Under the pieces are notes generated by a model. That model saw only the letters and a program-made list of their open reading frames with translations, searched no databases and was not told the DNA's origin. A program made the translations under genes and the position numbers. Below, one piece after another: positions 1 through 35,231 of a DNA stretch of 35,231 bases. This DNA comes from Atopococcus tabaci (GTDB lineage: Bacteria > Bacillota > Bacilli > Lactobacillales > Carnobacteriaceae_A): positions 13,699 to 48,929 of the forward strand of contig JAUNQW010000010.1 of assembly GCA_030535975.1 (NCBI GenBank). The letters are read 5' to 3'. Positions within the stretch are counted from its first letter, which is position 1; each line of letters opens with the position of its first letter.

Positions 1-719
1 GGGCTAAATTCTGTAGGGATTCCGTGTTTGTAAACAACAGATAAAATATCTACTCCAGGTTCATTCTTTCCACCAATTTCAGTGGTCACTAAACCAATCA
101 TTGCGTGCTCATGGTCAGCATCAGGATAGGCAGTGATTTCAATTTGTACAATACTTTCATTTTTAGGATGAAGCCCCTGAGGACTAATAAATACGCGATA
201 ACTTTCCAATCGTTTATCTCGAAGCTCGGCATAACCGATATAGGATGAGTTTTCTAATTCATTTTTTTCATAAGCATGAAATTCTCCTATAACATGACTT
301 ACCCCATGTTCAATGATTTCCTGGACAGTTCCTTCCGGTCCTTTACCATTTTTAACATCTGAAGCTTTATCAATGGAAATCAGTACTCGATCATTTTCCA
401 TTGCATGATTCGTGCGGTGGGCTGGAACGAACACATCCCCCTCCAAACCTTCAATTTCGACGAAACCATAACCTTTTTGACTTTTCCTGAATTTTCCTTC
501 CACATAACCATTGGAATGAGGCAGCATAAATTCACCGTGGTCAGACAGAACGATTTCCCCGTCACGTTCTAATTCAGCTACGGCCATCACCAGCTTTTTA
601 AATTGTTCGGATTCAGCCATGGATAAGCCATGGCTCAAATCGTTCATTTCAAAAGTCTTTTGTTTGCTAGATTCCATAAATTTCAATATATTTTTGTGTA
701 TATTTTGTGAGTTATTCAC
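1..719 (-). CDS. rnr: Ribonuclease R, N-terminal part (runs off the window)
   Basis: 3'-5' exoribonuclease that degrades structured RNA and works with tmRNA/SmpB in trans-translation quality control. The visible 239 codons have an N-terminal helical/winged-helix part followed by cold-shock-like RNA-binding segments (GYVEGKFRKSQKGYGFVEIE near residues 70-90, then GDVFVPAHRTNHAME). The sequence then enters the start of the RNB domain (PGVDILSVVYKHGIP). All of this is typical of RNase R. I chose the GTG at 719-717 because AAGGAG lies 7 nt upstream; no ATG nearby has a comparable site. The gene is cut by the left edge, so the catalytic Asp residues and the S1 domain are not visible. Its place downstream of eno-secG is usual in Lactobacillales. 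Family assignment is confident; activity is inferred. Confidence 0.93.
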   Translation of the reverse strand, partial: MNNSQNIHKNILKFMESSKQKTFEMNDLSHGLSMAESEQFKKLVMAVAELERDGEIVLSDHGEFMLPHSNGYVEGKFRKSQKGYGFVEIEGLEGDVFVPAHRTNHAMENDRVLISIDKASDVKNGKGPEGTVQEIIEHGVSHVIGEFHAYEKNELENSSYIGYAELRDKRLESYRVFISPQGLHPKNESIVQIEITAYPDADHEHAMIGLVTTEIGGKNEPGVDILSVVYKHGIPTEFS

Positions 720-861
720 TATAGAACTCCTTTTCCTTGTTACAATATTTACGTCAATTCATACTTAAGTTAATTCTATCATACAAGGGCTGATCGCACA
801 CAGTAATGCATGATTTATAGATGAGAAGTTAATTTATTACCAGAAGTCTTACCTCAGCAAT

Positions 862-909
862 AAAAAAAGTGATTCTTCTTCAAATTTAATGAAGAGGAAT
901 CACTTTTTT
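862..909 (-). terminator. Rho-independent terminator after the nitroreductase gene
   Basis: An inverted repeat of about 17 bp (AAGTGATTC..GAATCACTT with a nearly paired extension) is followed on the minus strand by a run of seven T. It lies just after the stop of the 935-1543 gene and separates it from rnr. The rest of 720-934 shows only the rnr leader and ribosome site, with no clear promoter match. Confidence 0.85.
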
Positions 910-934
910 AAGGCATATACTATTATAAAAAGAT

Positions 935-1543
935 TTACTTAACTTCAGTAAAAACTTGAACTTCTAAATCTGAATCGATGTAATCTTTTGCTTCATACTC
1001 CTGCTCGATTGAACCAAATGGCATTTGAGCAACCATTTCATAAGATTCCGGTAAATTTAATAATTCACGGAACACTTTATCAAATCCCTGTTCATAGCCA
1101 ATGTTGAAGTGCTGTAATGTTCCGCCTAAGCCTAATTCAGTTAGAGCTAACCAAGCTGAGTACTGTTGGAAGGCATCATTATGCTGCTTATAGAGATTTT
1201 GCTGGCTTTCAGCAGCTGGGATATTTTCTTTAACTGCGTCTCTGTCTTCAAAGAATAAAATAGTCCCGACCCCTTGACCTGCACCTTGAATGACCCCGCT
1301 CATTCTTTCCCAGACTGCTCCATCTAAAACATCTTTTTGAACATCGTGGATTTCTTTCCACACGCGTTCGTTAGCATCATCAAAAACAAGAATTAAGCGT
1401 GTCGTTTGTGAATTGAAAGAAGAAGGGACATTTTTCGCCGCTTCACGTAAAGCTTCAGTAATTTCTTCCTTACTTAAATCTGTATTTTTACCTATAACAT
1501 AAGTTGACCGACGTTTTGCTTGTAAATCTGTAAAATTTGACAT
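935..1543 (-). CDS. Nitroreductase-family (Frm2/Hbn1-like) FMN oxidoreductase
   Basis: Predicted flavin-dependent NAD(P)H oxidoreductase of 202 aa, in the usual size range for short nitroreductases. The N-terminus has the family's basic R-R-S-T segment (residues 11-14), which contacts the FMN phosphate, followed by a Ser/Asn-rich stretch (VPSSFNSQTTRL) as in the Frm2/Hbn1 subgroup. The central region has a Gly-rich GAGQGVGTILFFED segment, and LGLGGTLQHFN near residues 138-148 is the expected second FMN-contact region. The start is ATG with GGAG 9 nt upstream. The gene sits between terminators on both sides, so it is probably monocistronic. The physiological substrate cannot be read from sequence; nitro-compound or quinone reduction is a family-level guess. 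Confidence 0.82.
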   Translation of the reverse strand: MSNFTDLQAKRRSTYVIGKNTDLSKEEITEALREAAKNVPSSFNSQTTRLILVFDDANERVWKEIHDVQKDVLDGAVWERMSGVIQGAGQGVGTILFFEDRDAVKENIPAAESQQNLYKQHNDAFQQYSAWLALTELGLGGTLQHFNIGYEQGFDKVFRELLNLPESYEMVAQMPFGSIEQEYEAKDYIDSDLEVQVFTEVK

Positions 1544-1659
1544 AATTTTATTCTCCTTTTTTATCTAGCTTGTTAATTAAATTGATACAAGTGGTGCTTA
1601 CAATTAATAAGATAACATAGTTACTAAAAGTAAGCAAACATTTTTGATTTAACTATAAA

Positions 1660-1707
1660 AAATAAGCAACCTACTCCTGTATATTCACAGAGCTAAGTTG
1701 CTTATTT
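1660..1707 (-). terminator. Rho-independent terminator after secG
   Basis: An 11-bp perfect stem (AAATAAGCAAC at 1660-1670 with its complement at 1697-1707) is followed on the minus strand by a run of T. It closes the secG transcript and probably the whole gap-to-secG cluster. Confidence 0.88.
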
Positions 1708-1720
1708 TTAAATTTATCGA

Positions 1721-1951
1721 TTAACTAATCATGGCAATCCAAATTGAAACAATAAAGAACAAGCTTCCTAAAAGTTTTGTCGTTGTGTGTAAAAACGCTT
1801 CGAATCCACGAGGCTTGACCTGAGTTGTTTGTTCTTTTCCGCCTCCAATAAAGGCATTAGATGCGCTTTGAGTTTTGGCCGGCTGTAAAGCAACAACTAT
1901 TATAATTAATGCTGATAAAACAATCATCACACCAATTAATATATCTCTCAC
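1721..1951 (-). CDS. secG: Protein translocase subunit SecG
   Basis: Small membrane subunit of the SecYEG preprotein channel. It is 76 aa with two hydrophobic helices (about residues 4-23 and 55-74) separated by a short polar loop containing a Gly-rich G-G-G stretch, the standard SecG topology. A longer frame opens at an ATG at 1999. I place the start at GTG 1951 because GAAGGAGG lies 7 nt before it and the resulting length matches the family (about 75-80 aa). It follows eno, a conserved eno-secG-rnr neighbourhood in Lactobacillales, here interrupted by the nitroreductase gene. Confidence 0.88.
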   Translation of the reverse strand: MRDILIGVMIVLSALIIIVVALQPAKTQSASNAFIGGGKEQTTQVKPRGFEAFLHTTTKLLGSLFFIVSIWIAMIS

Positions 1952-2030
1952 CGTTTGGCCTCCTTCATAAAATTCCATTACCAGAAAATCATAACACACT
2001 TGTCGATAAAAGTCTAAAGTGATTTATGGA

Positions 2031-4852
<2,822 letters not shown>

Positions 4853-4860
<8 letters not shown>

Positions 4861-5617
4861 GAGTGCCTGCCACCTTTATCATTTGAGCAAAAGAAGCCGC
4901 TTCTAAACCTGCACCACCTATTAAACCACCATCGACATTTGTTTGCGCCAAGAAGGAACCTATATTTTCAGGATTGGCGCTTCCTCCATACTGGATACGG
5001 ACTTCATCAGCCAATTCTTGAGAATACAGCTCTGCAATTTTTTCGCGAATAGCAGCAGCAGCTTGTTGAGCTTCTTCATCACTTGCTGTTTTTCCTGTAC
5101 CAATAGCCCAGACCGGCTCATAACCTACAACTAATTGTGATATATCTTCAGCCTGAACCCCCGTCAGCCCTTTTTCAATCTGCTCATTAACAACCTTTTT
5201 AGTTTCGCCTTTTTCTTTCTGTTCAAGGCTTTCTCCTACACATAAAATAGGCGTCATCCCTTGTTCAAAAACAGCTAAAACTTTTTCATTAATAAACGCA
5301 TCACTTTCATTAAAAATTTCACGGCGTTCACTATGACCCACAATGACATATTCGATACCCAGATCTGCTAAAGCAGAAACACTTGTTTCGCCAGTAAAAG
5401 AACCTGATTCCTTAGGATAGGCATTTTGTACACCTATTTTAATATCAGAACCTTCACTTTCATCAAGAGCCATCTTAGCAAAAAGATCCGGGACAGCTAC
5501 TACAATATCAACTTGACTGCCCGGCAGGTCCATAGAGAGTAATTCTTTGAAGTAATCCTGCGCCTCTGAATACGTCTTATTCATTTTCCAATTTGCACAT
5601 AAAATATTTTTTCTCAT
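4853..5617 (-). CDS. tpiA: Triose-phosphate isomerase
   Basis: Interconverts dihydroxyacetone phosphate and glyceraldehyde-3-phosphate. It is 254 aa, a complete TIM barrel. Catalytic residues are visible: Lys11 in NWKMN, His95 in IVGHSERR, and Glu167 in VVGYEPVWAIGTGK, followed by the flexible phosphate loop and YGGSANPEN. The ATG has AGGAAAGG just upstream. It lies 20 nt after pgk and overlaps gpmI by 8 nt, inside the glycolytic operon. Confidence 0.98.
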
Positions 5618-5637
5618 TCTAATCCCTTTCCTAAATA

Positions 5638-6828
5638 TTATTTTTCGTCTATTGCTTTAACACCAGGTAGGTCTGTTCCCGCTAATAATTCCAGCATAGC
5701 TCCTCCACCCGTAGAGATATGTGAAAAGGCATCTGCATAACCTAAAGATTCTACTGCCGAGACAGAGTCTCCTCCCCCTACAATCGAACGGGCATCAGTA
5801 TTTTCTCCAATAGCACGTGCCATCTCTTCTGTTCCCTTAGCATATTGCTCTATTTCGAAGACACCCATCGGACCATTCCAAATAACAGTTCGAGCTTTAC
5901 CAATATAATCTGCATAAAGCGCGATTGACTCCGGCCCGATATCCAGACCCATCAAGTGATCAGGAATATCACCAGCTACGGTCTCATAAGCTGCCTCGGC
6001 AGAAAATTCTTCCGCACAGACATAATCCACAGGCAAGATGATTTTATCTCCATTTTCTTCTAAAAGCTTTTTGGCATCATCAAGTAAATCTTCTTCCAGC
6101 AATGATTTTCCAATCGTTTTCCCCTGCGTTTTCAAGAAAGTAAAAGCCATCCCGCCGCCAATCAGAATATGGTCAGCCTTATCAATCAAATTATTGATGA
6201 CAGGTAATTTATCTGATACTTTTGATCCGCCCAGCACTAATACAAAAGGTGACTCAGGCTGGTCTAAAGTGGCACCAATTGTGGTTAGCTCCTTGTTAAA
6301 TAAAATACCAAGAGCTGCCTGGTCAGAATAAGTCGATAAGCCCACATTAGAGGCATGAGCGCGGTGGCCTGTACCAAATGCATCGTTGACAAATATATCA
6401 CCCAGACTTGCCCAGTACTCAGCTAAATATTCATCGTTAGTTGATTCTTTTTTACCATCAATATCTTCATAACGTGTGTTTTCAACTAATAATAATTCAC
6501 CTGCTTTTAGGCTCTCAGCTGCTTCTTCTAATTCTTGTCCGCGAGTTTCAGGAACAAAAGTAATATCATAGCCTTTCTCTTTTAAATAATCCGATACAGG
6601 CTTTAATGATTTGCCGGCTTTGTCTTCTTCTTTTTTTACTCGACCCAAATGTGAAAATAAAATAACTGAAGCTCCCTCATCCAGAAGGTAGTCAATCGTC
6701 GGTAAAGATCCGTCGATACGAGAAGAATTCGTGATTTCGCCAGCATCATTCATAGGAACATTGTAATCTGCCCGCACCAAAACTTTTTTCCCTTTTACAT
6801 TTAAGTCTTTAACAGTTAACTTTGTCAT
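5638..6828 (-). CDS. pgk: Phosphoglycerate kinase
   Basis: Transfers the acyl phosphate of 1,3-bisphosphoglycerate to ADP, the first ATP-yielding step of glycolysis. It is 396 aa, full length. It has the N-domain VRADYNVP substrate motif, the HLGR motif, GTGHRAHAS, and the C-domain nucleotide-binding GGSKVSDK and GGGDSVSAVE, ending in STGGGAMLELL. The ATG has AAAAGGAG upstream. A 14-bp hairpin sits in the gap-pgk intergenic region, so pgk and the genes after it may be expressed at a lower level than gap, or from a processed transcript. Confidence 0.98.
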   Translation of the reverse strand: MTKLTVKDLNVKGKKVLVRADYNVPMNDAGEITNSSRIDGSLPTIDYLLDEGASVILFSHLGRVKKEEDKAGKSLKPVSDYLKEKGYDITFVPETRGQELEEAAESLKAGELLLVENTRYEDIDGKKESTNDEYLAEYWASLGDIFVNDAFGTGHRAHASNVGLSTYSDQAALGILFNKELTTIGATLDQPESPFVLVLGGSKVSDKLPVINNLIDKADHILIGGGMAFTFLKTQGKTIGKSLLEEDLLDDAKKLLEENGDKIILPVDYVCAEEFSAEAAYETVAGDIPDHLMGLDIGPESIALYADYIGKARTVIWNGPMGVFEIEQYAKGTEEMARAIGENTDARSIVGGGDSVSAVESLGYADAFSHISTGGGAMLELLAGTDLPGVKAIDEK

Positions 6829-6853
6829 CTTTTTCTCCTTTTATAAACAAAAT

Positions 6854-6887
6854 AAAAGCCAACATTAAATCAATAATGTTGGCTTTT
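6854..6887 (-). terminator. Strong intercistronic hairpin between gap and pgk
   Basis: A perfect 14-bp stem (AAAAGCCAACATTA at 6854-6867, complement at 6874-6887) with a 6-nt loop, directly after the gap stop. On the minus strand the stem is followed by TTTTATTTTG, an interrupted T tract. It can act as a leaky terminator or as a 3' stabiliser of a gap-only transcript. No separate promoter is evident ahead of pgk in the 69-nt gap. Confidence 0.7.
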
Positions 6888-6897
6888 TTTCCTGTTT

Positions 6898-7899
6898 TTA
6901 CTTAGCTTTAGATGCTAGGTCTTCCATAACACGAACAAATTGTCCAACAAATCCCATCTCATTGTCATACCAAGCTACTGTACGAACTAATTGTCCATCT
7001 TCTGTCTCTAGTATTTTTGTTTGAGTTGCATCAAAAATAGAACCATGTGTATCTCCAATCACATCTGATGAAACAATTGGATCTTCTGTGTAATCAAATG
7101 CATCATTTTGACGAGATTCCATTAATTTATTAATGTCTTCTACACTTGTTTCTTTTTCTAAGACTACTGTCAGCTCTGTAACTGAACCTGTTAATGTTGG
7201 AACACGTTGTGCTGCTCCATCTAATTTTCCTTCTAATTCCGGAATAACCTTTCCAATAGCTTTAGCTGCTCCAGTCGTAGTTGGAATAATGTTTGCTGCC
7301 GCCGCACGTGCACGCGTCATATGTGTATGAGAACCATCTACTAAGTTTTGATCTCCAGTATATGCGTGGATTGTGGTCATTAATCCTTGTTTAATTCCAT
7401 ATTCATCCTGTAATGCTGCTGCCATAGGCGCTAAACAGTTAGTTGTACATGAACCTGTCGAAACCATGTCTTCGGATCCATCTAATGTATCATTATTTAA
7501 TCCATAGATAATCATTGGCATATCATCAGCCGGAGCTGTTATGAATACTTTTTCAACACCTTGTTCAAAATGTCCCTTTGCTTTGTCTCGTGCGTTGAAT
7601 GCACCTGTACCTTCAACTACATACTGGACATCTGCTTCTTTCCAAGGAATTTCAGCTGGGCTATTCCCTTTAAATACATGCACATCACGGCCGTTAACCT
7701 TGATTAAATCCGTACCTTCAACAGAAACTTCTCCGTTAAAACGACCTTGAGCACTGTCATATTTTAATAGGTGAGCATGAACTTCTGCATCCTGACGTCC
7801 ATTGATTGCCACCACTTCGAAATTATCATTTTCTTCTAATAAACGAAATACTAAACGACCAATACGCCCGAATCCATTAATCCCAACTTTTATTGCCAT
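6898..7899 (-). CDS. gap: Glyceraldehyde-3-phosphate dehydrogenase, possible NADP-type pocket
   Basis: Oxidises and phosphorylates glyceraldehyde-3-phosphate to 1,3-bisphosphoglycerate. It is 333 aa with the Rossmann N-terminus INGFGRIGR, catalytic Cys151 in STGSCTTNC, catalytic His178 in TTIHAYTGD, and the conserved WYDNEMG near the C-terminus. Two places that read NAD differ from the usual form. After VAIN the normal Asp is Gly34 followed by Arg35, and the usual Leu-Pro before H-x-x-x-x-x-R-A-R is Gly189-Ser190. Loss of that Asp and Pro-to-Ser are the classic changes in NADP-accepting GAPDHs. The ATG has AAAAGGAG upstream, with an extended -10 and a cre site further up. It is the first gene of the glycolytic cluster; no cggR precedes it. 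The function is certain; the cofactor preference is inferred. Confidence 0.96.
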   Translation of the reverse strand: MAIKVGINGFGRIGRLVFRLLEENDNFEVVAINGRQDAEVHAHLLKYDSAQGRFNGEVSVEGTDLIKVNGRDVHVFKGNSPAEIPWKEADVQYVVEGTGAFNARDKAKGHFEQGVEKVFITAPADDMPMIIYGLNNDTLDGSEDMVSTGSCTTNCLAPMAAALQDEYGIKQGLMTTIHAYTGDQNLVDGSHTHMTRARAAAANIIPTTTGAAKAIGKVIPELEGKLDGAAQRVPTLTGSVTELTVVLEKETSVEDINKLMESRQNDAFDYTEDPIVSSDVIGDTHGSIFDATQTKILETEDGQLVRTVAWYDNEMGFVGQFVRVMEDLASKAK

Positions 7900-7932
7900 T
7901 TTATCGTCTCCTTTTAGACTGTTAATAACTAC

Positions 7933-7938
7933 ATTGTA
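7933..7938 (-). promoter_or_regulatory. Extended -10 of the gap promoter
   Basis: TGCTACAAT on the minus strand is an extended -10 (TGn plus TACAAT). It would start transcription about 25-30 nt before the gap ATG. No good -35 hexamer is seen at 17 nt, which fits an activator-dependent or extended -10 promoter. Confidence 0.6.
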
Positions 7939-8028
7939 GCATCATTCACAAGTAAATGCAGTTGATAGCTGTTTGACATAGGTGATTGCACTAACTACCA
8001 TCTCTTGTTCTATTTCAAGAAACAAAAA

Positions 8029-8042
8029 TGAGAGCGCTCTCA
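8029..8042. promoter_or_regulatory. cre site (CcpA operator) upstream of gap
   Basis: TGAGAGCGCTCTCA is a perfect 14-nt palindrome that fully matches the catabolite-responsive element consensus TGWNANCGNTNWCA. It lies about 90 nt upstream of the gap -10. CcpA sites placed upstream of a promoter usually activate it, so glucose activation of glycolysis is a reasonable inference. hprK, which makes the P-Ser-HPr cofactor of CcpA, is also in the window. Confidence 0.85.
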
Positions 8043-8128
8043 ATATAAAACTAACATGAAGTTTCTTTTTTTTCAATATTAAAATTGGTACAGCTTTAAA
8101 AAAACGCCTAAACCTTTTCTTAACAGAC

Positions 8129-8167
8129 AAAAAAACTCCAGCCTGCTAATTTCCAGCAGCTGGAGTC
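8129..8167 (-). terminator. Rho-independent terminator after clpP
   Basis: GC-rich stem (CTCCAGC plus TGCT paired with AGCA plus GCTGGAG, one bulged G) followed by seven T on the minus strand, 14 nt past the clpP stop. It separates clpP from the gap promoter region. Between it and gap (7900-8128) I see only the cre site and promoter. Confidence 0.92.
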
Positions 8168-8180
8168 CTATCTTTTTTAT

Positions 8181-8780
8181 TTAATTTCCTTGTAATTCTT
8201 TGCTGTTTTGCATGATTCCGTCGATAAGTCCGTATTCAAGTGCTTCTTCAGCTGACATGAACTTATCACGGTCGGTATCTTTTTCAATCGTCTCGATATC
8301 TTGACCGGTGTGGTCAGCCAGCATCTGATTTAACTTAACTTTTGTATCCAGAATGTGACGTGCTGCAATTTCAATTTCAGTTGCCTGTCCTTGGGCTCCG
8401 CCTAGAGGCTGGTGGATCATTACCTCGGAGTTTGGTAAAGCAAAACGCTTCCCTTTCGCCCCAGCTGTCAGCAGTATAGATCCCATTGAGGCAGCCATTC
8501 CAATCACTATCGTCTGGACATCAGCATTGATAAAATTCATCGTATCGTAAATAGCTAAGCCGGCCGTGACACTTCCTCCTGGAGAGTTGATATATAAGTA
8601 AATATCTTTTTCATTATCCTGAGCATCCAGAAAGAGTAATTGGGCAACTATGGAATTAGATACGTTATCATCAATTGGTCCGGTCAACATAATGATTCTA
8701 TCTTTTAAAAGTCGAGAATAAATATCGTAAGCACGTTCGCCACGTGGTGTTTGTTCAATAACTGTAGGTACTAAATTCAT
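8181..8780 (-). CDS. clpP: ATP-dependent Clp protease proteolytic subunit
   Basis: Serine protease that forms the double-heptamer barrel used by ClpX/ClpC/ClpE. It is 199 aa, full length. The catalytic triad is Ser98 (GMAASMGS), His123 (MIHQPLGG) and Asp172 (DTDRD). The handle and axial-loop regions look ordinary. The ATG has GGAGG 6 nt upstream. It is monocistronic, with its own promoter overlapped by a CtsR box and a strong terminator after it, so it should be induced by heat and protein-misfolding stress. Confidence 0.98.
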
Positions 8781-8818
8781 CTTATTCCTCCTACTTTCTA
8801 TAATCTATTTATATCTTC

Positions 8819-8847
8819 ATTCTATCTCTTTGGTCAAAGAAGGTCAA
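8819..8847 (-). promoter_or_regulatory. clpP sigma-A promoter
   Basis: Minus-strand TTGACC (8842-8847) and TAGAAT (8819-8824) are spaced exactly 17 nt. The -35 hexamer is part of the CtsR operator, so repressor binding would block RNA polymerase. Confidence 0.8.
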
Positions 8848-8848
8848 A
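8832..8848 (+). promoter_or_regulatory. CtsR operator upstream of clpP
   Basis: GGTCAAAGAAGGTCAAA is a perfect CtsR heptad repeat (GGTCAAA, three-nt spacer, GGTCAAA). It covers the clpP -35. This predicts a ctsR gene elsewhere in the genome. Confidence 0.95.
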
Positions 8849-8873
8849 TTTTTTATGCTCAATCCAGCTAATT

Positions 8874-9806
8874 TTAGTTTTTCTCTCTTAACTTATCAGC
8901 CATATCATTTAATTTACGTATTCTATGATTGACACCAGATTTAGAAATTGAACCACTCGGTATCATTTCGCCCAATTCCTTCATAGAGGCTTCTGGTTGG
9001 TCTAGTCTCAGATTTGCCATCTCTTGGAGTTTTTCCGGCAGATGATCGAGACCTATGACTGAATCAATTAACTCGATATTAATAATCTGCTGTGTGGCCG
9101 CATCCACTGTTTTATTCAGATTAGCATTTTCACAATTCACTAAACGATTAACGGAATTACGCATATCACGTACGATACGGGTATCTTCAAACTTCAATAC
9201 ACTTGCCGATGCTCCAATAACAGCTAGAAAATCTGAGATTCTTTCGGATTCTTTCAGATAAACAATATAAGAGTTTCTCCGTGATAAAGAACGGGCATTG
9301 AGGTTAAATTCATTCATAATATCCAACAAATCATCATTATGTTCTTTATAGGTCGAGCGAATTTCTAAATGGTAACGACTCGTTTCCGGGCTGTTGACTG
9401 ATCCTGTCGCTAAAAAAGCTCCTCGTAAATAGGATCGCATCTGCTGCTGATCCTCAAAAATCCAGCGAGGCACTCGATTGTGGAGTTCACCATTTTCTAC
9501 TAGACCTAATGAAGACAAGACTTCCTCAGCTCCTTGATGGAGACGGATGATATACACATTATTTTTTTTAAGTTTTAGTTTTCGTCGAACCAATATTTCA
9601 CTTTCCACAACAAAATGCTTTTTTATCAACGTATAAATCCGGCGGGCAGTTCCAGCATTTTCTGTCTGAATTGACAAATTAAGTGCATTCTTTTTTAAGC
9701 CTGCCGTACCATTCAAACGGACGAAAGCTGCAAGTTCTGCTCTTGCATGAACGGGATGCACTTCTAATAGGGTTAATTCTTTTTTTACTTCCGAAGTAAA
9801 TGACAT
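8874..9806 (-). CDS. whiA: DNA-binding protein WhiA
   Basis: 310 aa. WhiA proteins combine a degenerate LAGLIDADG homing-endonuclease-like N-domain with a C-terminal helix-turn-helix. Both are visible: AFLATGSVNSPETSRYHLEI around residues 128-150 and the C-terminal SMKELGEMIPSGSISKSGVNHRIRKL. In Firmicutes the protein affects cell division and chromosome segregation; its DNA-target role is established mainly in actinomycetes. The ATG has GAGGAG 8 nt upstream. It is third in the conserved rapZ-yvcK-whiA operon. Confidence 0.96.
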   Translation of the reverse strand: MSFTSEVKKELTLLEVHPVHARAELAAFVRLNGTAGLKKNALNLSIQTENAGTARRIYTLIKKHFVVESEILVRRKLKLKKNNVYIIRLHQGAEEVLSSLGLVENGELHNRVPRWIFEDQQQMRSYLRGAFLATGSVNSPETSRYHLEIRSTYKEHNDDLLDIMNEFNLNARSLSRRNSYIVYLKESERISDFLAVIGASASVLKFEDTRIVRDMRNSVNRLVNCENANLNKTVDAATQQIINIELIDSVIGLDHLPEKLQEMANLRLDQPEASMKELGEMIPSGSISKSGVNHRIRKLNDMADKLREKN

Positions 9807-9830
9807 GCAAGCAACTCCTCTGTTACTTCA

Positions 9831-10859
9831 TTAAAAGTTCATTCGAATACCGCGTTGGTGGCTGAAAGCATAGTTGTTTATTTCTTTTCCTATTTTTTCA
9901 CCATCATGATAGATTCCCTTTTCATTCAGCTTTAGGAATCGATCAGATATAACACTCGGCACCTGCTCCAACAAGCCTTTAAAATCATGCTTGACCTGCA
10001 GCAAATTCTCATCTTGACTGGGCAAATTGACATATTCTTCGGGTATTTTTTCATTGTTAACAAAGACAGTATCAATAAACTTCTGACCAAGATGCTCATG
10101 CAGAGCTCGGACATGGTCGGCATCTGTAAAGCTTTCAGTTTCACCTTTTTGAGTCATGATATTGCAAATATAGATTTTTCTTGCCTCAGACTTCAGAACC
10201 GCCTGTCCTACTTCCTCTATTAAAAGATTAGGCAGAATACTGGTGAACAAGCTCCCGGGGCCAAAGACTATAACATCTGCATCTGCAATAGCCTCACAAA
10301 CTCCAGGTCCCGGCGTCACAACATCATTTTGATTGGTAGCTTTAATATGTACGCGTTCAATATTTTTACCTTGAGAAGTGATAATTGACTCACCTTCTAT
10401 TTCTGTCCCATCTGAAAAATTGGCACATAAAGTTAAAGGGACTTCAGAAGAAGGTAATACGCGTCCTTGAATATCCATCATCTCACTCAAAATTTCAATA
10501 GCTGCTGTGTAATTTCCTTCCATTTCAGCTAAACCAGATATCAACAAATTCCCAATCGGATGGCCTGATAAAATATCATTCCCCTCTTTAAATCGGTATT
10601 GTAAGATATCAATATATTTGTCGGGCCAAGTTGAAAGTGAGCAGATCACATTTCGGATGTCACCTGGTGGTATGGATTGAGTGATTTGTCTGAGCTTACC
10701 ACTCGAACCTCCATCATCAGCGACTGCAATGATAGCAGTGATATCTAAGTCGAAGGTTTTTAGTTTATTTAATAAAACAGATACACCTGTACCTCCGCCG
10801 ATAACCACTACTTTCGGCATTCTATTTTTAGACAATTTATTAACAGCAAATTCAGCCAT
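9831..10859 (-). CDS. yvcK: Gluconeogenesis / cell-wall precursor regulator YvcK (GlmR, CofD-like)
   Basis: 342 aa protein of the CofD/UPF0052 fold. Family members bind UDP-GlcNAc and help direct carbon into peptidoglycan precursors (GlmR in Bacillus). The nucleotide-binding N-terminus VVVIGGGTGVSVLLNKLK is present, followed by AVADDGGSSGKLR, PPGDIRN, GHPIGNL and VFGPGSLFTSI, all hallmark motifs. The ATG start has AAAGGAG about 12 nt upstream, slightly long. The next in-frame ATG (residue 14) lacks a ribosome site. It lies between rapZ and whiA. Confidence 0.95.
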   Translation of the reverse strand: MAEFAVNKLSKNRMPKVVVIGGGTGVSVLLNKLKTFDLDITAIIAVADDGGSSGKLRQITQSIPPGDIRNVICSLSTWPDKYIDILQYRFKEGNDILSGHPIGNLLISGLAEMEGNYTAAIEILSEMMDIQGRVLPSSEVPLTLCANFSDGTEIEGESIITSQGKNIERVHIKATNQNDVVTPGPGVCEAIADADVIVFGPGSLFTSILPNLLIEEVGQAVLKSEARKIYICNIMTQKGETESFTDADHVRALHEHLGQKFIDTVFVNNEKIPEEYVNLPSQDENLLQVKHDFKGLLEQVPSVISDRFLKLNEKGIYHDGEKIGKEINNYAFSHQRGIRMNF

Positions 10860-10884
10860 ATAAAAAACTGGCTCCTTTCAAAAC

Positions 10885-11748
10885 TTACTCTTTATCTTTA
10901 TCCCTGTGTGTTCGATTCACAATGTAGCCTGCAGCTTGGTACTTTTGAGCTATTCTTTCGGTAAGGGCTACGGAGCGGTGTTTACCGCCGGTACAGCCTA
11001 TTGCGACCGTCACACTTGCTTTTCCTTCAAGCTTATATCTCGGCAATAGGAAATCAAGTAAGTCCGTATATTTTTCATAAAACAACTCTGTATCAGGCTG
11101 CGACATAACATAGTCATAAACTTCTTCATCGAGTCCTGTTTTAGGTCTTAATTCATCAATATAGTAAGGGTTAGGAAGAAATCTCACATCGATTACTAAG
11201 TCAGCATCCAGCGGGGTACCATGCTTAAAACCAAAAGATAACAGTTCGATATGAAAGGCTTCCTGCTTCTCCACATTGAATTTATCAATGATTTTTTCTC
11301 TCAGCCCTCTAGAATTGAGATTCGTTGTATCTATAATGATATCTGACCGGCCTTTAATTCCTTCTAATAATTCTTTTTCTTTTAAGATTCCATCCAGTAT
11401 TCTTCCCTGGGTTGACAGGGGATGTAAGCGTCTGGATTCTTTATAGCGGGCAACAAGCGAGCGGTCACTGGCATCCAAAAACAATATCTTTGGAGTAATA
11501 TTTAAGTCTTTTAAATTTTCTTCTACAATTTCAGAAAAATCATTAAAAAATTCCCGTGATCTTAAATCAACAACCAAAGCAACACGATTAAAACTCTCGG
11601 ATTGATCAAACAACTCAATAAAAGTTGGAATCAAACTAGGTGGTAAGTTATCTATACAGTAATAGCCCATATCTTCAAAGCATTGCATGGCAACTGTTTT
11701 TCCAGCGCCGCTCATACCGGTGATAATAGCTGTTTGCAAATTTGCCAA
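10885..11748 (-). CDS. rapZ: RNase adapter / nucleotide-binding protein RapZ (YvcJ)
   Basis: 287 aa P-loop protein. The Walker A GMSGAGKT lies at residues 11-18, the Walker B-like LVVDLRSR in mid-protein, and the C-terminal domain holds GCTGGKHRSV, the family signature. In E. coli RapZ guides RNase E to the GlmZ sRNA. In Firmicutes YvcJ is a nucleotide-binding protein linked to competence, and its exact role is less clear. The start is a TTG with AGGGG 7 nt upstream. It is the first gene of the rapZ-yvcK-whiA operon. Confidence 0.95.
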   Translation of the reverse strand: MANLQTAIITGMSGAGKTVAMQCFEDMGYYCIDNLPPSLIPTFIELFDQSESFNRVALVVDLRSREFFNDFSEIVEENLKDLNITPKILFLDASDRSLVARYKESRRLHPLSTQGRILDGILKEKELLEGIKGRSDIIIDTTNLNSRGLREKIIDKFNVEKQEAFHIELLSFGFKHGTPLDADLVIDVRFLPNPYYIDELRPKTGLDEEVYDYVMSQPDTELFYEKYTDLLDFLLPRYKLEGKASVTVAIGCTGGKHRSVALTERIAQKYQAAGYIVNRTHRDKDKE

Positions 11749-11844
11749 TGGCAGACCCCTATCTAAAAGATTAAAAAAACATTCAACTCTTTAATTTTAG
11801 CATTCTGCTTTTATCTTTTCCACTTCCATGACTATAATCTATGA

Positions 11845-11874
11845 ATTGTATATTATTTCTACGAGTATGTCCAA
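11845..11874 (-). promoter_or_regulatory. Putative promoter of the rapZ-yvcK-whiA operon
   Basis: Minus-strand TTGGAC (11869-11874), then TATACA (11847-11852, spacer 16) or TACAAT (11845-11850, spacer 18). It lies between the ppk terminator and rapZ. Confidence 0.5.
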
Positions 11875-11889
11875 CTTTAAGGTATTTAA

Positions 11890-11923
11890 AAAGTATCCAG
11901 AATATATGGAATTCTGAATACTT
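11890..11923 (-). terminator. Rho-independent terminator after ppk
   Basis: Inverted repeat AAGTAT-CAGAAT / ATTCTG-ATACTT with one bulge, followed by five T on the minus strand, a few nt after the ppk stop. Confidence 0.8.
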
Positions 11924-11931
11924 CGACCTGT

Positions 11932-14148
11932 TTAATATTTATTTTTACCTAATATTTTATCAGTTAATTTCTCGAACCAATTTTTCTTGATTCTTTCAGG
12001 TTCTATTTGCTTTTTCTGAGCTGTACGTTCCAATAGTTTTTTTTGTGCTCCAATAACTTCCTCACCCGGTTGCGGTTGTAACTTCACATATTTTTCATCA
12101 GCCTGCAATTCCCATGCCTTATGGTTATCAGCCAGATAAAGTTTCAAAATGTCAATAATTCGATTTGTAAACTCTTCATTTTGCTGCATTGGAAAAGCAA
12201 TCTCTACCCGGCGCGATAAGTTTCTAGTCATCATATCAGCTGAAGACAAATAAAGCTTAGGCTTGTCATTATTATTAAAATAATAGATACGAGTGTGCTC
12301 CAGGAAACGTCCAACAATTGAACGTACTGTAATATTTTCGCTCAGACCTGGAATTCCAGGAATTAAACAACAAATCCCTCGAATAATAAGTTCGATTTTT
12401 ACACCTGCCTGGGAAGCTTCATATAACTTCTTGATATAAGTTTTATCTGTTAAAGAATTCATCTTAGCAACGATATGGCCGTTTTGAAATTCTTTTTGAT
12501 TTTCAATTTCATTATGAATTTTTTCGATAAAGGTACTTCTTAATTCATCAGGGGATACATGGAGGTGATTATAATCCGGCTGTTTGGAATAACCGCTTAG
12601 ATAATTAAAGAAATTAAAAACATCTTCAGTAATACTCTCTTCAGTAGTTATATAACCCAAGTCTGTATATTGAAGAGCTGTTGCGTCATTATAATTACCT
12701 GTTCCCAAATGAACATAGCGTCTATAGTTCTCGGCTTTTCTTTTCACGATTAGAGTAGCTTTAGAATGAGTTTTTAACTCTTTCACCCCATAAATAACAT
12801 ACACGCCTGCTTCTTCAAGTTCATTGGCCCAAACCACATTATTATGTTCATCAAAGCGAGCTTTCAACTCCACTAAAACAGTGACTTGGATGCCATTTTT
12901 TGCTGCTCTCTTTAAATTGGCAATCAATGGTGAATCTTTACTCACTCGGTACAGAGTCTGCTTGATAGAAACGGTATCCGGGTCACCGGCTGCTTTGGCT
13001 ACTAATTCTATGACAGGATCAAAAGAATCAAAGGGATGGTGCAGTAGAATTTCTTCACCAGAATCCAGCACATCAAACATATTAAGTTTTTTTAGTTGGG
13101 CTGGGTAATAGGGCTCAAAATCTGTGTAACCTGAACCTGGATATTCATTGACCAGCTCACCCCGCAATTCCCATAGATAATCCAAGTCTAATGGGCCGTT
13201 TACAGCAGAGACATCCTGCTCAGATAAGGACAGCGCCTGAATTAAGAAAGCAACATCCTCCACTACCTCCTGAGAGGCACCTCTAGTATCAATTTCTAAG
13301 CGGACAGCTACGCCGTTTTCTCGACGCTCTAAATAATTTTCTATAACTGAAAGTAAATCTTCTGCCCCTTCTTCATGAATCTCTGCATCTGCATTACGAG
13401 AAACTCGAAAGTTAAAAACATAATCCACTTGGTAGCCTTTGAAAAGTGTTTGAATACTATTTTTAATCACTTCTTCAATTAATATTATTACTTTTTTGTT
13501 TTCTTCTTCCAAAAGATAATATCGATCTAACATTTGAGGAATAGGTATAATTGCGATAAAAGGATTCTCATCTTTTGTTAATCTGCAAAAAAGATGGATA
13601 ACTTCATTTTCCAAATTAGGAAAAGGTCGGTAAGCATCAATACCATAAGGTGTAATAGCAGGCAGAATCTTTTTTTCAAAAATATCTTCTACCTCTTCTT
13701 TGTAAGAAGGATTTAGATCCTCAGCCCGTCTGTGAGCATAGCCATATACTTCTTCAACTTCTTCTATCTTTTGATTGTAAAGTTTATATTGATAGTTTAT
13801 ATTTTCTTCATTTTTTTCAGCAATCTCTGCTAATTGCTTTTCAGCTGACCATTGTTTTTTACTATCCACTTCGCTGCTGCCGAATTTCACTTGGTCTTGG
13901 AGTCCTGCGACACGGACACGCACAAACTCGTCTAAATTTGTCGATCCTATAGCTAAAAAAGTCAATTGTTCTGGCAAAGGATTAGTATCATCTTCGGCTT
14001 CTGCAATAACTCGAGCATTAAAGTCTAACCAGGATAACTCTCTATTTTGGTAATACTTTGGATTATCAAAATTTTCGGTTGGAATCAGCCGGTCATTGTG
14101 TGCCGATTCTTCTACATTACTTGAAGCTGCTTTATTATCCTCTGGCAT
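11932..14148 (-). CDS. ppk1: Polyphosphate kinase 1
   Basis: Makes long-chain polyphosphate from ATP, reversibly, through a phosphohistidine. It is 738 aa, typical of PPK1. The N-domain begins with NRELSWLDFNARV; the middle and C-terminal catalytic domains are phospholipase D-like. The autophosphorylated His is in LKTHSKATLIVKRK, followed by YVHLGTGNYN. SADMMTRNLSRRVEIAFP is the second conserved C-domain block. A hydrophilic tail of about 35 residues is Lys-rich. The ATG has GGAGG 6 nt upstream. It follows ppx on the same strand, so synthesis and hydrolysis of polyphosphate are linked, and the pst/pho regulon lies about 10 kb away. Confidence 0.97.
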   Translation of the reverse strand: MPEDNKAASSNVEESAHNDRLIPTENFDNPKYYQNRELSWLDFNARVIAEAEDDTNPLPEQLTFLAIGSTNLDEFVRVRVAGLQDQVKFGSSEVDSKKQWSAEKQLAEIAEKNEENINYQYKLYNQKIEEVEEVYGYAHRRAEDLNPSYKEEVEDIFEKKILPAITPYGIDAYRPFPNLENEVIHLFCRLTKDENPFIAIIPIPQMLDRYYLLEEENKKVIILIEEVIKNSIQTLFKGYQVDYVFNFRVSRNADAEIHEEGAEDLLSVIENYLERRENGVAVRLEIDTRGASQEVVEDVAFLIQALSLSEQDVSAVNGPLDLDYLWELRGELVNEYPGSGYTDFEPYYPAQLKKLNMFDVLDSGEEILLHHPFDSFDPVIELVAKAAGDPDTVSIKQTLYRVSKDSPLIANLKRAAKNGIQVTVLVELKARFDEHNNVVWANELEEAGVYVIYGVKELKTHSKATLIVKRKAENYRRYVHLGTGNYNDATALQYTDLGYITTEESITEDVFNFFNYLSGYSKQPDYNHLHVSPDELRSTFIEKIHNEIENQKEFQNGHIVAKMNSLTDKTYIKKLYEASQAGVKIELIIRGICCLIPGIPGLSENITVRSIVGRFLEHTRIYYFNNNDKPKLYLSSADMMTRNLSRRVEIAFPMQQNEEFTNRIIDILKLYLADNHKAWELQADEKYVKLQPQPGEEVIGAQKKLLERTAQKKQIEPERIKKNWFEKLTDKILGKNKY

Positions 14149-14244
14149 AATATTCCTCCATTTTAACTAATATATATATTAATAGGTTAGCATAGAAACA
14201 ATATTTCGGCTGAAGTTAACCTTTTCTTTTCACAAAGCCTATAC

Positions 14245-15792
14245 TTATTTAACATGGTCATTAAAAGTAATATGTAAATCTCCATCGATAAAACGCTGAA
14301 TATGATTTTTTTGTTTATTGGCTCGATACTCTTCGGCAATAAGACTGCCGGCATAATTAACAGTTAAATTATAATCTCCCGAATCTGTTGGATCTATTTG
14401 AATATTTTCAACGATATTCACCTGAGAATCATTCAACGCTTCAGCAAATTTAACAATACCGCCTAAGTAGAGAATCCGCTCTAATTCTACAGAAGTAAAC
14501 CATGATTTAAAATCTTCAGTGTATTGATTAAAAAGAGATTTGTTCTTAAAACTAGCAATCAATGCTATTGTGATTCTTTCTTTTTGATTAAAGCCGGCTA
14601 AAGAAATATTTGAAATAATATAAAAGGTGTGTTGAGACCAGCCGCTATTTTCGATGTAGGCACCTAAGTAATATAAAACACATCCATAGTACATTATTTT
14701 TAATTCTTTCTGTGACAATGTAAGTATCTTATTTTTTTCCAGCTCTCGCACAAGTTCATCAGCTATTATGAAACGCTGGTTAACAGCATAAGAAGACACT
14801 TTATATTTCCGAGCGATACGAGCGATCTGCTGTGCTTTGATATTGCTCAATCCATAAGGAGTATTATACTTTTCATTCAGATACTCTATAATATATCCTT
14901 CCCGCAGCCCATTATTAGAAATATACAGATTTTCTGATTCTGCAACTTCCAGGATCTGCTGAAAAACAATGTTGGCAGGAATGATTGTATCTTTTCTTTC
15001 TTTAGAAAGTCCATCCAAGTCATCCAGGTCGGACATAGTTCGCGAAGTGAAAATCTGCAATGTCTCTTCGATATCTTTAACAGACATACGATAACCATGG
15101 ATTCCTGCAATAGGATAGTCATTCGCACGCTGGTGGACCTCCCCGATATTACGAACAGATCCTCCTATACCAATGATACTAACCTCACTGTCAACGAGCC
15201 AGTCGAGTGTTTCCAGCTGCTGTCGGATAAATTTGCAAGTTTTTTTGATAGCTTTGGTATTATTGTGACTGCTTTCCTCAAAAAACTTTTCCTTCAACGT
15301 TACTGCTCCAAAGGGTAAGCTTACCGTTTCTAAACGTCTGTCCTGGGTGAAAAGTACGACCTCCGTACTCCCGCCGCCTATGTCTACTGTTACTCCCTTT
15401 TTAAAATCCATCGTATGTCGCACAGCATAATTCCCATAAAATGCTTCTTGATCTTCTGACAGCACCTGCATATCAAGGTCCAGCTTTTTCTTTACTTCCT
15501 TTTCAATGGCTTTGACATTTTTTGACTGTCGGACGGCAGCAGTAGCTACATAGATGGTATTTTCTACATCAAAGCGCATAACGACTCTCTTAAAATTTAT
15601 TAAAATTTTGGTTAATTTATCGATACCTTCACGCGTCATTTCACTGTCTTCATTTATATAACTAGCTAAACGAGCTGGAACTTTAATATTTTGCAGTTCC
15701 GAAACATTATAAAATTGGTCATAAGAAAATATAACCAGTCTGACGGTATTGGATCCTATGTCCACAAGAGCGACACGATTTTCGTTTTTCAT
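14245..15792 (-). CDS. ppx: Exopolyphosphatase (Ppx/GppA family)
   Basis: Releases orthophosphate from polyphosphate ends, or acts on pppGpp in some relatives. It is 515 aa, the long form. The actin-like ATPase fold is shown by VALVDIGSNTVRLVIF at the N-terminus, ATAAVRQSKN, VDIGGGSTEVVLF and IIGIGGSVRNIGE. The C-terminal half resembles an HD-type domain but with a degenerate motif. The frame extends upstream to 15825, but I prefer ATG 15792. AAGGAAGGA lies about 10 nt before it and DIGSNT then falls at the usual distance, whereas 15825 has no ribosome site. It is paired with ppk1 downstream, 96 nt away. Confidence 0.92.
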   Translation of the reverse strand: MKNENRVALVDIGSNTVRLVIFSYDQFYNVSELQNIKVPARLASYINEDSEMTREGIDKLTKILINFKRVVMRFDVENTIYVATAAVRQSKNVKAIEKEVKKKLDLDMQVLSEDQEAFYGNYAVRHTMDFKKGVTVDIGGGSTEVVLFTQDRRLETVSLPFGAVTLKEKFFEESSHNNTKAIKKTCKFIRQQLETLDWLVDSEVSIIGIGGSVRNIGEVHQRANDYPIAGIHGYRMSVKDIEETLQIFTSRTMSDLDDLDGLSKERKDTIIPANIVFQQILEVAESENLYISNNGLREGYIIEYLNEKYNTPYGLSNIKAQQIARIARKYKVSSYAVNQRFIIADELVRELEKNKILTLSQKELKIMYYGCVLYYLGAYIENSGWSQHTFYIISNISLAGFNQKERITIALIASFKNKSLFNQYTEDFKSWFTSVELERILYLGGIVKFAEALNDSQVNIVENIQIDPTDSGDYNLTVNYAGSLIAEEYRANKQKNHIQRFIDGDLHITFNDHVK

Positions 15793-15841
15793 GAAAGATT
15801 CATCCTTCCTTATTGTTTCTATCATAAAGAGTTTTATGCAA

Positions 15842-15873
15842 AATAAAAAGAGAATTTATCATTCTCTTTTTAT
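15842..15873 (-). terminator. Rho-independent terminator after trxB
   Basis: AAAAGAGAAT..ATTCTCTTTT hairpin with a 5-nt loop, flanked by A and T runs, directly after the trxB stop. It looks functional in both directions. Confidence 0.85.
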
Positions 15874-15876
15874 TTT

Positions 15877-16809
15877 TTACTCTTTGATCGATTGGATGTA
15901 GTTAAATACATCATTACCTGCAACACTTCCATCCCCTACCGCAGTGGCTACTTGTCTGAGTGCTGTTTGACGAACATCCCCCACAGCATATATTCCTTCG
16001 ATAGAAGTTCGCATCTGCTCATCTGTTTCAATCCAGCCCTCTTCATTTAAAATTCCTAGATCAGCAAATGGACGGGTATTAGGAACTAATCCTATATATA
16101 TAAAAATCCCATCTGTTTTAAACTGGCTGCGTTCCCCGGTCGGATGATTATAAAGTGTGAGTTCATTCACGAAGGAGTCTCCCATGATTTCTTCTACTTC
16201 AGTGTCCCAAATAAACTCCATTTTATCATTAGCAAACGCCCGATCCTGTAGAATTTTCTGAGCTTTCAGCTGATCACGTCGGTGAATAAGTGTTACCTTA
16301 TCCGCAAACTGGCTGAGATAGCTCCCTTCTTCAACAGCAGAGTTTCCTCCACCAACCACTACAACTTCTTTGTTACGATAGAACACTGCATCGCAGACTG
16401 CACAATAAGAAATCCCACGACCTTTAAACTCTTCTTCACCCGACACATTTAATTTTTTGTTTTCACTTCCTGTTGCAATAATCACAGCATGTGAACGATA
16501 AATCTTTTTACCTGAAATCACTTGTTTATATTCATTCGTGTTTTCGACTCTGTCCACTGGGCCAAAGGTGTATTCAGCCCCAAATTGCAAAGCCCCTTTA
16601 TACATTTCTTGAGCTAAATCAGATCCTGAAATCGAAGAAAAGCCTGCATAATTTTCAATTTTTTCTGTATTATTCAGCTGTCCACCCGGTAAACCCGCAT
16701 CTAGAATCAAGGTATCCAGATCTGCTCGAGAACTGTACAGGGCAGCTGACAAGCCGCCAGGACCTCCGCCAATAACTATAACATCATATATTTTCTCAAC
16801 AATTTCCAA
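15877..16809 (-). CDS. trxB: Thioredoxin-disulfide reductase
   Basis: FAD enzyme that passes electrons from NADPH to thioredoxin. It is 310 aa, the low-molecular-weight type. The FAD Rossmann motif VIGGGPGGLSAALY is at residues 12-25, the redox-active CAVC at 136-139, the NADPH motif VVVGGGNSAVEEG follows, and the C-terminal AVGDVRQTALRQVATAVGDGS binds FAD. The start is TTG with AGGAGG about 9 nt upstream. It lies 29 nt after galU and may be cotranscribed with it from the galU promoter. Confidence 0.97.
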   Translation of the reverse strand: MEIVEKIYDVIVIGGGPGGLSAALYSSRADLDTLILDAGLPGGQLNNTEKIENYAGFSSISGSDLAQEMYKGALQFGAEYTFGPVDRVENTNEYKQVISGKKIYRSHAVIIATGSENKKLNVSGEEEFKGRGISYCAVCDAVFYRNKEVVVVGGGNSAVEEGSYLSQFADKVTLIHRRDQLKAQKILQDRAFANDKMEFIWDTEVEEIMGDSFVNELTLYNHPTGERSQFKTDGIFIYIGLVPNTRPFADLGILNEEGWIETDEQMRTSIEGIYAVGDVRQTALRQVATAVGDGSVAGNDVFNYIQSIKE

Positions 16810-16838
16810 AGTAATATACCTCCTGCTTTATAGAACAG

Positions 16839-17714
16839 TTAGTTTAACTGTTCTGCCGTCTCGATAATGAATTTTTTCAAGTGATCTTTGTGCTTAGGAT
16901 GTGTCAGACCATATTCTAAAGTTGTTTCCAAAAAGCCGTTCTTATTCCCTACATCAAAACGCTCACCTTTAAAGTTCAGGGCAAATACTCTCTGGGTATG
17001 ATTCAATCGATCGATCGCATCGGTTAATTGAATTTCATTGCCCTGACCGCGCTCTTGAGTTTCTAATAATTCAAAAATTTCGGGCGTCAGCAGGTAACGG
17101 CCGATAATCGCCATATTACTGGGAGCATCTTCCGGGTCAGGCTTTTCTACAAACTGGTTCACATGAAAGAGTTCCTCATTATATTGACCATTTGGATCGA
17201 TGATTCCATATTTTGAAGTATCTTCTTGAGGAACTTCCATCACAGCTAGAGTAGAGGCGTGAGTTTCATCATAAGCATTCATGAGCTGTTTGGTTAAAGG
17301 AATATCGTCCTTCATTAAGTCATCTCCCAGCATCACCACAAAAGGCTCGTCACCAACAAATGCTTTGGCCTGAAGAACAGCATGACCTAATCCTTCAGGA
17401 TAAGACTGGCGGACAAAGAAAAGATTTATACCTGTTGTTTCTTTGACGAGCTGCAGTAAGTCATCTTGTTCTTGTCTGATTAAATAATCTTCTAATTCTG
17501 GATTAGAATCAAAATGGTCCTCAATCGCACGTTTATTTCTACCTGTGACAATTAAAATATCTTCTATTCCTGATTCCAAGGCTTCTTCGACAATAAATTG
17601 AATCGTAGGCTTGTCGACGATCGGCAGCATCTCTTTAGCCAGAGCTTTTGTGGCAGGTAAAAACCGAGTTCCTAAACCTGCGGCAGGAATAACTGCTTTC
17701 TTTACTAGACTCAT
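16839..17714 (-). CDS. galU: UTP-glucose-1-phosphate uridylyltransferase
   Basis: Makes UDP-glucose for glycolipid, teichoic-acid glucosylation and Leloir pathway use. It is 291 aa. The nucleotidyltransferase signature [26 protein letters not shown] is at residues 11-36, with VMLGDD, the metal-binding region, near 110 and FVEKP near 170. The ATG has AGGAGG 7 nt upstream and a good sigma-A promoter of its own. It lies upstream of trxB. Confidence 0.97.
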
Positions 17715-17740
17715 AATGTATCCTCCTATTTATTTGATTT

Positions 17741-17769
17741 ATTATAACAATTTGTAGCCTTTTACTCAA
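17741..17769 (-). promoter_or_regulatory. galU promoter
   Basis: Minus-strand TTGAGT (17764-17769) and consensus TATAAT (17741-17746) spaced 17 nt, just upstream of the galU ribosome site. Confidence 0.82.
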
Positions 17770-17811
17770 TTTTGTCGTATCACAAGCTCTATTTCTCCTT
17801 ATTTAAGATAT

Positions 17812-17845
17812 GAAAAAACCAAGCTCCGGACTAGAACTTGGTTTA
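17812..17845 (-). terminator. Rho-independent terminator after lgt
   Basis: AACCAAG / CTTGGTT stem with a 13-nt loop and a run of six T on the minus strand, 8 nt after the lgt stop. It separates hprK-lgt from galU. Confidence 0.85.
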
Positions 17846-17852
17846 ATTGTGT

Positions 17853-18707
17853 TTAAGAGTGGTCCCTTCTGCGCTTTTCAGAAGCGATGCCTTCCATATA
17901 ATCAGGTAAAGGAAATACATTTCGGCGACGGTAAATCATGACGGCTACAGCTATAATAAAAAGCAACAGAGATAAAGCTTGGGAAACCCGTATCGATGAT
18001 CCCCATAAATATAAACTGTCTGTACGCAGGCCCTCAATAAAAAAGCGGCCGAAGGAGTACCAGGCAACATACAGCAAAGCAACTTCCCCGCGCTTAAGCA
18101 AACCTTGACGCCGGCGAAGAATCAATAGAATAATCACACCTGCTAAATTCCATAAAGACTCATATAAAAAAGTGGGTTGATAGTAAATATCTTCAATTCT
18201 CATCTGCTCAATAATAAAGTTGGGCAGCATTAAATTTTCCAGAAAGCTTCTTGTCACTTCTCCGCCGTGGGCTTCTTGGTTCATAAAGTTTCCCCAGCGT
18301 CCGATTGCCTGGGCTAGAAGAACTGAGGGAGCGATGAGATCCAGGGTTAACCAAACTGGGACCTGACGACGGTTACTAAACCAGATCAAGGTCAATCCTC
18401 CGGCAATGAGCCCTCCGTAAATCGCTAATCCACCTTCCCAGACCGCCAGAATGTCACCCGGATTTTGAAGATAATAATTTAAGTTAAATAAGACATAATA
18501 CAGTCGGGCGCCTAGATATCCTAAAGGAACCATCCATATCGCTAAATCAATAACATAGTCATTGTCCAAGCCTAAATAAACTGCTTCCCGTCCGGCAAGC
18601 CAGAGACCCACAAAAATAGCGACTGCCATAATAACTCCATACCACATCACATTTATCGAGCCCAATTGAAAAGCAACCGGATTTAAGGCTGCTAAAAATA
18701 TATTCAT
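17853..18707 (-). CDS. lgt: Prolipoprotein diacylglyceryl transferase
   Basis: Integral membrane enzyme that attaches diacylglycerol from phosphatidylglycerol to the lipobox Cys of prolipoproteins. It is 284 aa with about seven hydrophobic segments. The Lgt signature GRWGNFMNQEAHGGEV is in mid-protein and RPTFLYE-type QPTFLYESLWN is present; the C-terminal region R-x-F-I-E-G-L-R-T-D is conserved. The ATG start is 15 nt after hprK, with a GGAGG-type site at the end of that gene. It would act on PstS in this window. The hprK-lgt order is conserved in Firmicutes. Confidence 0.97.
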   Translation of the reverse strand: MNIFLAALNPVAFQLGSINVMWYGVIMAVAIFVGLWLAGREAVYLGLDNDYVIDLAIWMVPLGYLGARLYYVLFNLNYYLQNPGDILAVWEGGLAIYGGLIAGGLTLIWFSNRRQVPVWLTLDLIAPSVLLAQAIGRWGNFMNQEAHGGEVTRSFLENLMLPNFIIEQMRIEDIYYQPTFLYESLWNLAGVIILLILRRRQGLLKRGEVALLYVAWYSFGRFFIEGLRTDSLYLWGSSIRVSQALSLLLFIIAVAVMIYRRRNVFPLPDYMEGIASEKRRRDHS

Positions 18708-18722
18708 ATCTATCCTCCAAGA

Positions 18723-19670
18723 CTATTCATTTTTATTTTTTTTGGCATTTTCAGCCATTAAACGATTCATATTTTCCATTAATTTCTCAGAGGCATCATA
18801 GCCTAACTGTTTCGATCGAATGGACATTGCTGCTGTTTCAATAATAATAGCAATATTTCGACCGGGAGAGACCGGTATGACCATACTGGGGATTTCTACA
18901 TCAAATATTTTTTGATGATTTACATCAGCGCCTAAACGATCATACATAGTATCTTCATTCCATAACTCTAAATGAACAATTAAATTCACACGCGCTCGCT
19001 CCCGCACAGCTCCCACTCCAAACATATGGGTAACATCAATAATACCAATCCCGCGGATTTCAATCATATGTTTAGTGACTTCAGGTGACTCGCCATATAC
19101 TAAGACACCATCAGTCGTATATAAATCCACTCGATCATCCGTTACTAATCTGTGGCCCCTGCGTATCAGATCTAAAGCAGTTTCACTTTTCCCAATACCA
19201 CTTTGACCAGTAATTAAAACTCCCATTCCATTAACATCTAATAAAACACCGTGGATTGACTTTCTTTGGGCAAGTTCCCTCTCTAAAACATTGGTCACGC
19301 GGCTGGAAAGCTGGGTGGTTCTTCGTTCAGAAGTTAAGATTGGGATGCCTGCTTTTTGGGTATGCTCAATCAATTCCTTAGGAGGTTCTAAACCTCTAGA
19401 AATTAAAAAAGCCGGCGTTTCCTTTTGACAGAGGAAATCAAATATTTCGTCACGATTTTCAGAAGTCATGGTCCGTGAATAAGATATCTCAGTCTTACCG
19501 TATAATTGCAGACGTTCTTTTGGATAATACTTTAAATATCCTGCCAGTTCAAGTGCAGGCCGATAAATATCATCCGTAATAATTTCTTTATTTATATATT
19601 CATGGCCATATAAAACATGAATGTCATCTAATATTTTTAAAAGCTGGCGGACGGAAATTGTATGAACCAT
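18723..19670 (-). CDS. hprK: HPr kinase/phosphorylase
   Basis: Phosphorylates HPr on Ser46 when glycolytic intermediates are high and dephosphorylates it otherwise. P-Ser-HPr is the corepressor of CcpA. It is 315 aa. The Walker A GQSGIGKS is at residues 155-162, followed by HRLVTDD and the family signature EIRGIGIIDVTHMFG. The frame opens one codon earlier with TTG (19673), but ATG 19670 sits 7 nt from AAAGGAG and is preferred. It is the first gene of hprK-lgt, divergent from ilvE, and it complements the cre site ahead of gap. Confidence 0.97.
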   Translation of the reverse strand: MVHTISVRQLLKILDDIHVLYGHEYINKEIITDDIYRPALELAGYLKYYPKERLQLYGKTEISYSRTMTSENRDEIFDFLCQKETPAFLISRGLEPPKELIEHTQKAGIPILTSERRTTQLSSRVTNVLERELAQRKSIHGVLLDVNGMGVLITGQSGIGKSETALDLIRRGHRLVTDDRVDLYTTDGVLVYGESPEVTKHMIEIRGIGIIDVTHMFGVGAVRERARVNLIVHLELWNEDTMYDRLGADVNHQKIFDVEIPSMVIPVSPGRNIAIIIETAAMSIRSKQLGYDASEKLMENMNRLMAENAKKNKNE

Positions 19671-19762
19671 CAAGTATCTCCTTTACATTGATCAAAGTCA
19701 TTTATAATCATATTATACATAAAATATTATTCGATTGATTCTTATCAAGAATTTTACAAGAA

Positions 19763-19793
19763 AAACATCTATTCGAAAAGATGTTTGATATAA
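19763..19793 (+). promoter_or_regulatory. Inverted repeat and -10 upstream of ilvE
   Basis: A perfect 8-bp inverted repeat (AAACATCT at 19763-19770, AGATGTTT at 19779-19786) with an 8-nt centre ends just before a consensus TATAAT at 19788-19793. No T run follows the repeat, so an operator is likelier than a terminator. No clear -35 is seen. The binding protein is unknown. Confidence 0.45.
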
Positions 19794-19834
19794 TTAAATT
19801 ATTGATGAATATTTTATATACAAGGGGCGATTTT

Positions 19835-20872
19835 ATGTCAGAACAAAATACCGGACCAGAAAATTTAAACTGGGATGATTTAGGTTTCTCTTATAGAAAA
19901 ACGGATTATCGCTATATTTCTCATTTCAAGAATGGAAGTTGGGATGAAGGTCAGTTAGTAGAAGATAATACATTAGAACTTAATGAAGCCGCTACAGCTT
20001 TACATTATGGACAGGCCGCTTTTGAAGGACTTAAGGCCTTTCGCACCAAAGGTGGAGATATCAATATTTTTCGCCCGAATGAAAATGCTAAACGATTACG
20101 TCAAAGTGCTGAACGCCTCTTAATGGCGCCTTTTCCTGAAGAACGTTTTATCCAGGCTGTAAAAGAAGTAGTAAAAGCAAATGAAGATTGGATTCCGCCT
20201 TATGGACATGGAGCCAGCTTATATATCCGTCCACTTTTAATCGGTTCTGGAGATAAAATTGGTGTCGGTCCGGCTGATGAATATATCTTTACAGTTTTTG
20301 TCATGCCTGTTGGGTCTTACTTCGGCGGCTCATTAAAACCGGCTCATTTTGTTATCAGTGATTTTGACCGTGCAGCTCCTAAAGGAACAGGTGCGGCCAA
20401 GGCTGCCGGGAACTACGGAAGTAGTCTAATGCCTGCGTCTAAAGCTAAAGAAGCGGGCTATTCAGATGCTATCTATCTGGATCCAAGTCAACACGAAAAA
20501 ATTGAAGAAATTGGATCTTCTAACTTCTTTGCTGTTACTAAGGATAATACATTTGTTACTCCCGATTCACCCTCTATCTTACCAGGAATCACCCGTCAGT
20601 CACTTATGCAGCTTGCAGAGGAAGAGCTGGGTCTAAAAGTTGAGCACCGAGAAGTTTACGTCAATGAATTTGACAGCTTTACGGAAGCAGGATCCTGTGG
20701 AACAGCAGCTGTGATCACACCTATTGCAAGTATTACACACAATGATAAAAAACATGACTTTTACAGCGATACAGAAGCTGGGCCCGTTACTCAAAAACTA
20801 TATGACCTGCTGATAGGAATTCAATTAGGTGAGATTGAAGCCCCTGCTGAGGACTGGATCGTTAAAGCTTAA
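19835..20872 (+). CDS. ilvE: Branched-chain amino acid aminotransferase
   Basis: PLP-dependent fold-type IV transaminase for Leu, Ile and Val. It is 345 aa. It shows the ALHYGQAAFEGLKAFR active-site entrance, the PLP-binding Lys region (AAPKGTGAAKAAGNYGSSL), the EEIGSSNFFAV block and EAGSCGTAAVITPI near the C-terminus. An upstream in-frame ATG exists at 19781, but ATG 19835 follows AAGGGG by about 8 nt and gives the usual length. It is one of three plus-strand genes, divergent from hprK and closed by a bidirectional terminator. Confidence 0.96.
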   Translation: MSEQNTGPENLNWDDLGFSYRKTDYRYISHFKNGSWDEGQLVEDNTLELNEAATALHYGQAAFEGLKAFRTKGGDINIFRPNENAKRLRQSAERLLMAPFPEERFIQAVKEVVKANEDWIPPYGHGASLYIRPLLIGSGDKIGVGPADEYIFTVFVMPVGSYFGGSLKPAHFVISDFDRAAPKGTGAAKAAGNYGSSLMPASKAKEAGYSDAIYLDPSQHEKIEEIGSSNFFAVTKDNTFVTPDSPSILPGITRQSLMQLAEEELGLKVEHREVYVNEFDSFTEAGSCGTAAVITPIASITHNDKKHDFYSDTEAGPVTQKLYDLLIGIQLGEIEAPAEDWIVKA

Positions 20873-20892
20873 TTATTAAAATATTTAAAAAC

Positions 20893-20923
20893 AAAAAACT
20901 GAGGAATCTTCCTCAGTTTTTTT
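20893..20923. terminator. Bidirectional terminator between ilvE and the yvlD-like gene
   Basis: CTGAGG / CCTCAG stem with a 6-nt loop, flanked by six A and seven T, so it can terminate from both sides. It overlaps the stop of the minus-strand gene. Confidence 0.92.
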
Positions 20924-21260
20924 AATATGTTCGACTGTCTATAAAACTGTTGATAAGTGACATTAATATGGCGACTAAGAGGGTGGTCCAAAAAGAAGAA
21001 AAATCGAAACTGTCTCCCATAAATCCGGATGTCAGTGAAAGTATAATTCCATTAATCACAATAGAAAACAAGCCAAAAGTTAACAGGTTCACTGGCAGCG
21101 ATAAGAGAGTCAGTATCGGGCGGATAAAAATATTGAGCAGCCCTAATATAATGGCAGCCCCTATAGCCACCCAAAAACTAGAAACATAGAATCCAGGAAT
21201 AAATGCAGATAAAGCTACAAATATGAGGGCATTAACAATCAGTTTCTGCCAAGCACGCAT
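20922..21260 (-). CDS. Phage holin superfamily IV / YvlD-like membrane protein
   Basis: 112 aa with four hydrophobic segments, matching the small four-helix membrane family named after mycobacterial phage holins (YvlD of Bacillus). It contains a conserved-looking LGLLNIFIRPILTLLSLPVNLLT stretch (roughly residues 40-62). The frame opens at a GTG at 21269, but GGAG would then be only 2 nt away. ATG 21260 gives an 11-nt spacing and is chosen with low certainty. It follows a PspC-domain gene by 17 nt, the same pairing as yvlC-yvlD, so a shared envelope-stress role is inferred. It is not evidence of a prophage. Confidence 0.82.
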   Translation of the reverse strand: MRAWQKLIVNALIFVALSAFIPGFYVSSFWVAIGAAIILGLLNIFIRPILTLLSLPVNLLTFGLFSIVINGIILSLTSGFMGDSFDFSSFWTTLLVAILMSLINSFIDSRTY

Positions 21261-21277
21261 TGTTCTCACTTCTCCTT

Positions 21278-21568
21278 TTAATTATCTTTAAAGACTTTTT
21301 CAGCTTCTTTAATCTCTCTTTTTTGTTTCTTTCGAGATTTTTCGTATCCTTTTATTTTTTCAGAAAACATCTCTTGAATACTCTTTGTTTCATCTTCAGG
21401 CATGATCATAGCAAGTATAAGATAAATAAGGGCAGGTACACCCATTCCTAAAAAAGAAAAGATGATAAATAAAAGTCGTAAAGTCCAGGCACTCATATTA
21501 AACTTATCAGCTAAACCCCCACAGACACCTAGTAAAATTCGATTGCTGCGAGATCGTTTAATTTTCAT
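21278..21568 (-). CDS. PspC-domain membrane protein (YvlC-like)
   Basis: 96 aa. The N-terminal part has the PspC signature (R-S-x-x-x-R-x-L-x-G-V-C-G-G-L-A-D-K-F) followed by one long hydrophobic segment (about residues 29-54). It then has a highly charged Lys/Glu-rich cytoplasmic tail. PspC proteins sense or signal membrane stress, through LiaF/Psp-like partners in Firmicutes. The ATG has GGGGG about 10 nt upstream. It is paired with the yvlD-like gene. Confidence 0.9.
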   Translation of the reverse strand: MKIKRSRSNRILLGVCGGLADKFNMSAWTLRLLFIIFSFLGMGVPALIYLILAMIMPEDETKSIQEMFSEKIKGYEKSRKKQKREIKEAEKVFKDN

Positions 21569-21626
21569 TTCTTCATTTCCCCCTTACATTGTAGGTATTT
21601 TTAGAATACTATAAAAAGTTTAACTT

Positions 21627-24452
21627 TTATTTAACTTGGTTGAACATTCTATTCAAATATCTGCCTGTGTAGCTTTCTTTCACTTGAGCAACCTCTTCCG
21701 GCTTTCCTACAGCTACAACATTTCCTCCTCCGGCGCCTCCCTCAGGACCCAAGTCGATGAGGTAGTCTGCAGTCTTGATGACATCTAAATTATGTTCAAT
21801 AACTACGACTGTATTTCCCTCATCAACTAACCGATTAAGTACTGCAAGAAGCTTAGATATATCTTCTGTATGCAGTCCAGTGGTAGGTTCGTCTAAAATA
21901 TAGATATTTTTCCCATTGGTGCGTTTGTGTAATTCACTGGCCAATTTCATTCTCTGCGCTTCTCCCCCGGATAAAGTTGGGGCAGGCTGTCCTAAGTTGA
22001 TATAGCCCAGACCAACATCATAAATCGTCTGAAGCTTACGTAAAATTTTAGGATGATTCTTAAAGTAGTCAAGCGCTTCAATAACTGACATATCCAAAAT
22101 GTCTGAAATGTTTTTTCCTTTGTATTCTACTTCTAAGGTCTCAGAATTATAGCGGGTACCGTGACATACTTCACAAGGAACATAAACATCCGGCAGAAAG
22201 TGCATTTCAACCTTAAGAATACCATCCCCCTTGCAAGCCTCACAGCGGCCGCCTTTAACGTTAAAGCTAAATCGACCCTTCTTATAGCCTCTCATTTTAG
22301 CCTCATTTGTACTGGCAAATAGTTCTCGCACATCATCAAAAACACCTGTATACGTCGCGGGATTACTACGAGGTGTTCTTCCTATCGGGCTCTGATCAAT
22401 CGCTACCAGCTTTTCTAACTCTTCATAGCCAGTCATTGATTTGAATTTCCCCGGTCGTTCTTTAGCCCGATTCAGTACGCGTCTTAAATTTTGTTTTAAA
22501 ATATCATTAATGAGAGAGCTTTTCCCGGATCCTGAAACGCCTGTCACACAAACGAAACGACCAAGAGGAAGATTTACATCAATATTTTTTAAATTATTAG
22601 CTGCAGCTCCTTGAATAGAAACCCAGCCTTTATCTTCTTCACGGCGCTGATCAGGAATTTCAATCGATTTTCTGCCCGACAAGTAGTCCCCTGTAACAGA
22701 GTTTTCATTTTTAGCAACCTCTTCCGGTGTCCCTTCGGCAACAATATAGCCTCCTTTCTCACCCGCTCCAGGGCCCATATCAATTAAATAATCCGCCGCT
22801 GTCATCGTATCTTCATCATGTTCTACTACAATTAAAGTATTGCCCAGATCACGCATTTGCTGAAGCGATTCTAATAAGCGGTCATTGTCTCTTTGATGCA
22901 GTCCAATCGAGGGCTCATCTAAAACATACATAACCCCTGTCAAATTTGAACCAATTTGAGTAGCCAGTCGGATACGTTGCGATTCACCGCCGGATAAAGT
23001 TCCTGCTTTTCTTGCTAAATCTAAGTAATCAAGTCCCACATTTTTCAAAAACAGCAGACGATCGTTGATTTCTTTTAGTATAGGCTGGGCAATTTTCTGA
23101 CTCTGCTCAGATAATTCCAGCTTTTCAAAAAACTCAATCGATTCATTAATAGGTAAAGCTGATAGCTCCGCAATATCTAAGGCACCCACTTTCACTGATA
23201 AAGCTGATGCATTCAAGCGCTTGCCCTGACACTTAGAACAAGGGAGTTCAGTCATATATTGCATCATAACATTTCGAGTGAATTCGGAGTTCGTATCATG
23301 ATAACGACGGTACACATTGTTCATAACTCCTTCTAAAGGAATGTGGCTGTCTCGAACCTTCCCAAAATTACTCTTATAATGAAAATGAAATTTTTTATCA
23401 TTTGAACCATAAAGAACAATACTTTTATCCTCTTCTGATAATTCTTTAAAGGGGACATCCATAGGAATATCAAAGGCTTCACAGGCTTGGCGCAGCATCT
23501 CAGGATAGTATTTTGATGAGATAGGTTCCCATGGAGCCAAGGCTCCATCTTTTAAGCTCATATCGTCATGGGGAACAACCAATTCTTCATCCACTTCGAG
23601 TCGTGTCCCCAGTCCCTCGCACTCTGCACATGAACCGTTAGGTGCATTAAATGAAAACAGACGGGGTTCTAACTCTGGAACGGTAAAGCCACAGTAAGGA
23701 CAAGAATAATGTTCTGAAAATAAGTGATCTTCTCCATCCACATCGACAACAGCATAACCCTCTCCTACTCGAAGTGCCGTTTCTAATGATGAAAACAGCC
23801 GAGATCGGACACCTTCTTTTATGACCAGGCGATCAAGTATCACTTCTATACTATGTTTTTTATTTTTATTTAATTCAACCTCTTCTTCAACATCATAAAT
23901 TTCACCATCTACACGCATTCGAACATAGCCATCTTTTTGTATTTTTTCAAAAACTTTTTTATGCTGTCCTCGTTTATCGTAAATCATGGGACCTAGAATC
24001 TGCAAGCGTGTTCCATCAGGTTTTTCCAGGAGAGAGTCCACCATCTGGTCCAGTGATTGGCTCGCAATCTCGGTGCCGTCATTAGGACAAACCGGTATCC
24101 CTACACGAGCATATAACAAACGTAAAAAGTCATTAATTTCAGTTGTTGTTCCCACAGTTGATCGTGGATTATTACTTGTTGTTTTTTGGTCAATTGATAT
24201 CGATGGACTGAGTCCTTCTATAGTATCTACATCAGGTTTATCCATCTGACCTAAAAATTGACGAGCGTAAGAAGAAAGGCTTTCTACGTAACGTCTTTGA
24301 CCTTCAGCATACAGGGTATCGAATGCTAAAGAACTTTTACCTGATCCAGACAGACCCGTAATAACAACAAATTGATCACGTGGAATGCTGATATCAATAT
24401 TTTTTAAGTTATGCGAACGTGCACCTCGAACCTCTATATAATCTTTAGCCAT
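21627..24452 (-). CDS. uvrA: UvrABC excision nuclease subunit A
   Basis: Damage-recognition ATPase of nucleotide excision repair. It is 941 aa from the chosen ATG. It has two ABC ATPase modules, each with Walker A (GLSGSGKS at residues 33-40; GVSGSGKSS in the second half) and signature LSGGE. The zinc modules CPYC..CAEC and CEAC..CEVC are intact. The frame opens at 24494, but ATG 24452 ([16 protein letters not shown]) has GAGGG upstream and is the standard N-terminus. uvrB is not adjacent, unlike many Firmicutes. It has its own promoter with a LexA box. Confidence 0.98.
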
Positions 24453-24495
24453 TATTTCCCTCTTTCTCTCTTCATTGCCAACATCATGTATCATA

Positions 24496-24525
24496 ATTTT
24501 ATCATATATCGAACGTTTGTTCCAA
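24496..24525 (-). promoter_or_regulatory. uvrA promoter
   Basis: Minus-strand TTGGAA (24520-24525) and TAAAAT (24496-24501) spaced 18 nt, with the SOS box covering the end of the -35 and the spacer. Confidence 0.6.
24510..24523. promoter_or_regulatory. SOS (LexA/DinR) box upstream of uvrA
   Basis: CGAACGTTTGTTCC matches the Gram-positive SOS consensus CGAACRNRYGTTCG at 12 of 14 positions and lies within the uvrA promoter. This predicts DNA-damage induction. Confidence 0.85.
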
Positions 24526-24533
24526 AAAACAGA

Positions 24534-24573
24534 AAAAATAGGGTGAGATTATTATCATCTGACCCTATTTTTA
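24534..24573 (-). terminator. Rho-independent terminator after the second phoU
   Basis: AAAATAGGGT / ACCCTATTTT stem, extended by AGAT/ATCT, with a T run on the minus strand. It lies 26 nt after the phoU stop and before the uvrA promoter. Confidence 0.85.
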
Positions 24574-24598
24574 TATTCATTTTTCAGCATATGATATC

Positions 24599-25276
24599 TT
24601 ATTTTTTTGGACTCTTTGAATAGCGTGGATTCAATTCAGAAATTTCGCCTGTTTCCAGATAGACTACAGACTCAGCAATATTGGTGATATAATCTCCAAT
24701 TCTTTCCACATCATTTGAAATAGATTTATATTCAATATAAGAGCGAGAACTTTCCCCGTCACTCAACAATTCTTTAGCAACTCTTCTGGTTATCTGCTTA
24801 TTATACTGATCGACTTGGTCATCTAGACGGGAAGCTTGAATAGCCGTTAAAACATTTGGCTCTTCAATAGCTTTAAGCAACGTTGCCATCATTTCATCTA
24901 CCAGCTGACCCATTTGCAATATTATCTCTTCGATTTCAGGATCTCGTTCCCCGGACATTCGTTTAGTTGCATAAGCTACGCCTCTGGCATGATCAGCAAT
25001 TCTTTCAAAGTCAGTGCTTGCTTTAATAATAGTAATTACTTTTCTTAAATCACTAGTGACAGGTTGCTGCAGGGCAATAATCTGAATACAATCTTGCTCT
25101 AACGCTTCTTCTACTTCATTTATATATTTATCATTTTCAATAATTGCAAGTGCTTTTTCAATATCCTGCTTTTCAAAAGCATCCACAGCCTCATTAATAA
25201 CATCCTTAACTATGTATCCCAATTGAATAAATCGTTCATATAAATTATCTAATTGTTCAATATATGACTGTCTCAT
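24599..25276 (-). CDS. phoU: PhoU-family phosphate regulator, second copy
   Basis: 225 aa, all-helical tandem PhoU repeats. The repeat signature (ENDKYINEVEEALEQDCIQIIALQQPVTSDLRKVITIIKASTDFERIADHA) is present in the first half, and the second half has SISNDVERIGDYITNIAE. PhoU restrains PhoR signalling and Pst transport when phosphate is plentiful. The frame opens at 25294, but ATG 25276 lies 8 nt from GAGGAG. It is separated from the pst operon by a terminator and has its own PhoP-box-like repeats, so it forms an extra transcription unit. It is clearly paralogous to, but diverged from, the copy at 25469. Confidence 0.93.
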   Translation of the reverse strand: MRQSYIEQLDNLYERFIQLGYIVKDVINEAVDAFEKQDIEKALAIIENDKYINEVEEALEQDCIQIIALQQPVTSDLRKVITIIKASTDFERIADHARGVAYATKRMSGERDPEIEEIILQMGQLVDEMMATLLKAIEEPNVLTAIQASRLDDQVDQYNKQITRRVAKELLSDGESSRSYIEYKSISNDVERIGDYITNIAESVVYLETGEISELNPRYSKSPKK

Positions 25277-25328
25277 AATATCTACTCCTCTCATTTATTA
25301 TTATTTGTTTAGTCTAAATATAACTCAT

Positions 25329-25375
25329 TGTAAATTTAATGTAAATTAAAAAGACTCTTGTAAATTTTTAGTAAA
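25329..25375 (-). promoter_or_regulatory. PhoP-box-like repeats upstream of the second phoU
   Basis: On the minus strand, three TTTACA copies start at the + positions 25329, 25340 and 25359, and a TTTACT at 25370. The pairs are spaced 11 nt, matching the TTHACA direct repeats bound by PhoP in Firmicutes. They lie 53-99 nt upstream of the start codon. Confidence 0.65.
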
Positions 25376-25409
25376 TCTAATGTTACAAACATGTTACTCA
25401 GTTTATAAA

Positions 25410-25455
25410 AAAGCTGCCGATAACTAAGATCAAATAAAGTTACCAGCAGCTTTTA
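25410..25455 (-). terminator. Rho-independent terminator after the pst-operon phoU
   Basis: AAAGCTGC-GGTAACT / AGTTATC-GCAGCTTT imperfect stem followed by six T on the minus strand. It ends the pstS-to-phoU transcript. Confidence 0.87.
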
Positions 25456-25468
25456 ACTTTAGAGCGTA

Positions 25469-26122
25469 TCAGTCTAAATCGACGATCTGCCCACTTTCTA
25501 AATATAAAACCCATTCCGCTACATTTTTGGCATAGTCACCGATTCTTTCCAAGTTTTGTGCAATATTAAAGTATTCAGTAGCAGCTTCTGCATTGTGGGG
25601 GTCATCTGTTAAGATTGTAAAGGTGTCTTCTCGAACTTGATTACGTATTCGATCAATTTCTTCATCCATAGCTGCTACTTGCTCAGCTTTAACTGTATCC
25701 TGTTGGATAAAGGCTTCCATCACTTTTTGTATCATCTCTTTAACTTTATTCCCCATAATCAAGATTTGATCTTTTATTTCTAAAAAATTTGAAGACTCAG
25801 GCATTTGCTTGATAATTTTAGCAATACTTTTAACCCGGTCCCCTATTCTTTCTAAATCAGATGAAGCTTTTAAGACAGTAATAACTTTTCTCAAGTCTGC
25901 TGTCACTGGAGCTTGTAAAGCAATGATTTGTATTGATTTTTGTTCAAGATATAATTCCATCTGATTAATAACCTGATCATTTTCAATGATTTCTCCAGCT
26001 AAAGTTAAATCATTCTCATTAAAAGACTTGAGGACCCTGTTTAACTGCTCTACAACGAGACCCCCCAGCTTATTAAATTCAATATGTAACTTTTCAATTT
26101 CATATGTGTATTCTTTTCTCAC
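25469..26122 (-). CDS. phoU: PhoU-family phosphate regulator, pst-operon copy
   Basis: 217 aa, tandem PhoU helical repeats with ENDQVINQMELYLEQKSIQIIALQAPVTADLRKVITVLKASSDLERIGDRV and a C-terminal NIAQNLERIGDYAKNVAEW. The E-R-I-G-D motifs are typical metal-cluster residues. The frame opens with a GTG at 26134, but that codon overlaps the AGGAGG ribosome site. The GTG at 26122 is 11 nt downstream and gives the normal length. It directly follows pstB and is probably the main PhoU linking the transporter to PhoR. Confidence 0.93.
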   Translation of the reverse strand: MRKEYTYEIEKLHIEFNKLGGLVVEQLNRVLKSFNENDLTLAGEIIENDQVINQMELYLEQKSIQIIALQAPVTADLRKVITVLKASSDLERIGDRVKSIAKIIKQMPESSNFLEIKDQILIMGNKVKEMIQKVMEAFIQQDTVKAEQVAAMDEEIDRIRNQVREDTFTILTDDPHNAEAATEYFNIAQNLERIGDYAKNVAEWVLYLESGQIVDLD

Positions 26123-26168
26123 CTTAGTGGCCACCTCCTACCATACAGCAGATCTAAGAAAATATGAG

Positions 26169-27062
26169 TTAACCGAAACGACCTGAGACATAATTTTCAG
26201 TTTCTTCGTGTTGCGGATTAGTAAATATTTGTTCTGTCGGACCTACTTCAATTAATTCACCACTTAAGAAATAAGCTGTTTTATCAGAGATACGTGAAGC
26301 TTGCTGCATATTATGTGTCACGATCACAATCGTATAATCTTCTTTTAATTCTTCTATTAAGTCTTCAATTTTAGAAGTTGAAACCGGATCCAGGGCAGAT
26401 GTCGGTTCATCCATTAAGAGAACATTCGGCTCTACTGCTAAAGCTCGGGCAATACACACACGCTGTTGTTGTCCACCAGAAACTGACAAGGCGTTACGAT
26501 CTAAATAATCCTTTACTTCATCCCAGATAGCAGCTTTTTTCAAGCTGTCTTCAACGATATGGTCTAATTCTGCAGAATCTTTTATTCCATGCGTTCTCGG
26601 TCCATAGGCAATATTGTCATAAATAGATTTAGGGAAAGGGTTGGGCTGCTGGAAAACCATTCCTACATTTTTACGTAACTCATTAACATTGTATTTATCG
26701 GAGTAGATATCTTCTCCATCTAATTCGATAAGGCCTTCCACACGACAGGAGTCTACCAAGTCATTCATCCGGTTTAAAGTTTTCAATAAAGTAGACTTCC
26801 CTGACCCAGAGGGACCAATGAAGGCAGTTACTTCCTTTTCGTGTATCTCTAAATTATTATTGTATAGAGCTTGGAAATCTCCATAATAAAGATCCACATC
26901 CTGGATATCAAATTTAACAGTTTTTTCTTCTTGACTATCTTTTTTAGCTTCTCTAGTCGGAAGAGTCATTTTCATTTTATTATCCATGACTCTAATACCC
27001 CCTTTTAGATTTTTATTTGCTGAAGTATCTTCCATTTTTTTCTCTTTTATGATGTTGGACAT
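26169..27062 (-). CDS. pstB: Phosphate ABC transporter ATP-binding protein
   Basis: Cytoplasmic ATPase of the Pst high-affinity phosphate importer. Walker A GPSGSGKS is at residues 83-90, the Q-loop is [11 protein letters not shown], the signature is SVSGGQQQR, and Walker B is [12 protein letters not shown] with THNMQQA as the switch region. The 297-aa frame has an unusual hydrophilic N-terminal extension of about 45 residues. ATG 27062 lies 3 nt after the pstA stop with AGGAG 11 nt upstream. An alternative ATG at 26987 follows a G-rich site and would give 272 aa, closer to usual. The start is therefore uncertain. Confidence 0.95.
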
Positions 27063-27065
27063 TTT

Positions 27066-27911
27066 TTATTTCGCTCCTGTCTCTAAAATTTTATCAGAAA
27101 TCCAATTTGCCAGTGCATTAACTACAATAACAAAAAGAACAAGTACTACTGCTGTGGCAAATGCTTTATCTACATTCCGGCCTTCATTTGTTAAGACATA
27201 CATATGTACAGCCATTGTTCTACCTGTTTGTAATAACCCAGTGGCCATATTTGGGGCAGTTCCCAAGGTGAAGATCAAGGCTGCTGTTTCACCGATGACA
27301 CGCCCGGATGCCAAGATGACACCTGAAACAATACCCGGCATCGCAACAGGAAGAACCACCTGGAATATGGTGCGGATTTTTCCAGCACCCAACCCATAAC
27401 TGGCTTCACGTAAAGATCTATCGACAGATATCATCGCTTCTTCAGTTGAACGGATAATTAAAGGCAGTACCATAATCGTTACGGTTAAAACTCCTGCTAG
27501 AACGGAATAGCCCAATCCTAAAGTATTACGGAAAAACAGCATTCCGAACAAACCATAGACGATAGACGGCACAGCTTGTAAAGTGTCTGTAGCCATCGAT
27601 ATCGCTTGAGTAACCTTACTGGTACGGTCTGCATATTCAACAAGATAAACCCCAGTAAAAACACCGATCGGAGTAGCAAATAACAAAGTTAAACCAACAA
27701 CTATTATTGTATTAATTAAAGAAGGGACAAGAGATTGGTTTGACGAATTAAAGTTCCATTCAAACAGTTCCAAGGAAATATTTGGAATACCTTTAATAAA
27801 GATAAAGAAAAGAATATACAATAAAGATCCAAAAGTTAACAAGGTTGCAAGGTAAACAATCCAACGGATAATTAAACTGTTTGTGGAACCTGAGTGTGAT
27901 TGTTTTTTCAT
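27066..27911 (-). CDS. pstA: Phosphate ABC transporter permease PstA
   Basis: One of the two membrane channel subunits of the Pst importer. It is 281 aa with about six transmembrane helices. The binding-protein-dependent transport signature is EASYGLGAGKIRTIFQVVLPVAMPGIVSG in the second half. Its ATG overlaps the pstC stop by one base (TAATG), so the two permeases are translationally coupled, and pstB starts 3 nt after its stop. Confidence 0.96.
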   Translation of the reverse strand: MKKQSHSGSTNSLIIRWIVYLATLLTFGSLLYILFFIFIKGIPNISLELFEWNFNSSNQSLVPSLINTIIVVGLTLLFATPIGVFTGVYLVEYADRTSKVTQAISMATDTLQAVPSIVYGLFGMLFFRNTLGLGYSVLAGVLTVTIMVLPLIIRSTEEAMISVDRSLREASYGLGAGKIRTIFQVVLPVAMPGIVSGVILASGRVIGETAALIFTLGTAPNMATGLLQTGRTMAVHMYVLTNEGRNVDKAFATAVVLVLFVIVVNALANWISDKILETGAK

Positions 27912-28792
27912 TAGTAACTTTCACCTCTATTTTTAAGAATTAAGAAAACAGCGTTGATAAGAATAATGAAGAAAAATAAGACGACTGCGGTGGAAATCAA
28001 AGCGGTACGGTGTGTGCCGGAAGCATAACCCATTTCCAAAATGATGTTGGTCGTCAAGGTTCGAATACCATCTAAGATATTAAAAGAAATCCTTGCCTGG
28101 TTACCAATAACCAGCTGGACGGCCATAGTCTCACCGATTGCCCGACCCATCCCTAAAACAACAGAAGAAATTACCCCGGAACGAGCAGCGGGAAAGACAA
28201 CCGTGAAAACAGAACGCTCATGAGTGGCACCTAAGGCAATTCCACCATTATAAAAGACCGAAGGAACAGCTCTCAATGAAGTTTCAGAAATACTAATGAC
28301 AGTTGGCAGTATCATGATAGCAAGCACGATCATTGCTGCAAGCATACTCAACCCATTACTTGGTAATGAATTTCGAATCCATGGCACGATAACTTGTAAG
28401 CCAAAGAAACCAAAAACCACTGATGGGATTCCAGCCATTAAATTTACAGCAGGACGTAAAACTTTATAAAGCCATTCCGGACAAAAATAAGCCAAATATA
28501 TAGCAGTTAAAATACCAATAGGAGCACCTATAATCACCGCTCCGATAGTTGTATAGAAAGAACCTAAAATCATTGGTAATACTCCAAATGCTCCTTTAGG
28601 ATCTTGGGCTGTCCAGTCAGGCGAAGGTGCCCACTGCTGGCCAAATAAAAAGTCTCCAATGCCATAATCAATCATGAAAGGCAGTCCATTAGCAAAAATA
28701 AAAGTAATGATTAAAACTAGAGAAACGACTGAGACTAGAGCAGACATTAAAAATATGCCTCTCCAGATACTTTCGCTCGCTTTTTGATCCAA
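27911..28792 (-). CDS. pstC: Phosphate ABC transporter permease PstC
   Basis: Second membrane subunit of the Pst importer. It is 293 aa with six helices, and the EAA-type loop is ALGATHERSVFTVVFPAARSGVIS. The frame opens with a GTG at 28801, but the AAGGGAG ribosome site abuts that codon. The TTG at 28792 lies 8 nt from it and is preferred, so three residues are uncertain. A GC-rich hairpin upstream separates it from pstS. Confidence 0.93.
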   Translation of the reverse strand: MDQKASESIWRGIFLMSALVSVVSLVLIITFIFANGLPFMIDYGIGDFLFGQQWAPSPDWTAQDPKGAFGVLPMILGSFYTTIGAVIIGAPIGILTAIYLAYFCPEWLYKVLRPAVNLMAGIPSVVFGFFGLQVIVPWIRNSLPSNGLSMLAAMIVLAIMILPTVISISETSLRAVPSVFYNGGIALGATHERSVFTVVFPAARSGVISSVVLGMGRAIGETMAVQLVIGNQARISFNILDGIRTLTTNIILEMGYASGTHRTALISTAVVLFFFIILINAVFLILKNRGESY

Positions 28793-28830
28793 ATTTTTCA
28801 CTCCCTTATATAATTAGTTCTACAAACAAT

Positions 28831-28852
28831 AAAAAAGGGGGGGACCCCCCTT
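28831..28852 (-). terminator. Intra-operon attenuator between pstS and pstC
   Basis: A run of seven G directly followed by A and six C makes a very GC-rich hairpin, with AA/TT extension and six T on the minus strand. It lies between pstS and pstC, so it should let extra pstS mRNA accumulate over the permease genes. Confidence 0.75.
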
Positions 28853-28876
28853 AATTTCACATCTGTAGAATGTTAA

Positions 28877-29785
28877 TTATGCAGATACTTCATCCCATGT
28901 AGTAACCTCACCAGTATAAATTTGTTGAACTTGTTCTACCGTTAAGTCTTCCACAGGGTTATCGTGATGGACAATAATAGCAATTCCGTCCAGTGCCATT
29001 GGCTGAGAAGTTAAGGCAGCGGCCTCTTCCTCATCTAAAGCACGAGAAGCCATTCCGATGTCATTTGCTCCTGTCATGGCGTCTTCCATACCTGCACCAG
29101 ATCCGTTTGCCTGGATATTAATAGTAACATCAGGGTTTTCTGCTTGGTAAGCATCAGCAATTGCCTGCATTGCAGGCTCAACAGATGTAGAACCTGAAAT
29201 AGTAACATCACCTGAAACTGATTCATCCGCTGTATATTCTTCTTGCTCGTCTTCAGAAATTGCGATGTATCCTTCTTCCTCCACAATAGCTTGAGCTTCG
29301 GGTGACAATACAAAGTTCCAGAAATCCTGTGCTTCTGCTGACAACTCTTCACCATAAGCTACGTTAAATGGGCGGTAGATAGGATACTCTTCAGCTTGAA
29401 TGCTTTCCGCAGTCGGTTCAAAACCATCTATATTCACAGTTTTCACGGAATCATCTAAAGAACCGGTTGAAACATAACCAATTGCAACAGGATCTCCAGC
29501 GACAGTTGATAATACTGCTCCAGTAGAGTTTTGAATCCCTGCTTCAGCAGTTGTATTATCGATTTCAGAATCCTCATCATATACCGCAGTAATTTCAGTA
29601 AATGCATCACGTGTTCCTGATCCATCCTCACGAGAAATTACTGCAATTGACTGACTAGCATCAAAGTCTCCAGAAGCTGTATCTGTATCAGATGTTTCTT
29701 CTTCATTTCCGCCGTTTCCACATGCTGCTAAAGTCAACGCAGCTGCAACAGTAGTTAACCATTTACCAGTTCTAGTCCAATTCAT
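28877..29785 (-). CDS. pstS: Phosphate-binding lipoprotein PstS, circularly permuted domain order
   Basis: Extracellular lipoprotein that captures phosphate for PstCAB. It is 302 aa. A lipoprotein signal peptide ends with LAAC (Cys22), followed by an acidic linker. Next come the motifs that normally sit late in PstS (SREDGSGTR at 51-59, AIGYVSTGSL at 101-110, YPIYRPFNV). The motifs that normally start the mature protein come last: GDVTISGSTSVEP at 192-204, ANGSGAGMEDA, DIGMASR, ALDGIAIIVHHDNPVEDLT, IYTGEVTTW. All phosphate-binding loops are present, in permuted order; I recall a similar arrangement in other Firmicutes. The ATG has GAGGG 9 nt upstream. It is the first gene of the operon under PhoP boxes. 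Confidence 0.95.
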   Translation of the reverse strand: MNWTRTGKWLTTVAAALTLAACGNGGNEEETSDTDTASGDFDASQSIAVISREDGSGTRDAFTEITAVYDEDSEIDNTTAEAGIQNSTGAVLSTVAGDPVAIGYVSTGSLDDSVKTVNIDGFEPTAESIQAEEYPIYRPFNVAYGEELSAEAQDFWNFVLSPEAQAIVEEEGYIAISEDEQEEYTADESVSGDVTISGSTSVEPAMQAIADAYQAENPDVTINIQANGSGAGMEDAMTGANDIGMASRALDEEEAAALTSQPMALDGIAIIVHHDNPVEDLTVEQVQQIYTGEVTTWDEVSA

Positions 29786-29837
29786 TATTTACATCCCTCT
29801 TTTTTGTTTTTTAGGACACTATCTGTCCTCACGATTA

Positions 29838-29843
29838 ATTGTA
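29838..29843 (-). promoter_or_regulatory. pstS -10 hexamer
   Basis: TACAAT on the minus strand, downstream of the PhoP repeats. No good -35 is present, as expected for a PhoP-activated promoter. A 6-bp hairpin (AGGACA/TGTCCT) lies in the leader at about 29814-29830. Confidence 0.55.
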
Positions 29844-29874
29844 ACGAAATAACAATAATTTTAAAGCAAATTAA

Positions 29875-29901
29875 TGTAAAGTTTATGTAAACTATTGTAA
29901 A
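29875..29901 (-). promoter_or_regulatory. PhoP box upstream of pstS
   Basis: Three minus-strand TTTACA direct repeats at + positions 29875, 29886 and 29896, spaced 11 and 10 nt, about 30 nt upstream of the -10. This is the repeat pattern bound by PhoP dimers. Confidence 0.82.
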
Positions 29902-29922
29902 CATTCTCTTTTTTTCTTTACA

Positions 29923-31683
29923 TTACATTTTTTTACCAAGAGGAAGATAAACACAGAAGCTTGACCCCTTATTCAATTTACTTTCAAGAGTTATCTTCCC
30001 TCCCGTATTTTCCACCATGTGTCTCACGATCGAAAGACCCAGGCCCGTTCCACCTGAATTCCTGCTTCTATCTTTATCCACTCTGTAAAAACGCTCAAAT
30101 ATTCTTGTCTGTTCATGATTCTTAATACCTATACCATTATCTTGAATACAGATTTGAACCTCATACTCCAATTGCACCACACTCACTTCTACATACCCGT
30201 ATTCCCGATTGTATAGAATCGCATTATTGATTAAATTCAACAAGATCTGTTTCAAAGTATCCTGGTCATACCAGATAGTCAAGTCATTTATCACATTCAA
30301 ACGCAGATCAATATGTTTATTTTCAGCTTTCTGATTTAGAATATGATAAACCGACTCGATGACTTCTTTAACATTAACAGTTTCCAACCTCATTCGATCC
30401 GTTCTTTGTTCCAAGCGTGAGAGTTGTAAAATATCACCTATGATTAAGTCTAATCTTTCGCTCTCTTCATTCATGATTTCTAAAAAGTGAATGAGAGTTT
30501 CTTTATCTTCAAGGGCCCCGTCTAATAATGTTTCTGTAAAACCTTTAAGAGCCGTAACAGGAGTTCTTAACTCATGGGACGCATTGGCTACAAAGTCTGT
30601 TCGGACTTTCTCTAAACGACGGATTTCTGTAATGTCATAAAATAATATAATAAGCCCATGGTCTGACTCTGACGCCAGGTTCACCGGGATAATTGTAGCA
30701 TCCAAGATATACTCTTCACTATTCATTAAGTTGAATTCCTCTGACTGGGGCTTTCCTGTGTCGTAGGCAGCCTCCACCAGCTCTATAATCCAAGGATTAC
30801 TAATAAAATGAATATAAGGACGGCCAATATTATCAGACAGATTAATTTCTAAAATCTCTGACATCGCTGGATTCACCATCTTGATTAAGCGCGATTCATT
30901 TAATAGCATGATTCCAATGTTTAAGTTTTCAATCAGTTTATTTAATTGTTCATTCCTGGTTTCTAATTCTTGAACTTGGAACTCTAGTTTAGAAGCCAGC
31001 TTATTAATTGAATAGCCTAATTCGTCTAACTCTCTAAAGTTATTTCCACGATAGCGCCGAGAATAATCTTGATTGATGATATTCACAGTGACTTCTTTAA
31101 TTTGATCAATCGGTTGGAGCAGACGTTTGGTCCAGTATCTAAAAAACAAGAACAGGACTGCTAGAGATATCAACATAAAAAGAAAAAAATACGTTTGAAC
31201 AAAGCCGGTAGATATAACAGGATCATTCTCAATATCTGCTAATCTTAATACGCCTATTCTTTGATTATCAGCACTTGATATAGCAGTGCTTACATAAAAA
31301 AACATAGACTCACCACTATCCATACTTTTTCTACCTTCAATGAGTCTGTCTTCTTCTGACAGATTTATTTCCTCGGTTGTGGCAGGAGAATGATTAACTT
31401 CCGATGAGTCATAGACTAAATCGCCTTGAGGATCAAAAAGGGTAACTCTTGCTCGAACAGATTGGGCAATCGGGGTGATTTGTCCTAGTAAATCCTCCAC
31501 CCTTTCTGCTTCTCGACCTTCCAACTGCATTTCAATTATAGTTATTTGTTCTCCTAATTGCTGTAATTGTTTTTCTGCATTTTCTTCTCTATATTGTATA
31601 TCAAGAATTCTACCGACCAGAATACTTAAAAAAATAATGATAGATAAGAATAAAATTATTATTCTTCTATAAAATTTATTCAT
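29923..31683 (-). CDS. phoR: Phosphate-regulon sensor histidine kinase PhoR
   Basis: 586 aa membrane kinase that phosphorylates PhoP. A first transmembrane helix (residues 8-24) and an extracellular sensor domain (about 30-165) lead to a second helix (about 164-181). HAMP is at about 180-240 and PAS at about 245-350. HisKA has its phospho-accepting His370 in ASHELRTP. HATPase_c has the NAILYN N-box, DNGIGI and GGTGLGLSIV. The ATG lies 3 nt after the phoP stop with only a weak ribosome site, so translation is probably coupled. The pst operon follows directly, which supports PhoR over the similar WalK. Confidence 0.9.
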   Translation of the reverse strand: MNKFYRRIIILFLSIIIFLSILVGRILDIQYREENAEKQLQQLGEQITIIEMQLEGREAERVEDLLGQITPIAQSVRARVTLFDPQGDLVYDSSEVNHSPATTEEINLSEEDRLIEGRKSMDSGESMFFYVSTAISSADNQRIGVLRLADIENDPVISTGFVQTYFFLFMLISLAVLFLFFRYWTKRLLQPIDQIKEVTVNIINQDYSRRYRGNNFRELDELGYSINKLASKLEFQVQELETRNEQLNKLIENLNIGIMLLNESRLIKMVNPAMSEILEINLSDNIGRPYIHFISNPWIIELVEAAYDTGKPQSEEFNLMNSEEYILDATIIPVNLASESDHGLIILFYDITEIRRLEKVRTDFVANASHELRTPVTALKGFTETLLDGALEDKETLIHFLEIMNEESERLDLIIGDILQLSRLEQRTDRMRLETVNVKEVIESVYHILNQKAENKHIDLRLNVINDLTIWYDQDTLKQILLNLINNAILYNREYGYVEVSVVQLEYEVQICIQDNGIGIKNHEQTRIFERFYRVDKDRSRNSGGTGLGLSIVRHMVENTGGKITLESKLNKGSSFCVYLPLGKKM

Positions 31684-31686
31684 TTA

Positions 31687-32403
31687 TTATTTCTCTGGTT
31701 CTTTTAGACTATAACCAAAACCTCTAATTGTTTGGATATATTTAGGATCTTTGCTGTCTTCTTCCAGTTTTTCTCTTAAATGACTGATATGCACATCAAC
31801 AATTCGAGTGCCGCCTATATAATCATAGTTCCAAATTGCATTTAATAACTGAGCTCGATTGATAATTCTATTTTTTTGTTCAGCCAAAAAATGTAACAGC
31901 TCAAATTCTTTGGGTGTTAAATCTATAAGCTGATCGCCTTTATACACTTCATATTTATTTGGAAAAATTGAAATTTCTCCGACTTTTACAACGGAATTTT
32001 CATACTCATCATCATCGTTGTCATTTTTTAGTTCATCTATCCCACTTCGTCTGAATACGGCATTCATACGAGCAATCAGTTCTCTGGGACTGAACGGCTT
32101 AGTCATATAATCATCCGCGCCCAACTCCAGTCCGATAACTTTGTCAAACTCGTCATCTTTAGCAGTTAACATTAAGATAGGTGTTTCCACTCTTTCTTTT
32201 CTTAAATCCCGGCAAACATCCATTCCATTTTTACCAGGTAACATCAGGTCAAGAATGATAAAATCATAGTTTCCATTTAATGCCATTTGAAAAGCTGACT
32301 TCCCATCCATTGCTGCATCTACTTTATAGCCTTGTTTCTCTAGATTAAAGGTCAGTAAGGTAATAATAGACTGTTCATCATCGACGATTAGAACTCTTTT
32401 CAT
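31687..32403 (-). CDS. phoP: Phosphate-regulon response regulator PhoP (OmpR family)
   Basis: 238 aa. The receiver domain has Asp52 (FIILDLMLPG) as phospho-acceptor, with acidic pocket DDE at 8-10, conserved Thr (LMLTAKDDEFD) and Lys (DDYMTKPFSPREL). The C-terminal winged helix (PKEFELLHFLAEQKNRIINR; VDVHISHLREKLE; IRGFGYSL) binds DNA. A short Asp/Glu-rich linker joins them. It is upstream of and coupled to phoR. Activation of the TTTACA repeats ahead of pstS is inferred. Confidence 0.93.
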   Translation of the reverse strand: MKRVLIVDDEQSIITLLTFNLEKQGYKVDAAMDGKSAFQMALNGNYDFIILDLMLPGKNGMDVCRDLRKERVETPILMLTAKDDEFDKVIGLELGADDYMTKPFSPRELIARMNAVFRRSGIDELKNDNDDDEYENSVVKVGEISIFPNKYEVYKGDQLIDLTPKEFELLHFLAEQKNRIINRAQLLNAIWNYDYIGGTRIVDVHISHLREKLEEDSKDPKYIQTIRGFGYSLKEPEK

Positions 32404-32473
32404 TCAAATTTCGCCCTTCCCCATTTTATTCTGCCCGAATTATGAATAACTCTATGTATGCATTTACTTATAC

Positions 32474-32502
32474 ATTGTATCTATTTTTATCCTATTGAAC
32501 AA
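32474..32502 (-). promoter_or_regulatory. phoP promoter
   Basis: Minus-strand TTGTTC (32497-32502) and TACAAT (32474-32479) spaced 17 nt, about 70 nt upstream of phoP. No PhoP repeats are evident here, so phoPR does not look strongly autoregulated. Confidence 0.65.
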
Positions 32503-32534
32503 GATTAGATTAAAGCCGGCGCTCTTTTTTGATA

Positions 32535-32576
32535 TAAAAAAACACCCTTCATTGGATTAACAATGGAGGGTGTTGC
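32535..32576 (-). terminator. Rho-independent terminator after the GlsB-like gene
   Basis: ACACCCT-CATTG / CAATG-AGGGTGT stem followed by seven T on the minus strand. Confidence 0.9.
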
Positions 32577-32592
32577 ATTTTACTTTTCTTTC

Positions 32593-32838
32593 TTATCTTC
32601 CTCTGCCAGCGATAAAGCTGTAAAGCAAAGTCAGCAGAATAGCACCTAGAATAGCTGGAATAATTGCTATACCAGCAAGTTCTGGTCCCAGATCACCTAG
32701 TAACCAGCCACCTAAGACTGATCCTAAAATACCTAAAATAATATTACCAATAATTCCTCCAGGAACATCTCTACTCATCATCAGCTGAACTAGCCAACCG
32801 ATAATTCCACCAACAATAATTGCCATAATAATTCCCAT
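32593..32838 (-). CDS. GlsB/YeaQ/YmgE-family stress-response membrane protein
   Basis: 81 aa, three hydrophobic glycine-rich segments with G-G-I-I-G-W-L, GGIIGNIILGILGSVLGGWL and a short basic C-terminus (AGRGR). This is the transglycosylase-associated protein family; the family name is historical and no enzyme activity is implied. In enterococci a relative (GlsB) is linked to bile and envelope stress. The ATG has AAGGAGG 8 nt upstream. It is monocistronic, with a palindrome in its promoter region. Confidence 0.9.
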   Translation of the reverse strand: MGIIMAIIVGGIIGWLVQLMMSRDVPGGIIGNIILGILGSVLGGWLLGDLGPELAGIAIIPAILGAILLTLLYSFIAGRGR

Positions 32839-32873
32839 TTTTCTTACCTCCTTGAATATTTATTTTTGGTATA

Positions 32874-32888
32874 CATGTATGATACATG
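32874..32888. promoter_or_regulatory. 7-1-7 palindrome in the promoter region of the GlsB-like gene
   Basis: CATGTATGATACATG is a perfect 15-nt inverted repeat about 35 nt upstream of the ATG. It overlaps a possible -10 (TATCAT on the minus strand, with TTGCAA 18 nt further up). It is an operator candidate with no assigned regulator. Confidence 0.5.
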
Positions 32889-32978
32889 CCTACCTTCTTT
32901 TTTTGCAAATAATTCAACTTACTATTTCTCTATCGGGTATCAGCCAGCCACCTTTTAATTATTCGTGAAACTAATAAA

Positions 32979-33006
32979 TTGACTATATTTATTATTTTGC
33001 TAGAAT
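32979..33006 (+). promoter_or_regulatory. Promoter of the NADH peroxidase-like gene
   Basis: TTGACT (32979-32984), 16-nt spacer, TAGAAT (33001-33006). It is close to consensus and places the start point about 35 nt before the ATG. The -10 lies in an inverted repeat. Confidence 0.8.
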
Positions 33007-33018
33007 AGAATTATTCTA
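33001..33018. promoter_or_regulatory. 7-4-7 inverted repeat over the -10 of the NADH peroxidase-like gene
   Basis: TAGAATA at 33001-33007 and TATTCTA at 33012-33018 are perfect inverted copies with a GAAT centre. The repeat begins at the -10 and runs over the start region, the position of a repressor operator. It resembles AT-rich peroxide-regulator sites only loosely. Confidence 0.5.
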
Positions 33019-33046
33019 AATTATACTATAAGTATGGAGGCAAGTA

Positions 33047-34414
33047 ATGAAAGTTATAATCGTTGGGACATCACATGTAGGTTTTGAAGCAACACAAACC
33101 TTGTTAAAAGAAGTTCAAAATGTTGATATTCATTTGTTTGAGCAAGATGACAAAATGTCATTTATGGGTTGAGGGAGTCAGTCTTATCTGGAAGATAAAG
33201 TAGACTCTTTAGATGAGCTTCACTATGCCAATCAAGCATCTTACGACGCTCAAGGTGTAAAGACCTATGTGGACTCAAAAGTTATTGCAGTAAATCCTGA
33301 TTCTAAAGTTGTTACAGTGGAAAAAGAGAACGGGACCACCTATGAGGAATCATACGACCAACTTATCTTGAGCCCTGGCGGATTACCTGGAAAACCACCT
33401 ATCGAAGGTGTAGATTCCGAGAATATCTTCTTCTTCCGTGGACGCGGCTGGACAGATATTGTGAGGAAACGTAAAGATGTTGCTGAAAAAGCTGTTATTG
33501 TCGGTGGGGGGTTCATTGGTATCCAAGTCGCTCAAGCTTATACTTTAGCTGGTATTGATACTACTGTAATCGATATGGAAGAACGTTTATTACCTACTTA
33601 TCTCGATAAAGAATTTACAGATCTCTTAGAGCAGCACGCAGCTGAAAAAGGCTTAAACTTCCGTCCTGGCGAAGCTGTTCAAGAATTTGTTGCAGATGGA
33701 CAAGGTGCTGTAGAAAAAGTAGTAACGGATAAGGGCGAGTATGAAGCAGACACCGTTATCTTAGCAACTGGTGTTGTACCTGGAACAAAATGGTTGGAAG
33801 GCATCTTGGAAATGACGGATAATGGCTACATTAAAGTTAACGAATACCAACAGTCCTCTGAAGAAGATATCTATGCAGCAGGAGATGCAACTATGTATCC
33901 ATACGCTCCGACTGGAGGTTTAGCACCGACCGGATTAGCTACCCTGTCCAGCCGTGAAGCAGTTATAGCTGCTAAAAATGTTGCAGCTGGTGAAAACAAA
34001 TTCAAAACTCCTGCTATGTCAGGAACAGCAGCTTTACACCTATTTGATTACAAGTTTGCAAGCACCGGACTGAACGATGCTTCGGCTGCAAGGACCGACT
34101 TAAATATTTCGAGTAAATTTTATCAAACTCGAATTCTGCCTGAATTCATCGATGATGACCGTGAAATTTTAATGAAAATTCACTATGAGACAGATACACA
34201 TCGTATATTAGGGGCACAACTCATGTCTAAAAAAGATATTACCCAGTCTATTAACACCATGTCTGTTATTATCTCTGCTAAAATGACTTTAGAAAATCTA
34301 GCCCTGCAGGACTTTTTCTTCCAGCCGGAACGCAATAATCGTTGGAATTATCTCAACCAACTTGCACAGCAGGCTCTTGGCGAGACATTTGGCAGTGACC
34401 AGCAATTATTTTAA
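33047..34414 (+). CDS. npr: NADH peroxidase/oxidase-family flavoprotein, putative selenoprotein (in-frame UGA at codon 42)
   Basis: 455 codons from an ATG with GGAGG 6 nt upstream. Homologous to enterococcal NADH peroxidase, which reduces H2O2 to water with NADH using FAD and one redox cysteine. Residues seen: FAD fold IIVGTSHVGFEA with His10 and Glu14; NADH fold VIVGGGFIGIQ near 150-160 with an Asp-ended strand (VIDMEE); second FAD motif IYAAGDAT near 275-282; dimer-domain FDYKFASTGLND and DFFFQP. The one break is TGA at 33170-33172, codon 42. In the family this is the catalytic Cys: SFLSCG-x-x-x-Y there, SFMG-TGA-GSQSY here. The frame stays open and conserved for 413 more codons. A SECIS-like hairpin follows at once. 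Selenocysteine insertion is the best reading; a simple nonsense mutation is the alternative. Automatic annotation would start it wrongly at 33269. Confidence 0.85.
33173..33209 (+). promoter_or_regulatory. SECIS-like hairpin directly after the in-frame UGA
   Basis: The upper stem TTATCT (33184-33189) pairs perfectly with AGATAA (33193-33198) around a GGA apical loop. The lower stem GAGTC (33175-33179) pairs with GACTC (33203-33207), extended by two G-U pairs. Between them is a small internal loop of mismatches and wobble pairs. The loop GG begins 18 nt after the UGA. Bacterial SECIS elements sit in the same window and carry G in the apical loop for SelB. This was folded by eye only. Confidence 0.65.
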
Positions 34415-34418
34415 GATT

Positions 34419-34461
34419 AAAAAGGAAGAGCCGGATTTTAATTCCCAGCTCCTCCTTTTTA
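34419..34461 (+). terminator. Rho-independent terminator after the NADH peroxidase-like gene
   Basis: AAAAGGA-GAGC / GCTC-TCCTTTT stem followed by TTATTTTT, immediately after the stop. The gene is therefore monocistronic. Confidence 0.82.
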
Positions 34462-34543
34462 TTTTTCACCGACAATTTCAGTTTAACTTTCAGAAGATTT
34501 TATATATAGTGTAAGTTACATACTTTATTAAGTAGGTAATAAT

Positions 34544-35140
34544 ATGCGGAAAAACATTTTTAATACTATTTTTATTACTGTCATCCTCTTACTCACCGGT
34601 CATATACTTCTCTACTTCAACTTAAATGTCGGAAATCCGCCTATCCCAGCAGATACTATCATCGTACCCGAAGGTCCCGGGACTGAGCGCGCTCAAAAAA
34701 GTGTAGAACTTTTGAATCAGGGCTATTCTAAAAACCAGAAAATCATAGTCTCTCCATTCATTAATGAAGAATTTGGCACAGATTTCAGCAGTCATTACCA
34801 TCACCTGTATGGTGCCGGCTACGACACGGTCGTCCAAGAAAATGAAGCTACATCCACTTGGACGAATGCAAGGCACACCCTGGATCTAATGCAAGAGCTG
34901 GGATATACTTCTGCTTTAATTGTCAGTTCAGATTATCACACGAGGCGTGTTCGTTTGGCTTATGAAAGAACAAATAAAGACTACAATTTTGACCTTACTT
35001 ATGTATCTGCCTATCCTTTAGATGATGAAGATAGACCTATCCCTTACTGGAACCACTTTGAAAATAAGTGGTACGCATTCACTGAGATTCCAAAATTATA
35101 CGGCTATCAGCTGGGACTCTATCATTTGATTGATTTGTAA
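34544..35140 (+). CDS. DUF218 (YdcF/ElyC/SanA-like) membrane-anchored protein
   Basis: 198 aa. One N-terminal hydrophobic helix (about residues 8-27) anchors an extracytoplasmic DUF218 domain. Family motifs are visible: ADTIIVPEGPGTERAQKSVELLNQGY near 37-62, ENEATSTWTNARHTLDLM in the middle, and VSSDYHTRRVRLAYER with the conserved H-T-R-R. Members are linked to envelope or peptidoglycan intermediates in E. coli (ElyC, SanA), but no reaction is established. The usual first Gly-x-Asp-rich segment is altered (VPEGPG), so activity is uncertain. The ATG has a modest TAGGT site. It stands alone, downstream of the NADH peroxidase-like gene. Confidence 0.85.
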   Translation: MRKNIFNTIFITVILLLTGHILLYFNLNVGNPPIPADTIIVPEGPGTERAQKSVELLNQGYSKNQKIIVSPFINEEFGTDFSSHYHHLYGAGYDTVVQENEATSTWTNARHTLDLMQELGYTSALIVSSDYHTRRVRLAYERTNKDYNFDLTYVSAYPLDDEDRPIPYWNHFENKWYAFTEIPKLYGYQLGLYHLIDL

Positions 35141-35178
35141 TGATCTAATAAAAAAAGGCTTGAAATAACATCAGTTAT

Positions 35179-35231
35179 TGTAGTGCACCCTAAAACACGG
35201 ACTTTAATTGAATCGTTTGCTTAAGCGGCTT
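35179..35231 (-). mobile_element. Probable end of an IS3-family (IS150-like) insertion sequence, cut by the window edge
   Basis: TGTAGTGCACCC at 35179-35190 resembles IS3-family terminal repeats, which start with TG. On the minus strand the last bases read Lys-Ala-Ala-stop (stop at 35223-35221), as at the end of many IS3 orfB transposases, 31 nt before the repeat. Only 53 bases are visible, so the call rests on recollection of such ends and needs the adjoining sequence. The stretch 35141-35178 shows no other feature. Confidence 0.5.

Follow-up and report, generated by a model that had tools for sequence, protein, structure and literature searches.

A predicted selenocysteine form of an NADH-peroxidase-like flavoprotein in Atopococcus tabaci and other Lactobacillales

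NADH peroxidase (Npx) is the textbook example of an enzyme that works through a stabilised cysteine-sulfenic acid. Its structure has been solved for the wild-type protein and for the C42A, C42S, L40C and R303M mutants, and the sulfenic acid of Cys42 constitutes its redox centre (PMC1847454). Selenocysteine (Sec) is already known in this superfamily, from an FAD-dependent oxidoreductase (CoA-disulfide reductase/"NADH oxidase") of Geobacter metallireducens, WP_011365774.1 (PMC1794560, PMC13188914), and from one sequence in the GOS metagenome (PMC2398784). The Geobacter-type protein has been listed as an FAD-dependent oxidoreductase in 2022 (PMC9312934) and again in 2026, with the motif UGxP (PMC13188914). 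The 119 prokaryotic selenoprotein families tabulated in 2026 (PMC13188914) do not include NADH peroxidase itself, and a literature search, whose scope left aside subscription papers, preprints and live RefSeq annotation, returned no report of a Sec NADH peroxidase. The Sec form of NADH peroxidase predicted here appears in no published inventory that we found. Furthermore, a 2006 survey recorded, among Lactobacillales and Gemella, only an orphan selD in Enterococcus faecalis; by the present predictions, Sec is used more widely, in many Lactobacillales and in Gemella.

The locus lies in a 35,231-nucleotide stretch of Atopococcus tabaci DNA (the window), and the product of its positions 33047-34414 is called the window protein below. 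The relevant features are as follows.

32979-33006, plus strand: promoter-like pair TTGACT-16-TAGAAT, a consensus match only
33005-33019, plus strand: PerR-box-like palindrome ATAGAATTATTCTAA, overlapping the -10 element and fitting NTANAANNATTNTAN (consensus from PMC3458967); statistically weak
33036-33040, plus strand: ribosome-binding site GGAGG, 6 nt before the ATG at 33047
33047-34414, plus strand: coding sequence of an NADH-peroxidase-like flavoprotein with predicted Sec, 455 residues if UGA is read through; fold match TM 0.95
33170-33172, plus strand: TGA codon 42, taken as Sec, aligned with Cys42 of E. faecalis NADH peroxidase
33172-33210, plus strand: bSECIS-like RNA element, with lower stem 33172-33179/33203-33210, upper stem 33184-33189/33193-33198 and apical loop GGA 33190-33192
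34420-34459, plus strand: probable intrinsic terminator read from the sequence, inverted repeat AAAAGGAAGAGC...GCTCCTCCTTTT followed by a T tail

An earlier note on this DNA had described a frame of 455 codons with one TGA, at codon 42, preceded by a well-placed GGAGG and retaining the active-site residues His10 and Glu14; the frame check bore out all of these points. A TAA at 34412-34414 closes the frame, and the window protein, read with UGA at position 42, has no cysteine at all. The same note had taken promoter and terminator to be intact, which stands in part: the promoter-like pair agrees with the consensus, and the terminator is plausible by eye and absent from the terminator scan output because its loop is longer than the limit of the scan. 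The PerR-box-like palindrome would suit a peroxide enzyme and is suggestive only. Among the Sec forms, the PerR-box consensus was matched by the window and one Facklamia sequence, and 25 of 300 shuffle sets did equally well; four Cys forms matched, a result equalled by 0 of 300 shuffle sets. Since the UGA splits the gene in a six-frame reading, a standard gene finder is expected to truncate it, and truncated annotation is likewise expected in the clinically met E. avium, G. haemolysans and F. hominis.

In the window alone, the TGA could be explained as a chance nonsense mutation in a pseudogene, or as a sequencing error, as one substitution in TGC or TGT yields TGA in an otherwise open frame. 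The relatives argue otherwise. A protein search of 60 related genomes, with stops read through and counted, found the TGA form in two members of the same family as the window (G005 and G007) and in one of the same order (G033), and codon 42 was TGC or TGT in every close Cys form, the alternation that the earlier note had proposed to look for. When 84,980 species genomes were scanned with a sequence pattern, 51 sites matched; 20 were unrelated and rejected as chance matches, and the remaining 31 proved to be genuine homologues carrying TGA as codon 42. These homologues came from Enterococcus (avium, raffinosus, devriesei, pallens, hulanensis, xiangfangensis, viikkiensis, dongliensis, alishanensis, florum and others), Vagococcus, Gemella, Facklamia and Alloiococcus otitis. 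Together with the genome of the window (G000), G005 and G489, 34 distinct sequences carry TGA at codon 42, and wherever the gene was complete in the locus, no TGA-form gene had another in-frame stop. A class-wide sample of 399 genomes gave matches only in G000 and G033, and Vagococcus vulneris (G484) carries one Sec copy and one Cys copy in the same genome. The dN/dS ratio after codon 42 was 0.02-0.08 in 10 of 11 close Sec pairs (those with defined values); therefore, the region past the UGA is translated and constrained. A chance hit at this codon, which the earlier note had held improbable, is hard to reconcile with the recurrence of this TGA in 34 distinct sequences, free of other stops and drawn from at least five named genera, with strong purifying selection downstream and with the perfect co-occurrence with selA described below. 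The explanation by pseudogene or sequencing error was rejected on these grounds; it is refuted for the family, and we give it practically no chance. The earlier note had further called a Sec form novel or rarely noted. With at least 34 genomes it is not rare, and a Sec form of a related subfamily was already known.

The genome carrying the window (G000; 1.33 Mb, an incomplete assembly, 85% complete) contains the Sec-decoding genes. A profile search found selA at 590.8 bits against a cut-off of 267.9 (E 5e-178), and beside selA and tRNA-Sec lie selB (351.9 bits, cut-off 242) and selD (329 bits, cut-off 125), both by NCBIfam TIGR models. The tRNA-Sec scored 67 bits against a gathering score of 47 and has the anticodon TCA. 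Thus, all four genes that the earlier note had proposed to look for are present. Further in-frame TGAs of this genome were read around the sel cluster only, and there they fall at the canonical Sec sites of SelD (CGG-U), GrdA (CFV-U, NF040748) and GrdB (U-xxC-xxC). Taken together, these genes and sites indicate that UGA is very probably decoded as Sec in this organism. Reading of the UGA as another amino acid, by a code change to Trp or by general read-through, would also yield a full-length protein. However, a dedicated tRNA-Sec(UCA) with SelA, SelB and SelD is present, the residue replaced is Cys and not Trp, and the other in-frame TGAs read sit at known Sec sites. A code change was rejected for these reasons, and decoding as an amino acid other than Sec is very improbable. 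The recoding of UGA42 as Sec is well supported.

In the same genome, glycine/sarcosine reductase genes lie beside the sel cluster of this Lactobacillales member (L002, G000:C49:48000-66000; positions 600-7368, minus strand). A small ORF between selB and selD (L002 12104-12391, minus strand) resembles DUF3343 by eye and has no NCBIfam match.

The TGA form and the Sec system occur together. In all 31 scan genomes with the TGA form, selA scored above its curated cut-off, and it was also found in G000, G005, G007, G033 and G489, that is, in every TGA-form genome checked. Within the group of the window, selA was above the cut-off in 3/3 close TGA forms (G000, G005, G007) versus 0/15 close Cys forms (Fisher ~0.001), and tRNA-Sec showed the same split among the 20 relatives tested. 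Of 29 genomes in the Vagococcus-like family to which G033 belongs, 14 carry selA, and these 14 include every one of the 7 with a TGA form (hypergeometric ~0.002). Physical linkage of the peroxidase gene to sel genes was seen in A. otitis only, where the Sec peroxidase gene adjoins tRNA-Sec and is near yedF and selDBA. The A. otitis segment that separates the sel genes from the Sec peroxidase gene (L057 11460-18622) carries a yedF-like gene, the tRNA-Sec, three acyl-CoA-dehydrogenase-like paralogues and MetE-like and substrate-binding-like genes, the last three names being given from reading the sequence; this segment is possibly an organo-sulfur/selenium acquisition island. GrdA, with one in-frame TGA each, occurs in 19 of 25 Sec-peroxidase genomes (e.g. 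E. avium, Gemella, Facklamia). A GrdA match is absent in the other six (A. otitis, Enterococcus sp. 665A, E. xiangfangensis, E. pallens, V. proximus and V. vulneris); therefore, the reason for keeping the Sec system there may include the Sec peroxidase.

The published bSECIS criteria are an apical loop of 3-9 nt with G in the first two positions, a stem of 4-16 bp, a distance of 16-37 nt from the UGA and an MFE of at most -7.5 (PMC13188914). The earlier note had proposed a bSECIS search, and a hairpin that fits this model was found 3' of the TGA in the window: UUAUCU-GGA-AGAUAA plus the lower stem, with a 6-bp stem 17 nt after the UGA and -11.8 kcal/mol. Facklamia and G489 share the register of this hairpin with two pairs changed on both sides (covariation), and in a second register, common to Gemella, A. 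otitis and G005, one pair occurs in three types (U-A, G-C, A-U). The Enterococcus and Vagococcus Sec forms gave no convincing hairpin, and none that reached the bSECIS energy criterion. Against synonymous-codon shuffles, the region was only slightly more stable (mean z -0.57 over all Sec forms versus -0.08 for Cys forms), and in a strict hairpin scan at -2 kcal/mol, hairpins were equally frequent in Cys controls (13/34) and Sec forms (12/31). As shuffles and scan lend modest support, SECIS as a universal signal was dropped, and the SECIS claim rests on two observations: the hairpin of the window agrees with the published model, and pairs covary within two subgroups. The grdA and selD genes of the window's genome also fold weakly (-5.3 and -4.6); Sec insertion is therefore compatible with weak folding. 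Beyond the UGA, synonymous sites of the Enterococcus/Vagococcus group are somewhat more conserved, but not outstandingly so.

By profile search, the window protein comprises two pyridine-nucleotide-oxidoreductase (Pyr_redox) domains and a dimerisation domain. Its best solved relative over the whole length is E. faecalis Npx, and the TGA aligns with Cys42 of that enzyme. In Foldseek, the AlphaFold2 model (pLDDT 92) had Npx entries as its six best chains, all with TM about 0.95 and including the C42A/C42S, L40C and R303M mutants. The identity to E. faecalis Npx is 41% for the window protein and 67-70% for the Enterococcus/Vagococcus Sec forms. Glu14 is kept in all Sec forms, and Arg303 in 29 of 31, the two with Ser being the window protein and that of E. 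alishanensis (L098). On account of Ser303, the window protein is called Npx-like and is not filed as Npx, and we are less confident that it is catalytically competent than we are for its relatives. Thus, the name NADH peroxidase given in the earlier note agrees with the fold, His10 and Glu14; with 41% identity and no Arg303, the exact activity is a prediction. The clear-cut predicted Sec forms of Npx proper are those in Enterococcus and Vagococcus.

Ser303 in the place of Arg303 also bears on another reading, in which the protein does contain Sec but works as a water-forming NADH oxidase, or has another substrate, such as CoA disulfide, persulfide or organic peroxide, instead of H2O2; superfamily and fold are indeed common to LbNOX and to CoA-disulfide/persulfide reductases. 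In contrast to the Sec forms with their Glu14 and prevalent Arg303, the LbNOX-like oxidase clade has Val303 and no Glu14. The window protein, with Glu14 and Ser303, also scores well under the cut-offs of the water-forming NADH oxidase family NF046103 (338 bits against 600) and of the CoA-disulfide reductase family TIGR03385 (280 bits against 578.8), its motif being UGSQ and not UGxP. Since its best match in both structure and sequence is NADH peroxidase, we regard an oxidase or other-substrate enzyme as unlikely, though a less distant prospect than a code change.

The residues next to position 42 change together with it. Cys forms read SF[L/M]S-C-G and Sec forms SFMG-U-G, once SFMA-U-A; in the tree set, residue 41 is Ser in 32/32 Cys forms and Gly/Ala in 31/31 Sec forms. 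The scan pattern fixes G41, G43, Q45 and Y47, so that tallies at these sites are biased, and we therefore quote the 10 Sec forms from protein searches that do not fix residue 41, of which 9 have G and 1 has A. The Sec forms fall into two distinct parts of the tree, one containing E. faecalis Npx and the other the window protein, and at least three changes between Cys and Sec are required by branches with good support. The Enterococcus/Vagococcus Sec forms group with the characterised Npx and the window protein falls in a neighbouring clade; the window protein and the A. otitis sequence are on long branches, which leaves their exact places unsure. We see an even chance that Sec was acquired, or swapped with Cys, on more than one occasion, each time with the flanking change S41G/L40M; that the Npx-type cysteine-sulfenic-acid enzyme has a natural selenenic-acid counterpart, which would be a new class of peroxidase in selenium biology; and that this enzyme may be a main reason for keeping the Sec system in some Lactobacillales without glycine reductase. 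Paired Cys and Sec orthologues, about 70% identical, allow a direct test of the benefit of Sec over Cys within a single, well-understood active site that has no resolving thiol.

For the window protein, we thus favor an Npx-type peroxidase with Sec42. SelA, SelB, SelD and tRNA-Sec would insert Sec at UGA42, aided by the hairpin just downstream, giving an FAD- and NADH-binding protein in which Sec42 is the sole redox residue. By analogy with the Cys-sulfenic-acid cycle of E. faecalis Npx, the Sec42 selenolate would react with H2O2, or with some related hydroperoxide, to form a selenenic acid, which FADH2 formed from NADH would reduce back, with no resolving cysteine taking part. The Npx fold, the active-site residues and the Cys42-sulfenic acid of Npx (PMC1847454) make such an NADH/FAD-driven selenolate/selenenic acid cycle the most likely one. 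We hold this account as a whole to be highly probable; selenium incorporation, substrate and the selenenic acid cycle are the parts that we infer, as is the peroxidase activity.

Compared with known systems, the window protein shares with E. faecalis Npx (PDB 1npx, 1joa, 1nhp, 1f8w) the fold, the length, His10, Glu14, a single redox residue at position 42 and the lack of a resolving cysteine. It differs in having predicted Sec42 instead of Cys42, SFMG-U-G instead of SFLS-C-G, and Ser303. The nearest known selenoprotein is that of Geobacter metallireducens, of the same superfamily, whose UGxP motif would put Sec at the presumably equivalent catalytic Cys; it belongs to another subfamily (TIGR03385), whereas the window protein has UGSQ and lies far under the cut-off of that family. 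LbNOX of Lactobacillus brevis (5er0) has the fold and the catalytic position in common with the window protein, but uses Cys42, and its clade differs at residues 14 and 303. Sec glutathione peroxidase and Sec peroxiredoxin resemble the window protein in that a selenol reduces peroxide via a selenenic acid, as would be the case here. In contrast, their folds are unrelated, and in the window protein the flavin of the same protein, not a thiol, would reduce the selenenic acid.
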